NCBI GenBank assembly: GCA_016788565.1
Contig: JAEUSP010000048.1
Location: forward strand, 1 to 64,000
Direction: 5' to 3'
Source: Chlorobiota bacterium
GTDB taxonomy: Bacteria; Bacteroidota; Ignavibacteria; OLB7
Length of the DNA stretch: 64,000 nt
The notes beneath the pieces were generated by a model. That model made no database searches and was not told the origin of the DNA. It saw only the letters and a program-made list of their open reading frames with translations. The position numbers and the translations under genes were made by a program. Of the stretch, positions 1-64,000 are shown in pieces (position 1 is the first letter of the stretch; the number at the start of each line of letters is the position of its first letter).

Positions 1-2
1 CG

Positions 3-131
3 GAGAACATCTCGTTGCTGAAGAGTTGGGTGTTGTCATTGTTCCGCATCAAGGGGTATGATTCGATCAAGAATGCCACGATCACCTTCGCCAACAGAAT
101 CTCCTGCCTCCATCAACTTGTGATAACTTAA
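3..131 (+). CDS. C-terminal tail of a probable IS transposase (partial)
   Basis: An open frame enters from the left edge and ends at TAA 129-131, giving 42 residues. It reads ENISLLKSWVLSL, then FRIKGYDSIKNA and a Leu-rich end. This is the kind of tail seen at the end of DDE (IS4-like) transposases, where a Trp/Leu helix precedes an Arg/Lys-rich turn. The match is by resemblance only, because the catalytic part lies outside the window. It could also be the end of another helical protein. Confidence 0.4.
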   Translation, partial: ENISLLKSWVLSLFRIKGYDSIKNATITFANRISCLHQLVIT

Positions 132-424
132 CAGCCCTGCCTCTTGAGGGGGCTGGGGGGTACTAGCGGCCACCCGCAAACCGAGCTACCTCACTCTGCA
201 GAGTTGAATGAGAAGGGAGGAAGAGTATCCCTACTTGGCTTCCTTCGTTCTTGAACTTTAGATAGGCCCATTTTTTTTACCACCACTGTAACCCGCTTCC
301 CAGCAAGGTGTTCAGGCCAACGCATCTTCAAGTTGGCTGCGGCATCAGCTTCCCCATTTCCTACCTTCAACCTCTGCCGGCAGCATTTCCCTGTTTAACT
401 CTTTTCACAGCAAAGGCACACTGT
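132..424. other. Intergenic region, no gene seen
   Basis: This stretch between the partial left-edge ORF and the DUF1800 gene has an imperfect GC-rich palindrome at about 133-158 (CAGCCC, CCTC, GAGG, GGCTG). That could be the terminal hairpin of the neighbouring insertion sequence. A T-run lies at about 271-278. I see no convincing small gene or RNA. Confidence 0.4.
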
Positions 425-2095
425 ATGAACCGTCGCACGTTTTTTGCAGGGGTGGGGCCGGGGGGGGAACCAGCTTCCCCGTTGCACCATTCTTCTTCCG
501 GCAACGCTGCCGGGTATCGCGTTAGCTCTGGCCTTGAGCCATACACCGGGCCGTGGGGTCGGCAGCAATCTGTTCATCTGCTGCGCCGCGCAATGTTCGG
601 TGCGCGGAAGCAGGATATTGACACCGTGCAGGGGATGACCCTATCCACCGTTGTGGACCTTCTGCTTCAGCCCGGCCCAACGCCGCCGCTGCCCCCCGAT
701 TACAACGATGCCAACGCCTCCACCGCGTGGTCAACCGCCGCCTACAATTCCTCGCGCGATGGGGCTTACCTTGCCTACACCCTTTCCTGGTGGAGCGACT
801 TGATGCTGAACCAAGCCATTTCGCTGCGGGAAAAAATGACGCTGTTCTGGCACAATCACTTCGTCTCCACGTGGACATCGGTGAAAGATTCCCGCTACAT
901 GTACCGCCAGAACGCACTGTTCCGCCAGCACGCGCTTGGCAACTTCAAGGAGCTTGCCAAGCAGGTCACGCTGGACCCCGCAATGCTCCGCTATCTGAAC
1001 GGCAACACCAACAAAAAAGGGACACCGAACGAGAATTACGCTCGCGAACTTCAAGAGCTTTTCACGATTGGGAAGGGGCCGGAGATTTCGCCGGGGAACT
1101 ACACCAACTACACCGAAGATGACATCAAAGCCGCCGCGCGGGTGCTGACCGGATACAGCGATGATGCCGGGGGGATCAAATACAAGTTCACCGCATCTAA
1201 CCACGATGGCGGCAACAAAGTTTTTTCGGCCAACTACGGCGGGAAGGTTATTACCGGACGGAACAACGAAAGCGGCGCAATGGCCGAACTTGATGAGCTG
1301 CTGGAAATGATTCTGGGCCAAGAAGCCACCTCACTCTACATCTGCCGCAAACTCTACCGCTGGTTTGTCTATTACCAGATTGATGCCGCCACCGAGCAGA
1401 ACGTGATTGCCCCAATGGCGCAGCTTCTCCGCAGCAACAATTTTGACGTTGCGCCGGTGTTGCGGGCATTGTTCAGCAGCGCGCATTTCTACGACGTGGC
1501 CAACATCGGCTGCATGATTAAAAACCCGGTAGATCTTGTCATCGGCACGCTGCGGCTGTTCACCTTCCCCGCTCTGAACCCCGACAAACTCAACTTCAAA
1601 TACTTTGGCCTGCGGACCTTGCGCCGCACGATGGCCGCAATGCAAGCGGACTTGATGGGCCACCCGAACGTTGCTGGCTGGCCAGCATATTGGCAGGAGC
1701 CAGTCTTTCACAAAGCCTGGATTAACGCCGACACCTTGCAGAAACGGGTGAAGTTCACCAACGATCTTGCGGCCGACGGCTACAAGTTGGACGAAGGCTA
1801 CGACACCTTGCTGATTGACCCAATTGAGGTGAGCACCTTCATCAGCGATCCTTCCGATGTGAGCAAGCTGATTGATGAGACCGCCGCGCTCCTGTTTCCG
1901 TTTTCCATCACCCCGCGCCAGCATGACCAGATAAAAGCGGTGCTGCTGCCAGGGCTTCCCGATTACGAGTGGACGGTGGAATGGGAAGACTACCAGAAAG
2001 AGCCAACCAACGAATCGAAGAAAAAAGCTGTGGCCGGGAAGCTGGCGGCAATGCTGAAGTTTATGCTGGCCATGGCGGAGTATCAGCTATCGTAA
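425..2095 (+). CDS. DUF1800 domain-containing protein
   Basis: A 556-residue protein of the DUF1800 family, whose biochemical role is unknown; members are often encoded next to a DUF1501 protein, as here. Family hallmarks are visible: GPWGRQQSVHLLRRAMFG near the N-terminus, REKMTLFWHNHF at about residue 135, and NENYARELQELFTIG at about 202 followed by the ARVLTGY segment. The ATG at 425 is chosen over one 39 codons upstream because MNRRTFF is the usual twin-Arg-like beginning of this family. Residues 8-35 are polar instead of forming a hydrophobic export signal. The DNA there has a run of eight G (460-467), and another frame reads a hydrophobic stretch across the same bases, so a pair of compensating frameshifts or a sequencing error is possible. 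The DUF1501 gene begins 44 bp downstream. Confidence 0.9.
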   Translation: MNRRTFFAGVGPGGEPASPLHHSSSGNAAGYRVSSGLEPYTGPWGRQQSVHLLRRAMFGARKQDIDTVQGMTLSTVVDLLLQPGPTPPLPPDYNDANASTAWSTAAYNSSRDGAYLAYTLSWWSDLMLNQAISLREKMTLFWHNHFVSTWTSVKDSRYMYRQNALFRQHALGNFKELAKQVTLDPAMLRYLNGNTNKKGTPNENYARELQELFTIGKGPEISPGNYTNYTEDDIKAAARVLTGYSDDAGGIKYKFTASNHDGGNKVFSANYGGKVITGRNNESGAMAELDELLEMILGQEATSLYICRKLYRWFVYYQIDAATEQNVIAPMAQLLRSNNFDVAPVLRALFSSAHFYDVANIGCMIKNPVDLVIGTLRLFTFPALNPDKLNFKYFGLRTLRRTMAAMQADLMGHPNVAGWPAYWQEPVFHKAWINADTLQKRVKFTNDLAADGYKLDEGYDTLLIDPIEVSTFISDPSDVSKLIDETAALLFPFSITPRQHDQIKAVLLPGLPDYEWTVEWEDYQKEPTNESKKKAVAGKLAAMLKFMLAMAEYQLS

Positions 2096-2139
2096 TCACC
2101 GGAACCGTTCACATCAATTTTTAGAAAAGGGATCAAGCA

Positions 2140-3720
2140 ATGAAACGTAGAGATTTCCTGAAGCGGACGGCCCCGGCGGCACTGCTGCCGTTCACGATTG
2201 GGGGCTTTGGGGTGAAAGCCTACGCCCGCACGCCACTGTTGGACGCGCTGGCCGCATCGGCCATTGACACCGACCGTGTGCTGGTTCTGGTTCAGCTAAA
2301 CGGCGGCAACGACGGCTTGAACACCGTCATTCCGTTGGATCAATACAGCAACTACAACGCCGCACGCTCCAACATCGCAATCGCCGAAAACCAGATACTG
2401 AAGTTGAGCGATGCCACCGGAATCCACCCGCAAATGGCGGGGGTGAAGGCAATGTTCGATCAGCAGAAAGTCCGCCTGGTGCAAAGCGTTGGCTACCCAA
2501 CCCCCGATTACTCACACTTCCGCAGCACCGACATCTGGCTGACCGCCAGCGACTACGACCAGTACATCAACACCGGGTGGTTGGGGCGATATTTGCAGCA
2601 GGAATTTCCCGGCTTCCCAACCGGCTATCCGAACGCCCAGATGCCCGACCCGCTGGCGATTCAGATCGGCTCGACAATCAGCACCGCGCTGGAGAGCGAC
2701 GTTGCCAACATGGGAATGGCCTTCAGCGACCCGACATCGTTCTACAACATCGTCAACGGAACCGGAAACGACCCCGCGCCCGACAGCAACGCCGGGCGCG
2801 AGCTTGACTACATCCGCCAAGTTGGCCAGCAAATCCAACTGTTCGCCACGCCGGTGCGGAACGCTGCGAACAAGGCCACGAACAAATCAAAGCTCTATCC
2901 GGCAGCCCGCCAAAACGTACTGGCCGACCAGCTTGCAATCGTTGCAAAGCTGATTTCCGGCGGGCTGAAAACCCGCATCTACATTGTGAACATCGGCGGG
3001 TTCGACACGCACGCAAACCAGAACAACGGCGGCAACGGAACGCCGGTCCCGCACGGAACGCTGCTCAACCAAGTGTCGGTAGCAATCCAAGCATTCCAGG
3101 ATGATTTGCGGTTGTTGGGGTTGGAAGACCGTGTGGTGGGGATGACCTTCAGCGAGTTTGGGCGGCGGATAAAATCGAACAGCAGTGCCGGAACCGACCA
3201 CGGCGCGGCGGCCCCGCTGATCGTGTTCGGCACCAACGTGATTCCGGGAATTTTGGGGGCCAACCCAATCATCCCCGCCAACCCAACGCCGAACGACAAC
3301 GTGCCGATGCAGTTCGATTTCCGCGCCGTGTATGCCTCGTTGCTGAAAGACTGGTTTGGCGCGCCCGACAGCGAGCTGCAGAAAGTGTTGTTCCACAACT
3401 TCCCGATTCTGCCAATCATCAAAGGGACTAGCAGCGGTGTGGAGGCGGAACGGAGCAGCAGCGCGATCACGCTTGGCGCGGCATATCCAAACCCTGCGCA
3501 CTCCACCGCACGGATTCCGTTCAGCACCAGCGGCGGGCATATCCAGCTTTCGATGTTCGACAACGAAGGCCGCCGCGTTGCCACGCTGATTGACCGCACG
3601 CTCCCGGCCGGCGATCACGAAGCAATCTTCGACGCAGCCGAGCTTCCAACGGGAACCTACTACTGCCGATTGCAAAACGGAGCCACCAGCAAAATGGGAC
3701 AGGTGGTGGTGGTGCGGTGA
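2140..3720 (+). CDS. DUF1501 family protein with Tat signal and T9SS sorting domain
   Basis: A 526-residue exported protein. It starts with a twin-arginine-type signal (MKRRDFLKRTAPAALL) and follows an AAAAGGG ribosome site. The DUF1501 fold, related to sulfatase/alkaline-phosphatase-like proteins, is recognised by LVLVQLNGGNDGLNTVIP near residue 50, YPTPDYSHFRSTDIW near 115, GGFDTHANQ near 285 and FSEFGRRIKSN/TDHGAAAP near 340-355. Residues about 445-526 form a C-terminal sorting domain (AYPNPAHSTARIPF, then GTYYCRL), which targets cargo to the type IX secretion system and the cell surface. A Tat signal combined with a T9SS domain implies folding before export. It is presumably co-transcribed with the DUF1800 gene just upstream. 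The substrate is unknown. Confidence 0.92.
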   Translation: MKRRDFLKRTAPAALLPFTIGGFGVKAYARTPLLDALAASAIDTDRVLVLVQLNGGNDGLNTVIPLDQYSNYNAARSNIAIAENQILKLSDATGIHPQMAGVKAMFDQQKVRLVQSVGYPTPDYSHFRSTDIWLTASDYDQYINTGWLGRYLQQEFPGFPTGYPNAQMPDPLAIQIGSTISTALESDVANMGMAFSDPTSFYNIVNGTGNDPAPDSNAGRELDYIRQVGQQIQLFATPVRNAANKATNKSKLYPAARQNVLADQLAIVAKLISGGLKTRIYIVNIGGFDTHANQNNGGNGTPVPHGTLLNQVSVAIQAFQDDLRLLGLEDRVVGMTFSEFGRRIKSNSSAGTDHGAAAPLIVFGTNVIPGILGANPIIPANPTPNDNVPMQFDFRAVYASLLKDWFGAPDSELQKVLFHNFPILPIIKGTSSGVEAERSSSAITLGAAYPNPAHSTARIPFSTSGGHIQLSMFDNEGRRVATLIDRTLPAGDHEAIFDAAELPTGTYYCRLQNGATSKMGQVVVVR

Positions 3721-3734
3721 TTGCGCTTACTCAC

Positions 3735-3763
3735 CCCTTCTCCGCAGATAAAGCGGAGAAGGG
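3735..3763. terminator. Hairpin between convergent genes
   Basis: A perfect 11-bp stem (CCCTTCTCCGC 3735-3745 with GCGGAGAAGGG 3753-3763) and a 7-base loop lie between the converging DUF1501 and norB genes. There is no T-run, so this could be a factor-assisted terminator. It could also be a copy of the widespread interspersed palindromes of the CCCTTCTCC...GGAGAAGGG type. Confidence 0.5.
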
Positions 3764-3862
3764 AGCTGAGGTCGAGGAAAAAATCGAAATGAAGTTCTGG
3801 AGTATTGTTGCGTTCGTGCCGACGCTGTTTGATCCACTCGTGCTCTGCCGGGTGCGGATGGA

Positions 3863-6148
3863 TCACTCCTCGGGAAATGAAACCGTGGGCTTGCCCGATG
3901 GCTTCAGGTTGCGTGGGCCACGCATGATAAGCCAGAGAATCGGGATCACTCCGCCCAGGGTGAATAACGCCCCGCCAACAATCCGTAGCCAGGTAAACGT
4001 TTGGAAGGTGGCTCCATCAACGAACTCGGCACTACGGGCGTACCAGAATCCACGTTCGACGATGGTCAGGAACTGATAGAGTCCCACCGGGAACAGGTCA
4101 AGAATCACCATCAGCAGCAGCCCCACATTAATTGACCAAAAAGCGGTGCGGGTTAGCCGGGGATTCCAAGCATGATCGTTCATCACCAACCGGCTGCAGA
4201 ACAGCACCGCCGCAAGCGCCAAATTGCCATACACCCCCATCAACGCCGCGTGGCCGTGATTGACCGTTAGGTAGCTGCCATGCTCGTAGTAGTTGGCGAT
4301 TGGAAGGTTGATGATAAACCCCAGCACCCCCGCGCCGAAGAAGTTCCAGAAATTTACACCAACCAAAAAAAGGAAGACATCGGGGAAGCCAAACATGGCT
4401 TTCGGTTCTTGGATTCCCGATGCAAGAGTTGAGGGCAATCGGGAGAAACGCCATGCTTCCAGCGTTAACAGCACCAACGGAATCACCTGAAGTGTGGAGA
4501 AGACGCTTCCCAGCGCCATGGTCCCAACCGGTTTTGCATTCCAGTAAAAGTTGTGCGAAATGCCCAGCAAGCCGGAGCCAAGAAACAGGAGCGTTGCAAT
4601 GTAGATCACCCGAATGGCGGCTTGCTTGCTGACCAGCCCCATCAGCACCATGAATGATCCAATCAGCACCGTCGTGAAGACTTCAAAGAATGCTTCGGCC
4701 CACATGTGGATCACGCACCACCGCCAGAAATCGGCAATCACAAAATTGGTTTCCGGCTGGGTGATAAACCCCGACACCAGCAGAATCATGATGCTTCCGG
4801 TGGCATACACCATCCAGTTTGGCAGGCCCCACGGTTGCCCTTTCACAAAGGCTGGTTTCAAGCCGCGGTACATGGTGATGGACCAGAGCAGCAGCACCAC
4901 TGCCAGCAATATCTGCCATGTTTTCCCAAGCTCCACATACTCCCACCCCTGGTGTCCAAACCAGTACCACGCATCGGCCAGCAAGCCATGTGGCCCCATA
5001 AAAATCCCCACCATCATCCCCGCCACCATCAGCAGTGTGATGATGAAGATGCCACGAATCAGCCCCCGTTGCCCGTGCGGCTGGTTGGGGGCGATAATCG
5101 GCAACACAAACAACGAGCCACCAATCCAGCAGGCGCTGATCCACAGCAACGACAACTGCACGTGCCAACTTCGGGTGATAACAACCGGCAGTAGTGTGGA
5201 GATATCGAAGCCAAAAAAGTGGACGAACCCAACGAAGTCATGGACGGTGAGGATGCCAGCAAGCACCTGCAATCCAAACAGCAGCATGGCAACATACAGG
5301 AAGGCAAATGCCGAGCGTTGGATGGGATGAGGGACGTAGGCCGCAACATCCAAGGCGGAAAGGAATGGGCGCGCTCGCGAAGTGTACGTCTCGCTTGTGA
5401 GTTTATCCAGCGAGCCATGGAAGTACAGCACCAACCCCAACCCAATAATCAGCCCAAAGGAGCCGATGATGCTCCACAGCACCACTGGTGCGGTAGGCGT
5501 ATTTCCAACCTCAGGGTCATACGGCCAATTATGGGTGTAGCTGAAGGTCTCGCCCGGGCGTTCGGCACCGCACACCCATGCCCCCCAAAAGAAGAAAGAG
5601 GAGAGGGAGCGAATCTCGGTTGGGTTGGTAACGGTGCGGGTTTGTGGAAGCTGGGCCACGTAGTGTTCGGCAAGGCGTTTGGCTGCGTAGGCTTGCGCTG
5701 GGGTGATGACAATCCGCTGATCCTGCGGGCTGTAGTTGTTCTGCTTAATCTCCTGTTGAACCTGCTTTTCAATTCCAAGCCGCAGCAATTCTTGTTCTTT
5801 TTCTGGCGCTTGTGTGGCTTGCTGCTGGTAGAACTGGCGCATGAAGGTGGCGGTTAGGTGCAACGCTTCGGCGGTGTAGTCGGGGCCGCGGTTTGCGCCG
5901 TCGCCGAACATGCTTCCGTAGTCCATCAGCCCATATTTCTGGAAGACAAGTTGCCCTGCGGTGATATCCTTTGCTTCAATCACCACCGCGCCATCGGCTG
6001 TTGTGAAGTTCACAATGGGTGGGGCTTCGGTGTAGGTATGGATTCCAATCATCATCACCCCAGCAATGCTGACGGTGAAAATTATCAGCAAGGGAAGCCA
6101 CCAGTTCCGTGGCTCCATCAGGTAGTGGGTAAAACGAAATGATCCCAT
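3863..6148 (-). CDS. norB: Quinol-dependent nitric oxide reductase (qNOR, NorB/NorZ type)
   Basis: A 761-residue integral membrane enzyme that reduces 2 NO to N2O with electrons from quinol, for denitrification or NO detoxification. The length fits the single-subunit qNOR, in which a NorC-like periplasmic domain is fused to the NorB core. There is one N-terminal membrane helix (about 17-38), then a periplasmic domain of about 180 residues (TAGQLVFQKYGLMDYGS) without a CXXCH haem motif, as expected for qNOR, then about a dozen helices. Haem and non-haem iron ligand regions are recognisable, including SWHVQLSLLW, HNFYWNAKP and VNHGHAALMGVYG. No norC, norQ or norD lies nearby, consistent with a stand-alone quinol enzyme. 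It is transcribed away from the FNR-like site at 6218-6231. Confidence 0.93.
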   Translation of the reverse strand: MGSFRFTHYLMEPRNWWLPLLIIFTVSIAGVMMIGIHTYTEAPPIVNFTTADGAVVIEAKDITAGQLVFQKYGLMDYGSMFGDGANRGPDYTAEALHLTATFMRQFYQQQATQAPEKEQELLRLGIEKQVQQEIKQNNYSPQDQRIVITPAQAYAAKRLAEHYVAQLPQTRTVTNPTEIRSLSSFFFWGAWVCGAERPGETFSYTHNWPYDPEVGNTPTAPVVLWSIIGSFGLIIGLGLVLYFHGSLDKLTSETYTSRARPFLSALDVAAYVPHPIQRSAFAFLYVAMLLFGLQVLAGILTVHDFVGFVHFFGFDISTLLPVVITRSWHVQLSLLWISACWIGGSLFVLPIIAPNQPHGQRGLIRGIFIITLLMVAGMMVGIFMGPHGLLADAWYWFGHQGWEYVELGKTWQILLAVVLLLWSITMYRGLKPAFVKGQPWGLPNWMVYATGSIMILLVSGFITQPETNFVIADFWRWCVIHMWAEAFFEVFTTVLIGSFMVLMGLVSKQAAIRVIYIATLLFLGSGLLGISHNFYWNAKPVGTMALGSVFSTLQVIPLVLLTLEAWRFSRLPSTLASGIQEPKAMFGFPDVFLFLVGVNFWNFFGAGVLGFIINLPIANYYEHGSYLTVNHGHAALMGVYGNLALAAVLFCSRLVMNDHAWNPRLTRTAFWSINVGLLLMVILDLFPVGLYQFLTIVERGFWYARSAEFVDGATFQTFTWLRIVGGALFTLGGVIPILWLIMRGPRNLKPSGKPTVSFPEE

Positions 6149-6217
6149 GGCAGGTTTGCTAAGATGAGATTGCGCCTAATTCGCCCACAAACTATCCATT
6201 CCCAACCGGCGATGGTG

Positions 6218-6231
6218 ATGACATAGATCAT
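6218..6231. promoter_or_regulatory. FNR/DNR-like operator upstream of norB
   Basis: The palindromic ATGACATAGATCAT matches the FNR/DNR family consensus TTGAT-N4-ATCAA at 7 of 10 defined positions, with both TGA and TCA cores at the right spacing. It lies about 70 bp before the norB start, a sensible place for activation by an NO- or oxygen-sensing Crp/Fnr regulator. No such regulator is encoded in the window. Confidence 0.4.
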
Positions 6232-6367
6232 ACACCCTCTCTTTTTTTCCTGCTTGGGATGTTTCCTTACCGGAGAAGAACTCCCTCCAAAACAAACAAG
6301 GCGTGATCCCCGGAAGCGACACTGCTCCCATGCGAACCACGCCTTTGTGAATCTCTATCGGTTTTGC

Positions 6368-7426
6368 TTACGCCACCGTCACCGCCGGGTCCAGATAGAC
6401 ATCTTGGATTGCGTGAAGCAGTTCGGCACCTTCGGCCATGGGGCGTTGGAAGGCTTTCCGCCCGCTGATAAGCCCGTGGCCACCAGCGCGTTTGTTGATG
6501 ACGGCTGTCTTCACCGCTTCGGCCATGTCGCTATCGCCGCTGCTGGCTCCGCCGGAGTTAATCAGCCCAACGCGGCCCATGTAGCAGTTGGCCACTTGGT
6601 AACGGCACAGGTCAATCGGGTGGTCGCTGGTGAGTTGTTCATAGACTTTCTTGTGAGTTTTGCCAAACTTCAGCGCGTTGAAACCTCCGTTGTTTTCGGG
6701 GAGTTTCTGCTTGATGATGTCGGCCTGGATTGTCACCCCCAAGTGGTTGGCTTGCCCGGTTAGGTCAGCCGAGACGTGATAGTCCTTGTCGTCCTTCACG
6801 CTGAACGCGCTGTTCCGCAGGTAGCACCACAAAATCGTGGCCATCCCAAACTCGTGCGCAAGCGCGAACGCCTCGGCAATCTCCTGAATTTGCCGCGACG
6901 CTTCCTGCGAACCGAAGTAGATGGTTGCCCCCACCGCCGCCGCCCCCATATCGTAGGCTTGCTGGACTGTGCCGAACAAAATCTGGTCATGCTTGTTCGG
7001 GTAGGTCATCAGCTCATTGTGGTTGATCTTCACGATGAACGGGATTTTGTGGGCATACTTCCGCGCCACCATTCCCAACACGCCGTAGGTGCTGGCCACG
7101 GCGTTGCAGCCACCCTCAATCGCCAGCTTCACAATGTTTTCGGGATCGAAGTAGATGGGGTTTGGCGCAAACGACGCGCCCGCCGAATGCTCAATCCCCT
7201 GATCCACAGGAAGGATAGAGAGGTAGCCGGTGCGGTGAAGCCGTCCGGTGGCGTACATCCAAGCAAGGTTGTGAAGCACACGGTTGTTGCGGTCGGATTG
7301 GATGAACATATCATCCACAAACGCCGGCCCGGTCAGGTGCAGCGATTCTTTGGGAATGGTGGTGCTGGTGTGGTTCAGCAGGTAGTCGGCCTGGGCCCCA
7401 AGCAGTTCTTGGATACGTTCGATCAT
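6368..7426 (-). CDS. fbaB: Class I fructose-bisphosphate aldolase (archaeal/DhnA type)
   Basis: A 352-residue cytoplasmic Schiff-base aldolase interconverting fructose 1,6-bisphosphate with dihydroxyacetone phosphate and glyceraldehyde 3-phosphate in glycolysis and gluconeogenesis. The family is recognised by [33 protein letters not shown] (probable Schiff-base lysine region), [22 protein letters not shown] and GLISGRKAF near the phosphate-binding end. The start at 7426 ([10 protein letters not shown]) is preferred over a longer in-frame one because the extra 43 residues are not family-like and an AAGG sits eight bases before this ATG. The gene is monocistronic, with no glycolytic neighbour. 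Confidence 0.92.
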
Positions 7427-7555
7427 GGATGGACCTTGATTGAGAGATTGATAGAAGGTTGGATTGGCAGAAGTGGGGGCAAAGATAGGCATTGAGGTCA
7501 ATCCTGCCAGAACCTTGCCAGCGTTGCAGCAGCCAACAGAAGGCCCCACCTCCAC

Positions 7556-7588
7556 AAAAAAAGGGAAGCAACGGATTGCTTCCCCTTT
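7556..7588 (-). terminator. Rho-independent terminator of the anti-sigma gene
   Basis: Read on the minus strand, an 11-bp stem (AAGGGGAAGCA/TGCTTCCCTTT, with one imperfection) is followed directly by a T-run. It begins about 20 bases after the stop at 7607 and ends the sigma/anti-sigma transcript. Confidence 0.8.
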
Positions 7589-7606
7589 GGGATCGAACGC
7601 TCTGTT

Positions 7607-9052
7607 TTACGGTGTCACGTATATCCTCCGTAACGCTTGTTCGCCACGGTCAGTGGTGACACCAAGCAGATACAACCCAGGTGAAACCCCATTCAACTCG
7701 GCATGAAGCTGATGCTGACCTGCTGCAAGCGATACCCCTTCGGTAACACGTTTCACCCGCTGGCCATCGTAGCGGTACAGGTCCAAGGCAACCATTCTGG
7801 GTTCTTCTAACATGAAGCTCAATTCGGTAGCCTCGCGAGCAGGGTTTGGAGTAATGTTCAGGATCATCACAGCACCTGCGGATTGCCACCACACTTCCAT
7901 CATCGGCTCGCCTGGGCGGGCTTGTTGCATCAGGCGACGTTGCTCGATGGCATAAGCATTCATAGCCTCTGTTTCTGGTGGTTCAGAGTCATTCATCTTA
8001 GCAATATCATAGGTGATCATCGTTTGCTTCTTCGATGACAATTCTTTGGCTTGCTGCTCATCAATTTCTTGTAATCGCTTAATCTCTGTCTCAATGGGAA
8101 TCCGGTAACGGTCTGGCAAGTACGGGGCCATAACTTTTGCTGATAACCAGAGCAAAATTGTGCGCTGGCCATGCTGAAGTTTGATGCGTACTGGAATTGC
8201 CCATCGCATAAAAACTGGATCGGTGAACCGAACATGATCTATGCTATCCCAGAAGCGACGATATTCGGCTTCTTCGGCATCGGTTCGTTTTGGGCGGCGA
8301 GTGTTTACATGGCGATCATACGCTTCGTTTTGAACCTTATCGAAAGAATGCAGTTCACCATTTTCTGTGTAGAAACTCACGAATCTGTAGGGCACCCAAT
8401 TGATTCCCGCTGGGCTGAATTGCCGAGGTATCCGATCTGCAATCGCGCTATCGGCAGTAATGGTATAAATGGCGGTATGTGCTTCTACAACTTGAGAATC
8501 TCGCCGGATAAAATTCACGTTTGGCATGCCTGCATACAACCTCATCCCTCCATCCGGCAGCATCTGAATTCCAATCCGCGCAAGCTCCTCGGTGGTTAAT
8601 TCCAATGCCACAATGCCCTGCCGCCGCAGAATATGCGGAGGCTCTGTTGCGGTTGGGCTACGTGAAAACGCCGATGCTTGCCGCGCCCGAGATTTTGGTT
8701 TGGGACTTTCTGCCGCAACCTTTGGTAGGTTTGTTGAAGGTATTGGCTGATGCGCAAAGGCCGGTTGCTTGGAAGGGGTTGCGACCAGTGATGAGAATTG
8801 CCGCTGAGGTGTTGTGGCGTTTTCCCCCTGGTTCAAGATTTGAATAAGCAATGCACCAGTAATCAGCGATGAGAGAAGAGCTGTGAACATGAGGAACCTC
8901 CTGCTAACAATGAATGGGACAATAAAGGATCGCCGCCGCTGCGGTTTGCCATTGGCAATGATCGTCTGTACTTGATCCTTGCTCAATTCTGTCTTGTTCC
9001 GCAGCGTGCTGAACCAGTGATCCAGTGGTTGTTTGGTCGGTTGATTATTCAT
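7607..9052 (-). CDS. Anti-sigma-like membrane protein ending in a T9SS-type domain
   Basis: A 481-residue protein encoded directly after an ECF sigma gene. Its ATG overlaps the sigma stop by 8 bases (ATGAATAA), implying translational coupling. Layout: a charged N-terminal segment 1-50 on the cytoplasmic side, where an anti-sigma domain would sit; one membrane helix at about 53-73; a Ser/Pro-rich linker to about 130; an exported domain beginning IVALELTTEELARIGI; and a C-terminal domain at about 397-481 (ITPNPAREATELSF, then GLYLLGVTTDRG) of the T9SS type A kind. That domain normally sits on cargo with a cleavable signal peptide, not on a membrane-anchored protein. No catalytic motif is seen. 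The anti-sigma role is inferred from gene order and topology. Confidence 0.72.
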   Translation of the reverse strand: MNNQPTKQPLDHWFSTLRNKTELSKDQVQTIIANGKPQRRRSFIVPFIVSRRFLMFTALLSSLITGALLIQILNQGENATTPQRQFSSLVATPSKQPAFAHQPIPSTNLPKVAAESPKPKSRARQASAFSRSPTATEPPHILRRQGIVALELTTEELARIGIQMLPDGGMRLYAGMPNVNFIRRDSQVVEAHTAIYTITADSAIADRIPRQFSPAGINWVPYRFVSFYTENGELHSFDKVQNEAYDRHVNTRRPKRTDAEEAEYRRFWDSIDHVRFTDPVFMRWAIPVRIKLQHGQRTILLWLSAKVMAPYLPDRYRIPIETEIKRLQEIDEQQAKELSSKKQTMITYDIAKMNDSEPPETEAMNAYAIEQRRLMQQARPGEPMMEVWWQSAGAVMILNITPNPAREATELSFMLEEPRMVALDLYRYDGQRVKRVTEGVSLAAGQHQLHAELNGVSPGLYLLGVTTDRGEQALRRIYVTP

Positions 9053-9653
9053 GCGTCCGCGATGGTTGCATGGATGGCAAAAGGGAAGAAGTGGCGACAA
9101 TTCCACTTTGTTGATTGTTGGTAAGCTCTTGCGTGGTTGCCCCAAGCAGCTCCGCAAGCCGCCGCCGCCCACGCACGATGCGCGATTTCACACCAGATAA
9201 CGATCCCCCTTGCACCTGCTGCACCTCTTGCAGGCTTAGTCCTGCAAGCTCAAAAAGGGTGATTGCCTCCCGTTGCCGTGCCGGAAGTTGTCCCAGCGCA
9301 GTGCGGAGTGCGCCCACATCAGCGGCCACATCCGGCGGGGTTTCGTTCCCGGCGATTGATTCCGAGAGTTCTGGTTGCAACGGCAAGAACCATCTGCGCC
9401 GCATGGTTATCCGTCGGCATAGCCGTGTGGCAATGGTGAACAGGTAGGATTTGAATCCTGAGTCCGGCTTCCGTTCGTCGTATCCTTCTAAAGCAATTAG
9501 GATTGTTTCGGCGGTCAGGTCCATTGCATCATCGTGGTCGCGCATCAGCGCAACAGCAAACCGGAACAGTTGATTCCGAACAGGCATCAACAACCGCAGG
9601 AATTGTTCCTGTCGTGCTTTCTGGTCCGAAATTTTGCTGGTTGTGTTGCTCAT
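9045..9653 (-). CDS. ECF-type RNA polymerase sigma factor
   Basis: A 202-residue sigma-70 family regulator of the extracytoplasmic-function group. Region 2 runs from about 18 to 90 (FAVALMRDHDDAMDLTAET and FKSYLFTIATRL), and region 4 from about 115 to 170 (LGQLPARQREAITLFELAGLSLQEV, then SGVKSRIVRGRRRL). The start at 9653 (MSNTTSK) is chosen because the in-frame extension upstream is not family-like. It directs polymerase to envelope-stress or cell-surface genes and is probably held inactive by the membrane protein whose start overlaps its stop codon. The palindromic repeat at 9723-9882 sits just upstream, so the promoter must lie between them or inside the repeat. Confidence 0.9.
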   Translation of the reverse strand: MSNTTSKISDQKARQEQFLRLLMPVRNQLFRFAVALMRDHDDAMDLTAETILIALEGYDERKPDSGFKSYLFTIATRLCRRITMRRRWFLPLQPELSESIAGNETPPDVAADVGALRTALGQLPARQREAITLFELAGLSLQEVQQVQGGSLSGVKSRIVRGRRRLAELLGATTQELTNNQQSGIVATSSLLPSMQPSRTHE

Positions 9654-9722
9654 GCAGTGCAAATAACGTGCGGCTGCTTGCTTATTGACATACGCCGCCG
9701 AAAAGTCGCACAAGTGAAAAAA

Positions 9723-9882
9723 AACTCATCTCAAGTTAGTGTGCGAAGAGGGGAAGCGATAGGTGAGGTGTCTGCGGCTTCAAGGTTCGGTGGCTCCGCT
9801 CAGACTACGACGGGTTTCAGCACGAGCAGGGACGCTGTTCGGTGGATCGGCCCACGCTTTGCACACCAACCCGAGATGAGCC
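9723..9882 (+). repeat. Palindromic interspersed repeat, copy A (longest)
   Basis: The most complete copy of a family seen seven times in the window. The left arm (9723-9752, CTCATCTCAAGTTAGTGTGC) is mirrored by an inverted right arm (9858-9882, GCACACCAACCCGAGATGAG). Between them is the core GGTGGCTCCGCTCA...CAGCACGAGCAGGGACG at about 9785-9850. It lies between divergent genes. Confidence 0.8.
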
Positions 9883-10071
9883 GAACATTCTTTCCAACTT
9901 CTAACGCTTCTGTTGTTGGTTCGTGGGGCTGGCCGTTGTAGCTTCGCAGCCAAATACACGCTTGGCTGCTGGAAGCCAGCAATCACTTTCCAACCAAAAG
10001 CAGGCTGAGAACAACCAACCGCTGGTTGCTGCCGCCGAACATTGATCTGCCGTTAATCGCCAATCTTGTCC

Positions 10072-10524
10072 ATGCTACGTGATACTTTCCTTGCCCTGTC
10101 AATCACCGCGCTTGCGGTGGTTCTGGTTTCTGGCTGCGAATCAAACCCAACGCCACCAACGCCAATAGATAGCACAACCCTCTTCCAAAACCTTCCCCCG
10201 GGTTCCAGTAAATCTCTGGTTCGGGTGGTGGAGCTGAACATCAACCCCAAGGTCAAAGATTCTACGGAATTTTTTGTGCTGAAAAATTTTGGCACCACAA
10301 CCGTCCGGCTGGATAAATGGAGGCTGGTCAGTGCCGATAACCAGTACACCCTGAAGTTGGATGAAGCCCCAATCCTTGCCGGAAAACTCTACCGGCAAAT
10401 CAGCCTGTTCACCGATAAACCAAAAGAATCCGGCGACACACTGCTGCTGCTGGATGAGGCCAACGACACTATCCAGAAAGTGATCTACGGCGCGCTTCCA
10501 AAAGGGGAGCCGTACCGGTTGTGA
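10072..10524 (+). CDS. Lamin-tail-like (LTD) domain lipoprotein
   Basis: A 150-residue predicted lipoprotein. Its signal peptide ends in a lipobox (VVLVSGC, Cys about 22), followed by a Pro-rich linker and a beta-rich domain at about 45-150. The pattern VVELNINP, EFFVLKNFGTTTVRLDKWRL, AGK, GDTLLLLDE and VIYG resembles lamin-tail domains, which occur in many secreted bacterial proteins. ATG 10072 is preferred to TTG two codons upstream. The role is unknown, probably a surface adhesion or scaffold part. It is flanked by palindromic repeat copies A and B. Confidence 0.75.
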   Translation: MLRDTFLALSITALAVVLVSGCESNPTPPTPIDSTTLFQNLPPGSSKSLVRVVELNINPKVKDSTEFFVLKNFGTTTVRLDKWRLVSADNQYTLKLDEAPILAGKLYRQISLFTDKPKESGDTLLLLDEANDTIQKVIYGALPKGEPYRL

Positions 10525-10561
10525 GAATGGAAGGGGGGGGGGAGAAGGATAGAGTAAAGGC

Positions 10562-10650
10562 TGCATTCGGTGGCTCCGCTCATACTTCGACGGTGCTCAG
10601 CATGAGCGGGGACGCTCTTCGGTGAAGCGGATCGTGCTGTGCAGACAAAA
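10562..10650 (+). repeat. Palindromic interspersed repeat, copy B
   Basis: Core copy in plus orientation (GGTGGCTCCGCTCATACTTC, then GACGGTGCTCAGCATGAGCG), with a degenerate right arm near 10634-10650. It lies between the convergent lipoprotein and DUF3160 genes. Confidence 0.8.
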
Positions 10651-10683
10651 ACATAGACAGGCCAAAAATATCTCAGAAACAGC

Positions 10684-10729
10684 GCACGCGCAGGAAGCTC
10701 CGTAGCCAACGGAATCTTTCTGCGCGTGC
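10684..10729 (-). terminator. Imperfect hairpin downstream of the DUF3160 gene
   Basis: GCACGCGCAG (10684-10693) pairs with CTGCGCGTGC (10720-10729), with a shorter CCG/CGG inner stem. On the minus strand it lies about 75 bases past the DUF3160 stop, and a T-rich stretch follows. It is a possible terminator. Confidence 0.4.
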
Positions 10730-10803
10730 TGGTTCAGTGGAGAAGAGAATGTCAGTTCAGTGGGCAGATAGCGCAGCTTGGCGCGCCCTCTGCCCCCCTG
10801 CTT

Positions 10804-13206
10804 TTACCGCGTCACCATAAACCGCCCGGAAGCGATTGTGCGGCTGTCGGAATCTATCACCCGAATAAAGTAGCTGCCGTTGTTGATGTTGTCTAACGGG
10901 ATCATGTCGAACCGCTGGCCGTTATCAATGCTGACCGACGAAGAGCGGTAGATCACCTGCCCGCTTCCATTCACCACCGCCACTGATACTTCGGCCCCGT
11001 TCATCCGTGGCGCTTGGATGGTGAACCAGAGCGCACCCCCACCCCGGCGCACCACGTTCGACTCCAACTCCAACTGGGCTGTGGGGGCGGTACTGCGGCG
11101 TTCGGCAAGGCTTGGCTGGTAGGCCGCCGTTACGCTGCTGAGCGTGGCCCGCACGTTCTGGAACGTTGCCGCATCTTGTGCGGTGTTTGCGTCGGGCGAA
11201 ATCAATCCGCTGGTCCATGCCGGGGATTGCGGGCCTTGCTGGCTGGCAGTGATTGCTTCCACCCATTCTTCCGCCGGGGTCGTGGACTCGTAGTAGCTGT
11301 AGATTGCCCCACGCGCCAACACCAGCGGCTGCTGATTGTCGTTGTTGCCGTCGCCGTCGCTGCTGGGAAGTATCACGTAGATTGCCAGCGGGTGGCCGTT
11401 TGCAACCCGCAGATTTTTTGCACTGACCGCTCCGGCCGCAATCGTCATTCCTGCGGGGGATAGCGTTGGGTCGCTGGGGGTTTCGTAGGCAGCAATTTTC
11501 CCGGGCATTGCGGCAATTAATTCTTGCTGTGCTTGGCTCAGCGGTTGCCCCGCCAATGTCAGCGATGCAATTTTCATCAGCCCTGCCGCGCTGTTTTCGA
11601 TGTCGCGCAATTTGTTCGCAAGGTCTTGGCCGATAAGGTCGCCAAAACGTCCGTCGGCAGCACCGCTGCGCAGATACTGAGCCATGGATGCAATGCGCCC
11701 CCACACACGCGGCTGAAGCTCAACATACCCTTCCGAATATCTGGCCGCCCCGGCCGCCCCAGTTGCTTGCTGGCGTGGCGTGATTGCTTTGTTTGGCAAC
11801 ACTGAAGATGGATGTTGGAAATCGGTCCAAGCGCCCAGCGCGCCCACGTTCAGCCGGGCGCGGTAGGCATCGCTTCGCATGAAGCGGGGGAAGCCTTCGC
11901 CAACGTCTTCGGCATCAACGTAGGATTGAAGGGTGTAGAGGGTGACCCAGTCAATATCTTGCGCCCAATACTCGGCGGGGCGGTTCCGGAAAATTTCCCC
12001 CAAGCTGCCACCTCCATTTCCTGACAACCCAGCAACCAGCGCGGTTCCAAGTTCACCCACATTCCCTTGCGCCAGCAGTGTGCGGTTCACCGATGCCGGA
12101 CGTGGCAGGAAGAACAACTGGTAGTTGCGGCCCCGGATTTCGGCGGGGGCTTGCTCGGCAAAGTATTCCGCAAATCGCTGATGTTCGTCGTTGCTTCCGG
12201 CCCCGGCCGAAGCAAACCCGTAGGTCCCGTAGAATCCACGCAACGCGCCGCCAAGCATCGTTGGTGAAATTTCCTGGTCGCTGCGCCCGTGGAAAAATGC
12301 CAGCAGGTCGGAAAGATCGTGGAGGCTCAGTCCAAGGCTGTTCTCGTCGGTGGTTTCTTGAGTTCGTGCAAGGATCATTGCCATCCGGAGCGTGGTGGGG
12401 TCGGCACCGGGGGCAACCGTAAATCCAACGCTGTTCAGCCATGCCAACGCCCGTTGCAGCCGCGCCGATGCTTCATCGAACCCTTGCCGTGATGCCAGCG
12501 CAAACGTTGCCGGGTTGATCTGCTCCCCAACCACAATCGGCGATTCGATGATGCTGGTTCCGTGCTCAATCTGCTCCACCTGCTTTTGTACTACCGTGGC
12601 CACACGTGGGTCGGGGGTGGTTGCGGGGTCCATTAGTTGGAGTGTGGTTTGCGCCCATGCCAGCAATCGGAGGTTTGCTTCGTAGGTTGCTGTTCCGCTG
12701 CTGCTGCGGTCAAGTTGGATGGTGAACGCTGCCGCCAACCGTTCCATTGCGCCACGCAGTGCGGGCGCAATCTGGTCACGCTCGATGCGGCGTTCGGCCT
12801 CGATCATGGTGCTGCGCAGCCCATGCAGCACAGCATCGGTGGTGATAAATGGAGGAAGGCTGTGGTTCTTGGATAGGTAGGCTTCGGCAAATGTTCCCAT
12901 TGCTTCAGGGCGCACCAGAATGTTGTTGCGGCGCAGCATTGCACGCTCGGCCTGCGTGAAGTGCTGGCTCCACTCCAACTGGTCAGGTTTTTGAACGTTG
13001 GTAAATTCGCCGGCAATGGCGGCTTCGCTCCGTCCAAGCTCGGCACGGAATGTGGGAATGTTGTAGGGTGAGTAGGTACCAAACGGTGTGGTAATCGGCG
13101 CGGCTATCGTCTCGGCAGTGGCTGGCTGCTGGGCAAATAGTGTGGAATCGGTGGTGCTGATGAATCCGGCAAGGATTACAGCGGCCCAAACGTGCTTCGT
13201 GTTCAT
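10804..13206 (-). CDS. DUF3160 domain-containing secreted protein
   Basis: An 800-residue exported protein. A Sec signal peptide (MNTKHVWAAVILAGFIS...) ends near residue 25. The long alpha-rich DUF3160 domain fills about 80-690 and is recognised by LSKNHSLPPFITTDAVLHG, LSDLLAFFHGRS, PRFMRSDAYRARLNVGALG and the late VILPSSDG segment. The domain's function is not known. The last 95 residues are beta-rich and end GSYFIRVIDSDSRTIASGRF, resembling a divergent T9SS sorting domain. It has no operon partner. The leader region 13207-13548 is long and holds no gene. Confidence 0.88.
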   Translation of the reverse strand: MNTKHVWAAVILAGFISTTDSTLFAQQPATAETIAAPITTPFGTYSPYNIPTFRAELGRSEAAIAGEFTNVQKPDQLEWSQHFTQAERAMLRRNNILVRPEAMGTFAEAYLSKNHSLPPFITTDAVLHGLRSTMIEAERRIERDQIAPALRGAMERLAAAFTIQLDRSSSGTATYEANLRLLAWAQTTLQLMDPATTPDPRVATVVQKQVEQIEHGTSIIESPIVVGEQINPATFALASRQGFDEASARLQRALAWLNSVGFTVAPGADPTTLRMAMILARTQETTDENSLGLSLHDLSDLLAFFHGRSDQEISPTMLGGALRGFYGTYGFASAGAGSNDEHQRFAEYFAEQAPAEIRGRNYQLFFLPRPASVNRTLLAQGNVGELGTALVAGLSGNGGGSLGEIFRNRPAEYWAQDIDWVTLYTLQSYVDAEDVGEGFPRFMRSDAYRARLNVGALGAWTDFQHPSSVLPNKAITPRQQATGAAGAARYSEGYVELQPRVWGRIASMAQYLRSGAADGRFGDLIGQDLANKLRDIENSAAGLMKIASLTLAGQPLSQAQQELIAAMPGKIAAYETPSDPTLSPAGMTIAAGAVSAKNLRVANGHPLAIYVILPSSDGDGNNDNQQPLVLARGAIYSYYESTTPAEEWVEAITASQQGPQSPAWTSGLISPDANTAQDAATFQNVRATLSSVTAAYQPSLAERRSTAPTAQLELESNVVRRGGGALWFTIQAPRMNGAEVSVAVVNGSGQVIYRSSSVSIDNGQRFDMIPLDNINNGSYFIRVIDSDSRTIASGRFMVTR

Positions 13207-13548
13207 CGTCTCTCTTCTCCTGTTGAACTGATAATCCGACGTGTACGGCGAAGCAGTGTTGGCGATAGGCTTTGGTCTGTTCGGTTGGTAAGTAGTCGCG
13301 GCCAGTTTGGCTAAACTGATCTACGAACATACTTCCTCAAGAATTGTGCCACCCACTCCGCTTCTGCCGTGCGATTCCCCGCTGGGGGGAACGCGGCGCA
13401 AGCAGACAGAAGCATCGGGAAAAAGTGAAATGGAGGTGAGGTAGCATTGCAGAATTGCACAACATCAGCAAGCCGGATCAGCAAGCCGGAAGCAGAAAAA
13501 AAGAAGGCTCATCTATAGCTATCGTGTAAAGTATACTCCAAACAGAGT
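13207..13548. other. Intergenic leader region, no gene seen
   Basis: This non-coding stretch lies between the DUF3160 start and a small inverted-repeat element. It presumably holds the DUF3160 promoter. No ORF with family-like content and no RNA hallmark was found. Confidence 0.4.
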
Positions 13549-13630
13549 GGTTTGCGAAAAACTTAATCACTGTCATTCCCGCGAAAGCGGGAATCCATAC
13601 CACACCTGGCTGAGTAGAATTTCGCAAACC
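13549..13630. repeat. MITE-like element carrying a GAAA-loop palindrome
   Basis: The inverted repeat GGTTTGCGAAA (13549-13559) / TTTCGCAAACC (13620-13630) bounds 82 bp. Inside is the perfect hairpin ATTCCCGC-GAAA-GCGGGAAT (13575-13594). That hairpin is of the GTCATTCCCGCGAAAGCGGG type, which recurs between genes in many unrelated bacteria. Confidence 0.75.
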
Positions 13631-13649
13631 AATTTGCGCCGAGTATATG

Positions 13650-13778
13650 ATCCGACCCACCGAAGATCGTCCCCGCTCATGCTGAGCCCCGTCGAAGTAT
13701 GAGCGGAGCCACCGAACATAGAAGCTACCGATCTCCCATCTACCGGTTTCCCCTTTGCACACTAACTTGGGATGAGCC
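13650..13778 (-). repeat. Palindromic interspersed repeat, copy C
   Basis: Minus-orientation copy with core 13650-13719 and outer arm 13753-13778 (TTTGCACACTAACTTGGGAT). It aligns with copy A over both the core and the arm, which fixes the extent of the repeat unit. It lies just upstream of the small lipoprotein gene at 13825. Confidence 0.8.
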
Positions 13779-13824
13779 AAAAAGAATTCCGTAACGCTTG
13801 CTCCCCTTGCGCGAAAAGAACCAG

Positions 13825-14421
13825 ATGAATCTACACAGCCGATACTCCGTGATCCTTGTGGGGCTGCTGCTGGCGGTTGCGGCCGCGTGCAATCAACCAA
13901 ACAACGACGACCCCGGAAAAGCGAAAGGGAACTCCCCCGCCAGCACCGCCACCGAAATTGAAGCCGATGAAATTGTGGAGGTGCTCACCCAGGGGGCGAA
14001 GCTCTACTGGGGCATCAACGCGCTTCGCACCGCAGAGACCACAACCCTTGATGGAACACAGATGGTGGGGCTTGATCCGGCGGCGCTGCCGTCGCTGCAA
14101 GCATTGCGCCAGCGGTTTGCGGGGCTGTTCACCGAACGTGCCATCGGCTTGCTGGTGGCTGATCTCGGGGTGAAAGAATCGGGAGGGAAGCTGTGGATTC
14201 CTGCTGCCGACCCGGACGACATCAGCCTGTATGAAGATGCCGATGTCACCCAGTCGGTCCCCAACGGCGATACGGTGATGGTGACGGTGGATGTACCGCT
14301 GGGGGATTCCGGCCAAAGCGACCTGCGGGGCGTTCGGCTGGTGCACAAAGCCGGGGCGTGGCGGATTGACAACAACCCATTTAGCGGCGATGTAGAAGAA
14401 GGGGAGAGCGAAGGGAACTGA
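13825..14421 (+). CDS. Putative lipoprotein of unknown function
   Basis: A 198-residue protein with a short signal peptide and lipobox (LAVAAAC, Cys about 22), then a low-complexity linker and a compact alpha/beta domain. That domain carries EADEIVEVLTQGAKLYWGIN and ends in VRLVHKAGAWRIDNNPF, a SnoaL/NTF2-like or DUF4878-like final strand. ATG 13825 places the signal peptide at the start, so the nine-codon upstream extension is discarded. It is bracketed by repeat copies C and D. The function is not recognised. Confidence 0.75.
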   Translation: MNLHSRYSVILVGLLLAVAAACNQPNNDDPGKAKGNSPASTATEIEADEIVEVLTQGAKLYWGINALRTAETTTLDGTQMVGLDPAALPSLQALRQRFAGLFTERAIGLLVADLGVKESGGKLWIPAADPDDISLYEDADVTQSVPNGDTVMVTVDVPLGDSGQSDLRGVRLVHKAGAWRIDNNPFSGDVEEGESEGN

Positions 14422-14437
14422 GAAGCAACAGTTGTTG

Positions 14438-14560
14438 GCTCACCCCAAGCTAGTATGCAACAGCCACCGAATCTCGCCGCCGCTCATGCTACCGCTCATG
14501 CTGAGCTTGTCGAAGCAGTCGAAGTATGAGCGGAGCCACCGAATGCAGAAGCTACTGATG
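14438..14560 (-). repeat. Palindromic interspersed repeat, copy D (internally duplicated)
   Basis: The arm (14438-14459) and core (14462-14545) of the repeat family. The core has CCGCTCATGCT twice in a row and GTCGAAG twice, lengthening the two sides of the palindrome together. Confidence 0.75.
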
Positions 14561-14593
14561 CCCACGTGATCTACTCACCCTCCCTTGCCAACC

Positions 14594-14854
14594 TCACTTC
14601 TTCTCAGGCAACGCCGGAAGTTCGGCCCCGCAGCAGGTGCAGAAAAAAGCAACCGGATGGCGCACCGCAGCACCGCAGGTTGGGCAGCGATTTCCCATCG
14701 CCGCGCCGCAGCACGCGCAGAAACCGTCGTCATCGTAGCCAAAGGCGTTGCAGCTTGGGCAGCGAACTACTTGGGCAGATTGCGGGGATTGATGCAAAGG
14801 GTTCACGGTGTGTTGGATAAGCATGAAGCAAACAGCGATTGAATCTGCAACCAA
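14594..14854 (-). CDS. Small double zinc-ribbon protein
   Basis: An 86-residue protein with two treble-clef/zinc-ribbon modules: CPSCNAFGYDDDGFCACCG at about 32-50, and CPTCGAAVRHPV ending in CTCCG at about 57-78. It thus has four CxxC pairs able to hold two zinc ions. Such double zinc ribbons often mediate protein or nucleic-acid contacts. Translation may start at 14854 or ten codons later. The gene is single, minus strand, and divergent from ptsI. Confidence 0.7.
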   Translation of the reverse strand: MVADSIAVCFMLIQHTVNPLHQSPQSAQVVRCPSCNAFGYDDDGFCACCGAAMGNRCPTCGAAVRHPVAFFCTCCGAELPALPEKK

Positions 14855-14988
14855 TCTACCCCCCAGCGATTACATTTTCCACAGCTGGTGACGACACCTT
14901 GCGCCACTACTCACCACCGCTCAAAAAAACTTCTTCCGCCGCCGCGCTACTGCTTTGTGGTTCCCCCGTTCGGCAGTAGTTTCCCCCC

Positions 14989-16785
14989 GTGCAATCCAAC
15001 AGCAAAAAAATCATTCATCCCCCAGCCACGCATCCCGGCGTGGTTGGCAACGACGCATCCGTTACGCTTGAGGGGATACCTGCATCGCCGGGTATTGCCT
15101 TGGGGGTTGTTCATCTGCTCTCATCAGTTACCGGTGCGGCGGGGGAGGAGCAGAGTATCCAGGAATTTGAGATTGAGCTTGAGGTTGCACGATTCCACGC
15201 AGCGGTGAAGGCTGCCGACGACACACTCTCCCAGATTGAAGCAATGGCGCGCGAGCAAATTCACGACCGCGCCGAAATCTTCGAAGGGCTGCGGATGATG
15301 CTGCATGACCCCGCACTGCATACCTCCATTTGTGGCACCATCAGCCAGCGGCGGCTTTCGGCATTGGGGGCTATCCGTGCGGAGATGGGGGCGCTTGCCG
15401 CACAGTTTTCCGCCAGCCCGAATCTCACCATCCGCGCCCGTGCCGAGGACATCCACTCACTGCAAGAACATCTGATAGCTGCGTTGGGAACCGCGCCAAC
15501 GGCGCACCCGCTGCACAACGGCGCGGTGCTTGCTGTGGGGACCTTATCCCCCGGTGACACGGTGCTTCATGCTCGTGGTGGGGTTGGCGCGTTTGTGCTG
15601 GAAGCGGGGGGAATTAACTCCCATGCCGCAATCCTTGCGCGGGCGTTCGAGCTTCCGATGGTGGTGGGGATTCGCGATCTGTTTGCACGGCTTCAGCCCG
15701 GATGCCGGGTGATTGTGGATGGATACGTTGGGCGTGTGATTATCAACCCAGACCAAACCACGATTCATCACTACCAACTCCGAAAAGAATCCCTGGAAGC
15801 ACAACGGCAACGCTACCGCCAGATACGCGACCTTCCCGCCGAAACCCGCGATGCCGAACGGGTGATCCTGACCGCAAATTTAGACCTGATGGAGGAGGTG
15901 GAAGGGGCGTTAGAAAATGGCGCGGAAGAGATTGGGTTGATGCGAACCGAATATCTGGCAATGCACCGCGTTGCCGAGATCAGCGTGGAAGAACAAACCT
16001 ACGCCTACCGCAAAATTGCCGAACGCGCCTATCCGATGACCGTCAACTTTCGCCTGTTCGACATCGGCAGCGACAAACTTTTGGGGAATGCTTGGAGCAG
16101 TGATAGCTCACCATTAGGGATGCGTGGAATGCGGTTGCTGATGGCACATCAGGAGATTCTGCACCGCCAGCTGGAGGCGTTGCTGCGGGCAAGTGAGATG
16201 AAGAATATCAGGGTGATGTTGCCGATGGTGGGCAGCATCGAGGAGATTCGGACGGTGAAGCGGATGATTGCCGAAATCAAACAGCAACTGCTTGCCAAAC
16301 GCGTTCCTTTCGACGATTACTTGCCGGTTGGAGCAATGATTGAAACGCCCGCCGCGGCATTGATTGCCGAGACGCTTGCCAGCGAATGCGCGTTCTTGAG
16401 CATCGGAACCAACGACCTGGCCCAATACACCGTTGCGGTGGATCGCGCCAACGAATCGGTGGCCGCGTGGTATGATGAGTTCCACCCGGCGGTGCTGCAA
16501 CTGATCCGCACCAGCATCCTTGCGGCGCATCGGGTTGGGGTGCCGATCACACTCTGCGGCGAGATGGCCGGGCTGCCGCTGGCCACCGGGCTACTGGTTG
16601 GGCTTGGGCTACGCCGGTTTTCTGTCGCGCCGCCCCAGCTGGGTTCGCTGAAAATGCGGATACGCTCCCTTTCCGCTGCCGAATCGCGCGCGTGGGCTCG
16701 CGCCGCGCTTCGGATGCCAGGCCCCGGCGAGGTTCGCGCCTACCTCCGTTCCTGCATGGATGGAGGGGATTCGGAGGTGAATTGA
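14989..16785 (+). CDS. ptsI: Phosphoenolpyruvate-protein phosphotransferase (PTS Enzyme I)
   Basis: A cytoplasmic enzyme that moves phosphate from phosphoenolpyruvate to HPr. The longest form is 598 residues from GTG 14989, slightly longer than the usual 570. Homology begins near residue 27 (LEGIPASPGIALG), so a later start is possible. The phospho-His domain shows GGINSHAAILARAFELP (active His about 206). The PEP-binding TIM barrel shows LMRTEYLAM, RLFDIGSDK, MLPMVGSIEEIR, GAMIETPAAAL, IGTNDLAQYTVAVDRAN and the catalytic-loop ITLCGEMAG. No HPr, EII or HPr kinase gene is adjacent, so it may serve a regulatory or incomplete PTS. Confidence 0.93.
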   Translation: MQSNSKKIIHPPATHPGVVGNDASVTLEGIPASPGIALGVVHLLSSVTGAAGEEQSIQEFEIELEVARFHAAVKAADDTLSQIEAMAREQIHDRAEIFEGLRMMLHDPALHTSICGTISQRRLSALGAIRAEMGALAAQFSASPNLTIRARAEDIHSLQEHLIAALGTAPTAHPLHNGAVLAVGTLSPGDTVLHARGGVGAFVLEAGGINSHAAILARAFELPMVVGIRDLFARLQPGCRVIVDGYVGRVIINPDQTTIHHYQLRKESLEAQRQRYRQIRDLPAETRDAERVILTANLDLMEEVEGALENGAEEIGLMRTEYLAMHRVAEISVEEQTYAYRKIAERAYPMTVNFRLFDIGSDKLLGNAWSSDSSPLGMRGMRLLMAHQEILHRQLEALLRASEMKNIRVMLPMVGSIEEIRTVKRMIAEIKQQLLAKRVPFDDYLPVGAMIETPAAALIAETLASECAFLSIGTNDLAQYTVAVDRANESVAAWYDEFHPAVLQLIRTSILAAHRVGVPITLCGEMAGLPLATGLLVGLGLRRFSVAPPQLGSLKMRIRSLSAAESRAWARAALRMPGPGEVRAYLRSCMDGGDSEVN

Positions 16786-16791
16786 GGTGGA

Positions 16792-16812
16792 AGAGTGAAG
16801 AGTGAAGAGTGA
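16792..16812 (+). repeat. Heptamer array (AGAGTGA x3)
   Basis: Three perfect units of AGAGTGA begin 7 bp after the ptsI stop, followed by degenerate GATGGGA and C-rich GACCCCCGATC-like units. Confidence 0.8.
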
Positions 16813-16988
16813 GATGGGAAGAGTATCCCCGACCCCCGATCACCGATCCCCGCCCCCCGCTGCTCCCTTTTTCAACGAACCGCTGGTTTCCCAAATTTTC
16901 TCCTTCCCACTTTCAGTACAGTGCTGTAAGTTCGCCGCACTGCTGCACCAACTTCCTTTCCACGGAATCTAATTTTTGGTATTCCGCC

Positions 16989-18068
16989 ATGTTTCACCGT
17001 TCTTCCGTTCTTCTTGCTGTTTGCTTCCTGCTTGCTCACTGTGTGGCAACTTCCCAACCAGTGGATGAGTGCCGCGAGTGCCCGCCGCCGTCGGCCCGTG
17101 CTTCCGGCGATGGCACAATGGATGTGATCCTTCGGGATCGCCCGCCGCTTCGCAACTGCCTTTCGGCAAAACGTGTGATGCTGACGGCCTTTGGTGCCCA
17201 GGAGCAAGGGCTGCTGCTTCGCTTCCGCACCGCAACCGGCTGCGCCGACACCACCATCCGTTTGCAGGATGTTGAGGCCTTCAGCATGGCCAGTTTGGGA
17301 ATCGGCGGGCAGCCACTGGTTGTGCCGGTGCTTCCCGCCCGCGAGTTCTTCCGCGAGACTGGATTGAAGGAGAAGGGGAGCGGTTTTTTTGAGATCACCG
17401 CGCTGGCCGGCTACGGCGGAAAGGATACCTCGCAGCGTCAAGTGGGGTTCAACAGCATCTACTTTGGCGGTGAGTTGCTGATCAGCATTTGGGAGCTTTC
17501 CAAGAATCTGAACTTTGCCGTTGGCGGTGGCGTGACGGTGGAAAACAGCCGGACGCGATTCCCGTTGCAGGGGCATGTGCGGTTGAATTTGGGGGGCGAT
17601 GGTGACATCGAAGATGCGCGTGACTTCATCCCCAACCCGTGCAAATTCCGGCTTCCTGGCGAGGCTCCGGCCCCAAGCCCAGGTGAGGATTATGTGGAAA
17701 CTTCCACCGCAGCCAATCGCGACAGCACCGTCTATCTGGTTCGGGAGAAACGTCGCGCCCAGGGGGGATTCAACCCGTTTCTGTTTGCCGAAGGTGGGAT
17801 AATTTTCAGCACAGGATTCGATGGTGCCGGGCGGAACCCTTCGGTGAATTCCGATGAGTATGGTGAGTACTTTTTTGGTGCTGGCGTTGGCCTCCCCATT
17901 GCTGATTTCCTGACCGCCAGCCTTGCCTACCGCTACCTGCGGCTGAACCTGCGAACCCCCTGCCCAACCTGCCCCCCAGATGTCACCGGCAATCCCGATA
18001 ATTTCTTCATCCAAAACACCAACACTGCCCACAGCGTGCTGCTGAAATTTGGGTGGAAGGTGTGGTAG
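16989..18068 (+). CDS. Outer-membrane beta-barrel protein
   Basis: A 359-residue exported protein. The signal peptide is MFHRSSVLLAVCFLLAHCVA. A Cys-containing segment follows (ECRECPP, about 32-38). From about residue 130 there are alternating strands typical of a small porin-like barrel (FFEITALAGYGG, SIYFGGELLISIW, LNFAVGGGVTVE, FNPFLFAEGGIIFSTG, YFFGAGVGLPIADFLTASLAYRYLRL), and the last residue is an aromatic Trp, as in BAM substrates. The start at 16989 is chosen for the signal peptide. No specific family is recognised. Confidence 0.78.
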   Translation: MFHRSSVLLAVCFLLAHCVATSQPVDECRECPPPSARASGDGTMDVILRDRPPLRNCLSAKRVMLTAFGAQEQGLLLRFRTATGCADTTIRLQDVEAFSMASLGIGGQPLVVPVLPAREFFRETGLKEKGSGFFEITALAGYGGKDTSQRQVGFNSIYFGGELLISIWELSKNLNFAVGGGVTVENSRTRFPLQGHVRLNLGGDGDIEDARDFIPNPCKFRLPGEAPAPSPGEDYVETSTAANRDSTVYLVREKRRAQGGFNPFLFAEGGIIFSTGFDGAGRNPSVNSDEYGEYFFGAGVGLPIADFLTASLAYRYLRLNLRTPCPTCPPDVTGNPDNFFIQNTNTAHSVLLKFGWKVW

Positions 18069-18084
18069 TGTGCTGTGCCGGCCA

Positions 18085-18246
18085 GCCCCCACCCAACCTC
18101 CCCCAATCTTGGGGGAGGGGCAAGAAAGGGAAGGGTGAGAAGGCTGAGATAATAGTCAAAAGAACAGATCATCTCGGACCTGTTTCCCCCCAGAATTGGG
18201 GGGAGGCGAAGCCCTTCAGGGCGAAGCAGGGGGGCGCGGGGCAGTG
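18085..18246 (+). repeat. DUF559-associated structured repeat, copy R1
   Basis: A 162-bp repeat nearly identical to R2 downstream of the DUF559 gene. It holds three hairpins: CCTCCCCCAA-TC-TTGGGGGAGG (18097-18118), CCCCCC-AGAATT-GGGGGG (18186-18203) and GCCCT-TC-AGGGC (18211-18222). It lies between the barrel gene stop and the DUF559 start. Confidence 0.9.
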
Positions 18247-18275
18247 GAGCATTCGTACAAAAACTCTGTCTTCCT

Positions 18276-18827
18276 ATGCCCAGCCAGAAAAAAAGAATCC
18301 GCGGCACAACCCCTGAAATTGAGAAAAGGGCAAGGGAGCTACGGCAGCAAATGACACCTGCCGAAGATAGATTATGGAAACACCTTCGAGGAGATCAGCT
18401 GAAGGGGCTTTATTTCCGGCGCCAACACCCTGTTGGGCATTTCATACTTGACTTTTACTGTGCGACTTGCAAACTGGTGATTGAAGTTGACGGAGAAATC
18501 CATCAATGCCGGCAGGAAGAGGATGCAGCACGAACGGAAGTTTTAATGAGCTATGGCTACACAGTAATTCGTTTCAAGAATGACGAGGTGATGAACGAAA
18601 TTGAATCCGTGATACATCAGATTGAGCAAGTAGCAACTGCACTGCTACACCCGCCGTCCCTTGCCCCACCCAGCCTCCCCCAAGATTGGGGGAGGGGCAA
18701 GAAAGGGAAAGGTGAGAAGGGTGAGATGATAGTCAAAAGAACAGAACATCTGACCTGTTTTCCCCCCAGAATTGGGGGGAGGCGAAGCCCTTCAGGGCGA
18801 AGCAGGGGGGCGTGGGGCAGTGAGTGA
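18276..18827 (+). CDS. DUF559 (Vsr/PD-(D/E)XK-like) nuclease-domain protein
   Basis: A 183-residue protein. Residues about 8-120 form a DUF559 domain, a relative of the very-short-patch-repair endonucleases. TPAEDRLWKHLRG is followed by LKGLYFRRQHPVGHFILDFY and then by CKLVIEVDGEIHQ, carrying the conserved Asp, Asp and Glu expected of a PD-(D/E)XK-type metal site; YGYTVIRFKNDEV closes the fold. From about 130 the protein is a low-complexity, basic, Pro/Gly-rich tail encoded wholly by repeat R2, and the stop codon falls five bases past the repeat. The gene lies between direct repeats R1 and R2. A genomic role such as repair, mobility or repeat processing is not established. Confidence 0.82.
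   Translation: MPSQKKRIRGTTPEIEKRARELRQQMTPAEDRLWKHLRGDQLKGLYFRRQHPVGHFILDFYCATCKLVIEVDGEIHQCRQEEDAARTEVLMSYGYTVIRFKNDEVMNEIESVIHQIEQVATALLHPPSLAPPSLPQDWGRGKKGKGEKGEMIVKRTEHLTCFPPRIGGRRSPSGRSRGAWGSE
18663..18822 (+). repeat. DUF559-associated structured repeat, copy R2
   Basis: A direct repeat of R1. Its hairpins are at 18674-18695, 18762-18779 and 18787-18798. The two-base loop of the first hairpin is GA here and TC in R1, that is, reverse-complemented. R2 is translated as the tail of the DUF559 protein. A degenerate extra piece (AAGCCCTTCAGGGCC) follows near 18855-18880. Confidence 0.9.
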
Positions 18828-18918
18828 TAAACATCGGCATTTTGAGGGAAGTCCAAGCCCTTCAGGGCCAAACAGAGAGGCAACCCCAAATCATGCATAC
18901 TCTATTTTTTCCCCAACC

Positions 18919-20946
18919 ATGAACTCAACAATCAACCATTCTGCCTTGTTCCGCAACGCGATTCTGGTTCTGCTTGCGATTGCTGGCCTTAGTTGCCAGG
19001 CACCCACCGAGCCAACCGATGTGGCCCGGGAAATGCAAACACAAGTGGAGGTCCGCGACGGCGGGCAACGCCCGGTGGCTGGGGCAACGGTGCGTTGGGC
19101 CATCAGCGAATTGGGCTTTCCGCTGACCCCGTTCCAGGCAATGGCGCAAGACGGAACCGGCATCTTCACCGCGCAGATACCTGTGCCGTTGGCGCGGCCA
19201 AACACGTTTGTTGTGTTCGAGGTAACGCCGCCAGCAACCGCCGATTTTGCAGGCGCGCCAATCATCTTCGATTCCGTTGCGGTCTGCTTGGATACCACCG
19301 TGATCTACAACTTCGACCGCCGCCAAAATATCCGCTGCGGCGACGTTGCAACCGAGGTGCTGGACCTGTTCGTTGACCTGAACCGCGAAACCTCCATCAC
19401 CGGCTGCACCCCCGATTACGTCAACGCCAGCGGCTTCGCGCTCAACCTCACTCTGGCAGCAAACCCCAACCTGCCGCAGAACACCCAAACCGCGTTGTTC
19501 ATCAACGGCGCGGCGGCTCCGCTCAACACACCGATTCCCCCCAACGCCCGTTTCCGGGTCTGCTACACCTTCAACTTCCCGCCGGGAACGCCGCCATCGC
19601 AAAACACTTTCAATGCCACCATTACCGCTCTTGCAAACGGGCAGCCGTGCTTTGTGAGCAACGTCCAACTGAATGTGGAGGCAATAAAAACTGAGCTTTG
19701 CGATTGCCCCACCAGCAACCTCACGTTCGACTATCCAACGGCCACCACCCAGGACACCGTTTGCACCAACGCGCAGGAGCGGATTGACATCCCGATTGGC
19801 CCGGTGCGCAACAACAGCGACCGCTGCGAAATGATCCTGCGGCTGGATCAAAGCCAAAATGATGGTGAGTTCACGCTCCTTTCGTTGGATGGCGGAAGCA
19901 GTACCGAACGGGTGATTCCGCCGGGCGGTTCTATCAGTTCCATGGAGGTTCGGTTTGCGCCGCAGCAGCGGAAAATCTACGTGAAGCAATTAGCCTACAG
20001 CATCCAACTCCGCAACCCGGATGGAACCGTCACCGACTGCCCGAACAAGATGATCGTGAACTTCCGTGGGCGTGGCGGGGAAGGGGTCTGCGCGGTGGAT
20101 ATCACCCGAGGCGACACCACGTTGATTACCGTGGACAGCACCTTGCAGCAATGCGTGGGCCAGGATGACCCAACAGAAATGAAACGCTACTGCATCACCA
20201 ACATTGGCGATTGCGAGCTGACCGCAAACGCGGCAATCACCGCCGGCGGAACACTGTTCGAGGTGGAGCCGGCCAGCCTAACGCTGCAACCCGGGGAAAC
20301 CAACTGCTTCCAGGTGCGGTTCCTTCCAACCACCACCGACTACTGGCCACCCGATGGCAACCGGAACAATCCCAAACGGGAAGATTTCACCGGCCAGCTA
20401 TCCATCACGGGGCTTCCCTCATGCAGCCCCGCAACAATTCAACTGAGCGGGAAAGCCAAATTCCCCTGCCTTCGTTTCAACGATAACTGCTACAAGCAAT
20501 GGGGGGCAAAAGGGGGTGAGTACAAAGTTGGAGTACGGTTGATTGAAGGGGGATCGCTCCTTTCGGAACCGCGCGACGTGAAGGACTCGCTGGCGGTGTA
20601 TGTGGATGCGTTCAACAGCAACACCGCCCCAACCAGCGTCACCCTGCGTTCGGGAAATCCAACTGGCGGAAACCCATTTGCCAAGTTCCGCCGGATTGAC
20701 AACATCCAGCTAACGCAAAACGAGAACATCTGCCAACGCGCCCCCGGCTACGCCGCCCAGTGCGACGGGCAAGGGGCATCAACAATTACGGGCGTGCAAG
20801 AAGGGGATGTGTTGCTGCTGACGTTCGAGCTGTTCGGCAGGCAGTTCTGCGCGGTGATGTGGATCCGCACCATCCGCCTTGACCGCACCAACGACCCCGC
20901 CAACGCCGTGCCGGAGGTCTGCTTCGAGATTTGCTACCCGATTTAG
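18919..20946 (+). CDS. Large lipoprotein with HYDIN/ASH-like Ig repeats
   Basis: A 675-residue predicted surface lipoprotein. The signal peptide and lipobox (AIAGLSC) are followed by GATVRWAISELGFPLTP, a carboxypeptidase-regulatory-like or Ig segment. Later there are at least two ASH/HYDIN-type immunoglobulin domains: one around residues 265-390 (PIGPVRNNSDRCEMILRL, FAPQQRKIYVKQL), and one around 400-520 (RYCITNIGDCELTANAAI, LQPGETNCFQVRFLPTT). Many Cys residues suggest disulphides in the envelope. ATG 18919 begins a proper signal peptide, while the upstream extension only reads through repeat R2. A PD40 protein gene follows 54 bp downstream and is probably co-transcribed. Confidence 0.8.
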   Translation: MNSTINHSALFRNAILVLLAIAGLSCQAPTEPTDVAREMQTQVEVRDGGQRPVAGATVRWAISELGFPLTPFQAMAQDGTGIFTAQIPVPLARPNTFVVFEVTPPATADFAGAPIIFDSVAVCLDTTVIYNFDRRQNIRCGDVATEVLDLFVDLNRETSITGCTPDYVNASGFALNLTLAANPNLPQNTQTALFINGAAAPLNTPIPPNARFRVCYTFNFPPGTPPSQNTFNATITALANGQPCFVSNVQLNVEAIKTELCDCPTSNLTFDYPTATTQDTVCTNAQERIDIPIGPVRNNSDRCEMILRLDQSQNDGEFTLLSLDGGSSTERVIPPGGSISSMEVRFAPQQRKIYVKQLAYSIQLRNPDGTVTDCPNKMIVNFRGRGGEGVCAVDITRGDTTLITVDSTLQQCVGQDDPTEMKRYCITNIGDCELTANAAITAGGTLFEVEPASLTLQPGETNCFQVRFLPTTTDYWPPDGNRNNPKREDFTGQLSITGLPSCSPATIQLSGKAKFPCLRFNDNCYKQWGAKGGEYKVGVRLIEGGSLLSEPRDVKDSLAVYVDAFNSNTAPTSVTLRSGNPTGGNPFAKFRRIDNIQLTQNENICQRAPGYAAQCDGQGASTITGVQEGDVLLLTFELFGRQFCAVMWIRTIRLDRTNDPANAVPEVCFEICYPI

Positions 20947-21000
20947 AAGAAGCGGAAATGAAAGCCAACCAATACTCAACATCTGATTGATCCAGCAACT

Positions 21001-23076
21001 ATGATGACCCGCTATCTCTACTCAGCATTCTTGTTGCTGCTCCTTATTTCGATTCCCGGCCTTGCGCAGGAATCCCCATATCCCGGCGCCAACACCGCTG
21101 GGGATGATTACGCCGCAGCCTTCCGCTATGTTGAAGGGGGAACGGAATTCTGGTTCACCACCAGCGATGGTTTCCAGCAGCACCGCTCGCGGCGATTGGT
21201 GCGGATTCCCGTTGCTGGCGGCGCAACCGAAACGCTCCCCTTTCCCCTGAACGTTGTCAGCTTCGATAACGCTGCGGTGGTGATGGACGGCTCGCCAGCC
21301 TTCCCCGTTTGCGCGACTGCCAGCGGGGTTTTTGTCAGCAACCGCACGGTGGATGGGAAATACTTCGGCGATGACCTGTACGAACTCAGCGCCAACCGCG
21401 ACGGGGCCTGGAGCATCCGCCGGATTGATGAACTTAACAGCAACGCCTGGGACGACACCCCCGCGCTCACGTCTAACGGAACCACACTCTATTTCGCCAG
21501 CGACCGCCGATTTCCGGGAAGCCAAAAAACTGATCTTTTTCTTTCCCGCCGCCAACCAAACGGACGCTGGTCGGCACCCGTCCCGATTGACGGAGCCAAC
21601 ACCCCCGAATACTCCGAGCAAACCCCCACCGTTGGCGATGATGGCTACCTGTACTACGCCACCAACCAAACCACCAGCGGCGATTACGACATCTGGAGGG
21701 TGAAACTGGATGGCGGAACAGGGCTGACCGCAGGCCGCCCCGAACCCGTTGCTTTTGCTGGAGTGAATAAAACCGGTTCCGACGAAGGGCATCCGCTGTT
21801 TTCGCCGGGCGCGGGACAGTTTCTGTTTTCTTCCAATCGGAGCAGTGCTGGCGGGACAAAAGATTTCGACATCTACAGCGTGGAGCTCCCAAGCAGCAAA
21901 GGTGGCGATACCGTCTATCTCAGCGTGCAGCTTCGCACGCGGGTGGCGGGCGAGGACAAAACCGACCCGGTTCGCACAACGGTCTTTATCACCGACCGCC
22001 ACACGGGGCAGCGGGCAACGGTGATGTCCGACGCAACCGGTGAATCCACAATCCCGCTGGGAAAAACCGAAGGGACCGCCGCCGACCGCCGTTTCCGCGA
22101 GCTGATCGTCACGGCGCAATCACCCAAACCTGGCTACATCACCTCCACCGACACCCTCTACATTGATCTTTTGTGTGGCCGCCGTTTGGCTCACACACTC
22201 TATTTATGGGATACCGCCGCGCTGCGGAGCGTTGGGTGTGTGCAAGATTTCCGCATCAAGAATGTCCGTTTTTTTGTCACCGGCTACTGGTGCCCAACCA
22301 CTGCCCAATTTGCCGACCGCGCCCCGTGTACGTCGGCAATCCCCGGCGACCAATCGTGCGTTGCTATCGAACAACCCGCGCCGGAGGCTCCGTGCGAAAG
22401 CAATGAGCTGTACACCTACAACGTGAAATACACCGCACCTCAGGTGGTGCGCGCCCGGCAGCCGTTCAGCAACTGCATTGCCCTTTCCGAATTAAATGAT
22501 CCAAAAATTCGCCAGACACGTGTGCGCGAAGTTGATTCGGCGTTTGTGAAATTGGTGGATGCCATGCGCTCGGCATTGGAGTACGACTGCGTTCAACGCG
22601 CCATCCGCGACGGCAAGCACGTGGAGGTGGAAGTTGTGGGATGGACCGATCCCCGGCCGTTAGATGACGATTGCAAGTACACCGGCAAGGATATCAACCT
22701 GAATAGCAGTTTCGTGAAATTAGACACCACCGATAGCCCCTACATCGAGGAGGGAATATTGAAAAACAAAACGCGATTTCGGGATTCAAAATCTGGAGGC
22801 AACCAACTACTTAGCCAGCTACGCGCTTACCACACCGCCGTGCTACTGGATAATTTGTGGGAAGATCAGGTGGAGGAATATCGAAAATTGAAAAAGGGCG
22901 GATTGCTGCGGGTGACTGGGGTAGGGCGTGCGGTGTCGCAAGAAAATGTTGATATGGCGCAGCAGCGTTCGGTAAGTGTGCTGGTAAAAGTCCCGCTAAA
23001 ACCTGGCGAGTCGGTAGCGGCCGCGCTTCCCCCGCCCGGGCGGTATCACCAGTTGTGCGATTCGCCGTGTAAATAA
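21001..23076 (+). CDS. PD40/WD40-like beta-propeller envelope protein with divergent OmpA-like end
   Basis: A 691-residue exported protein with a Sec signal peptide ending LAQ (about 24). Residues about 30-300 form a PD40 (TolB-like) propeller, seen from repeated DTPALTSNGTTLYFASDRR, PTVGDDGYLYYATN, YDIWRVKLDGG, GHPLFSPGAGQFLFSSNR and FDIYSVELP. A middle Ig-like segment (about 305-385) follows. The C-terminal 200 residues carry VEVEVVGWTDPRPL and LLSQLRAYHTAVLLDNLW, then GVGRAVSQENVDMAQQRSVSVLV. This is the order of an OmpA/MotB peptidoglycan-binding domain, but degenerate. PD40-OmpA proteins are common in Bacteroidota envelopes. It probably works with the lipoprotein upstream. Confidence 0.8.
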   Translation: MMTRYLYSAFLLLLLISIPGLAQESPYPGANTAGDDYAAAFRYVEGGTEFWFTTSDGFQQHRSRRLVRIPVAGGATETLPFPLNVVSFDNAAVVMDGSPAFPVCATASGVFVSNRTVDGKYFGDDLYELSANRDGAWSIRRIDELNSNAWDDTPALTSNGTTLYFASDRRFPGSQKTDLFLSRRQPNGRWSAPVPIDGANTPEYSEQTPTVGDDGYLYYATNQTTSGDYDIWRVKLDGGTGLTAGRPEPVAFAGVNKTGSDEGHPLFSPGAGQFLFSSNRSSAGGTKDFDIYSVELPSSKGGDTVYLSVQLRTRVAGEDKTDPVRTTVFITDRHTGQRATVMSDATGESTIPLGKTEGTAADRRFRELIVTAQSPKPGYITSTDTLYIDLLCGRRLAHTLYLWDTAALRSVGCVQDFRIKNVRFFVTGYWCPTTAQFADRAPCTSAIPGDQSCVAIEQPAPEAPCESNELYTYNVKYTAPQVVRARQPFSNCIALSELNDPKIRQTRVREVDSAFVKLVDAMRSALEYDCVQRAIRDGKHVEVEVVGWTDPRPLDDDCKYTGKDINLNSSFVKLDTTDSPYIEEGILKNKTRFRDSKSGGNQLLSQLRAYHTAVLLDNLWEDQVEEYRKLKKGGLLRVTGVGRAVSQENVDMAQQRSVSVLVKVPLKPGESVAAALPPPGRYHQLCDSPCK

Positions 23077-23105
23077 TTCGGATTATCTACGATGTGCGTG
23101 AAAAA

Positions 23106-23235
23106 TATGATCCGAACTACCGAACATCGCCCCCGCTCATGCTGAGCCACGTCGAAGTATGAGCGGAGCCACCAAACCGAGAAACAGGCGATCTTTCACG
23201 TACTGTTTTTCCCCTTTGCACACGAACTCTAACTG
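23106..23235 (-). repeat. Palindromic interspersed repeat, copy E
   Basis: Minus-orientation core at 23106-23174 with outer arm CCCCTTTGCACACGAACTCT at about 23211-23230. It aligns with copy C including the ATATGATCCGA edge. Confidence 0.8.
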
Positions 23236-23260
23236 ATTCAATAATCCACAATCACTTCCA

Positions 23261-24478
23261 ATGCTCACATTTTCTCTGAACTCCGCACGAGCCTTGATGC
23301 TTGCTGCGCAAGGGTTACTGCGCCCGCCGGCAAAAATTGCTGCAAAGCAGGATGTGTTGAAAACAATTCAACGGATGCAACTGCTTCAGATTGACACCAT
23401 CCACGTGGTTGCCCGAAGCCCGTATTTGGTGCTGTGGAGCCGGTTGGGGGATTATCAACCCAACTGGCTGGAAGAGCATTTAGCCGAAGGGAAATTGTTT
23501 GAATATTGGGCCCACGAAGCCAGTTTTATCCCGATTGAAGATTACCGCTTGTTCCGCCACCGAATGATTTCCCCAGGGTCGCTCGGCTGGAAATACTCCC
23601 ATGCGTGGATGGAGCGCCACCGCAAAGAAGTTGAGCACGTGATGGAGCATATCCGCAACAACGGCCCGGCGCGTTCGGTGGATTTTAAGGCCAGCGGAAA
23701 ACGTGGGGGAACCTGGTGGGAATGGAAACCAGAAAAACGAGCGTTGGAGATGATGTTCACCGCTGGTGAATTAATGATTGCTCGGCGGCATAATTTTCAA
23801 CGGGTGTATGATCTTCGCCAGCGGCTGCTTCCCGATTGGGACGATGCCACAATGCCAAATATCCAAGAAGTGATGGAGGAATTTGTCTGCAAAACAGTAA
23901 AAGCATTGGGGATGACAACGGCGCGGTGGGTTGCCGATTATTTCCGCACAAAAAAAGGGGAGACGATCCCAGTGGTGCAATCCCTTGCCGACCGTGGCCA
24001 GTTGCTGCGCGCCACAATCGAAGGAATTTCAGCCGAGGCATACGTCCATCCCGATAATCTAAAATTGGCAAAGCAAGCAATGGCTGGCAAGTTGCTTCCT
24101 GAACACACCACACTCCTTTCTCCGTTCGACCCGCTGGTTTGGGATCGCGAGCGCGCGCTTGCAATGTTCAATTTTGATTACCGGATTGAATGCTACACAC
24201 CAGAACCAAAACGGAAATACGGCTATTTCACGCTCCCAATTCTGTGGCGTGGAAATTTAATTGGGCGGTTAGACCCGAAAGCGCACCGGAAACAGGGGAT
24301 ATTCGAGGTGAAATCACTTCACCTTGAACCAGATGTGAAAATCACCCCAGAATTAATCAGCGATGTTGCCACAACTATCCGAGAATGCGCCAGCTGGCAC
24401 CAAACGCCGCAAGTAAAAATTGTCAGCACCAACCCACCAAAACTGGCAAAGCTGTTGATGAAGGAGGTTGATATTTGA
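23261..24478 (+). CDS. ycaQ: YcaQ/AlkX-like interstrand crosslink DNA glycosylase
   Basis: A 405-residue HTH_42 winged-helix protein of the AlkZ/YcaQ superfamily, which removes alkylated bases and unhooks interstrand crosslinks. The N-terminal motif LLQIDTIHVVARSPY contains Q-I-D, the QxD catalytic triplet of the YcaQ branch, in place of the QxQ of AlkZ. Other family features are LFEYWAHEASFIPIEDY, GKRGGTWWEWKPEKRALE, LLSPFDPLVWDRERAL and IEGRL-like LIGRLDPKAHR. The length is normal. It is a single gene between repeat copies E and R3. Confidence 0.85.
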   Translation: MLTFSLNSARALMLAAQGLLRPPAKIAAKQDVLKTIQRMQLLQIDTIHVVARSPYLVLWSRLGDYQPNWLEEHLAEGKLFEYWAHEASFIPIEDYRLFRHRMISPGSLGWKYSHAWMERHRKEVEHVMEHIRNNGPARSVDFKASGKRGGTWWEWKPEKRALEMMFTAGELMIARRHNFQRVYDLRQRLLPDWDDATMPNIQEVMEEFVCKTVKALGMTTARWVADYFRTKKGETIPVVQSLADRGQLLRATIEGISAEAYVHPDNLKLAKQAMAGKLLPEHTTLLSPFDPLVWDRERALAMFNFDYRIECYTPEPKRKYGYFTLPILWRGNLIGRLDPKAHRKQGIFEVKSLHLEPDVKITPELISDVATTIRECASWHQTPQVKIVSTNPPKLAKLLMKEVDI

Positions 24479-24526
24479 TAATTGAGAAACTACTTTTCCT
24501 CGGCTTTAGTTCTGTCTCCCTCTTCC

Positions 24527-24581
24527 TTTCCCCCCAGACTTGGGGGGACGCGAAGCTCTTTAGAGCGTAGCAGGGGGGCGC
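24527..24581 (+). repeat. DUF559-associated structured repeat, short copy R3
   Basis: Only the right half of the repeat is present: CCCCCC-AGACTT-GGGGGG (24530-24547), then GCTCT-TT-AGAGC (24555-24566) and CAGGGGGGCGC. Against R1/R2 the last hairpin differs at paired positions (C to T with G to A), so the stem is kept. No DUF559 gene is adjacent. Confidence 0.85.
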
Positions 24582-24645
24582 AACTATTTCGTTGTTTCGG
24601 GGTTCTTCTCACAGTTCTTCTCTCTCTCAACTAACACAATCCACA

Positions 24646-25173
24646 ATGATGAATTTTCGGAACACACACCGCAGTTTGCTGATGCTTGGCTTGGGTCTGG
24701 TGGTTGCTGCGTGCGGCGATACTGAAACCACAACCGCTCCGGGCGCAACAATCCGGCCCGAGCTTGGCAAACCAGCGCCCGATTTTACACTGCGCGACCA
24801 GAACGGATCCGACGTGAAACTCAGTCAGTTTAAGGGGAAAGTCGTGGTGTTGGATTTTTGGGCAACATGGTGCGCCCCCTGCATCGCCTCAATTCCCGAG
24901 TTCAAAGATTTGTGGGAAAAATACCGGGATGATGATTTTATTCTTCTGAGTATTTCTGCAGATATTGGGGAGAAAGAATGGCGGGATTTTATCAAAGCAG
25001 AAAACATGGATTGGCTGCACGTTTTTGATCCTGGGGAAAAAACAGGGCCGTTGGAGGTTTATGCAATCCAGTATATCCCCGACACTTGGATTATTGATAA
25101 AAACGGGATCGCCATTTCCCACGGCCTACGCCACGGCGAACTTGATGCAGCGGTGCAGCAGGCATTGCGGTGA
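24646..25173 (+). CDS. TlpA/ResA-like thioredoxin-fold lipoprotein
   Basis: A 175-residue predicted lipoprotein (lipobox LVVAAC, Cys about 23) with an AhpC/TSA-type thioredoxin fold: GKPAPDFTLRDQNG at about 41-54, the redox motif WATWCAPC (Cys 76 and 79), and the cis-Pro region IQYIPDTWIIDKNG near 140. Such membrane-tethered thiol reductants keep periplasmic proteins, for example apocytochromes, reduced. ATG 24646 is preferred to the longer form because it starts the signal peptide. It is transcribed alone, convergent with the glycosidase-like gene. Confidence 0.88.
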   Translation: MMNFRNTHRSLLMLGLGLVVAACGDTETTTAPGATIRPELGKPAPDFTLRDQNGSDVKLSQFKGKVVVLDFWATWCAPCIASIPEFKDLWEKYRDDDFILLSISADIGEKEWRDFIKAENMDWLHVFDPGEKTGPLEVYAIQYIPDTWIIDKNGIAISHGLRHGELDAAVQQALR

Positions 25174-25178
25174 AATGC

Positions 25179-26585
25179 CTACTGGAGCGCAAACAATCTA
25201 ACTATTGAACCCAGCCTATTATGAAATCGGATAAAATAGATACCCTCTGGTAGCCCTTCCATACTCACTTCAAAACGCACGCCATCAGAACTCACCGTTG
25301 GAGGTTGTAGCTGCTCAACAGAAATTTTTCTGCCAACGATATCTACCACCTCAACCGTGCATGATTCATTTGAAAATACGCCGGTTACGAAGGCTGATAC
25401 CTTCCCCCTGCGTGCTGGGTTCGGTGAAATAATTATTTCCGTGGAGTTTGGCGAGTTTTCTTGATTGCCTGCATCGCTGGTCGCCAACGGAACCACCTTC
25501 GGATAGCGTCCCACCCATTCAATTCCCGCCAAAAAAAGCCCTCGCGTTCGGTCGCTGAAGGAATGCGTGATGTCGTTGATGTTGCGGCTGCATGAGGTGA
25601 TATACCATTTGCCTTGCCAGTCAAAAATTTCGCTGGCGTGCGATGTTGCAAGGAAGTACTCGCTGCGGTCGTTAAAATCCAACGGGTTATTGCTGATAAC
25701 GTAGCGCGTGCCGTTTCCCCCTTTCCAAAATAAATACCACAACCCGTCCCTCTGGAACACACAGGGCGATTCAGGATGAGCGTAGGTGAACTCCTCGATC
25801 CCAGTAGTTTTGCGAATTAGCACCGGGCCGCGATCTGTCCAATGTGTGCGGTCGGGGCTGGTGGCGGCGGCAACACAGCTATATTCTTGGTCAGCCGACG
25901 GGCGGCTTGGATTGGCTTTTAGTCGGGCAACATAGTAGAGTATCCAGCCATATTCTGGGTGAGCAATAACGTGCGCATCGCGGCAAGAAACAGGGCCACC
26001 GGAACCACCCAAATACCCTTTTGGATAATAGCTTGCCCAAGCAGTATCGGGGGCCATAATCGGGCTGGTAAAATGGCGTTGCCAAGTATAAAGGTCGTTG
26101 GAAATTGCCAACATCATGTGTTCCCCAGCAAAATATCCAACGCCAGCTTCTTTGCCCACATAATACATGTAGTATTGGCCATTAAATTCAATCACGTAGG
26201 GTGCGGTAACATGTCCTGCGTCTAATGCTCCAGGTGAGCCAAGCCGCAGTGCTGGCTCCAAATGTTTCCAATTCAGTAAATCAGGGCTGGTTGCGTGGCC
26301 AATAATAATCTGGTTGCTGTCGCGGTACCAAATTTCGTTGCTTACGGTTCCTTCAATAAAATAGAGATGCCACAAACCATCACTCCCCCGAATTAAGCAG
26401 TGGTCGTTGACGTATCCGCCTGGAATATCAAACACATAGCGAAAAAGAGTCGAATCGTTGCGGTTGATTGGTTGGGAGAGCAGGGGAGTAGCGATGAAAA
26501 ATACCGAACAGAAAACCAGAAGAATACCACTATTACGCAGCGTCTGGAAAGCAGAGTAGCATCGTTGTTCTGCTGAAAAAATCAT
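25179..26585 (-). CDS. Secreted glycoside hydrolase-like five-bladed propeller protein with T9SS domain
   Basis: A 468-residue exported protein. The signal sequence runs to about 38 (LSQP). A propeller of the GH43/GH32/GH68 type spans about 45-365: YVNDHCLIRGSDGLWHLYF (first acidic residue of the family), ATSPDLLNWKHLEPAL, GHVTAPYVIEFNGQYYMYYVG, HPEYGWILYYVARLK, AHPESPCVFQRDGLWYLFW and DWQGKWYITSC. The last ~80 residues (IIISPNPARRGKVSAFV, then GIYFIRFHNRLG) are a T9SS sorting domain. It probably acts on an extracellular polysaccharide; the substrate cannot be assigned. The start codon overlaps the purK stop (ATGA), so it is translated from the purK transcript. Confidence 0.82.
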   Translation of the reverse strand: MIFSAEQRCYSAFQTLRNSGILLVFCSVFFIATPLLSQPINRNDSTLFRYVFDIPGGYVNDHCLIRGSDGLWHLYFIEGTVSNEIWYRDSNQIIIGHATSPDLLNWKHLEPALRLGSPGALDAGHVTAPYVIEFNGQYYMYYVGKEAGVGYFAGEHMMLAISNDLYTWQRHFTSPIMAPDTAWASYYPKGYLGGSGGPVSCRDAHVIAHPEYGWILYYVARLKANPSRPSADQEYSCVAAATSPDRTHWTDRGPVLIRKTTGIEEFTYAHPESPCVFQRDGLWYLFWKGGNGTRYVISNNPLDFNDRSEYFLATSHASEIFDWQGKWYITSCSRNINDITHSFSDRTRGLFLAGIEWVGRYPKVVPLATSDAGNQENSPNSTEIIISPNPARRGKVSAFVTGVFSNESCTVEVVDIVGRKISVEQLQPPTVSSDGVRFEVSMEGLPEGIYFIRFHNRLGSIVRLFALQ

Positions 26586-27766
26586 GGTGTGCTGCTTGCA
26601 GTTGCTACCGGGATTTCTTCAAACATCAATTTCTCTTCTGCTTTGGTGGCAATTCGAACGGCTTCTTCCGTGCTGCTGGCCAATGCCGTGATATGCCCCA
26701 TTTTTCGCCCACGCCGCGAACGCTCTTTTCCGTAAATGTGCAGATGCACGCTGGGATCGGCAAACACTTCTTCGTAATTGGCCACTGCGCCGGAACCGTT
26801 GTGCCGCCCCAAGATATTCACCATTGCAACGCCGGGCGCACGCAATGCTGTGGAACCCAGCGGCCACCCCATAATTGCACGAATATGATTTTCAAATTGG
26901 GAGGTCACGCAGCCTTCGATTGTGTAGTGGCCGCTGTTGTGGGGGCGTGGGGCAATTTCGTTCACCAGAACTTCGCCATCCCCGGTCAGGAATAATTCAA
27001 CGCCAAAAATTCCGACACCCTGGATTACTTCTACCGCATGAAGTGCGTAGTCGCGGGCAAGAGTTGTGGCGGGTTCACCAACAGAAGCGGGGGCAATTAC
27101 CGTTCGGCAGATATGATTTTCTTGCACGGTTTCCACCACCGGATATAATGCGGTTTCGCCGTTTGCTCCACGCGCCACCATCACTGCAAGCTCTTTCACA
27201 AACGGGATAAAGGCTTCGCAGTATAATTCGCGGTTGGGGTTTCCCTGGGTGATTTTCTCCCAACCATTTGGAATATCATCAGGTTTGCGGATGGTTGCAT
27301 TACCGTAGCCATCGTAGCCGTTGCGCCGGCTTTTCAGCACAAACGGGTAGCCGAATTTTTTTCCGAAATCTTCCGCTTCTTGGTAGTTCGCCACGGCAGA
27401 AAACGCCGCTACCGGAATCCCAGCATCGTCGAAAGTCTGTTTCTGGATGAGCTTATCCTGAATTTTTGCCACTGAGCCTGCGCGTGGATACAGGATAAAT
27501 CCGGCGCGCTCAATCACCATTAAATTGGATTCCTCAATAAACTCACTTTCCAACGTGATGACATCGCAGTTGCTGGCAAAATGGAGTAAGGCAACGTGAT
27601 CCGAAGGATCGGCCACAATTTCACGGTGAGCAATTTGCCCGGCTGGTGAGTTCGCATGATTTTCCATGATATGGACCTTCATGCCAAGCTGAAACGCGGC
27701 GATTGCGGTCATCCGAGCAAGCTGCCCGCCGCCCAGGATTCCGAGTGTTGGAGGGTTGTAGAGCAT
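26582..27766 (-). CDS. purK: N5-carboxyaminoimidazole ribonucleotide synthase
   Basis: A 394-residue ATP-grasp enzyme of de novo purine synthesis that converts AIR, bicarbonate and ATP to N5-CAIR. The N-terminal nucleotide fold GILGGGQLARM is at about 8-18. The ATP-grasp part shows KIQDKLIQKQTFDDAGIPV near 105, FVLKSRRNGYDGYGN near 145, and the metal site GVELFLTGDGEVLVNEIAPRPHNSGHYT near 250. The end has the usual VHLHIYGKERSRRGRKMGHITA. No purE or other pur gene is adjacent. The ATGA overlap couples it to the glycosidase-like gene, an unusual pairing. Confidence 0.94.
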   Translation of the reverse strand: MLYNPPTLGILGGGQLARMTAIAAFQLGMKVHIMENHANSPAGQIAHREIVADPSDHVALLHFASNCDVITLESEFIEESNLMVIERAGFILYPRAGSVAKIQDKLIQKQTFDDAGIPVAAFSAVANYQEAEDFGKKFGYPFVLKSRRNGYDGYGNATIRKPDDIPNGWEKITQGNPNRELYCEAFIPFVKELAVMVARGANGETALYPVVETVQENHICRTVIAPASVGEPATTLARDYALHAVEVIQGVGIFGVELFLTGDGEVLVNEIAPRPHNSGHYTIEGCVTSQFENHIRAIMGWPLGSTALRAPGVAMVNILGRHNGSGAVANYEEVFADPSVHLHIYGKERSRRGRKMGHITALASSTEEAVRIATKAEEKLMFEEIPVATASSTP

Positions 27767-27786
27767 TGAGCTAGAAGAAAAATCTG

Positions 27787-29496
27787 TTAATAATCAACAC
27801 GCCAAATAGCGGTCGCTTGTTTGGCCATCCACTTCTGATGAGTTGCTATCCGCTCAGCATTCCAAGAATCATTCTCTTCAGCTATTTGCTTCGTAATGTT
27901 GAAGGCGCTTTCCTTGTAAATACCGCGCTTATTCTGGTAAGAGACGTTGCTTGCACGTTTGTTGTCGCTTGTTTTGAGCAACGTCATATTCCCTAATCGG
28001 TAGAGTTGAGTTTCAAGCTCTTCTTCTGTAAATGCTTCCCAGCCATCATCAGGCTTTTCGGGTAGAATATGTTCAATGTTAAAGCTATCGCTATTAAAAT
28101 CTAGATCAACCTCTGAAATGTGATGTTCGATAGAACAGAGAATATAACGCACAATCTTACGATTACGAGTTTGTGTTGTGCGGATAATTTTATCAGAAAA
28201 CATAGCTCTAAATTGGTCATCAGAAGGATAAATGTCGTTCAATAACAACCAAATTTCTTTAGGCGTTTTCCCAGTTTCTTGCGAAACTGCTGCGGCGGCG
28301 GAATTGTAGGAACGCTCCTGCTCATTTGTTGGCCGATTGCCAATCACATTGTAGCGAAAAGAAATAACCATGCAAGCACGAAGGATGGTAGCAAAATCCC
28401 TCGGTTCCCAATGCCTCCTGGCTGCTAGCAATAAAGAGAAAGGCTGCTTAACATTAAACATGCGCAAATTGGTCGCGTGTTTTTTTAGCTCTGGCGGCCA
28501 ATCCGAAGATTCAGGGGATAAAAGAAATAGATAAGTATCCAAATCTTCTTCCATGGCTCTTAATAACTCGAAAGCCTGTTCGCGAGTTGTGACAGAAGTA
28601 CGAATTGCTTTGAATAAATCTGTGTGGCGCACAAATTTCTGGCGACTGTTCCAGTGGGTACGAACAAAATCGGGAAAACTTTCACTACCTAAACGACCAA
28701 CAATGGCGTTCCAACGGTCATCTAACACTTTTAATTCTTGCTGATGTTCATGGGCTCGATGAATGATTGAGAATAAGTAGTTTTTTAAGAGATCAGTAGG
28801 GGACAAACGCACACCACGTGAATTTAAAGTTTCAAAAACCTTGTAGGCGTTTAGTTCATCGGTTACTGTGATTACTGTAAAAAACAAGCGATCGCTCATG
28901 GTTTCTACTAACTTAGCTAATACAATCCCCTTATCGGTAGAATGCTTGTCGGCATACTCACGAATTTTTCGATTGAACCATTCAAACGCCTTCCGTAATG
29001 AATGTTCTGAAGCACGGAACCCTCGCTGTGGTAATGTAGTCAGCGGAACCAAATATGTTTGGTAGTAGTGATCATTATTACGATTTAATGATAACTTTGA
29101 TCGCGGGATCAGGGTTATTGGGTCTAAGTAGCCAATATAGCTTTGCCGAATCTGAGCAGCACGTTGGCGATTGTTTTCAGAGTCATCTCCTTCTTCAACT
29201 AAGCGTTGTAGATTTTTTAGGATAGCAAGCACAAATAAACTTAACGTTGTCAATCGTTGCTGGCCATCAATTACATCAAAAGATTTGTCATTATCTGACT
29301 GCAAAACTAAATAGCCCATGTAGTGTGCTTGCTCACTATTAGGCTGAGTAATCTCTTGAATATCTAACCACAGGTCTTCCCACTCATCCTCTGTCCAGCT
29401 GTAATCGCGTTGAAATTGAGGAATAGAGTAGGTCAATCCATTGCCTAATAATTTTCGCCAGGTATCGTTCCGAGTATTGAAGTTCGTTGCTGACAT
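27787..29496 (-). CDS. DUF262/DUF1524 (GmrSD-like) defence-type nuclease
   Basis: A 569-residue single-chain protein. An N-terminal DUF262 (ParB-like NTPase) domain at about 20-230 shows IPQFQRDYSWTEDEW and the signature VIDGQQRLTTL. A C-terminal DUF1524 HNH nuclease domain at about 430-550 shows FNIEHILPEKPDDGW and RLGNMTLLKTSDNKRASN. This GmrS-GmrD fusion architecture is that of type IV restriction enzymes that cut modified phage DNA. The gene is visibly richer in A+T than its neighbours, suggesting transfer. It stands alone between purK and an aminotransferase, without methylase or other defence genes. Confidence 0.88.
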   Translation of the reverse strand: MSATNFNTRNDTWRKLLGNGLTYSIPQFQRDYSWTEDEWEDLWLDIQEITQPNSEQAHYMGYLVLQSDNDKSFDVIDGQQRLTTLSLFVLAILKNLQRLVEEGDDSENNRQRAAQIRQSYIGYLDPITLIPRSKLSLNRNNDHYYQTYLVPLTTLPQRGFRASEHSLRKAFEWFNRKIREYADKHSTDKGIVLAKLVETMSDRLFFTVITVTDELNAYKVFETLNSRGVRLSPTDLLKNYLFSIIHRAHEHQQELKVLDDRWNAIVGRLGSESFPDFVRTHWNSRQKFVRHTDLFKAIRTSVTTREQAFELLRAMEEDLDTYLFLLSPESSDWPPELKKHATNLRMFNVKQPFSLLLAARRHWEPRDFATILRACMVISFRYNVIGNRPTNEQERSYNSAAAAVSQETGKTPKEIWLLLNDIYPSDDQFRAMFSDKIIRTTQTRNRKIVRYILCSIEHHISEVDLDFNSDSFNIEHILPEKPDDGWEAFTEEELETQLYRLGNMTLLKTSDNKRASNVSYQNKRGIYKESAFNITKQIAEENDSWNAERIATHQKWMAKQATAIWRVDY

Positions 29497-29513
29497 TACT
29501 TTGTAAGAGGAAT

Positions 29514-29553
29514 GCAGCGTAGCTTGAAGAATAATTTCTGCAAACTACGCTGC
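29514..29553. other. Inverted repeat between aminotransferase and DUF262 gene
   Basis: GCAGCGTAG (29514-29522) pairs with CTACGCTGC (29545-29553) and is followed on the plus strand by six T. The T-run would end a plus-strand transcript, but both neighbouring genes are on the minus strand. It may still halt the aminotransferase transcript. Confidence 0.4.
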
Positions 29554-29578
29554 TTTTTTCGTCTGAAATAATGGTTGT

Positions 29579-30763
29579 TTACGCAGGTTCGCGCACTAAT
29601 TTGGAAACTACATCGTGGATTCGTTCCAACGCTACTTGGATTTTTTCAACCGAATTTGCGTAGCTAAAACGGATGAAGCCTTCGCCATGTGCGCCAAATG
29701 CGCCGCCGTTTAAGCAGGCTACGCCAGCTTCGTACAGCAGTAAATCGGCCATTTTTGCCGAACTCATTCCTGTGCCTTCGATATTTGGGAACACGTAGAA
29801 TGCCCCCTGCGGACGGTGGCAACGGAACCCAGGAATCTGATTTAGACCATCAACGATAACGTCGCGGCGGCGGCGGAATTCTTCAACAAATTCATCAGCT
29901 TTTTCTTGCGAGCCGTTTAAGGCTTCAACACCGGCCATTTGCGTGAAGCTGCTGGTACAACTGGTGCAGTTGGTTTGCAGCTTGCTTACCACTTGCGCAA
30001 TTTCTTTTGGCATCATTCCGTAGCCCAAACGCCACCCGGTCATTGCGTAGGTTTTGCTGAAGCCGTCCAGCATAATTGTCCGTTCTTTCATCCCAGGAAA
30101 TTCTAGAATGGAGGTGTGTTGGAACCCGTCGTAGGTAACGCGCGAATAAATTTCGTCGGAGAAAACGATCAGATTATTCCGCTCGGCCATTTCGGCAATT
30201 CCTTCGATATCCTCGCGGGTTAAAATTCCCCCTGTTGGATTTTGCGGGGTGTTAATAATCAGCATTCGGGTGCGTGGCGTAATCCTTGCTTCAAGGTCGG
30301 CAAGGTCGAACCGGAAACCTTTTTCTTCGCGCAGTGGAAGGGCTACCGGTTTTGCGCCCAAAAAATTGATGACCGATTCATAAATGGGGAAACCGGGGTT
30401 GGGGTAGATTACTTCATCACCTTCATCAATCGTTGCCATCATTGCGTAAAACATGATAGGCTTTGCACCTGGGGTGATGACAATTTCATCCGGCGAGCAG
30501 GCCACGCCTGGGCGGGTGCGCTCGATATATTCAGCCACTGCTTGCCGTGCCTGCGGCAACCCGTTCGATGGCCCGTAGTGGGTGAATCCATTATCAAGGG
30601 CATCTTTTGCTGCGGTGATAATGTTGTCTGGGGTGTCGAAATCAGGCTCGCCAATTTCAAGGTGAACAATGTCGCGCCCTTCGGCTTCTAATTTTCGCGC
30701 TTTCACCAAAACCTCGAACGCTGTCTCGGTTCCTAATCGCGAAATTCGCTGTGCAATGTTCAT
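29579..30763 (-). CDS. Class I/II pyridoxal-phosphate aminotransferase (aspartate aminotransferase-like)
   Basis: A 394-residue fold-type I aminotransferase, cytoplasmic. Family marks: LEIGEPDFDTPDNI near 36-48, the substrate segment THYGPSNGLPQARQAVAEYI at 61-80, NTPQNPTGG at 171-179, IVFSDEIYSRVTYDG near 199, the Schiff-base lysine in MLDGFSKTYAMTGWRLGYG (Lys 237), and FIRFSYANSVEKI near the end. Amino-acid specificity (aspartate, alanine or aromatic) cannot be settled from sequence. No pathway partner is adjacent. Confidence 0.9.
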   Translation of the reverse strand: MNIAQRISRLGTETAFEVLVKARKLEAEGRDIVHLEIGEPDFDTPDNIITAAKDALDNGFTHYGPSNGLPQARQAVAEYIERTRPGVACSPDEIVITPGAKPIMFYAMMATIDEGDEVIYPNPGFPIYESVINFLGAKPVALPLREEKGFRFDLADLEARITPRTRMLIINTPQNPTGGILTREDIEGIAEMAERNNLIVFSDEIYSRVTYDGFQHTSILEFPGMKERTIMLDGFSKTYAMTGWRLGYGMMPKEIAQVVSKLQTNCTSCTSSFTQMAGVEALNGSQEKADEFVEEFRRRRDVIVDGLNQIPGFRCHRPQGAFYVFPNIEGTGMSSAKMADLLLYEAGVACLNGGAFGAHGEGFIRFSYANSVEKIQVALERIHDVVSKLVREPA

Positions 30764-31005
30764 AGAGATATGCTCCGTGTGATATGATGAACAGGTTACT
30801 GTGGATGTGCTGTTGATAGAGTAAGAGACAGAGGAGGATTGAGCGGATCAACCGGTTAGTTTCGTTGGCGCAAAGATAGAGATTGCCACGGTTCGGCAAC
30901 GAATGGTTCAATGATCGTTGCAGAATTTCTGAAACCATCCCCAATCTTGTAGCTTGCAGCAAGGCCAATGATGAGCCGCCCAATTTGTTCCAAGATCAAC
31001 AACCC

Positions 31006-31611
31006 ATGAACACCGTACTACGTTGCGCGCTATTGCTGATGGCTGCTGTGCCAGCATTTGGACAACAACAAACCTTGTTTAGCGGCTCGGTTCAGCAAGG
31101 GGTGTATGCTGCGCCAACGGCCAAATTCACTCAAATCGCCGATGACTGGGGGGTAATGGTGGGGGGAAGGATTGAGTGGATTGCTGACCACCAGTTTGGC
31201 GTGGGAATTGGAGCCTACGCCTTGGGGCCGGCGCAGATTTATAGCTCCTTCTTGATTGGCGGGAAATCACTCACCTTGCGGATGACCCATTTTGGTGCGC
31301 ATTTCGAATACTTTATCCGCCCAAATGATTTGGTGCATGCTACGCTGGATGCGTTTGTGGCGGGGGGGGGGCTGTACTACACCATCACCGAAGGGGATCA
31401 GGATAAGAACCCACGCCCCGATAATTTCGGAGCGGAAATTTTTTCGATGATTGAGCCAGGGATCAATCTGGAGTTGAACCTTACTTCCTACCTCCATTTT
31501 GCTGTTGGCGGAAGCTATCGTGTGGCCTTCAATGTTGATTATCAGGACCTTGAGGGGGGGGACTTGAATGGCTTATCGGCAACCGCAGCGATTCGGGTGG
31601 GTTTTTTCTGA
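31006..31611 (+). CDS. Small outer-membrane beta-barrel protein
   Basis: A 201-residue protein. The signal peptide is MNTVLRCALLLMAAVPAFGQ, and the rest is made of about eight amphipathic strands: WGVMVGGRIEWIADHQFGVG, AYALGPAQIYSSFLIGG, MTHFGAHFEYFIRP, ATLDAFVAGGGLYYTI, PGINLELNLTSYLHFAVGG, SYRVAFNVDYQ and ATAAIRVGFF. The C-terminal Phe fits assembly by the BAM complex. The start at 31006 is chosen for the signal peptide, and the 41-residue extension is rejected. It is divergent from the aminotransferase. The function is not recognised. Confidence 0.78.
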   Translation: MNTVLRCALLLMAAVPAFGQQQTLFSGSVQQGVYAAPTAKFTQIADDWGVMVGGRIEWIADHQFGVGIGAYALGPAQIYSSFLIGGKSLTLRMTHFGAHFEYFIRPNDLVHATLDAFVAGGGLYYTITEGDQDKNPRPDNFGAEIFSMIEPGINLELNLTSYLHFAVGGSYRVAFNVDYQDLEGGDLNGLSATAAIRVGFF

Positions 31612-31635
31612 AGACCTTCGTCTCCCCATGCTTCA

Positions 31636-33294
31636 TCAGGTCTGAATCACCCCTGGGTTGAACGGTGGGATTTCGTGGTTGTGGCTGGCCATCTCAAGCC
31701 CGCGTGAGATGATCTGGCGGGTTTGGCGTGGGTCAATGATGCCATCAACCCACAGCCGGGCGGCGGCGTACAGCGGGTGGGTGGTGGAGTTGTAGCGTTG
31801 CTGGATTTCCTGAAGCAACGCCTGCTGTTCTTCGGGGCTGATGCTTTTCCCTTCTTTCTGAAGCTGCGCCAGCTTGATGGTGAGCATTGTTTTGCTGGCC
31901 TGTGCGCCCCCCATCACCGCAATGTTTGCGCTTGGCCAGGCGTAGATCAGCCGGGGATCGTAGGCCTTGCCACACATGGCGTAGTTTCCCGCGCCGTAGC
32001 TGTTGCCGATGATGAACGTGAACTTCGGCACGGTGGAGTTGCTGACCGCGTTCACCATTTTGGCTCCATCCTTGATTATTCCCCCTTGCTCGGCGCGTGT
32101 GCCAACCATAAATCCGGTGACATCCTGAAGGAACACCAGGGGGATTTTTCGCTGGTTGCAGTTCAGGATAAATCGTGCGGCTTTGTCGGCGCTGTCGCTG
32201 TAGATCACCCCGCCGATCTGCATTTCGCCCCGTGCGGTGCGGGCAATGTTCCGGTTGTTTGCCACGATTCCCACCGCCCAGCCATCCACACGAGCGTAGC
32301 CGCAGATGATGGTTTTTCCGTACTCCGCTTTGTACTCATCAAGCTCCGAACCATCAATTAGCCGCGCAAGAAGTTGGTAGGTGTCGTAGGGACGGGTGCG
32401 GTCGTGGGCAAGCGCGGCAAACAGGTCATCGTCCGGGAATGCTGGGGGCTGCGGCGCGATACGGTCGAACAGTTGCCGCTTGCCAAGCGTTGGGCCGAAC
32501 TTGGCCACCAGCGAACGGATGATGGAGATTGCTTCTTGGTCATCCTTTGGGCGATAATCTGTCACGCCGCTGGTGGCGCAGTGCATCCGCGCCCCGCCAA
32601 GCTCCTCGATGTCCGCCTTCTCGCCAATCGCAGCTTCCACCAACGCTGGGCCGGCCAGAAACAGCGATCCGTTCCCTTCCACAATCAATGCCTCGTCCGA
32701 CATGATCGGCAAGTACGCGCCGCCGGCAACGCATGGCCCCATGATGCAGGCAATCTGCGGGATTCCCATGCTGCTCATCACGGCATTGTTTCTGAACTGC
32801 CGTCCGAAATGTTCTTTGTCGGGGAAGATTTCATCTTGCATCGGAAGGAACACCCCGGCACTATCCACAAGGTAGATCACCGGCAGGCGGTTCTCGATGG
32901 CGATTTCTTGCGCCCGCATATTCTTTTTGGCGGTCAGCGGGAACCATGCGCCAGCTTTCACGGTGGCATCGTTGGCCACAATCATGCACTCGCGCCCTTC
33001 CACGACGCCAACGCCAGCAACCACACCAGCCGAGGGCGCACCCCCTTCTTCTTGGTAGAAACCATGCGCGGTGTGCAGGCCAACCTCCATGAACCAGGTG
33101 CCGGGGTCAATCAGCAGGTTGATCCGTTCGCGGGCCGAGAGCTTCCCTTTCTTGTGAAGGCGTTCCACCGCTTTTGAGCCGCCGCCGGCGCGCGTGCGTT
33201 CGTCGGCAGCAAGGATGTCGTGCAGCAGAGCGCGGTTGGTGTGGTCGTTCTTCTGGGATGCAGGTGTTTGCTGGATTGGGGAGCCGATAAGCAT
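31636..33294 (-). CDS. Acyl-CoA carboxylase carboxyltransferase (MCC/PCC beta type)
   Basis: A 552-residue biotin-dependent carboxyltransferase subunit. It transfers CO2 from carboxybiotin to an acyl-CoA, most likely 3-methylcrotonyl-CoA or propionyl-CoA. Crotonase-like N and C halves are seen: KLSARERINLLIDPGTWFME near 50, PVIYLVDSAGVFLPMQ near 138, IMGPCVAGGAYLPIMSDE near 183, LGGARMHCATSGVTD near 230, and FLQDVTGFMVGTRAEQGGI and GNSYGAGNYAMCGKAYDP in the C half. The DSAGVFLPMQ and GGA-HC-SGV pattern is closer to methylcrotonyl-CoA carboxylase beta. The biotin carboxylase/carrier subunit is not nearby. Confidence 0.9.
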   Translation of the reverse strand: MLIGSPIQQTPASQKNDHTNRALLHDILAADERTRAGGGSKAVERLHKKGKLSARERINLLIDPGTWFMEVGLHTAHGFYQEEGGAPSAGVVAGVGVVEGRECMIVANDATVKAGAWFPLTAKKNMRAQEIAIENRLPVIYLVDSAGVFLPMQDEIFPDKEHFGRQFRNNAVMSSMGIPQIACIMGPCVAGGAYLPIMSDEALIVEGNGSLFLAGPALVEAAIGEKADIEELGGARMHCATSGVTDYRPKDDQEAISIIRSLVAKFGPTLGKRQLFDRIAPQPPAFPDDDLFAALAHDRTRPYDTYQLLARLIDGSELDEYKAEYGKTIICGYARVDGWAVGIVANNRNIARTARGEMQIGGVIYSDSADKAARFILNCNQRKIPLVFLQDVTGFMVGTRAEQGGIIKDGAKMVNAVSNSTVPKFTFIIGNSYGAGNYAMCGKAYDPRLIYAWPSANIAVMGGAQASKTMLTIKLAQLQKEGKSISPEEQQALLQEIQQRYNSTTHPLYAAARLWVDGIIDPRQTRQIISRGLEMASHNHEIPPFNPGVIQT

Positions 33295-33417
33295 TTGGTT
33301 GGTTGGTCAGTTTTTGTTGGATTGGGTCGGTTGTTCGGTGCGGTCAAAGTTTAGTCAAGATGGAAAGATGGATCGGATGAACGTTCAGTGTTCCGAATAG
33401 TTCTTCTTATGTATTAC

Positions 33418-34566
33418 TTAAAAGAGCATAGTCTGTTCTCCAATTTCAAACAGAATTTCTTGTTTCCGTCCGTCCAGAAGCTCTAATGCTTCACGAATTT
33501 TCAATGCGATTTTCTCGGCAAAAATTACTGGTACAGCATTCCCAATTTGCAACTGTAATTCTCGTTTGTTATTGCCGCAGAAAACCCAATCGTCAGGGAA
33601 TGTTTGAAGCCTAGCATATTCTCTTGCTGTAAATGGCCGCAGTCTGCTTGCTTTTATTCGCCACAATTTGGCTTTACTTTCTGGATTGCGAACAAACATT
33701 GCTCCATCCCTACTCTTCACTATTCGTTCAGCTATCACATTGCCTTTTGCCCAACCCCAAACAGTTGCTGTATCCACAGCCGGAAAAGGTGATTCGAAAT
33801 CTCTTACAGGATTTCCTTCAGATGCTGTTCTGCTAAATCTTACAGGGATTGCAATTTCTGATTCGTCAAACGCTTCTCCCGTTTCGGTATGTGCATAACT
33901 CTTAAATCCCCATTCGGGATCATGATTGGGTAAAGTGATAGATAAATCTTGTCCTAACTGATATAAAAAATCTTTTATACCAGTTTCTTCTCTCTGTGGC
34001 TTTGGGAATTTGAAATTTCGCAAAGTGCCTGTCCTGTAAGCAATAAAAATAAACCTGCGTCTTGTTTGCGGGACTCCGTATTTCGATAATCTGAAAAAAT
34101 CAAATGTAGTTGTGTAGCCAATCGCTGAAAGTTCGTCGGCGATTTGTTGGGCAAATGGCTTTCCTGTCTCAGGGTGAACCATTGTGCGCAAATTTAAAAC
34201 ATTTTCCAGAACGATTACCCTCGGCTGCATATATTTTGCAATCCTTACTACTTCACGGTAAAGGGTATTTCGCTCGTCCGCTTCATCTCTGTTCCCACCA
34301 AGTGAAAATCCTTGGCAGGGAAATCCCGCCAACAAAACATCAAGTCCTTTGTTAAAAGATGGTGTGTATTCTCGAACATCTTTGTGTACAACTGCCCAAT
34401 CAGGGCGATTCAATCGTAAAGTTTTAACAGCGTACTCCAAAATTTCATTGGATTCCGTGTGTTGGAAACCTGCCAATTCAAAACCAAGATCAAGCCCACC
34501 TGCGCCTGCAAACAGGCCCAAATACGTGTAGTCCGTTTTATTCTTATCTCTGATATTAAGAATCAT
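33418..34566 (-). CDS. DNA (cytosine-5) methyltransferase of a type II R-M system
   Basis: A 382-residue C5 methyltransferase. Motif I is LGLFAGAGGLDLGFE (about 16-30). Motif IV is AGFPCQGFS with catalytic Cys 84, motif VI is LENVLN near 121, and motif VIII is QTRRRFIFIA near 170. A variable target-recognition region follows at about 190-300, then motif IX (RPFTAREYARLQTFPDDW) and motif X (GNAVPVIFAEKIA). All motifs are in order and the length is typical. Its start overlaps the end of the upstream nuclease gene by 11 bp. The A+T-rich composition contrasts with the flanking genes. The recognition sequence cannot be deduced. Confidence 0.93.
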   Translation of the reverse strand: MILNIRDKNKTDYTYLGLFAGAGGLDLGFELAGFQHTESNEILEYAVKTLRLNRPDWAVVHKDVREYTPSFNKGLDVLLAGFPCQGFSLGGNRDEADERNTLYREVVRIAKYMQPRVIVLENVLNLRTMVHPETGKPFAQQIADELSAIGYTTTFDFFRLSKYGVPQTRRRFIFIAYRTGTLRNFKFPKPQREETGIKDFLYQLGQDLSITLPNHDPEWGFKSYAHTETGEAFDESEIAIPVRFSRTASEGNPVRDFESPFPAVDTATVWGWAKGNVIAERIVKSRDGAMFVRNPESKAKLWRIKASRLRPFTAREYARLQTFPDDWVFCGNNKRELQLQIGNAVPVIFAEKIALKIREALELLDGRKQEILFEIGEQTMLF

Positions 34567-35413
34567 CGCTTAGTTTTAGAGTTGGTAAAACTGGTATAGC
34601 AGCTACTCTTTGTTTTGGCTGCCGCTCTTTGCATAAATCAAAAATGCCTTTAAGAACTGGTGTGCTGAGAGATGATAAATCGTCCCTTGTTTCATCTTTA
34701 ATGCAATAGAAAAAAGAATTTCCGTACTTGTCGGTGCGAATAATCTGCTCCGTTATATTTCTTGTATCCCTTATTTGCTCAAAGTCTGACTTTTTAGCAA
34801 TAACAATTTGCCGCATGTGAAGCGTGCCTATCTTAGAATTTAGTGGGTTGGGGTAGGTGTACATCTTACGATGTCTTATGGAACCCTCACCATAAGGGCC
34901 ATGATTGTATTCAGTATAATTCGAATACTTTGATTCTTTATGAAGATCAAAATCATAATTCAAAAAATCACCATCTAAAAAGATGAGCGTAATGATGTTT
35001 TTACTTGCAGTGTCAAGTAAGGCAAAAAGATAAAAACATGGGATGATAATAGTCTCAATGCCAATTTTTATCATCGTAGAACCACAAGGCAAACTGCTGT
35101 TGTAGTCAATCGTCAAGCCCCTAGAGTCGCTGCCGTTTGGCTTCTGTACCAGTTTTTTAATTTCTAATCCAACAGCCGTCCCATCTTTTTTATCACGAAT
35201 GATAATGTCCGGTGTTGTCAAAGCACCTGAATGGTAAACTTCATATTGTGCTGGCAATGTTTTTTTTATTTCAAACTCAACCCAAGTGTCAAAAGGATCA
35301 TCTTGCACAGTTCCTACAACTGACTTTAGTCTAAGGTCAATGGGGATACCTCCTTCACTAATTCTGTCAATTAGTGCTCGATAGATTGTTATGATTATTC
35401 GAAGTTCTTTCAT
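34556..35413 (-). CDS. Putative type II restriction endonuclease partner
   Basis: A 285-residue protein encoded immediately before, and overlapping, the C5 methyltransferase, the standard arrangement of a restriction-modification pair. A PD-(D/E)XK-like core is visible at about 65-90: TTPDIIIRDKKDGTAVGLEIKKL, where the Asp of PD and the Glu-Ile-Lys would bind metal, followed by a GLTIDYNSSLPCGST segment. The endonuclease family is not identified with certainty, and an NgoBV-like group is one possibility. A+T-rich composition like its partner supports joint acquisition. Confidence 0.75.
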   Translation of the reverse strand: MKELRIIITIYRALIDRISEGGIPIDLRLKSVVGTVQDDPFDTWVEFEIKKTLPAQYEVYHSGALTTPDIIIRDKKDGTAVGLEIKKLVQKPNGSDSRGLTIDYNSSLPCGSTMIKIGIETIIIPCFYLFALLDTASKNIITLIFLDGDFLNYDFDLHKESKYSNYTEYNHGPYGEGSIRHRKMYTYPNPLNSKIGTLHMRQIVIAKKSDFEQIRDTRNITEQIIRTDKYGNSFFYCIKDETRDDLSSLSTPVLKGIFDLCKERQPKQRVAAIPVLPTLKLSDDS

Positions 35414-35514
35414 TAAGCCACAAAATAAGCCTGTCTTCTGCTTGTTGAAGATTTTGTTTATTGGATAGTTGTTGTTCTCACTGCTGATTGATAGGGTTGC
35501 CTGTAACCAGCGGC

Positions 35515-36909
35515 TTACCCCAATAAATCCACCACCGGCAGCCCCGTTTTGGAAATCCCCGCAAAACCGCCGCTCACTTCCGTGAAGTTGTGAACGCCGC
35601 GTGCTTTCAGGATTGAGGCGGCCATCATCGAGCGGTAGCCGCCGGCGCAGTGCAGATAGAAATGCGATTCAGAGTCCATCCCGCCGGTCCAGTCGTTGAT
35701 GAAATCCAGCGGTTTGTTGTCGGCTTCGGCAAGGTGCTGCGTTCGGAACTCACTTTCGCGGCGAACATCAATTACCGTATCCCCCCCAATGTTCACGCTG
35801 GCAGCAAATTCCTCCGGCGCGATTCGATGCACGGTATCGGCCTCCTTCCCAGCATTCTTCCATGATTCAAATCCCCCCTGCAGATGCCCCAGCAGGTGAT
35901 CGAAGCCAACGCGCGCAAGGCGCATGGCGGTCTCTTCTTCCCGCCCCGGTTCGGCCACCAGCAGCAGTGGTTGGCGAACATCGGCAATCAGCGCGCCAAC
36001 CCACGGGGCAAACTGGCCATCAAGCCCGATATTGATGGAGCGCGGGATGAACCCAGCCGCAAACTGATCCGCCGCACGGGTATCCAACACCACCGCTTCG
36101 CCAGCTTCGGCCAACTGCTGGAACTCTTCAGGATTAAGCGGACGCATTCCTTGATTCATCACGCTGTCAATGCTTTCGTATCCCTGCTTGTTCATCTTTA
36201 CGTTCATCGGGAAGTATGCCGGCGGCGGAAGCAGGCCATCGGTAACGGCTTCGATGAACTCCTGGCGGGAGTTCTGGCGAAGCGCGTAGTTGATCTGTTT
36301 CTGGTGGCCCAAGGTGTCCACGGTTTCCTTCATCATGTTTTTGCCGCACGCGCTTCCCGCGCCGTGTGCGGGGTAGATCAGTACGTCATCCGGCAGCGGC
36401 ATGACTTTGGTCATCAGCGAATCGTACAGAAGCCCCGCAAGTTCTTCTTGGGTCAGATGGGCAGCTTTTTGCGCAAGGTCAGGGCGGCCAACATCCCCCA
36501 AAAAGAGAGTGTCGCCGGTGAAGAGCACTTGCTCCTTTCCGGCTGCGTCGCGAAGCAGGTAGCAGGTGGATTCCAGCGTGTGGCCGGGGGTGTGAAGTGC
36601 GGTGATGGTGATATCGCCAATGGTGAAGACTTCCCCGTCGGTGGCGATGTGTGCCGGAAATTCCGGCGCGGCGTTGGGGCCGTAGATGATGGTTGCGCCG
36701 GTTTTTCGTGCAAGGTCCACGTGGCCGCTGACAAAGTCCGCATGGAAGTGAGTCTCGAACACATAGTTGATCGTTACTCCATCCCGCTGGGCGCGGCGGA
36801 TGTACGGCTCAACTTCGCGCAGTGGGTCAATGATTGCTCCTTCGCCGTTGCTGTGGATGTAGTATGCGCCCTGCGCCAGGCACCCGGTGTAAATCTGCTC
36901 GATGGTCAT
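35515..36909 (-). CDS. CstB-like metallo-beta-lactamase persulfide dioxygenase with two rhodanese domains
   Basis: A 464-residue multidomain sulfur enzyme. The N-terminal MBL/persulfide-dioxygenase domain (about 1-240) holds ETHFHADFVSGH, HTPGHT, GDTLFLGDVGRPDL and YPAHGAGSACG, an iron site that oxidises persulfides to sulfite. A first rhodanese-like domain (about 255-355, VVLDTRAADQFAAGFIP) has VAEPGRE where the active loop should be and lacks the catalytic Cys. The second (about 365-464, VIDVRRESEF) has HCAGGYRS with the Cys. This pattern of dioxygenase, pseudo-rhodanese and rhodanese matches CstB, which turns persulfide and sulfite into thiosulfate. A TauE/SafE exporter gene lies 137 bp upstream on the same strand, suggesting a sulfide-detoxification unit. 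Confidence 0.88.
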   Translation of the reverse strand: MTIEQIYTGCLAQGAYYIHSNGEGAIIDPLREVEPYIRRAQRDGVTINYVFETHFHADFVSGHVDLARKTGATIIYGPNAAPEFPAHIATDGEVFTIGDITITALHTPGHTLESTCYLLRDAAGKEQVLFTGDTLFLGDVGRPDLAQKAAHLTQEELAGLLYDSLMTKVMPLPDDVLIYPAHGAGSACGKNMMKETVDTLGHQKQINYALRQNSRQEFIEAVTDGLLPPPAYFPMNVKMNKQGYESIDSVMNQGMRPLNPEEFQQLAEAGEAVVLDTRAADQFAAGFIPRSINIGLDGQFAPWVGALIADVRQPLLLVAEPGREEETAMRLARVGFDHLLGHLQGGFESWKNAGKEADTVHRIAPEEFAASVNIGGDTVIDVRRESEFRTQHLAEADNKPLDFINDWTGGMDSESHFYLHCAGGYRSMMAASILKARGVHNFTEVSGGFAGISKTGLPVVDLLG

Positions 36910-36963
36910 GGCTTTGATGTTATCTGGTTGTTGGTTGTTCTAAAATTGCTGGATTGGGCATTG

Positions 36964-37015
36964 GTCAGTAGTCAGTGGTCAGTTGCAAGAAGCAATTTGG
37001 CATTTGGCATTTCAG
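36964..37015 (+). repeat. Heptamer arrays (GTCAGTR x3 and ATTTGGC x2-3)
   Basis: Units GTCAGTA, GTCAGTG and GTCAGTT occupy 36964-36984. Then ATTTGGC, ATTTGGC and ATTTCAG occupy 36995-37015. Both have a 7-bp period and lie in the gap between the CstB-like and TauE genes. Confidence 0.75.
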
Positions 37016-37046
37016 TGGAACCGGGGATGTGAGGCCAACCCAACCA

Positions 37047-37865
37047 TTACCGCCCCACCACTAATTCTTTCACGATGATGTAGGTTCCCACCGTCAGCAC
37101 AAACCAGCCGAATGCGGGTTTCAGTTTTTCGTTGCTGATCCGGCGCGACATTGCTGTCCCGGCAAGGATTCCGGCGGCGGCAATGGCGCTTAGTGCCAGC
37201 AGTAAACTCCAATCCAGCGTTGGCATTTTTGCAAGGCTGCTGGCGAATCCCACCGATGCGTTCAGCGTGATGATGGTGAGCGACGTGCCAACGGCCTGCT
37301 TCATTGGCAAGCCGGCCATCAGCACCAGCGCGGGGATAATCAGGAAGCCGCCGCCAGCGCCAATCAATCCGGTGATCGCGCCAACCATCAGCCCTTTCAG
37401 TGCAATGCCCCAGTAGTTGTGGCTGCCATCGGTGACGGTGTGAAGCGGGTGGCCATGATCTTGGCGTTGCAGCATCTTGGTTGCCGATGCCACCATCAGC
37501 ACCGCAAACAGCAGAAGCAGGGCAAGGGATTTCGTGAGGGTGAACCCGCCAACCGTCAGCAGGGTGGCCGGGATTGCCGGAACAACCACCCCCCGCACCA
37601 GCGTCACGCTGATAACCGATGGAACCCCGAACATTGCCGTAACCTTCCAGTTGATATTTCCAAGCCGCAAGTGCGCTCCGGCACCAAACATGCTGGTCAT
37701 CCCAACAATGAACAGTGAGTAGGTGGTGGCTGGCAGCGGATCAACATGGAACAGATAGACCAGCACCGGAACCGTAAGAATGGAGCCGCCACCGCCAATA
37801 AGCCCCAACGAAAGCCCAATGGCTGCGGCACTGATATACCCGGCAAGTTCAAGCGGTTGGATCAC
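37047..37865 (-). CDS. TauE/SafE family sulfite/anion exporter
   Basis: A 272-residue inner-membrane transporter with about eight hydrophobic helices. The twofold repeat of the family is clear: IGLSLGLIGGGGSILTVPVLVYL near 15-37, and VGAITGLIGAGGGFLIIPALVLMAG near 160-185, each carrying the Gly-rich loop. Family members move sulfite, sulfoacetate or related anions. With the CstB-like enzyme encoded next, export of sulfite or thiosulfate is the likely role. A His-rich cytoplasmic loop (QRQDHGHPLHTVTDGSHN) sits between the halves. Confidence 0.9.
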   Translation of the reverse strand: MIQPLELAGYISAAAIGLSLGLIGGGGSILTVPVLVYLFHVDPLPATTYSLFIVGMTSMFGAGAHLRLGNINWKVTAMFGVPSVISVTLVRGVVVPAIPATLLTVGGFTLTKSLALLLLFAVLMVASATKMLQRQDHGHPLHTVTDGSHNYWGIALKGLMVGAITGLIGAGGGFLIIPALVLMAGLPMKQAVGTSLTIITLNASVGFASSLAKMPTLDWSLLLALSAIAAAGILAGTAMSRRISNEKLKPAFGWFVLTVGTYIIVKELVVGR

Positions 37866-38019
37866 GTGGGAAGTACGAAAGGAGGCCGGTTAGATGAAGT
37901 AGCAATTGGCCGCAAAGTACGGGAAAAAGTTGGCGGGGCGACGACGCAGGGGAGAAGGGACGCAGAAGGAAACACTCTGCGCCCCCTGTGGCGAATGGGC
38001 TGGAAATGGAGCGGGGGAT

Positions 38020-39354
38020 TTAGTCCTCGTTGAACAGAATCTGCCCACGGTCATCCACGCCGATGCTGATGGTGTCGCCATTGCTGAACTCCCCTTCAAG
38101 AATCATGGAGGAGATGGGGTTGATGAGCTTGGATTGAATCACCCGTTTCAGCGGACGCGCACCGAAGGTGATGTCGTAGCCTAATTTCGCCAGCCAATCT
38201 TTGGCTTCGTCGGTGATTGCAAACCCGATTCCGTTCCCCCGAAGCAGCCGTGCAACGCCATCTAATTGGATGTCCACAATCTGCCGAATCTCCGTTGCGG
38301 TCAGCGGCTTGAAGACGATGATGTCGTCAATGCGGTTCAGAAACTCAGGGCGCATTTGCTGGCGTAGCAGCTCCATCAGTTTCACCCGCAGCTCCCCCAT
38401 CACCGATTCCCGATTTGCTTCGGTGATGGATGCCAGCCGCTCTTGAATCAAGTGCGACCCCAGGTTGGAGGTCATAATGATGATTGTGTTGCGGAAGTTC
38501 ACTTCGTGCCCTTTGCTGTCGGTCAGGCGGCCATCGTCCAGAACCTGAAGCAGGATGTTGAACACGTCGGGGTGTGCTTTCTCGATCTCATCCAGCAGCA
38601 CAACTGAGTAAGGGTGGCGGCGAACAGCCTCGGTAAGTTGGCCCCCTTCCTCGTAGCCGACGTAGCCCGGTGGCGCGCCAATCAGCCGGCTAACGGAGAA
38701 CTTCTCCATGTATTCTGACATGTCAATCCGCACCACTGCGCGCTCGTCGTCGAACAGAAATTCGGCTAATGCGCGCGCAAGCTCGGTTTTGCCAACGCCG
38801 GTGGTCCCCATAAAAATGAAGGAGCCAATGGGGCGATGTTGATCCTGCAACCCCGCACGCGAGCGGCGAATGGCGTTTGCAACTGCGGTGACAGCGTCGT
38901 CCTGGCCAATCACCCGTTGGTGAAGCCGGTCCTCCATTCGTAGCAGTTTTGTGCGCTCGCTCTCCAGCATCCGCTGCACGGGGATGCCGGTCCATTTTGC
39001 TACGATCTCGGCAATGTCATCCCCCTCCACTTCCTCTTTCAGCATTCGGGTGGTTTGCTGTGCGGCCTCTAACTTCTTGTTGGTTTCGGCCACCTGTTTT
39101 TCCAGTTCGGAAATTTTCCCGTAGCGGATTTCGGCCACCTTCCCCAAGTCCCCTTGCCGTTCGTAGTTGGCGGCCAGCGTCTTCATCTCCTCAATCTCAC
39201 TTTTGGTGCTGCGGATGGTGCTGATAAGCTCCTTCTCAAGCTGCCATTGTGCTTTTAATTGGTCGCGTTGTTCGTTCAGTTGCGCAAGCTCTTGCTCAAT
39301 CTCGGCCAATCGGGAGCGTGTGGCCGCCAGCGTGTCGTTCTCTGAAAGTGCCAT
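38020..39354 (-). CDS. N-terminally truncated ClpB-like AAA+ protein (part of M-domain plus NBD2)
   Basis: A 444-residue protein that aligns with the C-terminal half of ClpB disaggregase. It begins inside the coiled-coil middle domain ([18 protein letters not shown], then [20 protein letters not shown]) and continues through [18 protein letters not shown] and a complete second AAA+ module: Walker [12 protein letters not shown] near 190, Walker [16 protein letters not shown] near 250, pore loop [13 protein letters not shown], sensor-2 GARPLKR, and [11 protein letters not shown]. The N-domain and NBD1, about 430 residues in ordinary ClpB, are absent. An in-frame TAG lies four codons before the ATG, and the 400 bp upstream do not encode the missing part. 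It may be a working one-ring protein or a decaying copy. Confidence 0.85.
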
Positions 39355-39763
39355 GATGAATCTCTATTTGCTGATGCTATTCTGCAGTTTGGTGATACGC
39401 GGCAATGGATAGCCGTTAGTGGTACAGACAAGGCGGTGAGCTTTGCTGCAAACCTTGCTGCTGGCGGCTTGGTTCCGCCGGGCAAAACCCGAGCACAACA
39501 ACGAACAAGTCACGCGATTGATTGCCTGCCGAAGCGTGGCCGCTACGCATCGTAACCTGCTCGTTGCTTTTGTGGCGATAGTTTCGCCGTTGCACTTTCG
39601 TGTTGGGCCTGGTCGTCAGTTGTGGGGCAGAACAACAAGAAGGTGTTAGCAAAATCACGTTTGGTTCAGTAGTTTCGCACTGCCGGCGGAACAGAAGGGC
39701 CAGAAACGCTGCGTCCAAATCCTTCCAATCTTTCAGCTTCCCTGTGGTGGGTCCACATTCTCA
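39355..39763. other. Gap upstream of truncated clpB, no gene seen
   Basis: About 400 bp separate the truncated clpB start from divergent plsY. It contains a short GGCGG/CCGCC hairpin near 39466-39480. I read all frames for ClpB N-terminal or NBD1 motifs and found none. A 100-codon minus-strand ORF here shows no protein-like features. Confidence 0.4.
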
Positions 39764-40435
39764 ATGAACATAGCCCTCATCGTCATTATCTCCTACCTGA
39801 TCGGTTCCATTCCCTCTGCTGTAATTATCAGCAAGCTGTTTTATGGATTCGACATTCGCGAAAAAGGGAGCGGGAATATGGGGAGCACCAACACCTTCCG
39901 GGTGTTGGGCTGGAAGGCCGGGGCGTTGGTGCAGGTGATGGACATCTGCAAAGGGGTGTTGGCGGTGTTGCTGGCGGTCTATCTGTTCGAAGGCCGCCTT
40001 CCATTTCCGAACGCCACCGGGTTCCAGGACCTGACGATTGTGAAAACAATCGCTGGCGTGGCTGCTGTGATGGGGCATATCTGGACGGCGTTTGCCGGAT
40101 TCAAAGGGGGGAAAGGGGTGAACACGGCGTTGGGAATGATGGTGGCGATTGCCCCGATTGAGCTTGGGGTTGCCGCCGGGCTGTTTGTGATTGTTGTGGC
40201 CGCATCGGGCTACATCTCGCTTGGCTCCATCATCGGCGCGGTTTCGCTTCCCACCACCATGGCGTTTCGGTACAACGTGCTTGGGGTTGATATTCAGGGA
40301 TATCACACCTTGATTTTCTTCTGCATCGGCCTTGCCGCGCTGCTGGTGTTTGCGCATCGCTCCAACATCAAACGGCTGATTGAAGGGCGCGAAAACCGAT
40401 TTACGAAACTTTGGCTGCTCGGAAAAAAAAGCTGA
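39764..40435 (+). CDS. plsY: Glycerol-3-phosphate acyltransferase PlsY
   Basis: A 223-residue inner-membrane enzyme that transfers acyl groups from acyl-phosphate to glycerol 3-phosphate, the first step of phospholipid synthesis. About five to seven helices are present. Motif 1 GSGNMGSTNTFRVLG is at about 32-47, and motif 2 FKGGKGVNTALG near 112-123 binds substrates. The C-terminus is slightly longer and basic. It is followed after 6 bp by gpsA, which makes its substrate. Confidence 0.95.
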   Translation: MNIALIVIISYLIGSIPSAVIISKLFYGFDIREKGSGNMGSTNTFRVLGWKAGALVQVMDICKGVLAVLLAVYLFEGRLPFPNATGFQDLTIVKTIAGVAAVMGHIWTAFAGFKGGKGVNTALGMMVAIAPIELGVAAGLFVIVVAASGYISLGSIIGAVSLPTTMAFRYNVLGVDIQGYHTLIFFCIGLAALLVFAHRSNIKRLIEGRENRFTKLWLLGKKS

Positions 40436-40441
40436 TCTGCC

Positions 40442-41434
40442 ATGAATGTTGGTTGCATCGGAGCCGGAAGCTGGGGGACCACCCTTGCCATTCATCTTGC
40501 TGAACTTGGCCACAACGTTCAACTGTGGGCGTGGGATGCCGAGCAACGCCGCCGGCTTTCTGCCGAACGTGAAAACCGTGCCTACCTTCCTGGGATTCCC
40601 TTCCCCGCAACCCTGCACGTTGTTGATTCCCTTGCCGATGCCGCCTCCGCGTCGGTAGTGTTGATTGCCACCCCAACGCAATTCATCCGGGCCACCTTCT
40701 CCACGCTTCCACCTTCGGCACTTGATGGCCGCATTATCGTTAGTGCTTCCAAGGGAATCGAGCAAGGCTCGCTGCTTCGGATCAGCGAACTGCTGGCGGA
40801 AACCCACGGCGTAACTGCCGACCAATTCGTCTGCTTCTCCGGCCCCAGCCATGCCGAAGAAGTCTCCAGAAAAATTCCCACCCTGATTGTTTCCGCAAGC
40901 CAAAGCCAGCACTCTGCCGCCACCGTGCGCGACCTGTTCACCACCGATTCGTTGCGGGTGTACAGCAGCACCGATCTGGTTGGAGTTGAGCTTGGCGGAG
41001 CCTTAAAAAACCCGATTGCACTCTGCGCCGGAATCATTGACGGGCTGGGGTTTGGCGACAACACCAAAGCCGCACTCATCACCCGCGCACTTGCCGAGAT
41101 GACCCGCATTGGGACCGCGCTTGGTGCCGACCCGCAAACCTTCAGCGGGCTTTCCGGGTTGGGGGATTTGGTTGTCACCTGCTTCAGCCGCCACAGCCGC
41201 AACCGCTACGTTGGCGAACAGATTGGGAAGGGGAGAAACTTGCAGGAGATTATTGCCGAGATGCAGATGGTGGCCGAAGGAGTGACAACCACCGCATCGG
41301 CCTACCAGTTAGCGGAGCGGCATGGGATTGAGTTGCCGATTATCAACGAAGTCCATCACATCCTGTTTGAAGCGAAGGACCCCCGCATTGCCACCCGCCG
41401 ATTAATGACGCGGGAGACGAAAGGGGAAGTTTGA
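40442..41434 (+). CDS. gpsA: NAD(P)-dependent glycerol-3-phosphate dehydrogenase
   Basis: A 330-residue cytoplasmic enzyme reducing dihydroxyacetone phosphate to sn-glycerol 3-phosphate. The Rossmann motif GCIGAGSWGTTLAIHLAELG is at about 4-23. The catalytic lysine region is LGGALKNPIALCAGI near 183-197, followed by LGFGDNTKAALITRALAEM. LSGLGDLVVTCFSRHSRN and EMQMVAEGVTT complete the family pattern. It forms an operon with plsY, supplying its acceptor substrate. Confidence 0.96.
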   Translation: MNVGCIGAGSWGTTLAIHLAELGHNVQLWAWDAEQRRRLSAERENRAYLPGIPFPATLHVVDSLADAASASVVLIATPTQFIRATFSTLPPSALDGRIIVSASKGIEQGSLLRISELLAETHGVTADQFVCFSGPSHAEEVSRKIPTLIVSASQSQHSAATVRDLFTTDSLRVYSSTDLVGVELGGALKNPIALCAGIIDGLGFGDNTKAALITRALAEMTRIGTALGADPQTFSGLSGLGDLVVTCFSRHSRNRYVGEQIGKGRNLQEIIAEMQMVAEGVTTTASAYQLAERHGIELPIINEVHHILFEAKDPRIATRRLMTRETKGEV

Positions 41435-41467
41435 AAAGGGGGGAGGGTGGAGGTTCGGTGGGCGGCT

Positions 41468-41525
41468 GTTCGGTGGCTCCACTCATACTTCGACTGGGAT
41501 CAGCGTGAGCGGAGGGCGGCGTTCG
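41468..41525 (+). repeat. Palindromic interspersed repeat, copy F
   Basis: A plus-orientation core (TTCGGTGGCTCCACTCATAC, then TGGGATCAGCGTGAGCGGAG) follows gpsA. The outer arms are not recognisable. Confidence 0.75.
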
Positions 41526-41527
41526 TG

Positions 41528-41548
41528 GTCATTAGTCATTAGTGAGTT
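41528..41548 (+). repeat. Heptamer array (GTCATTA x2-3)
   Basis: GTCATTA, GTCATTA and GTGAGTT in phase, directly beside palindromic copy F, between the convergent gpsA and lipoprotein genes. Confidence 0.7.
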
Positions 41549-41702
41549 TCCAGCTTTGGCTTTATTTCACTCTTCCCATCTCACTCTTCGCTCTGGCTCC
41601 CTCTCCCACCCGACAAATCTGAAGCAAGCAGCACTATCACTTGATTGGGAGACGGGAGGGTGAGGGCAGGTAGCGGAGCCACGCTATTCGATTCCACCTC
41701 TC

Positions 41703-42662
41703 TCACCGCAACCTCTCCACCCCCTTCGCATACATCGAATCCAATTCTTGGAACTGAACCCCCGGCAGACGCTGGCGCAGAAATTCTGATTCGGAATCCC
41801 AGAAACTTCGCATCCCACGGGGGGTGTTGGCACGCTCCAACGCCAGCAACGATAACGCCGCAGGGGTGAACAACCGCGTGTCCTCCTCCACGGTAATCGT
41901 GTCGCTCTGCAGGTCCTCGCGGGCGATTCGGTACTCCTCCAACTGCTGCTGTGCAATCCCCAAAAAGTATCCCGTTTGCTGGCGGCTGGTGCTGCCAAAA
42001 GCCCCATCCTTGAACGCCACAACATCGCTCACATAACTCCGTGCCGCAGCGCGCGAGGTGAACATTGGCCACAACAAATCGTGCATCAGCAAGGCCTTGC
42101 CGGGGGCTGTTGCCAGGTCGGAAAGCTGCGGCGCGCCACGGTCGGTGTGGAACACCACGCGGGGGAGTCCACCATCGGCAGAGCAGATCAGCATCCCGCG
42201 TGAAGCAATCTCATCGTTTCCGCCGGAGAAAATATCGGCCACAACATCCGGCTTGCGGTCGCCGGTTACGTCAAGGGTGGAGAGCGTGGTAATCCAAAAC
42301 GCGCTGTCGGCCATTGCTTGCCCCCAATGCCGCGTTGCGGGGTCGCGCCGGAAAATCTGGATCATGTCGGCCCGCGCCCCGCTTGGCATCATCTCACGTT
42401 CGGCAAGGCTGGTGACGATATGCTCCACCTGGCCGTCGCCATCAAGGTCCAGGGCAAACGCCGTGTCAAGCTGCCGCCCAAGCGGAAACTGTGGAATGCG
42501 GAAAATGGTGTCGGGTGGAGGAGCAGGCACGTCCGCCGGCGCGGGATTGGGGTCGCGAGGGCGTTCGGATTCCCCGCAACCAGCAGCCAGCAACACCCAG
42601 CCAACAACCGTGGCCGCAAGCAGGGAGCGTAGCAAGAATGTTCGGTTCAACAATGGTAGCAC
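41703..42662 (-). CDS. Putative lipoprotein with FG-GAP-like segments
   Basis: About 319 residues if begun at GTG 42662, which gives a signal peptide with the lipobox VLLAAGC. Longer in-frame starts would run into the divergent htpG and are rejected; TTG 42653 or 42650 are alternatives. After a Pro-rich linker (DPNPAPADVPAPPP) come two calcium-loop-like FG-GAP units, FALDLDGDGQVEHIV and TLDVTGDRKPDVVAD. A helical C-terminal region (GIAQQQLEEYRIAREDLQ) follows. It probably sits in the outer membrane facing the periplasm or surface. The function is unknown. Confidence 0.65.
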   Translation of the reverse strand: MLPLLNRTFLLRSLLAATVVGWVLLAAGCGESERPRDPNPAPADVPAPPPDTIFRIPQFPLGRQLDTAFALDLDGDGQVEHIVTSLAEREMMPSGARADMIQIFRRDPATRHWGQAMADSAFWITTLSTLDVTGDRKPDVVADIFSGGNDEIASRGMLICSADGGLPRVVFHTDRGAPQLSDLATAPGKALLMHDLLWPMFTSRAAARSYVSDVVAFKDGAFGSTSRQQTGYFLGIAQQQLEEYRIAREDLQSDTITVEEDTRLFTPAALSLLALERANTPRGMRSFWDSESEFLRQRLPGVQFQELDSMYAKGVERLR

Positions 42663-42836
42663 GGCAAGCAAAAAATGGAAGTGGCCCAAAGGTAGCGATG
42701 AAATCGCTTGCGCCAAGCCAACGGACTTGCTGGCGATCGTAAATGGTTTTTTCCAGACCAACCTTCCCCTGCGTTCCGTGCTATTTTTGCGCCCAGTAGC
42801 AGTCCCAACCACACGTACAACTAACCAACGATCAGT

Positions 42837-44780
42837 ATGCAGGAACGAATGGAATTTCAGACTGAAGCCAGACAGCTTCTGGACTTGATGATCCACTCCG
42901 TCTATTCCAACAAGGACATCGTCCTTCGTGAGTTAATCAGCAACAGCTCCGACGCGCTGGATAAACTCCGGATCGAATCGCTTCAGAACGAACCTCTGCG
43001 CGGGTTGTGGAGCGACCCCGCCATCCGAATCGAGTTCAGCACGGAAGCCCGCACCATCAGCATCAGCGACAACGGCATCGGGATGAATCGCCAGGAAATC
43101 GTGGCCAACATCGGCACGATTGCCCGCAGCGGAACCCGCGAGTTTTTGACGATGCTGAAATCGAAATCGGAAGGGGGCCAGCCGCTGAATGCCGACCTGA
43201 TTGGCCAGTTCGGCGTTGGGTTCTACTCCACTTTTATGATTGCCGACCGCGTGACGATTCTGACCCGCCGCGCCGGTGAGCCAGAAGCGTGGCAATGGGA
43301 ATCCACCGGCGATGGAACCTACACCATCGAAGAAGCCAGCCGCGCCGCCAACGGAACAACCGTCACGCTTCACCTGAAGCCAAGCGACCACGAAGATGCC
43401 ATCCACGACTATGCCGACGAATGGACCATCCGCCGCATCGTCAAGAAGTACAGCGATTTCGTCAGCTACCCAATCCGGCTCCGAACCGAAAAACCGGCTA
43501 CCGACGATGACAAAAACGATGCCGGCGGCGGAATCCTGACAGACCACGGCACCGTGATTCGTGATGAAGTTCTGAACTCCATGAAAGCACTCTGGACCCG
43601 CCCAACAAGCGAGATTCAGCCGGCTGAGTACAACGAGTTCTACAAGCACATTGGCCACGACTGGAGCGACCCGCTTCGCGCAATCCATTTCCGGGCCGAG
43701 GGGACATTTGAGTATTTCGCGCTGCTGTTCATTCCGCCGCGTGCGGGGATGGACCTTTTCTCACGCGAGGGTTCGCACGGGTTGAGCCTGTACGTGAAGC
43801 GGATTTTCATCATGGACGATGCCAAGGACCTGCTGCCAAGCTACCTCCGGTTTGTGAAAGGTGTGGTGGATTCCGAGGACCTTCCGCTGAATATCTCCCG
43901 CGAAATTCTTCAGCAGAACCGCCAAATCCAGCTGATGCGGAAGCGGATCACCAAGAAGGTGCTGGAGACGCTGGCGGAGCTTCGCGATAGCGACCCAGAG
44001 AAGTATGCGGCCTTCTGGAAGGAGTTCGGCAGCGCGCTGAAGGAGGGGATTTATCAGGATGAAGAGAACCGCGAGCAGTTGCTGGGCCTGGGGCTGTTCG
44101 ACACAACCGAGGGGGATGCAAAAAGCACACTGAAGGAGTACGTGGAGAAGATGAAAGAGGGGCAGGAGGGAATTTGGTACATCACCGGCGAGAACCTGGG
44201 GGTGTTGCGGAACTCACCCCACCTTGAAGCCTTCCGCGACCGTGGCCACCAGGTGCTTCTGCTCAGCGACCCGATTGATGAAATCTGGACTGGGATGGTG
44301 ACGGAGTTCCAGGGGAAAAAATTCCAATCCATCACCCGCGGCGATATTGACCTGGGAAGCAAAGAAGAGAAAACGGAGCACGAAAAAGAGCGGAAGGAGA
44401 AGACCGAAGAATTTGGCCCGCTGCTTGGGGCAATCAAGGAGCGGCTGCAGGAGGATGTGAAGGAGGTGCGAATCGGCAACCGGCTTCGCTCGTCGGCAGC
44501 CTGCTTAGTGGCCGACGACAACGACATGACCCCGCAGATGGAGAAAATCATGCGAGCAATGGGCCAGGAGCCACCCCGCAGCAAACGAATTTTGGAGGTG
44601 AACCCCGATCACCCAGTGCTTGGCAAGCTGTTGGCAATGCAATCCAACAACGTAAGCGACCCGCAGCTTGAGGATTACATTGACTTGCTGTACGGCCAAG
44701 CAATCCTTGCCGAAGGTGGGGACCTGCCGGACCCCGCACACATGAGTCGCCTGATTGCCCAGTTGATGGTGCAAGCCTAA
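42837..44780 (+). CDS. htpG: Hsp90-family chaperone HtpG
   Basis: A 647-residue cytoplasmic ATP-dependent chaperone. The GHKL ATPase domain shows LRELISNSSDALDKLR near 31-46, ISISDNGIGMNRQEIVANIG near 78-97, LIGQFGVGFYSTFM near 120-133 and GTTVTLHL near 178. The middle domain has the catalytic Arg region (NISREILQQNRQI), and the C-terminal dimerisation domain is complete. The first Met is four codons before MEFQTEARQLL and fits the family beginning. It is single, with a strong terminator after the stop. Confidence 0.96.
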   Translation: MQERMEFQTEARQLLDLMIHSVYSNKDIVLRELISNSSDALDKLRIESLQNEPLRGLWSDPAIRIEFSTEARTISISDNGIGMNRQEIVANIGTIARSGTREFLTMLKSKSEGGQPLNADLIGQFGVGFYSTFMIADRVTILTRRAGEPEAWQWESTGDGTYTIEEASRAANGTTVTLHLKPSDHEDAIHDYADEWTIRRIVKKYSDFVSYPIRLRTEKPATDDDKNDAGGGILTDHGTVIRDEVLNSMKALWTRPTSEIQPAEYNEFYKHIGHDWSDPLRAIHFRAEGTFEYFALLFIPPRAGMDLFSREGSHGLSLYVKRIFIMDDAKDLLPSYLRFVKGVVDSEDLPLNISREILQQNRQIQLMRKRITKKVLETLAELRDSDPEKYAAFWKEFGSALKEGIYQDEENREQLLGLGLFDTTEGDAKSTLKEYVEKMKEGQEGIWYITGENLGVLRNSPHLEAFRDRGHQVLLLSDPIDEIWTGMVTEFQGKKFQSITRGDIDLGSKEEKTEHEKERKEKTEEFGPLLGAIKERLQEDVKEVRIGNRLRSSAACLVADDNDMTPQMEKIMRAMGQEPPRSKRILEVNPDHPVLGKLLAMQSNNVSDPQLEDYIDLLYGQAILAEGGDLPDPAHMSRLIAQLMVQA

Positions 44781-44786
44781 CAACTA

Positions 44787-44818
44787 AACGCTGCCCCGAC
44801 CTCCATCGGGGCAGCGTT
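44787..44818 (+). terminator. htpG terminator
   Basis: A 13-bp perfect stem (AACGCTGCCCCGA / TCGGGGCAGCGTT) with a 6-base loop, followed by GTTT, seven bases past the htpG stop. Confidence 0.85.
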
Positions 44819-44973
44819 GTTTAAGCATACAATCATTTTTCCACCCCCAAAAAAATCCTTGCTTTCCCCCCCCCAGCCGAAGTATTATTGCCCGCAGACA
44901 ATCTACGCCGTTCGGCATCTAGCGCAGTTTGCGACTTGGATAGGCAAATTGAGGAAGAAGCGTAGAAGATCGC

Positions 44974-45174
44974 GTGTGGGTTAGCAAGCGGCTGGAAGCC
45001 ATAGCAGAATTATTTTTGGCTGCTATGCCCGAGTCCTTTTCAAACTCGGCTGACCATCCGCTCGAACAAAGTACCCAATGGCTCATTACCAAGTGTCAGG
45101 GCGACTGGCGCGACGTTGCTGACTTAATCCTATCCACTGCAAAACAGAACGCAGCATTGCCTTTTATTTTTTGA
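44974..45174 (+). CDS. Possible small hypothetical protein
   Basis: A 66-codon GTG-start frame with a purine-rich GAGGAAGAAG 13-22 bases upstream. The product is helical and amphipathic (VSKRLEAIAELFLAAMPESF, then WRDVADLILSTAKQ) and ends LPFIF. It lies in a 680-bp gap and precedes a plus-strand terminator at 45319, so something is probably transcribed here. No family is recognised, and it could equally be part of a non-coding RNA. Confidence 0.35.
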   Translation: MWVSKRLEAIAELFLAAMPESFSNSADHPLEQSTQWLITKCQGDWRDVADLILSTAKQNAALPFIF

Positions 45175-45318
45175 AGGCGATGATACTTTCACAACAGCAG
45201 CTACACCAAGCTTGCAGCGGTGCCGAACGGCAGATATTTCTGCAGATATTTTTTCAGAAAATCTTGCTGGGCTGGCCTTCCCACCACGGGAATGGAAAGC
45301 CTTGTGAGGTACAGGAGA

Positions 45319-45356
45319 AAGGCGGCCACGGTGGTGCGTGGTCGCCTTATTTTTTT
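45319..45356 (+). terminator. Rho-independent terminator without a recognised upstream gene
   Basis: AAGGCGGCCACG (45319-45330) pairs with CGTGGTCGCCTT (45337-45348), with one G-T pair, and is followed by ATTTTTTT. It implies a plus-strand transcript between the htpG terminator and this point. Confidence 0.8.
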
Positions 45357-45401
45357 CTGATTTTTTTTCTCCATTTTCGCACACCACATAATTCCGAGCA
45401 T

Positions 45402-45445
45402 AAAAAAAACCGCCGCACAATCAGTTGTTGTGCGGCGGTTTTTTT
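45402..45445. terminator. Bidirectional terminator
   Basis: The stem AACCGCCGCACAA / TTGTGCGGCGGTT has an A-run before it and a T-run after it, so it works in both directions. It ends the minus-strand tricorn gene 16 bases past its stop. Confidence 0.88.
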
Positions 45446-45460
45446 GTTTGCTTCGGAACT

Positions 45461-48400
45461 CTACGAACTCACCCTTCCGTTGCGCTCCCGTTTTGGCAGC
45501 GGGGCGGGGGCAAGGGTTGGGCGGTCGCCAAATTCGGGGCGGTTGGTTGGGTGCTCGTTCAGCAGCCGCAGCACTTCGGCGATTCCCCGTTCAAGCTGTG
45601 TGTCGCGCCCGGCAACGTGGTCTTGCGGAGTGATGTCCACATCAATGTCGGGGTCGGTTCCGTAGTTCTCCAATCCCCAGTGAACATCCATAAACCAGGT
45701 GCTGAACTCCGGCTGCGTTGTCACCGATCCATCCACCATTGGGTTGCGTGGCCAGATTCCCACAACCCCGCCCCAAGTTCGTTTGCCGATCAACGGGCCC
45801 AAGTTCATCAGCTTGAAGCTGTGCGAGAAGATGTCGCCATCGCTTCCGGCGTTTTCGTTGGTGAGCGCCACCATCGGCCCCAGGACGCTGTTGCTGGGAT
45901 AGGGGCTTGGCAAGCCGTAGCGTGGCAGGCTGTAGCCGATTGTTTTGCGCGCCAATTTCTCCAAGATCAACTGCGAAACGTGGCCGCCGCCGTTGAACCG
46001 GACATCCACCACCAGCGCGTCGCGCAGTGATTCGGTAAGGAACCCGCGGTGGAACTCGCTGTACCCAAACGGCCCCATGTTCGGGATGTGGACGTAGCCC
46101 ACACGCCCGTTGGTTGCTTCGTGAACCTTCCGGCGGTTTTCGTTCACCCACTCGCGATACCGAACCGCGCCTTCGCTCCGCAGCGTCTTAATCTGGACGG
46201 TTTTTTCTTCTGTTGAGCCATTCTGCCGATAGGTCAACGCAACATCGCTGCCGGCCATGTTCACCAGGTGGACGGATGGACCTTTTTCCTTCGTGAGCCG
46301 CTTGCCGTTGATTGCTACAATCGCATCCCCTTCGGCAATGTTCACCCCTGCGCGATCCAGCGGCGAGCCGAACTGTTCGCTCCAAGAATCGCCCCGCGCA
46401 ATGTGCCGAACGTGCCATGCGTTGTCCGATTCATCCCAGGCCAGATCGGCCCCCAAAAATCCTTGGGCGTAGTGTGGCGAAGGGCGGTAATCGCCGCCAA
46501 TTTCGTAAGCGTGCGATGTCCCCAACTCACCTTGAAGCTCCCAGATCAAATCGCTGAACTCCGCACGGGTTCCAATTTTGTCCAGAAGGGGGAGGTAGAG
46601 TGTGTAGATGTTGGGCCAGTTCAGCCCCAGCAGCCCTTCGGTCCAGAAATAATCGCGCTGCAACCGCCAGGCTTCGCGGTACATCTGCCGCCATTCCTGG
46701 CTGGGGAGAACGCTGATTTTTGGGCGGCTGAGGTCAATCCACCCGCTGTCGTCGCCGCTCTCCTTGCTGGGGTCCGGTTTGTTGGCGGTGGAGATCACGC
46801 GCAGGCGTTGCCCCGAGCGGTAGATCAGCGCGTCGGTTTCGGGAAGCAGTTCAATCTCGCTAACGCCACCGACGAAGTTTTCGGTCTTCATCGTCTCGAA
46901 GTCGTAGCAATCCAGCACCCCCGATGGGGTTGGCTCGGCGTAGATATTCCGGCTAAGGCTTCCCTGGGGTTGGTGGTTCACAAAGAAGACTTTCCCCTTT
47001 GCCCCTTTCACTTGTGAGTATCGCCCTTCCGGCACCGGGAAGGGGAGCAGCCGGCGGGTGATTCCGTCGAAGTCAATCGTGATCCCTTTTGGGGCATTGG
47101 CTTCCTCCCCCTGCTTGTGTGCATCGCTGTTGAATTTCTCCATGAAATCTTTCATGGATTTTGGGGCTTTCGGCAGCTTGATGAAAGGGTTCTCGGTCTC
47201 CTTCTGAAGCGTCACCAAATATGGGCGCACGCCGCGTGGGAAGCTGAGATCGAAATGGAGGTTGTCATAGACCGGGTCGTACTCGCGGTAACTGAGGAAG
47301 TAGAGGTATTTCCCTTCGGGGTCGAACGAAGGGGCAACATCCTGAAGCGTCGGCTCGGTCACTTGGTGCTTTTCGCCGGTGGCGATGTTGGCCACCATAA
47401 TGAAGCTGGTCTCGGTCGTATCGGCATGATTAAACGCCAGCCATTGGCCGTCGGGGGACCAAGCGATGGAGGTATCGTGCAGCGTCGGGCTGCGGTCAAT
47501 CACGGTCATCTCACGTTTCTGCAGATCCACCAGCAGCACCTCATTCCGGTTATTGCTGATTGCCACGTGGTCGGCGGTGGGGGAAGGGGTAAGCTCGATA
47601 GCATGGCCGATATCCAAATCCTCGAAGCGGTCTTCGATCTGCTCGGAATTTCCACCTAACAGCACCAGCCGTTCCTCGCCGCTTGCATCGCTGATTGCCA
47701 CCAACCGCTCGCCGTCGTGCAGGTATGTTGCCATCCGGTAGCGCACGCCATCTTCAATGCCGTAGTAGCGCACCGCGCCAGCGTCATTCCCCATTGTAAC
47801 CGGCTTGCCGCGAAGCACCAGGGCAACGGAGTGGCCTTTGGGGTGAAGGGCGTAGTTCTGCAAGTACTCGCTTCCGTCCACAAACCGGCGTTGCCGCTGC
47901 GAGCGTGGGGAGTGGTAGTCAATCTGAATCTTGTTGGTTTGATCGGTGGCGGGGTCGAACAAATAGAGGTCGCCGCCGGCGTGATAGACCACCCGTTTGC
48001 CATCGGTGGAGGGGTTTCGGGCAAAGAAGTCGTCGTGGTCGGTGTGGCGGGTAAGGTCCTGGCCATCGGTGGTGCAGCTGTAGATATTGCCGTAGCCTTC
48101 GTGGTCGCTCACGAAATAGACACGTTCCCCAATCCACATTGGCGATGCGTAGTTGCTCCGCAGCGTCAGCAGTTTGTGGAACTGTCCGTTTCCGGTTGGG
48201 TCAATCCAAAGCTCGCCAGCGGTTCCGCCGCGGTAGCGTTTCCAGCGTGCGGGGTCGGTGGTGTTGCGGCCAATCACCATCCCGCCGTTTGGCCCGCCAT
48301 TTGGCCCAAACGCCACATTGTCCGCCGGCCCCACCGGTAGTGGCTGGAAGTCACCTCCGTTTGGGGAGATGGCGTACGGGATCATGTTGTGTGGAAATGG

Positions 48401-48727
48401 CTGGCCGTGGTGGGCGGTAAAGATGATCTGGCTCCCGTCGGGACTCCAGGCCACGGGGCGCGCAACGGAGCCAAGCCAAGTAAGGCGTTGTGCTGGGCCG
48501 CCAACCGAGGGCATCACGTACAGTTCGTAGGGGCCTTCGTCGCCTGCCATGAAGGCAACCCATTGGCCATCGGGGGAAAGGATGGGGCGGACCGCATTGC
48601 TAACGCTGGTGGTTAATCGGCGGGCGATTCCCCCCGATGCTGGGACCGACCACAAGTCATCCTCGCTGACGAAGATCACCGTGTCGTTGCTGATAGTTGG
48701 GTGGCGGTAATAACCGGATAAAGCCAT
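45461..48727 (-). CDS. Tricorn protease homologue
   Basis: A 1088-residue cytoplasmic protease, with no signal peptide. An N-terminal beta-propeller (about 5-300: PTISNDTVIFVSEDDLWSVP, RPILSPDGQWVAFMAGD) is followed by a second propeller (about 310-640: SIAWSPDGQWLAFNHADT). Next are the C1 helical domain (MYREAWRLQRDYFW), a PDZ domain (about 770-860: AGVNIAEGDAIVAINGKRLT), and the S41 catalytic domain with GYVHIPNMGPFGYSEF, VDVRFNGGGHVSQ and the nucleophile in NENAGSDGD (Ser about 962). Tricorn trims proteasome- or other protease-derived peptides. The length matches the family, and it is monocistronic. Confidence 0.93.
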   Translation of the reverse strand: MALSGYYRHPTISNDTVIFVSEDDLWSVPASGGIARRLTTSVSNAVRPILSPDGQWVAFMAGDEGPYELYVMPSVGGPAQRLTWLGSVARPVAWSPDGSQIIFTAHHGQPFPHNMIPYAISPNGGDFQPLPVGPADNVAFGPNGGPNGGMVIGRNTTDPARWKRYRGGTAGELWIDPTGNGQFHKLLTLRSNYASPMWIGERVYFVSDHEGYGNIYSCTTDGQDLTRHTDHDDFFARNPSTDGKRVVYHAGGDLYLFDPATDQTNKIQIDYHSPRSQRQRRFVDGSEYLQNYALHPKGHSVALVLRGKPVTMGNDAGAVRYYGIEDGVRYRMATYLHDGERLVAISDASGEERLVLLGGNSEQIEDRFEDLDIGHAIELTPSPTADHVAISNNRNEVLLVDLQKREMTVIDRSPTLHDTSIAWSPDGQWLAFNHADTTETSFIMVANIATGEKHQVTEPTLQDVAPSFDPEGKYLYFLSYREYDPVYDNLHFDLSFPRGVRPYLVTLQKETENPFIKLPKAPKSMKDFMEKFNSDAHKQGEEANAPKGITIDFDGITRRLLPFPVPEGRYSQVKGAKGKVFFVNHQPQGSLSRNIYAEPTPSGVLDCYDFETMKTENFVGGVSEIELLPETDALIYRSGQRLRVISTANKPDPSKESGDDSGWIDLSRPKISVLPSQEWRQMYREAWRLQRDYFWTEGLLGLNWPNIYTLYLPLLDKIGTRAEFSDLIWELQGELGTSHAYEIGGDYRPSPHYAQGFLGADLAWDESDNAWHVRHIARGDSWSEQFGSPLDRAGVNIAEGDAIVAINGKRLTKEKGPSVHLVNMAGSDVALTYRQNGSTEEKTVQIKTLRSEGAVRYREWVNENRRKVHEATNGRVGYVHIPNMGPFGYSEFHRGFLTESLRDALVVDVRFNGGGHVSQLILEKLARKTIGYSLPRYGLPSPYPSNSVLGPMVALTNENAGSDGDIFSHSFKLMNLGPLIGKRTWGGVVGIWPRNPMVDGSVTTQPEFSTWFMDVHWGLENYGTDPDIDVDITPQDHVAGRDTQLERGIAEVLRLLNEHPTNRPEFGDRPTLAPAPLPKRERNGRVSS

Positions 48728-49034
48728 TGCGTAACCTGCTCCTCAGGTGGTTGTTGTTATGATAAAAACGATGTGAGTTGCGTTGTTGCCGTTGCAGTGC
48801 TGCGATGCGCGGACTGCGCTCCGCTGGTACACACATTGTGGATTTGCACGGGGTCGCGCAAAATACATTAACGGCGGCAAGATTTGGGCGTGCCATACCC
48901 ACTAAATTTGCGGTTGTTGCACTTGAAAATTGCGAAATCTGGGGGGGAAGCAACTGCTGCTTGGCAATCTTGGTTTCGTAACTTGCTGCAAATCACGGGA
49001 AACCTTCCAACCAACCTTGTGTTCTTGACCACAC
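48728..49034. other. Divergent promoter region, no gene seen
   Basis: This 307 bp lies between the divergent tricorn and ECF sigma genes. There is no ORF with family-like content. A GGAAAC at 48998-49003 is reminiscent of an ECF -35 element, but a matching -10 would fall almost on the start codon. Confidence 0.4.
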
Positions 49035-49592
49035 ATGCATGATGCCCCTCATATTGACGGGCCAAGCGATGAAGAACTGATGGAGCAATTCAAAGGCGGA
49101 AGTGAGCAAGCCTTTGTCGCGCTCTATAAACGATACAACCGTCGGGTGTACGCGTACTGCCTGAAGATGCTTGGCCAGCGCGAAGCTGCCGAAGACCTTT
49201 TCCAAGAAGTCTTCGTTCGGGTAACCCGTAAACGGGATCATTTCCAAAGTGGGAACTTTTCCGCTTGGCTGTTTGCCATCGCTCGGAACCTTTGCCTAAA
49301 CGCCATCCGGGACCGTGTCCACCACGTCCCGATTGATGACGTACACGAAAGTGCAATGGCCTTTCAGCCCGCCGAGGAATACGACGAAAGCAGTGAAATT
49401 TTGAAGAAGGCAATCGAAAAATTGCCACACGATCTTCGCGAAGCCCTTGTGCTACGGGTCTATAATGGCTTCAGCTACAACGAAATTTCGGAGATCACCA
49501 ACACCAAGTTAGCAACCGTGAAGGTCCGAATCTTCCGGGCAAAGCAACGGCTGTATGATATTCTGGCTCCATACTTTTTGGATAAGGTATAA
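49035..49592 (+). CDS. ECF-type RNA polymerase sigma factor
   Basis: A 185-residue sigma factor. Region 2 (about 12-90) has DEELMEQFKGGSEQAFVALY, AAEDLFQEVFVRV and FSAWLFAIARNLCLNAIRD. Region 4 (about 120-182) has IEKLPHDLREALVLRVYNGFSYNEISEIT, then LATVKVRIFRAKQRL. Translation starts at the ATG directly before the conserved part. It is followed after 3 bp by a membrane protein with an anti-sigma-like N-terminus, so the two form a regulatory pair. It is divergent from the tricorn gene. Confidence 0.92.
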   Translation: MHDAPHIDGPSDEELMEQFKGGSEQAFVALYKRYNRRVYAYCLKMLGQREAAEDLFQEVFVRVTRKRDHFQSGNFSAWLFAIARNLCLNAIRDRVHHVPIDDVHESAMAFQPAEEYDESSEILKKAIEKLPHDLREALVLRVYNGFSYNEISEITNTKLATVKVRIFRAKQRLYDILAPYFLDKV

Positions 49593-49595
49593 AAC

Positions 49596-50213
49596 ATGAC
49601 GACACAGGAACTTCTCATCGGACATTTTGAAGGGGGCTTGACCCCAGAAGAATCACTCCATTTGGAGACCATGCTCTCCGGTTCGGCCGAGCTTCGGGCG
49701 CAGTTTCATCAGCATCAACAGATCCATTCCATGATGCAGCGCGAAGCTGAGGAAACCAAACCATCCGATGCACTGGACGAAGCCACAATCGGCGCCGCAC
49801 TGGGCCTGTTGGGGCAAACCGTTGGCGGGGCCAGCATTGCCTTCTGGACCGGAACAAAAATTGCCGCAACGATTGGAACGGTGGTGGTTGGCGGGGCAGT
49901 CACCTGGTTTGCCGTAACCCAAAACCCCGAACCGCAGGCCCCAGCAGCAACCACTACTCAGCCAACTCCAACGATCCAAACCGCGCCAGCACCGCAGTTG
50001 CAGGCACCGACGGTTGCGCCGGTGGTGGTGGAGAAGCCAGCATCCAGCAGTAGCACCGGACAAGTTACTTCAACAAGCAGCTCAAAGGAGTCGAACGCGG
50101 CACGGCTCAAAAATGATAAAGGGGATACGCAAGATGGGAAGATGGATATTGGGAAGGAGGACCCAGTAAATGTGGATGGCGGCACAAAATTCAGCAACGA
50201 AAAACCTAAATAA
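49596..50213 (+). CDS. Anti-sigma-like single-pass membrane protein with Pro/Thr/Ser tail
   Basis: A 205-residue protein encoded 3 bp after the ECF sigma gene. The N-terminal cytoplasmic part, about 1-80 (ELLIGHFEGGLTPEESLHLE and QFHQHQQIHSMMQ), resembles the same part of the large protein at 56878 in length, residue pattern and position. No zinc-binding HxxxCxxC is present, so it is not a ZAS anti-sigma. A membrane helix spans about 86-107. The remaining 95 residues are disordered, rich in Pro/Thr/Gln and then Ser/Lys/Asp, and would lie in the periplasm. The role is inferred from gene order. A strong terminator ends the pair. Confidence 0.75.
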   Translation: MTTQELLIGHFEGGLTPEESLHLETMLSGSAELRAQFHQHQQIHSMMQREAEETKPSDALDEATIGAALGLLGQTVGGASIAFWTGTKIAATIGTVVVGGAVTWFAVTQNPEPQAPAATTTQPTPTIQTAPAPQLQAPTVAPVVVEKPASSSSTGQVTSTSSSKESNAARLKNDKGDTQDGKMDIGKEDPVNVDGGTKFSNEKPK

Positions 50214-50231
50214 GTAGAATGTTCCTCAGTC

Positions 50232-50261
50232 AAAACGGCTCTTCTTTTGAGGAGCCGTTTT
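50232..50261 (+). terminator. Terminator of the second sigma/anti-sigma pair
   Basis: AAAACGGCTC and GAGCCGTTTT form a 10-bp stem with a 10-base loop and a trailing TTTGTTTG, beginning 18 bases after the stop. Confidence 0.85.
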
Positions 50262-50331
50262 TGTTTGTTGGCCACGTTCATCACCCCCCCCTGCGTCCAA
50301 GCTCACGCTCCTCGCAATCACGGGGCTTCTC

Positions 50332-50390
50332 GGTTCGGTGGCTCACACTCATACTTCGCGGCGGGGGCTTCAGCACGAGCGGCGGGCTGG
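50332..50390 (+). repeat. Palindromic interspersed repeat, copy G (degenerate)
   Basis: TTCGGTGGCTCACACTCATA, then a diverged GCGGGGGCTTCAGCACGAGC. It is a plus-orientation core without arms, upstream of truA. Confidence 0.65.
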
Positions 50391-50415
50391 ATTCGGAGAC
50401 AACTCCAACATCCTT

Positions 50416-50450
50416 CATTCGACACTTGGCATTCGACATTCGACATTCCA
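50416..50450 (+). repeat. Heptamer array upstream of truA (CATTCGA type, 5 units)
   Basis: CATTCGA, CACTTGG, CATTCGA, CATTCGA and CATTCCA are in exact 7-bp phase, 47 bp before the truA start. Confidence 0.85.
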
Positions 50451-50497
50451 ACTATCTTTGCTGCGGTTGTACTCACACACACACGTTATCCAACTCC

Positions 50498-51271
50498 ATG
50501 CCCAGATACCGCTTGCTTCTTGAATATGATGGAACCCGCTACAGCGGGTGGCAAATGCAGCAGAATGCCCGCACTGTCCAGGGGATGCTGATCAACGCCG
50601 CGCGCGATGCGTTCGGAAAAGTGGGAGAGGTGATGGGGTCCGGCCGAACCGATGCCGGGGTTCACGCGCTGGGCCAGGTGGTTCATATTGATCTGCCGGA
50701 AAACCTCCCGTCCAACCGAATCCGCATTGGGCTGAACGATCGCTTGCCGGCGGACATCAACGTCCTGAACGCCTTCTCCGTGCCGAAAAATTTCCACGCA
50801 CGCCACGATGCCATTGGCCGAAGCTACCTGTACCAAATCTCGCGCCGGCGCACGGCGTTCGGGAAAAATCTGGTCTGGTGGATTCGTGATGATCTGGATG
50901 TTGGGGCCATGCGCCGCGCCAGCACGATTGCCACCGGAATGCACGATTACCGCGCCTTTGCCGACAACGACCCCTCCGAAAAATCAACGATGGTATTGGT
51001 GGAGTCGGTGGAGGTTGGCGAGTCGGGCGATCTGATTCTGATCCGAATTCGCGCCAGCCATTTTTTGCGGAAAATGGTTCGGCGAATGACCGGCTGCATT
51101 GTGGAGATTGGCCGGGGAAACCTTCCGCTGGATGCCTTTGCTGCATCGCTGGAAAACCCAGACCGCGCCATGACCATGACCGCCCCACCGTCGGGCCTGT
51201 TTCTGCAGCAAGTCCGCTACAAGGGGGAAGCCTACCAAACTGAGTTGAAGCCAGCGGTGATTGAGTTGTGA
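50498..51271 (+). CDS. truA: tRNA pseudouridine(38-40) synthase TruA
   Basis: A 257-residue enzyme that isomerises uridines 38-40 in the anticodon arm of tRNAs. It begins RLLLEYDGTRYSGWQMQ, and the catalytic Asp is at residue 52 in GSGRTDAGVHALGQ. FHARHDAIGRSYLYQI, GMHDYRAFAD, RIRASHFLRKMVRRMTG and the C-terminal PPSGLFLQQVRY are all family features. The ATG at 50498 is chosen, because the long upstream extension reads through repeat copy G and the heptamer array. The gene is bracketed by inverted heptamer arrays. Confidence 0.95.
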   Translation: MPRYRLLLEYDGTRYSGWQMQQNARTVQGMLINAARDAFGKVGEVMGSGRTDAGVHALGQVVHIDLPENLPSNRIRIGLNDRLPADINVLNAFSVPKNFHARHDAIGRSYLYQISRRRTAFGKNLVWWIRDDLDVGAMRRASTIATGMHDYRAFADNDPSEKSTMVLVESVEVGESGDLILIRIRASHFLRKMVRRMTGCIVEIGRGNLPLDAFAASLENPDRAMTMTAPPSGLFLQQVRYKGEAYQTELKPAVIEL

Positions 51272-51305
51272 AATGTCGAATGTCAAATGTCGAATGTCAA
51301 ATTGA
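51271..51305 (+). repeat. Heptamer array downstream of truA (RAATGTC type, 5 units)
   Basis: AAATGTC, GAATGTC, AAATGTC, GAATGTC and AAATTGA begin on the last base of the truA stop codon. The units are the reverse complement of those upstream of truA. Confidence 0.85.
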
Positions 51306-51369
51306 GAAGAGAGGGGAGGGGAGGGGAGAAATAGTGAGTGCCGGCTACCGAACGTAATCTATCAACGCC

Positions 51370-52290
51370 ATGAACCAGCAACCAACAGAGCCGCCAACCG
51401 GAAGCGGGCTTCCGAACCCTGCGCTCGACATCGTGATTCTTCCGCGCACCAGCGAAATCACCGAAGGCTTCAAGGTCCAACGCTTGCTTCCGTTCCGGGG
51501 GCGGCGGATGGTTGGGCCGTTTATCTTTTTCGACCAAATGGGGCCGGAAATTTTGCGCGCCGGGCAGGGGTTGGATGTTGCGCCGCATCCCCACATCGGC
51601 CTTGCAACCGTGACCTACCTGTTCGATGGCGAACTTTTCCACCGCGACAGCTTGGGAACCATGCAGATGATCCGCCCGGGTGAGATGAATTGGATGACAG
51701 CTGGCCGGGGCATTGCCCACTCCGAACGTTCACCCCAAGAAACACGGCAGCATGGTGGAAAAATTTTCGGAATCCAATCGTGGGTTGCACTGCCGGAATC
51801 GCAAGAAGAAACCGTCCCAACCTTTGCCCACCACGCCGCCGAAACCTTGCCGGTGATTGAAGGTGAGGGGAAGCAGTTGCGGCTGATTGTGGGTTCGCTG
51901 TTTGGCGAACGCTCGCCGGTGGCAACGCTCTCGGAGACGTTCTACGCTGATGTTTTCCTTGCCCCGGGCGCGGTGCTGCCGATGCCGATTGAGCAGGAAG
52001 AACGCGCACTCTTCGTGGTGGAAGGCGCGGTGACGATTGATGCCGACAGCATGGTGTACGATGCCGGCCAGTTGTTGGTGTTCAAACCCGGGGCTGCGGT
52101 TACGGTGAAAAGCATTGGCGCGGCGCGGGTGATGATGCTGGGGGGTGCGGCAATGGAAGGGCCACGCCATATCTGGTGGAACTTCGTCTCCAGTTCCCGC
52201 CAGCGGATCGAGCAAGCCAAAGCCGACTGGCGCGAAGGCCGTTTCGGCCCCGTGCCGGACGAAACGGAGTTTGTGCCATTGCCGGGGTGA
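51370..52290 (+). CDS. Pirin family protein
   Basis: A 306-residue double cupin. The N-terminal cupin holds the metal ligands in [20 protein letters not shown] (His pair near 75-77) and [14 protein letters not shown] (His near 119). The C-terminal cupin begins near 180 ([15 protein letters not shown]) and ends with [21 protein letters not shown], a typical pirin closing motif. Pirins are iron proteins; bacterial members include quercetinases and regulators of pyruvate metabolism. The specific role here is unknown, and the neighbours give no clue. Confidence 0.92.
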
Positions 52291-52421
52291 GTGGGATTAT
52301 TTTTGGTTGCTGCCAACAGCTGTGGAGGATATTCAACAAGCAAATCCGCAAGAACGAAGAAGTGCTTTGGTGCTACTTTACCGCTGCAATCTGCACCCGC
52401 TAATTTTTCTGGAGAAGAAGC

Positions 52422-53339
52422 ATGAGCAACAGCACTGTGTGCGGCACACTTGTGGCAATTTGGTGTGTGATGATTTTCCCGGCAATGGCACAGAATGGAG
52501 GTGGCTTGGAGAAAGCAAAAAGCCAAGCCAGCGAGCATTTCCAAAAAGGGGAGTGGGGGCAGGCAGCAATCGGGTATGCCGAGCTTGTGAAATCGGAGCC
52601 GGGGTTCCGGCAAGGGTGGTTCCGGTTGGGGTTTGCGGAGCACAGCTTGGGGAATTTTTCTGAAGCCGCTACCGCCTACCAACGTGCGATTGCGTTGGGC
52701 GCGCCACCGATTGCACAGTACAACCTTGCGTGTGCATTCGCTCGGCTTGGCAAAGCGGATTCGGCGTTGGATATGTTGGATCAATCCTTGAACGCTGGCT
52801 TCACCCAGCAAGCCTCGCTGGAAAGCGACCCCGATTTTGCCTCACTGCTGAACAACTCGCGATTCAAAGAGCTGAACCAGCGTCTGCTGCGTTCCATCTT
52901 CCCCTGCAAGTACGACCCACGCTACCGCCAGTTTGATTTCTGGATTGGAGAGTGGGAGGTGTTCAACCCAGCCGGCCAGAAAGTGGGGACTAACAGTGTG
53001 CAGCAAATTCTTGGCGACTGTGTTTTGCTGGAAAACTGGACAAGCGCAACCGGCTCCATGGGGAAAAGCTTCAACACGTTCAACAGCTCCACCGGGAAAT
53101 GGCAGCAGACGTGGGTGGATGATAAAGGCACCGTGCTGGAGCTTGCCGGAACGCTGAACGGGAACATCCTAACGTTTGAAGCGACCGTCCATGACACCGC
53201 CGGAGTCGCTACCCAACATCGCCTTTCGTTTACCTCCATTGCCCCCAACACCGTCCGGCAATTTTGGGAGCAATCCACCGATGGCGGCGCAACGTGGAGT
53301 GTGGCGTTCGACGGAAAGTATGTGAGGAAGGGGGAGTGA
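52422..53339 (+). CDS. Secreted TPR protein with DUF1579-like beta-barrel domain
   Basis: A 305-residue exported protein with a signal peptide ending AMAQ (about 24). Tetratricopeptide repeats span about 28-130 (ASEHFQKGEWGQAAIGYAEL, RLGFAEHSLGNFSEAATAYQ, YNLACAFARLGKADSALDML). The C-terminal domain at about 165-303 opens with FDFWIGEWEV and continues with lipocalin-like strands (WQQTWVDDKGTVLELAG, FWEQSTDGGATWSVAFDG), typical of DUF1579-like proteins. It is probably periplasmic. The ligand is unknown. Confidence 0.82.
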   Translation: MSNSTVCGTLVAIWCVMIFPAMAQNGGGLEKAKSQASEHFQKGEWGQAAIGYAELVKSEPGFRQGWFRLGFAEHSLGNFSEAATAYQRAIALGAPPIAQYNLACAFARLGKADSALDMLDQSLNAGFTQQASLESDPDFASLLNNSRFKELNQRLLRSIFPCKYDPRYRQFDFWIGEWEVFNPAGQKVGTNSVQQILGDCVLLENWTSATGSMGKSFNTFNSSTGKWQQTWVDDKGTVLELAGTLNGNILTFEATVHDTAGVATQHRLSFTSIAPNTVRQFWEQSTDGGATWSVAFDGKYVRKGE

Positions 53340-53353
53340 AAGAAGTCAATGTC

Positions 53354-53460
53354 TGGTAGGCGCAGGTCTTTAGCCTGCGAAAATTTCGTGGTGGCAAAAA
53401 AAAGAGGGGGGAGAAAAAAATCTCTGTGGTTCTCAGAAAAAAAACCACAGAGACACAGAG
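53354..53460. repeat. Two interspersed palindromes side by side
   Basis: First, CGCAGG-TCTTTA-G-CCTGCG lies at about 53361-53379. Second, TCTCTGTGGTT (53421-53431) pairs perfectly with AACCACAGAGA (53443-53453) and is followed by short ACAGAG-type units. Both resemble intergenic palindromes found in many unrelated phyla (GTAGGCGCAGG... and ACCACAGAGACACAGAG...). Confidence 0.7.
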
Positions 53461-53504
53461 GGCACAGAAGGGAGAGGAAGAGAGGGGAAGAATTTTTTGC
53501 GCAA

Positions 53505-54023
53505 TCACCGCATCAACACCATCCGCTCCCAGTCGGGTTTGGCTTGGGAGGTGGTGGTGAGTGAGTAGAAGAAGAAGCCGGAAGAAAGCCCGGCGGCATC
53601 GAACGGGACGCTGTGCAGCCCGGCGGCTTGCTCTTCATCCACCAGCACCGTGATTTGGTTGTAGAAGGCATCATAAATCCTGATGGTAACGCGCTCGTCG
53701 CGGGGGATGGAGTAGCTGATGGTGGTCCGTTCCCGAAACGGATTTGGAACGTTCGGCGCAAGAAAATGGCGCGCTCCCCATGCCGCCCCGGCAACGGAGT
53801 CGGCGGCTTGTTTGGCAAGCGGGAGGGGTGCCGACGCAGCTTCCGTGCTGGCCCCGGTTTCGTTGGGAAGCAGTGTGGATTCGCCGATCGCTGCTTCAAC
53901 AATTTTCATCGGTATCCGGCAAACGGCTGTGCCGCTAACCGAACCCGGCATCACTTGTGCAGCAAGGCTGCCAGAAATGGCAACAAACATTGCCGCCCCC
54001 AAAATCAGGTGTTGCTTTTTCAT
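53505..54023 (-). CDS. Small secreted protein with T9SS sorting domain
   Basis: A 172-residue protein. The signal peptide MKKQHLILGAAMFVAISGSLAAQ is followed by a short linker with little structure. A C-terminal sorting domain at about 90-172 (LAPNVPNPFRERTTISYSIP, then GFFFYSLTTTSQ) is the usual type A form. Little remains besides the sorting domain, so it may be a minimal cargo, a decayed gene, or a surface anchor. ATG 54023 gives the signal peptide. It follows the ABC ATPase gene by 5 bp on the same strand. Confidence 0.82.
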   Translation of the reverse strand: MKKQHLILGAAMFVAISGSLAAQVMPGSVSGTAVCRIPMKIVEAAIGESTLLPNETGASTEAASAPLPLAKQAADSVAGAAWGARHFLAPNVPNPFRERTTISYSIPRDERVTIRIYDAFYNQITVLVDEEQAAGLHSVPFDAAGLSSGFFFYSLTTTSQAKPDWERMVLMR

Positions 54024-54028
54024 TTCTA

Positions 54029-55048
54029 TCACCCTGCTGTTGCCCCGGCTGGGGCGTTGGTTGTTGGTACACTTTCTGGATAGAGTAGGCACCGAACTTG
54101 ATGTCCGGCTCCATCATCCCCCAGTTTTGGGTGGCTCACCTTGCATTCCGGCATTGCCTTCGGGCAGCGGGGGTGGAAGTGGCATCCGCTGGGAAGGTTG
54201 GCTGGGCTTGGAACATCGCCGGTTAAAATAATCCGGTTCGGCTTGCGGCGCGGGTCCGGCATCGGCACCGCCGACATCAGTGCTTGGGTGTAGGGGTGCT
54301 TTGGGTTGCTGTACAGCTCATCCGATGTTGCAAGCTCCACAATCTCCCCCAAGTACATCACCGCAACCCGGTCGCTGATATGCTCCACCACCGAAAGATT
54401 GTGGGCCACGAACAGGTAGGTTAGCCCGTAATTCCGCTGCAGATCTTCCAACAGGTTAATCACCTGCGATTGAATGGAAACATCCAACGCCGAAACCGGC
54501 TCATCGCACACGATAAACTTCGGCTCCACCGACAACGCCCGTGCAATCCCAATCCGCTGCCGCTGCCCGCCGCTGAACTCATGCGGGTAACGCCGTGCAT
54601 ACTCAGGGCGAAGCCCCACCACGTTCAACAATTCCTCCACGCGGGCCTGCACGTCCGCCTCACTTTTCCGCAAGCCGTGGAATTTGATGATCTCGGCCAA
54701 CATCCCACCAACGGTGATGCGTGGGTTCAGCGATGAATAGGGGTCCTGGAAGATGATCTGCATCTGGCGGCGAAGCGTCCGCATTTCGCTGGTGTCCATC
54801 GTGGTTACTTCCCGCCCCTGGAATTGGACGGAGCCAGCGGTTGGCTCAATCAGCCGAAGGATGGAGCGGCCAACCGTTGTTTTTCCGCACCCCGATTCCC
54901 CCACAAGCCCCAGCGTTTCCCCGTGCTGGATATTCAGCGAGACATCGTTGACCGCTTTCACAAAGCCAACGGTTTTGCTGAGCAATCCCCGTTTGATCGG
55001 GAAGTATTTTTTCAAATTCCGGATGTCGAGAAGCGTGTTGTTTGCCAT
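54029..55048 (-). CDS. Oligopeptide/dipeptide ABC transporter ATPase (OppF/DppF type)
   Basis: A 339-residue cytoplasmic ATPase. Walker [14 protein letters not shown] is near 50-62, the signature [15 protein letters not shown] near 160, Walker [14 protein letters not shown] near 180, and the switch His is in [13 protein letters not shown]. The C-terminal oligo_HPY extension ([15 protein letters not shown], then [15 protein letters not shown]) carries a Cys cluster typical of OppD/OppF. It should energise peptide import, but no permease, binding protein or second ATPase is encoded nearby. Confidence 0.92.
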
Positions 55049-55123
55049 TGGAAGGTATTCGGTTGGAACGTGTCGGGAGGGAGGTTGAGTAAACGGTTGA
55101 AAGTTGTTCGATAGACGGATTGT

Positions 55124-55873
55124 TTATAACTCCAGCAACTGATCTCCGGCGATTGCAACGGCGGCAATCGCTGCGGTTTCGGCGCGAAGCCGTGCCGGGC
55201 CAAGCGTGGCAACCAGCGCGCCTGCGGTGTGGGCTTCGGCAACCTCTGCTTCGGTGAATCCCCCTTCTGGACCAATCAGCATTGTTGCCCCGTTCGCGCT
55301 ACTCAGCCGCAACACCTGGCGCAACGTCTGCTGGCCGATGGTTTGCTCGTGACAAAGAATCAGCGGCATCGGACCTTGCTGCACTGCGTGCTGAAGAGCT
55401 TGCTTCAGCGTCATCGGCTGGTGAAGCTGCGGAAGGTAGCTCCGTTGCGATTGCTTCAGCGCGGCCACCGCAACCCGCAGCAACCGCTCGCGGTGAAGAT
55501 GCCCTTCCGAGCGTTGCGTGTTGATGGGAAGAAGCTGGCGCACCCCAAGCTCCACCGATTTTTCCACCAGCCATTCCAGGCGACCCCGGTCGGCAATCAT
55601 CCCGAAACCGAGGGCAATATACGGCCAGCCCGCGTCGCTCTCCAACAAGTTGTTCAGGCACCGGAGCAGCGGCCCCGATTTCTCCCAGGCCACAACCTCG
55701 GCTTCAATTTTTCTTCCGTTGCCGTTCAGCAGCGTTGCACGGTCGCCAACGGCCAGCCGCAATGCGCGTGCGTGGCGTGCCTCGTCGGCTTCCAGCCGGA
55801 AGATGCCACCGGCTTCTGGTGCCGGGCCGGCGAACCAAAGAGCTGGTATCGAAGAATCAAAGTGATGCTGCAT
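55124..55873 (-). CDS. rsmE: 16S rRNA (uracil-1498-N3) methyltransferase RsmE
   Basis: A 249-residue SPOUT methyltransferase. A PUA-like N-terminal domain (about 1-70: EADEARHARALRLAVGDRATLLNGNG) precedes the knotted SAM domain, which shows GFGMIADRGRLEWLVEKSVELGV near 85-107, QSQRSYLPQL near 145, LIGPEGGFTEAEV near 198, and the closing LGPARLRAETAAIAAVAI. ATG 55873 is preferred over a start 16 codons upstream because the family begins MQHHF-like. It is divergent from the third ECF sigma gene. Confidence 0.93.
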   Translation of the reverse strand: MQHHFDSSIPALWFAGPAPEAGGIFRLEADEARHARALRLAVGDRATLLNGNGRKIEAEVVAWEKSGPLLRCLNNLLESDAGWPYIALGFGMIADRGRLEWLVEKSVELGVRQLLPINTQRSEGHLHRERLLRVAVAALKQSQRSYLPQLHQPMTLKQALQHAVQQGPMPLILCHEQTIGQQTLRQVLRLSSANGATMLIGPEGGFTEAEVAEAHTAGALVATLGPARLRAETAAIAAVAIAGDQLLEL

Positions 55874-56163
55874 GAACGTTTGAAATTGCTTGCCCAATGG
55901 ACGGGGATCGCTTGTATCCAAGCTGCGCCGCCGTGATTTTTTTTTGCGAGGTTACTAACAAATCGGCCAATTCCTGTGTTAGAAGTATGCGGGCGTTTTG
56001 GTACTTGAACACACAACCGACTGAAGCCCCCGCTGGTGTTGGGGGATTTGTGGGGGAAAGTTCTCACAATCGGCGATTTTGCGCTGATTACTCCGTTTTT
56101 CAAGGCCATTCCGGCCTCTGCTTCTGTTTCCTGGCTAATTCCTTTTGCGCAATCGAACAACCA

Positions 56164-56745
56164 GTGCCCCTTACCGATTTGTTCATAGAGCAACCATCGC
56201 AGCAGCGTCAGCATGATGACGACGCGCTGATGCTGCGCGTGCGCAAAGGGGATGAGCTTGCGTTTAGGACGTTATACGACCGCTACAAGAGCCAGATATT
56301 CTGGTTCTGCTACCGTACGCTGAAGGACCGCGACAACGCCAAAGATGCTGTTCAGGAGGTGTTCATCCTGATCTACCGGATGCGCGCCAAATATGTGGCC
56401 GGGACAAATTTTGCGGGGTGGATTCACTCCATCGCCCGCAACCAATGCCTGAATATCCTCCGCACGCAGAAGGATACCGAACCGTTCGATGAGCTTCAGG
56501 GGTACGCCATTGCAATGGCCAACGAAACCAGCGATACCGCTTTGCAGGATCACCTTGCCTACGAAGTTGCTCAACTCCCCGAAATCTACCGCGAGGCGTT
56601 GCTGCTGCGGGAGTACGAAGGGCATTCCTACCAGCAGATTGCCGACATCACAGGGCTGGCACTCTCGGCAGTGAAATTCAGGATTTTCAAAGCGCGTGAT
56701 ATGCTTCGCGAACGGCTGGCAAAACGGCTGGATGAATTCGACTAA
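56164..56745 (+). CDS. ECF-type RNA polymerase sigma factor (third module)
   Basis: About 193 residues if begun at GTG 56164. The start is uncertain, since family homology begins near HDDDALMLRVRKGDELAF and no ATG sits just before it. Region 2 shows DAVQEVFILIYRM and FAGWIHSIARNQCLNIL, and region 4 shows AQLPEIYREALLLREYEGHSYQQIADIT, then LSAVKFRIFKARDML. It is followed after 132 bp by the anti-sigma/barrel fusion gene, then a lipoprotein and a T9SS protein on the same strand, which suggests an autoregulated envelope operon. Confidence 0.9.
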   Translation: MPLTDLFIEQPSQQRQHDDDALMLRVRKGDELAFRTLYDRYKSQIFWFCYRTLKDRDNAKDAVQEVFILIYRMRAKYVAGTNFAGWIHSIARNQCLNILRTQKDTEPFDELQGYAIAMANETSDTALQDHLAYEVAQLPEIYREALLLREYEGHSYQQIADITGLALSAVKFRIFKARDMLRERLAKRLDEFD

Positions 56746-56877
56746 CGGCACGTCCGCTGTGTAAAGAAATCCCAACTTCAAGTGTTTTTCGTGATAGCGA
56801 AACAGCGATAGAGCAAAACAACGATAGAGCAAACAGAGTAACCAATAACGCTAACGATAGACGGCCACTTTTTTACG

Positions 56878-58383
56878 ATGAATACCAACGACATTCAGGA
56901 GTTGCTGGAAGGCACGCTTAGTGATGAGCAGATGGCCGAAGCACTCCACGTCCTTTCCGTCAGTCCCGAGCGGCGAACCGCATTCCGCCAACACATGGCC
57001 TTGCGCGATGCCCTCGAGAAAGACCGCCTCACCAACGGCCTGCGTTCCGATGAAGATGCTGCTATCTGGGGGGCGATTGCCGGAGGAAGCGGGGTTGTGG
57101 CAAACCCCGTTGCACGCCCGTTCCTGGGTGGATGGATGCGCCGAGGCATCGCACTGGCCACGGCCGGAGTGGTTGGCTACATCTTGGGATCTACGCAGTT
57201 CGGGGCTTGGTTCGGCGGGGGCGAACAAGCTGGCAACCAGCAGGAAGGGGGAAGTGTGGAGGCCGTGAGCAATATCGCCACCGCCCCGCTTGCGTTGGCT
57301 CCGTCCGCGCTGATCCCGTCAGCTTCGGCGGCGTTGCAGCAGATGGGAGATAGAGTTCCCGCCGCGTCGGATTTGTCGGCAACGGTTCTCAACTCTACCG
57401 TGAGCAACTCTGCAGCAGCCTCCAAGCCACAAATAATCTACCGCGACCGCATCGTCCGGGTTCCGGTTGAATCCAGCAGCAACGCCTCTTCTTCTGCCTC
57501 CCTATCCTCCGCTTCCGACCCGGTGAAGAACGCGGCAGTGGCAAGCGCAGTGGCAAGTGCTGAACAGCAAAACAGCCAGCCGCCAACGGCTTCAAATACT
57601 CCTCCAACTACTCCAACATCAAGCCTTGCCAACGACCTTCACTCCATGTTGCTGGGCAATCAATCAATGTTGCCGTTGAACGGTGGAGTAAGCAATGGAG
57701 TAAGCAATGAGCGCGCCGCAAGTAATTCTGCTTCCTCCAACGCCGACAACACCGAGAAATCCAACAACAACTCCGGAAAGGGAAATACTTCCGTTGCAGC
57801 CGATCCCAGGATTGACCCCACGCGGGCAAATGGATTTGAGATGATTTACAGCGAGCGGCTTGGCATGTTGGCACCAACGCCACAAGGGATCACCAATCCC
57901 GACCGTGAGTTCAGCAACCGCAGTGTTGGCGCGATGTACCGCTTTGGCGAAGGGCAATTTGGCTTGGGTGCGCGGATGGTCTATGGCACGCTGGCATCGG
58001 TCAGCCTGCAGAAAGTTGGCGTGAACATCACCGGCGGAAACGATTACGGCCCGGTGCTGAACGCCAGCAAAAAATTGTGGGTGGAGGCCGTCGGAAACTA
58101 CCGCATCCCCCTTTCGGGAACAATGGCGTTGAACTTTGAAGGATCGTTCGGAACCAACTCCACCAGCACGCTGTACGGCGCCGATGCGTTTGTGGTGTGG
58201 TATTTCACCAACACCATCGGGGCGCAACTTGGCGCGGGGGTGGCAAGCTACAGCTACGACCTGCGTGAGGAACGCCGCAAACTGATTGAAGGAAGCCTGA
58301 ACGATGGCGTTGTTTCCACCGCCAGCGATACCTACCGCGGAACCCTGCTTCAGGGGCGTTACGGAATCTTCTTCCAATTCTAA
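56878..58383 (+). CDS. Anti-sigma-like protein fused to an outer-membrane beta-barrel
   Basis: A 501-residue protein downstream of an ECF sigma gene. Layout: cytoplasmic anti-sigma-like domain 1-85 (DIQELLEGTLSDEQMAEALH and AFRQHMALRDALEKD, like the protein at 49596); one membrane helix at about 88-108; a 200-residue disordered Ser/Ala/Asn/Thr linker at about 112-315; and a barrel domain at about 319-501. The barrel has about eight amphipathic strands (SVGAMYRFGEGQFGLGARM, KLWVEAVGNYRIP, MALNFEGSFGTN, DAFVVWYFTNTIGAQLGAG, GRYGIFFQF) and a terminal Phe. Such a chain would cross the inner membrane, span the periplasm and insert in the outer membrane, linking outer-membrane state to the sigma factor. 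Dual-membrane anti-sigma factors are known in Bacteroides. Homology to those is untested. Confidence 0.78.
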   Translation: MNTNDIQELLEGTLSDEQMAEALHVLSVSPERRTAFRQHMALRDALEKDRLTNGLRSDEDAAIWGAIAGGSGVVANPVARPFLGGWMRRGIALATAGVVGYILGSTQFGAWFGGGEQAGNQQEGGSVEAVSNIATAPLALAPSALIPSASAALQQMGDRVPAASDLSATVLNSTVSNSAAASKPQIIYRDRIVRVPVESSSNASSSASLSSASDPVKNAAVASAVASAEQQNSQPPTASNTPPTTPTSSLANDLHSMLLGNQSMLPLNGGVSNGVSNERAASNSASSNADNTEKSNNNSGKGNTSVAADPRIDPTRANGFEMIYSERLGMLAPTPQGITNPDREFSNRSVGAMYRFGEGQFGLGARMVYGTLASVSLQKVGVNITGGNDYGPVLNASKKLWVEAVGNYRIPLSGTMALNFEGSFGTNSTSTLYGADAFVVWYFTNTIGAQLGAGVASYSYDLREERRKLIEGSLNDGVVSTASDTYRGTLLQGRYGIFFQF

Positions 58384-58445
58384 CAACGCACAGCGCGGAT
58401 ATGCAAGCATTTCAAAAAAAGAAACTCAATAACGAAATAGATACC

Positions 58446-59156
58446 ATGAAGGCTACAGGAACCATATCGCTGCTTGGGTGCGCCATGCTGCTGTTGGCAT
58501 TGGTGGTTGGGGGGTGCAGCGTCACCGAGCCGGAAGGCCCGACAACGGTTGCCGATTTTTCGTGGCCAACCACCCCCAATTTGGCCATGACCTACAAGAA
58601 AGAATCCAAAAACCCACAGTTGGGAAGCGTGGATACCACCGAGGAACACCTCACGATTCAGCGGTCGAAATCGCAGTTCAAGGGGAACGATATGTTCGAA
58701 CTGTACGACACGGTCTCTTCGGCCTCGGCACGCACCCGGTTCCTTCCGCTGAACGACACGCTGATTGTGTACGATAATTTGGGATGCCAGTACGCGCTGG
58801 TTGGCACAATGGAGAAAGGGGGAGAGTGGTACTCACCACGTCGCGGTTTTGCCGACGACAAGCCCTCGTGGCACGCAAAAATTATCGAACGCTACGACTT
58901 CAAACGGGTGGAAGGGAAGACCTACAAGAACGTAATCGCCGTTCAGTACACCGAGGTTGACAGCAACAAAGTTGAGACTGGAAAAGGCTTGTGGGTGCGG
59001 CTGTTTGCCGAAGGAGTGGGGGTGGTTCAGGAGGTCAGTTACTCCTATCCAATTTCATCAGGGGGAACAACCCAAGTGGGCCAGGACCCGGACTTCGATC
59101 TGCTGCGCCAAGAAGCGCGCCGTGTGCTGATCCAAACCGACGCTGTGCAGAATTAA
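58446..59156 (+). CDS. Putative lipoprotein of the third sigma module
   Basis: A 236-residue predicted lipoprotein. The signal peptide begins MKATGTISLLGCAML and ends in the lipobox LVVGGC. The mature part is beta-rich, with PNLAMTYKKES, LNDTLIVYDNLGC, FKRVEGKTYKNVIAVQYTEV and LWVRLFAEGVGVVQEVSYSY, a pattern seen in LolA/LolB-like or DUF-type lipoproteins that wrap a hydrophobic ligand. ATG 58446 is preferred to an ATG 15 codons upstream. It is the third gene of the sigma/anti-sigma/lipoprotein/T9SS cluster. Confidence 0.75.
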   Translation: MKATGTISLLGCAMLLLALVVGGCSVTEPEGPTTVADFSWPTTPNLAMTYKKESKNPQLGSVDTTEEHLTIQRSKSQFKGNDMFELYDTVSSASARTRFLPLNDTLIVYDNLGCQYALVGTMEKGGEWYSPRRGFADDKPSWHAKIIERYDFKRVEGKTYKNVIAVQYTEVDSNKVETGKGLWVRLFAEGVGVVQEVSYSYPISSGGTTQVGQDPDFDLLRQEARRVLIQTDAVQN

Positions 59157-59180
59157 CACCGACGCTTGACGGACGAACCA

Positions 59181-61559
59181 ATGAATAACCGAACCATACC
59201 AACATTCCTCCTCCTGCTGTGCAGTTTTGCTCTGCTGCCGTGGTTTTCCGCTGCGGCACAGAACGGCACGGCTGACGGAATGATAAACAGCCCGCAGGGA
59301 ACCGAATACTTCGTATCGTTTCCGCAAAATGGAGATGAGCAGCGGAAGCCCTCGCCACGATTCTTGGGGTTGTGGATTACCTCCGAAGTACCAACCACCG
59401 GAATCATCGAAATCCCCACCGGTAAAGCGGAGTGGACTGTGAGGTCCTTTGCCACAAAGCCCGGCGAGCTGACCATCATCGAACTTCCGGCCACGTTGGA
59501 GCAGATCATCAGCGAGGAGATCAGCCGCGGTGGGGTGCATATCCAATCGCGTGATCCGATAGCCGTGTATGCCTATCACTCCCGTTTTCTTTCCGGTGCG
59601 GCCTACCCTGCGGTTCCGCTCAGCTTGTGGGGTCGGCGGTATTTGCCGCTTTCGCTTCCGGCAGCCGATGGGTCGTATAATTCCGCACGCACCAGCCAAA
59701 TCCAGATTGTGGCAGCGTTCGATGGAACCCTGGTCACCATCCGTCCCAGCGCGCGGCTGTACACCAAAGCCGCTGGCGAAGAAGTTCAGGTTGCTTTGAA
59801 GAAAGGGGAGACCTACCTGTTCCAAGCATTCAAGGACCAAACAGTCGAAGGGAATGGCGATTTAAGCGGGACGGAGATCACCTCCAACTTCCCGGTTGGT
59901 GTGGTGACGGGCCACGTCCGTTCGCCGATTACTGTTTCCGGCAGCTTCAATGCGGTGCAAGATTACTCAAGCCACCAAGCGGCAATGATCCTCCCCGATT
60001 CCTTGTGGGGCCAGGAATACTACTCCGCACCGATGAACGGCGTTGGCCGTTTCCGTGCGATTGCTTCGGCCTACAACACCCAGCTCACCATCACCTGGTG
60101 CAAGCCCGATGGCTCGGTTGATCGCCAGGAAAATGTGACGCTGAACCGTGGCGAACTGTTCGACACCCGTGGCACAGCAATCAACGGGGCCAGCTACTGG
60201 AGCGCGACCCGCCCGATATTGGTGATGCAGCATCAAGTTGGGGCAACCTATTCCGACCCCTTCAACAACGCCCCGGCAATGATCCCCCTTACCGCCAGCG
60301 ACCAGTTCCGCAACCGCGCATTGCTCACGGTTCCCACCGAGCTTCGCGGCGAACAATTCCACAAGCCGCTGCTGACGGTGCTTGCAAAAGGGAGCAACAG
60401 CAACCCGTTTGGTGATGTTCAGCTTGATGGCACAAGCATCAGCCAATTGCCCGGCGTAGTGATTCGCCGGATTGGCCAAACCCCCTGCTGGTATGCAACG
60501 CTTTCGGTGGCTTCCGGGGCGCACCTTCTCACCGCTTCCAACGGCGTTGCGATTGCCGGAACAGTTCGTGCCGGAACAACCGGCGGCGATGGCCTAACCT
60601 ACACCCTCCCATCCTGGGTTCCGCAGGTTGGCCCCGACACCGAAGCACCGTTTGTGAAGGAGCAAGCTGCCGCCACAAAAGGGGTGATGCAGCTTCAGGT
60701 GAGCGACCGGACGCAGGGATATTTCAGCGGCGTAAGCGATGTGCGGCTGCTGAACAGCCCCGGTTGGCAACGCCAGCAATACTCGGCCCCGCTGACCATG
60801 GATGACGACGCAACCGCAGCGTTCAAGGCCGTGCAGGACCCAAGCGGGCCGCTCAGCATTCAACTGTGCGACAATGTTGGAAACTGCAACGTGATAGAGT
60901 TCCCCGCTGTCTGCTTCAAGACGGCAAACGTGGATCGCAACAGCGTGGCGATTTCCACAACGCAGGGGAAGCCAGCCACCGAAACGCTGAACGTGGCATC
61001 CAACATCTGCGGCGATGAAGCTCATCTGGAAATCCTTGGCTTTGTTGGTGGCGATGCTGGTGCGTATCTGAGCGCATCGCTTGGCGGCGGCGGGGCGGCG
61101 GCAACCATCCCAGCAAACAGTGCCATCCCGTTGGAACTCACCGTTGTGGGAAATCCACCGCAAGGCGACTACGCCACAACGCTCCGGCTGAAAACCGATG
61201 ACTCGACGCTTGTTGTTCCAATCACGCTTCACGTCGCCGGCCCATCGGGTGTGGCGTTCCAGCAGGGGGCGGAACAGCAACGTGCGGTGTTGGCTCCGAA
61301 CCCATTCCGAACCAGCACCTTCTTGCTGGTAGATCAGCCGCTGGGAAGCAATGCCACCATGATTGTTAGCGACCAGCTTGGCCGCCCGGTGCGCAGCTTC
61401 CAGCCCGCTCAGCTTGCCGGAAAAACCAGAGTTGAGTGGGACGGAACCAGCAACGACGGAACACCGGCCGCCAGCGGAATGTACCTTCTGACCATCAGCG
61501 ATCCGACCACCAGCAACGGGCAAACCCGAACAGTGCAAAGCGTGCTGCTGCTTCGATAA
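59181..61559 (+). CDS. IgGFc-binding-like secreted protein with T9SS/FlgD-like C-terminus
   Basis: A 792-residue exported protein with a signal peptide ending AAAQ (about 27). The N-terminal part from about 38 to 480 matches the IgGFc-binding N-terminal domain: GTEYFVSFPQN, TPEFSV-like IIEIPTG, GVHIQSRDPIAVYAYH, DGSYNSARTSQIQIVAAFDG, GVVTGHVRSPITV, HQAAMILPDSLWGQEYY and RPILVMQHQVG. Middle Ig-like segments follow, and an end at about 700-792 (VLAPNPFRTSTFLLVD, then GMYLLTISDPT) combines FlgD-like and T9SS sorting features. It is probably a surface adhesin or glycoprotein-binding protein. ATG 59181 is chosen over a TTG five codons upstream. It is last in the third sigma cluster and a plausible regulated product. 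Confidence 0.85.
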   Translation: MNNRTIPTFLLLLCSFALLPWFSAAAQNGTADGMINSPQGTEYFVSFPQNGDEQRKPSPRFLGLWITSEVPTTGIIEIPTGKAEWTVRSFATKPGELTIIELPATLEQIISEEISRGGVHIQSRDPIAVYAYHSRFLSGAAYPAVPLSLWGRRYLPLSLPAADGSYNSARTSQIQIVAAFDGTLVTIRPSARLYTKAAGEEVQVALKKGETYLFQAFKDQTVEGNGDLSGTEITSNFPVGVVTGHVRSPITVSGSFNAVQDYSSHQAAMILPDSLWGQEYYSAPMNGVGRFRAIASAYNTQLTITWCKPDGSVDRQENVTLNRGELFDTRGTAINGASYWSATRPILVMQHQVGATYSDPFNNAPAMIPLTASDQFRNRALLTVPTELRGEQFHKPLLTVLAKGSNSNPFGDVQLDGTSISQLPGVVIRRIGQTPCWYATLSVASGAHLLTASNGVAIAGTVRAGTTGGDGLTYTLPSWVPQVGPDTEAPFVKEQAAATKGVMQLQVSDRTQGYFSGVSDVRLLNSPGWQRQQYSAPLTMDDDATAAFKAVQDPSGPLSIQLCDNVGNCNVIEFPAVCFKTANVDRNSVAISTTQGKPATETLNVASNICGDEAHLEILGFVGGDAGAYLSASLGGGGAAATIPANSAIPLELTVVGNPPQGDYATTLRLKTDDSTLVVPITLHVAGPSGVAFQQGAEQQRAVLAPNPFRTSTFLLVDQPLGSNATMIVSDQLGRPVRSFQPAQLAGKTRVEWDGTSNDGTPAASGMYLLTISDPTTSNGQTRTVQSVLLLR

Positions 61560-61664
61560 CCCCCCCGCACGCACGCGCTGCAACCCACGCGAAATTTCTG
61601 TCCAGTGCCACGTCTTGCTGCCGCGGTTTCTGCTGGAAACTACGGCAGCTAATTCACGGACACC

Positions 61665-61692
61665 AGAAGGCCCCGAGCAATCGGGGCCTTCT
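61665..61692 (+). terminator. Hairpin after the IgGFc-binding-like gene
   Basis: AGAAGGCCCCGA and TCGGGGCCTTCT form a perfect 12-bp stem closed by a GCAA tetraloop, about 105 bases past the stop. There is no T-run. It is probably a terminator or RNA-stabilising hairpin. Confidence 0.6.
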
Positions 61693-61859
61693 GCATGATG
61701 TGAGTGAGGTGAGTGATTTGAAGAATCGTTGGCCGTTCCGTTGGTAGTTCCCTTCGCACGCCCTATTATCGCAGCAACGTTCCGGCTTCTTGGCGGCATC
61801 TATCCTCCCCCTGCCGCTGGGAAATTTTCCTCCTTCCTCTCAACTGCTCATTCATCTTT

Positions 61860-62651
61860 ATGGAACCGCTTCGCGCATTGATTGTGGACGACGAAACCCT
61901 GGGCCGCCAAACCCTGAAAGAATTTCTGCTCCGGTACTGCCCGGGGGAAGTTGAAGTGGTGGGAATGGCGGCTTCCGCCGAGGAAGCCCGCTGGGGTGTG
62001 AACCAACACGAACCCGATGTGGTCTTTCTGGATGTTGAAATGCCCCGCGAAAATGGGTTCGATTTTCTCCGCTCCATCCCCGACCGCGAGTTCGCTGTGG
62101 TGTTTGTGACGGCTTACGACCACTACGCCTTGCGCGCCATCCGCGCCAGCGCAACCGACTACTTGCTGAAGCCGATTGATATTGACGAGCTGCAAGATGC
62201 CGTGCGAAAATTATCCGAGATGCGCCGCGCCCGCAACGCTCGCGAGGCCGGCTACAACGCACGGCTGAACGCCGTGCTGGAGAACACCTCCGGCAATCGC
62301 CAAAAACTAACCCGCTTGATTGTCCCTTCGCTTCACGGGTTCAGCGTGGTTGCCGTTGATGACATCTTGCATTGCAAAGCCGAAAACAACTACACCAGCA
62401 TCCACCTTCGCACCGGCGAACAGGTGCTTGCCTGCAAACCACTGAAAGAATATGATGAGCTTCTGGAAGGCTCCGAATTTTTCCGGGTTCATAAATCATC
62501 GCTGGTGAACCTTCAGCATATCCGTGGATTCTTGCGGAGCGATTTGGGTGGTGGGACGGTGATGCTGACCGGCGGGGTGTCGGTCGAGGTCTCGCGCCGC
62601 CGGAAGGATCCGCTTGTGCAGAAGCTGCAAGAGTTCGGATTATCGGCCTAA
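61860..62651 (+). CDS. LytTR-family response regulator
   Basis: A 263-residue DNA-binding regulator. The receiver domain (about 1-125) has the acidic pair Asp10-Asp11, the phospho-acceptor Asp58 in VVFLDVEMPRENGFDF, the switch Thr in VFVTAYDHYALRAI, and the conserved Lys in DYLLKPIDIDEL. The LytTR domain (about 145-260) shows VDDILHCKAENNYTSIHL, LKEYDELLEGSEFFRVHKSSLVNL and VEVSRRRKDPL. It is followed after 36 bp by its probable sensor kinase. No target can be named; LytTR systems often control surface or extracellular functions. Confidence 0.93.
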   Translation: MEPLRALIVDDETLGRQTLKEFLLRYCPGEVEVVGMAASAEEARWGVNQHEPDVVFLDVEMPRENGFDFLRSIPDREFAVVFVTAYDHYALRAIRASATDYLLKPIDIDELQDAVRKLSEMRRARNAREAGYNARLNAVLENTSGNRQKLTRLIVPSLHGFSVVAVDDILHCKAENNYTSIHLRTGEQVLACKPLKEYDELLEGSEFFRVHKSSLVNLQHIRGFLRSDLGGGTVMLTGGVSVEVSRRRKDPLVQKLQEFGLSA

Positions 62652-62687
62652 GCAACCTTCCCCACTTGCCACACGGAAGAAAACCAC

Positions 62688-64000
62688 ATGCCCGACACAC
62701 GACGGTATCGTTTTGGGGATGACGCAGAGGCCACCGAACTCCGCCGCCAGATTGAGGCACTGCTGGAGCGCGCCAGCAACGCCGACACCCTTCCCGACGC
62801 GCTACCGCTGCTTGCCCAAGCTGCCCAGATAGCCAGCGATACTGCCGACCCCAACGCCCGCGCACTGTGCCACCACGCTGCGGCGCATATCTACCGCAAT
62901 CATGGCCGCCTAAGCGATGCCGTGCGGGAAGCTGAAGCTGAGGTTCTGCTGCGCCAACAGCCGCAGTTCCATCGCCAGATGTTGCTGGCGCGTGCCATCC
63001 ATTTTTTGGGTGAGTGCCAGGCCGATCTTGGCAACTTTGAGGTTGCCCTGCACCACCATCTGGACGCGCTTCGGATTATCAGCACCAGCAACGACCAGCC
63101 ACGCCTTGCCATGATCTACAACGACATCGGCGTGGTCTATCACAAGCTGGCCCAGTACGACCAGGCATTGCACTTCTACTGGCAATCGCACGCCATTGCG
63201 CAGCAGATTGGCGACGTTGAAGCCGCCGGCCGGGCGTTGGGGAACATCGGGATTATTCAAGCGCGGCTGGAACGGTTTGATGAAGCACTGAAAACCCACC
63301 ATCAAGCGTTGGAGCTACGCAGCAGCATCAACGATGAGCGTGGGGTTGCCGTTGTGCTGGGGAGCATCGGGAATGTTCATGCCATGCAGGGGGAAGCACT
63401 GATTGCGCTGGAGTACTACGGGCGTTCGCTTGCCAAACGGGATAGCGAAAAAGATCAGCGTGGCGTTGCAATCATGCAGCGGAACATCGCCGCAATGCTT
63501 CGGCATTTGGGGCGGTACGCAGAAGCGATTGAGCATTGCACAATCGCCCTGAGCCTTGCCGAATCCTTGCACTCCCGCGATTTGCTTGCCCAATTCCACG
63601 AAGAATTTTCCTCCATCTACGAAGCCCTGGGGGATCATCAGCAATCGCTGCATCACCACAAGCAGTATGCCGAACATTACTCCGCCACGCTGAACGTCGG
63701 CACCCAACGGAGCGTTGCGGAGCTTCAGGCGAAGTACGATTTGGAGCGTGCCAACGCCGAACGGGAACAGTTCCGGCGGCGGATGTTGGAGTGGGAACAC
63801 ACGGCGTTCCGCGCGCAGGTCAATCCACATTTTTTGTTCAACGCGTTGAACTCCATCCAGTACTTTCTGGTGGGCCACGACACCGAAAGTGCGAACCGAT
63901 ATTTAAGCCGATTTGCGCGGCTGATGCGAATGGCGTTAGAGAACAGCCGAACAGCATTGATCAGCTTGAAGAGTGAGTTGGAGTGCATAGAGTTATACAT
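62688..64000 (+). CDS. TPR-containing LytS/YehU-type sensor histidine kinase (3' end outside window)
   Basis: An open frame from ATG 62688 runs off the right edge after 437 codons. Residues about 30-330 are tetratricopeptide repeats (MIYNDIGVVYHKLAQYDQAL, AAGRALGNIGIIQARLERFD, AVVLGSIGNVHAMQGEALIA). There is no signal peptide or membrane helix in the visible part, so it appears cytoplasmic. A coiled coil (AELQAKYDLERANAEREQF) leads into the His_kinase domain, with the phospho-acceptor His in QVNPHFLFNALNSIQYFL near 381. The ATPase domain lies beyond the window. It pairs with the LytTR regulator 36 bp upstream, a common Bacteroidota arrangement. Confidence 0.92.
   Translation, partial: MPDTRRYRFGDDAEATELRRQIEALLERASNADTLPDALPLLAQAAQIASDTADPNARALCHHAAAHIYRNHGRLSDAVREAEAEVLLRQQPQFHRQMLLARAIHFLGECQADLGNFEVALHHHLDALRIISTSNDQPRLAMIYNDIGVVYHKLAQYDQALHFYWQSHAIAQQIGDVEAAGRALGNIGIIQARLERFDEALKTHHQALELRSSINDERGVAVVLGSIGNVHAMQGEALIALEYYGRSLAKRDSEKDQRGVAIMQRNIAAMLRHLGRYAEAIEHCTIALSLAESLHSRDLLAQFHEEFSSIYEALGDHQQSLHHHKQYAEHYSATLNVGTQRSVAELQAKYDLERANAEREQFRRRMLEWEHTAFRAQVNPHFLFNALNSIQYFLVGHDTESANRYLSRFARLMRMALENSRTALISLKSELECIELY

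Follow-up and report, generated by a model that had tools for sequence, protein, structure and literature searches.

Experimental knowledge of anti-sigma factors that span both membranes, the Dma factors, comes from a few Bacteroides proteins (PMC13088901). In the experimentally studied Dma2 operon, das2 and dma2 are followed by DUF4943, DUF4858 and a gene resembling ACP reductases or nitronate monooxygenases (PMC13088901). In the FecI-FecR-FecA system, the status of an outer-membrane barrel reaches an ECF sigma factor through a one-helix anti-sigma factor, with barrel and anti-sigma factor being separate proteins (PMC9249621). Class I anti-sigma domains (ASDI) consist of four helices, of which three are bundled and the fourth follows a linker, and about 44% of them lack the zinc motif (PMC7406223).

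We analysed a stretch of 64,000 nucleotides (the window) from a Chlorobiota bacterium, in which a single chain carries an anti-sigma-like domain, a membrane helix, a long linker and an eight-stranded barrel ending in Phe, and is encoded beside an ECF sigma factor. This architecture had been read from the bare sequence in a first-pass annotation and is borne out by AlphaFold2, Foldseek and Pfam. The protein is probably a trans-envelope anti-sigma factor that holds back the adjoining ECF sigma factor and is anchored through both membranes to its outer-membrane barrel. The features of the locus are:

55955..55981, + strand: predicted promoter of the sigma operon, CTAACAAA-N13-GTGTTA (kept in all five family genomes; only match in the window)
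56164..56745, + strand: ECF sigma factor, 193 aa, GTG start (Pfam Sigma70_r2/r4_2; ortholog starts)
56878..58383, + strand: putative trans-envelope anti-sigma factor, 501 aa (ORF, orthologs, AlphaFold2)
56878..57078, + strand: predicted non-zinc class I-type anti-sigma domain, residues 1-67, four helices (AlphaFold2; RseA_N matches in relatives; alignment with zinc-type domains)
57121..57210, + strand: predicted inner-membrane helix, residues 82-111 (AlphaFold2 helix; homolog hydropathy; sequence)
57211..57825, + strand: predicted disordered periplasmic tether, residues 112-316 (low pLDDT; homolog linkers)
57826..58380, + strand: predicted eight-stranded outer-membrane-type barrel, residues 317-501, C-terminal Phe (AlphaFold2; Foldseek)
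58446..59156, + strand: lipoprotein, lipobox VGGC, third operon gene, predicted LolA/YmcC-like fold (lipobox; predicted structure; structural matches)
59166..61559, + strand: secreted protein with IgGFc-binding and T9SS type A sorting domains (Pfam; orthologous loci)

The ECF sigma gene sits directly upstream of the fusion gene, and its product matches Sigma70_r2 (5e-14) and Sigma70_r4_2 (6e-15) in Pfam. Its unusual GTG start at 56164 is supported by three orthologs that have GTG at the same place. The 501-aa fusion was modelled with AlphaFold2 from a 21-row family alignment. In the computed architecture, N-terminal helices at residues 3-11, 16-28, 30-53 and 57-67 are followed by a long helix spanning 82-111, while residues 103-303 have a pLDDT under 50 and no confident structure. 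Arg 80, 88 and 89 flank the membrane helix N-terminally and the next Lys or Arg after it comes only at residue 159, which argues for an N-in topology. In the window fusion this helix scores low (Kyte-Doolittle 1.29 at residues 90-91) and is equalled by a linker stretch at residue 133 (1.32); its hydropathy is clearer in most homologs, at about 1.4-2.4. Where FecI-FecR-FecA uses a separate, large TonB-dependent receptor, the window fusion is one chain with eight strands; Pfam finds no FecR domain in the fusion, and no TonB-dependent receptor is found among the neighbouring genes.

The nearest described counterpart is Dma2 of Bacteroides. It shares with the window fusion an anti-sigma part, a membrane helix, a disordered tether and a C-terminal barrel, and in both operons the gene is immediately preceded by an ECF sigma gene and immediately followed by one for a lipoprotein, DUF4943 in the case of Dma2. 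The model of the window fusion and its relatives have the dual-membrane architecture by which such factors are defined (PMC13088901). For the comparison, a search with DUF4943 recovered by synteny two genomes with the published Dma2 gene order, and in both loci the DUF4943 protein carries a lipobox; searches that started from PF13568 or from the N-domain model did not reach the Bacteroides Dma. Dma2, from a different lineage than the window fusion, has about 45 residues before its helix where the window fusion has a full four-helix domain; its barrel is of the OMP_b-brl type, while that of the window fusion belongs to another sequence family; and the third gene of its operon is unrelated to the window lipoprotein by BLASTP. 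A comparison of the window fusion with the two Dma2 orthologs, run by sequence and by profile, detected no similarity in either half (BLASTP E 6.3; hhalign probability 0.7%). By analogy of architecture the window fusion thus appears to work like a Dma, to which no kinship is detected in sequence. We also considered an assignment of the window barrel to OMP_b-brl_2 (PF13568), which found no support: there was no Pfam match, a single relative scored 0.04, and the hhalign probabilities were 0.7 and 4.6%.

The fused anti-sigma factor is not a one-off but belongs to a large, class-wide family with several copies per genome. Full-length orthologs occur in four more genomes of the family, at 82% and 31-33% identity, and those relatives that carry names are uncultured assemblies of the Chlorobiota, Kapaibacterium and Ignavibacteria types. 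Family loci were collected by a search with a narrowed alignment. Of 395 genomes drawn from across the phylum, 38 from the class gave matches, in nearly all cases with long fused frames; outside the class, matches were almost only to the N-domain and mostly in frames of 187-249 aa. Across the class we collected 58 distinct homologous fusions, and all 57 of them with enough upstream sequence for a check have a sigma gene adjoining the fusion. The automatic count of sigma neighbours was 55; L007 and L119 were added, as their over-long predicted starts overlap their sigma gene. A search of the open-access literature found no earlier description of this fusion family or of PorP/SprF-fused anti-sigma factors, which is weak evidence.

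We infer that the fusion inhibits this sigma factor and that, in the cell, it bridges the two membranes as a single uncut chain. The rival that survives best is that the chain is cut constitutively after export, so that barrel and anti-sigma domain act as two proteins, much like a separated receptor and anti-sigma factor. A disordered tether of 200 residues is easily cleaved, and M50 site-2-type proteases are encoded in the genome, as in nearly all bacteria. These proteases, together with the co-encoded lipoprotein, also leave unestablished the suggestion of the first-pass annotation that the protein would work with no separate receptor or protease cascade. Against constitutive cutting, no A-x-A site of the signal-peptidase type was seen by eye to be conserved behind the helix in the family alignment. 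The barrel profile, moreover, gave matches at 53 places, spread over 41 genomes and always within frames of 365-573 aa, and at every one of the 53 the barrel carried an N-terminal extension. The linkers of the homologs, too, keep to about 110-210 residues, none being reliably shorter than about 110 (apparent lower values come from partial or spurious barrel matches), and this minimum is enough for the periplasm when extended. We therefore regard constitutive cutting as improbable.

A second rival concerns the barrel itself, which could be a soluble periplasmic, lipocalin-like eight-stranded barrel acting as a ligand sensor, in which case only the inner membrane would be spanned. The C-terminal part was modelled as eight strands, at residues 319-332, 344-356, 361-382, 388-411, 416-426, 430-442, 447-461 and 485-500, with most blocks at a pLDDT of about 75-94. 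Strand amphipathicity, calculated for the window fusion as a single sequence, is not significant (p = 0.07), as a soluble barrel would allow. However, the leading Foldseek matches are the outer-membrane barrels Ail, NspA, OmpA, OprF and OmpX, and no lipocalin appears among the 50 matches listed. The C-terminal residue is also conserved in the manner of outer-membrane barrel signals, being F in 41 and L in 11 of the 62 long proteins that carry the N-domain. A soluble sensor is thus very unlikely. In the favoured outer-membrane barrel, eight strands place both ends in the periplasm, as is needed for an attached tether.

The N-terminal domain is best read, from sequence comparison and the predicted model, as a divergent, non-zinc class I anti-sigma domain. 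For the window fusion alone Pfam gives no significant match to this domain, and its best PDB match is RseA (1or7, E 0.097). Among the 21 relatives, RseA_N matches six (best E 1.9e-4) and zf-HC2 three (best 0.0018), and the AlphaFold2 model has the four helices of a class I domain. The zinc motif is missing, as the first-pass annotation had noticed: the whole fusion contains no Cys, and in an alignment with two zinc-type anti-sigma factors of other classes the Hx3Cx2C positions are taken by V25, S29 and R32. The same domain is related to the N-domains of barrel-fused Bacteroidia anti-sigma factors (hhalign probability 92.8%). An unrelated, new type of N-domain was rejected on these matches and alignments taken together. 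The earlier description of the N-terminal domain as different from that of Bacteroides consequently holds as far as no similarity to Dma2 is detectable, but not in the sense of a new type. That the fusion is a structural inter-membrane tether whose place beside a sigma gene is non-regulatory is hardly credible, even though the case for regulation rests on architecture and neighbourhood, because 57 of 57 checkable fusions adjoin an ECF sigma gene, the N-domain shares homology with anti-sigma domains, zinc-binding ones among them, and short barrel-less paralogs of the same genomes also adjoin sigma genes.

The third gene of the operon encodes a lipoprotein, and the order sigma factor, fusion, lipoprotein recurs in several families of the class. 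By inspection a lipoprotein directly follows the fusion in 18 of 21 loci; an automatic rule finds it in 24 of 36, the remaining 12 fusions having no recognisable lipoprotein next door. The window lipoprotein is predicted to be all-beta (pLDDT 80). Its best structural matches are a Bacteroides protein of the YmcC fold and LolA-type proteins, and as the TM-scores are low (0.37-0.41) these point to a likeness of fold, with kinship unproven. Further downstream, the IgGFc-binding/T9SS protein (59166-61559) occupies the position after the lipoprotein in three of the four orthologous loci as well and is a possible output of the system. The arrangement resembles rpoE-rseA-rseB of E. coli, where the same gene order encodes a sigma factor, an RseA_N-type anti-sigma factor with one membrane helix and a periplasm-facing protein, RseB, which has a LolA-like fold. 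Unlike the window fusion, RseA has no barrel or outer-membrane anchor; RseB is soluble whereas the third product here is a lipoprotein; and the targets of RpoE are folding factors, whereas those predicted here are surface and secreted proteins.

All five family genomes have a candidate promoter, CTAACAAA-N12/13-GTGTTA, ahead of the sigma gene. The pattern has one match in the window, with 0.00 expected, and occurs 22 times in the five genomes compared with 2 for the reversed pattern (two near-identical site pairs near contig ends may be duplicates). Its TAAC and GTTA elements lie 17-18 bases apart and resemble ECF promoters generally. ECF sigma factors usually autoregulate, and it is for this reason that we take this sigma factor as the probable reader of the motif; it could instead be read by another ECF sigma factor of the genome, given the at least 14 proteins with this anti-sigma domain encoded there. 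In all five genomes the motif precedes an exported protein, of 1450-1500 aa in the three where it could be read whole, and the two of these that were checked contain FlgD_ig and a weak T9SS-type tail. Each of the two closest genomes has, in addition, two FG-GAP-type repeat proteins behind the motif, and in three of the five genomes a rhodanese-type protein is preceded by it. The output of the system is therefore likely to be surface and secreted proteins, and the T9SS-type targets suggest a signal tied to surface assembly or secretion.

As to the sensed signal, the release of the sigma factor and its use of the motif, we infer the following course. The N-terminal class I-type domain would keep the adjoining sigma factor at the inner membrane, on its cytoplasmic face. 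A single helix would cross that membrane, the disordered tether would cross the periplasm, and the eight-stranded barrel would anchor the chain in the outer membrane. The barrel would report the condition of either the outer membrane or a surface partner, and the lipoprotein would be a likely modulator. The barrel's own state, whether correct insertion, occupancy or binding by the co-encoded lipoprotein, would be passed down the same chain. Upon a change in the barrel the anti-sigma domain would release the sigma factor, most likely through a tether opened to proteolysis as in RseA-type systems, a mechanical or conformational change alone being the less likely route. Once free, the sigma factor would transcribe, from the promoters described above, the operon that encodes it and a small number of cell-surface and secreted proteins with T9SS-type tails.

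Fusions to other barrels exist in Bacteroidia, where anti-sigma factors are joined to OMP_b-brl_2 barrels (L189, L190) or to PorP/SprF barrels (L191, L198 and L200, which PF11751 matches with E values of 4.5e-25, 2.8e-28 and 7.6e-21). They have the same architecture beside a sigma gene as the window fusion, and related N-domains, but their barrels belong to other families and their sigma factors group with other Bacteroidia sigma factors (97% SH-aLRT). A first sigma-tree test seemed to favour an independent origin (p = 4e-7) and was discarded as confounded, since barrel-less class members nest among the fused ones. A tree joining all fusions was not rejected when all Bacteroidia fusions were included (AU p = 0.16); with only the two OMP-type fusions the value was p = 0.0066, and with Das2, which is 24% identical to the window sigma factor and lies unplaced on a very long branch, it was p = 0.36. 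The first-pass annotation had offered an independent or very divergent case relative to Bacteroides; the divergence stands on the BLASTP and hhalign values given above, and independent origin is unproven by these trees. That the fusion in the window's lineage arose independently is plausible as a guess.

In Bacteroidia an ECF sigma gene followed by a fusion of 520-580 aa was seen at L191, L192, L193, L194, L195, L198, L200 and L202, and likely at L197, L205 and L206, although L205 has no PF11751 match in Pfam. In these proteins a linker joins an anti-sigma-like N-domain and a membrane helix near residue 80 to a barrel of the PorP/SprF type, which belongs to the type IX secretion system.

Compared with the few Bacteroides proteins, the family described here is class-wide, comes from a deep sister lineage and has a different N-domain and barrel, so that the trans-envelope anti-sigma factor looks less like a speciality of Bacteroides and more like a solution of general use. 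It also supplies a conserved lipoprotein partner as a candidate sensor, together with a concrete promoter motif and a target list. Tentatively, dual-membrane anti-sigma factors may have arisen repeatedly, in a Kapabacteria/Ignavibacteria-type lineage with a dedicated barrel, in Bacteroides as Dma, and in Bacteroidia with the type IX PorP/SprF barrel; the window's lineage would then pair its fusion with a LolA-fold lipoprotein and couple the state of the outer membrane or of secretion to type IX-secreted surface proteins. If the origins were independent, the shared tether length, lipoprotein partner and barrel would indicate what the mechanism needs.

The anti-sigma domain also occurs more widely in the window's genome, in both fused and unfused proteins, and the window holds one further copy. 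This lies in a second pair at 49035-50213, composed of an ECF sigma factor (49035-49592) and a barrel-less anti-sigma-domain protein of 205 aa (49596-50213). A 568-aa paralog elsewhere in the genome (L093, 2450-4156) has the anti-sigma N-domain beside a sigma gene and a different C-terminal part, which does not match the barrel profile. Four more paralogs, L121 (3130-4002), L122 (3027-3821), L124 (3259-3921) and L126 (2879-3730), have no barrel; they are 220-290 aa long with disordered C-terminal tails and adjoin sigma genes, which implies that the same N-domain works with or without an outer-membrane anchor.
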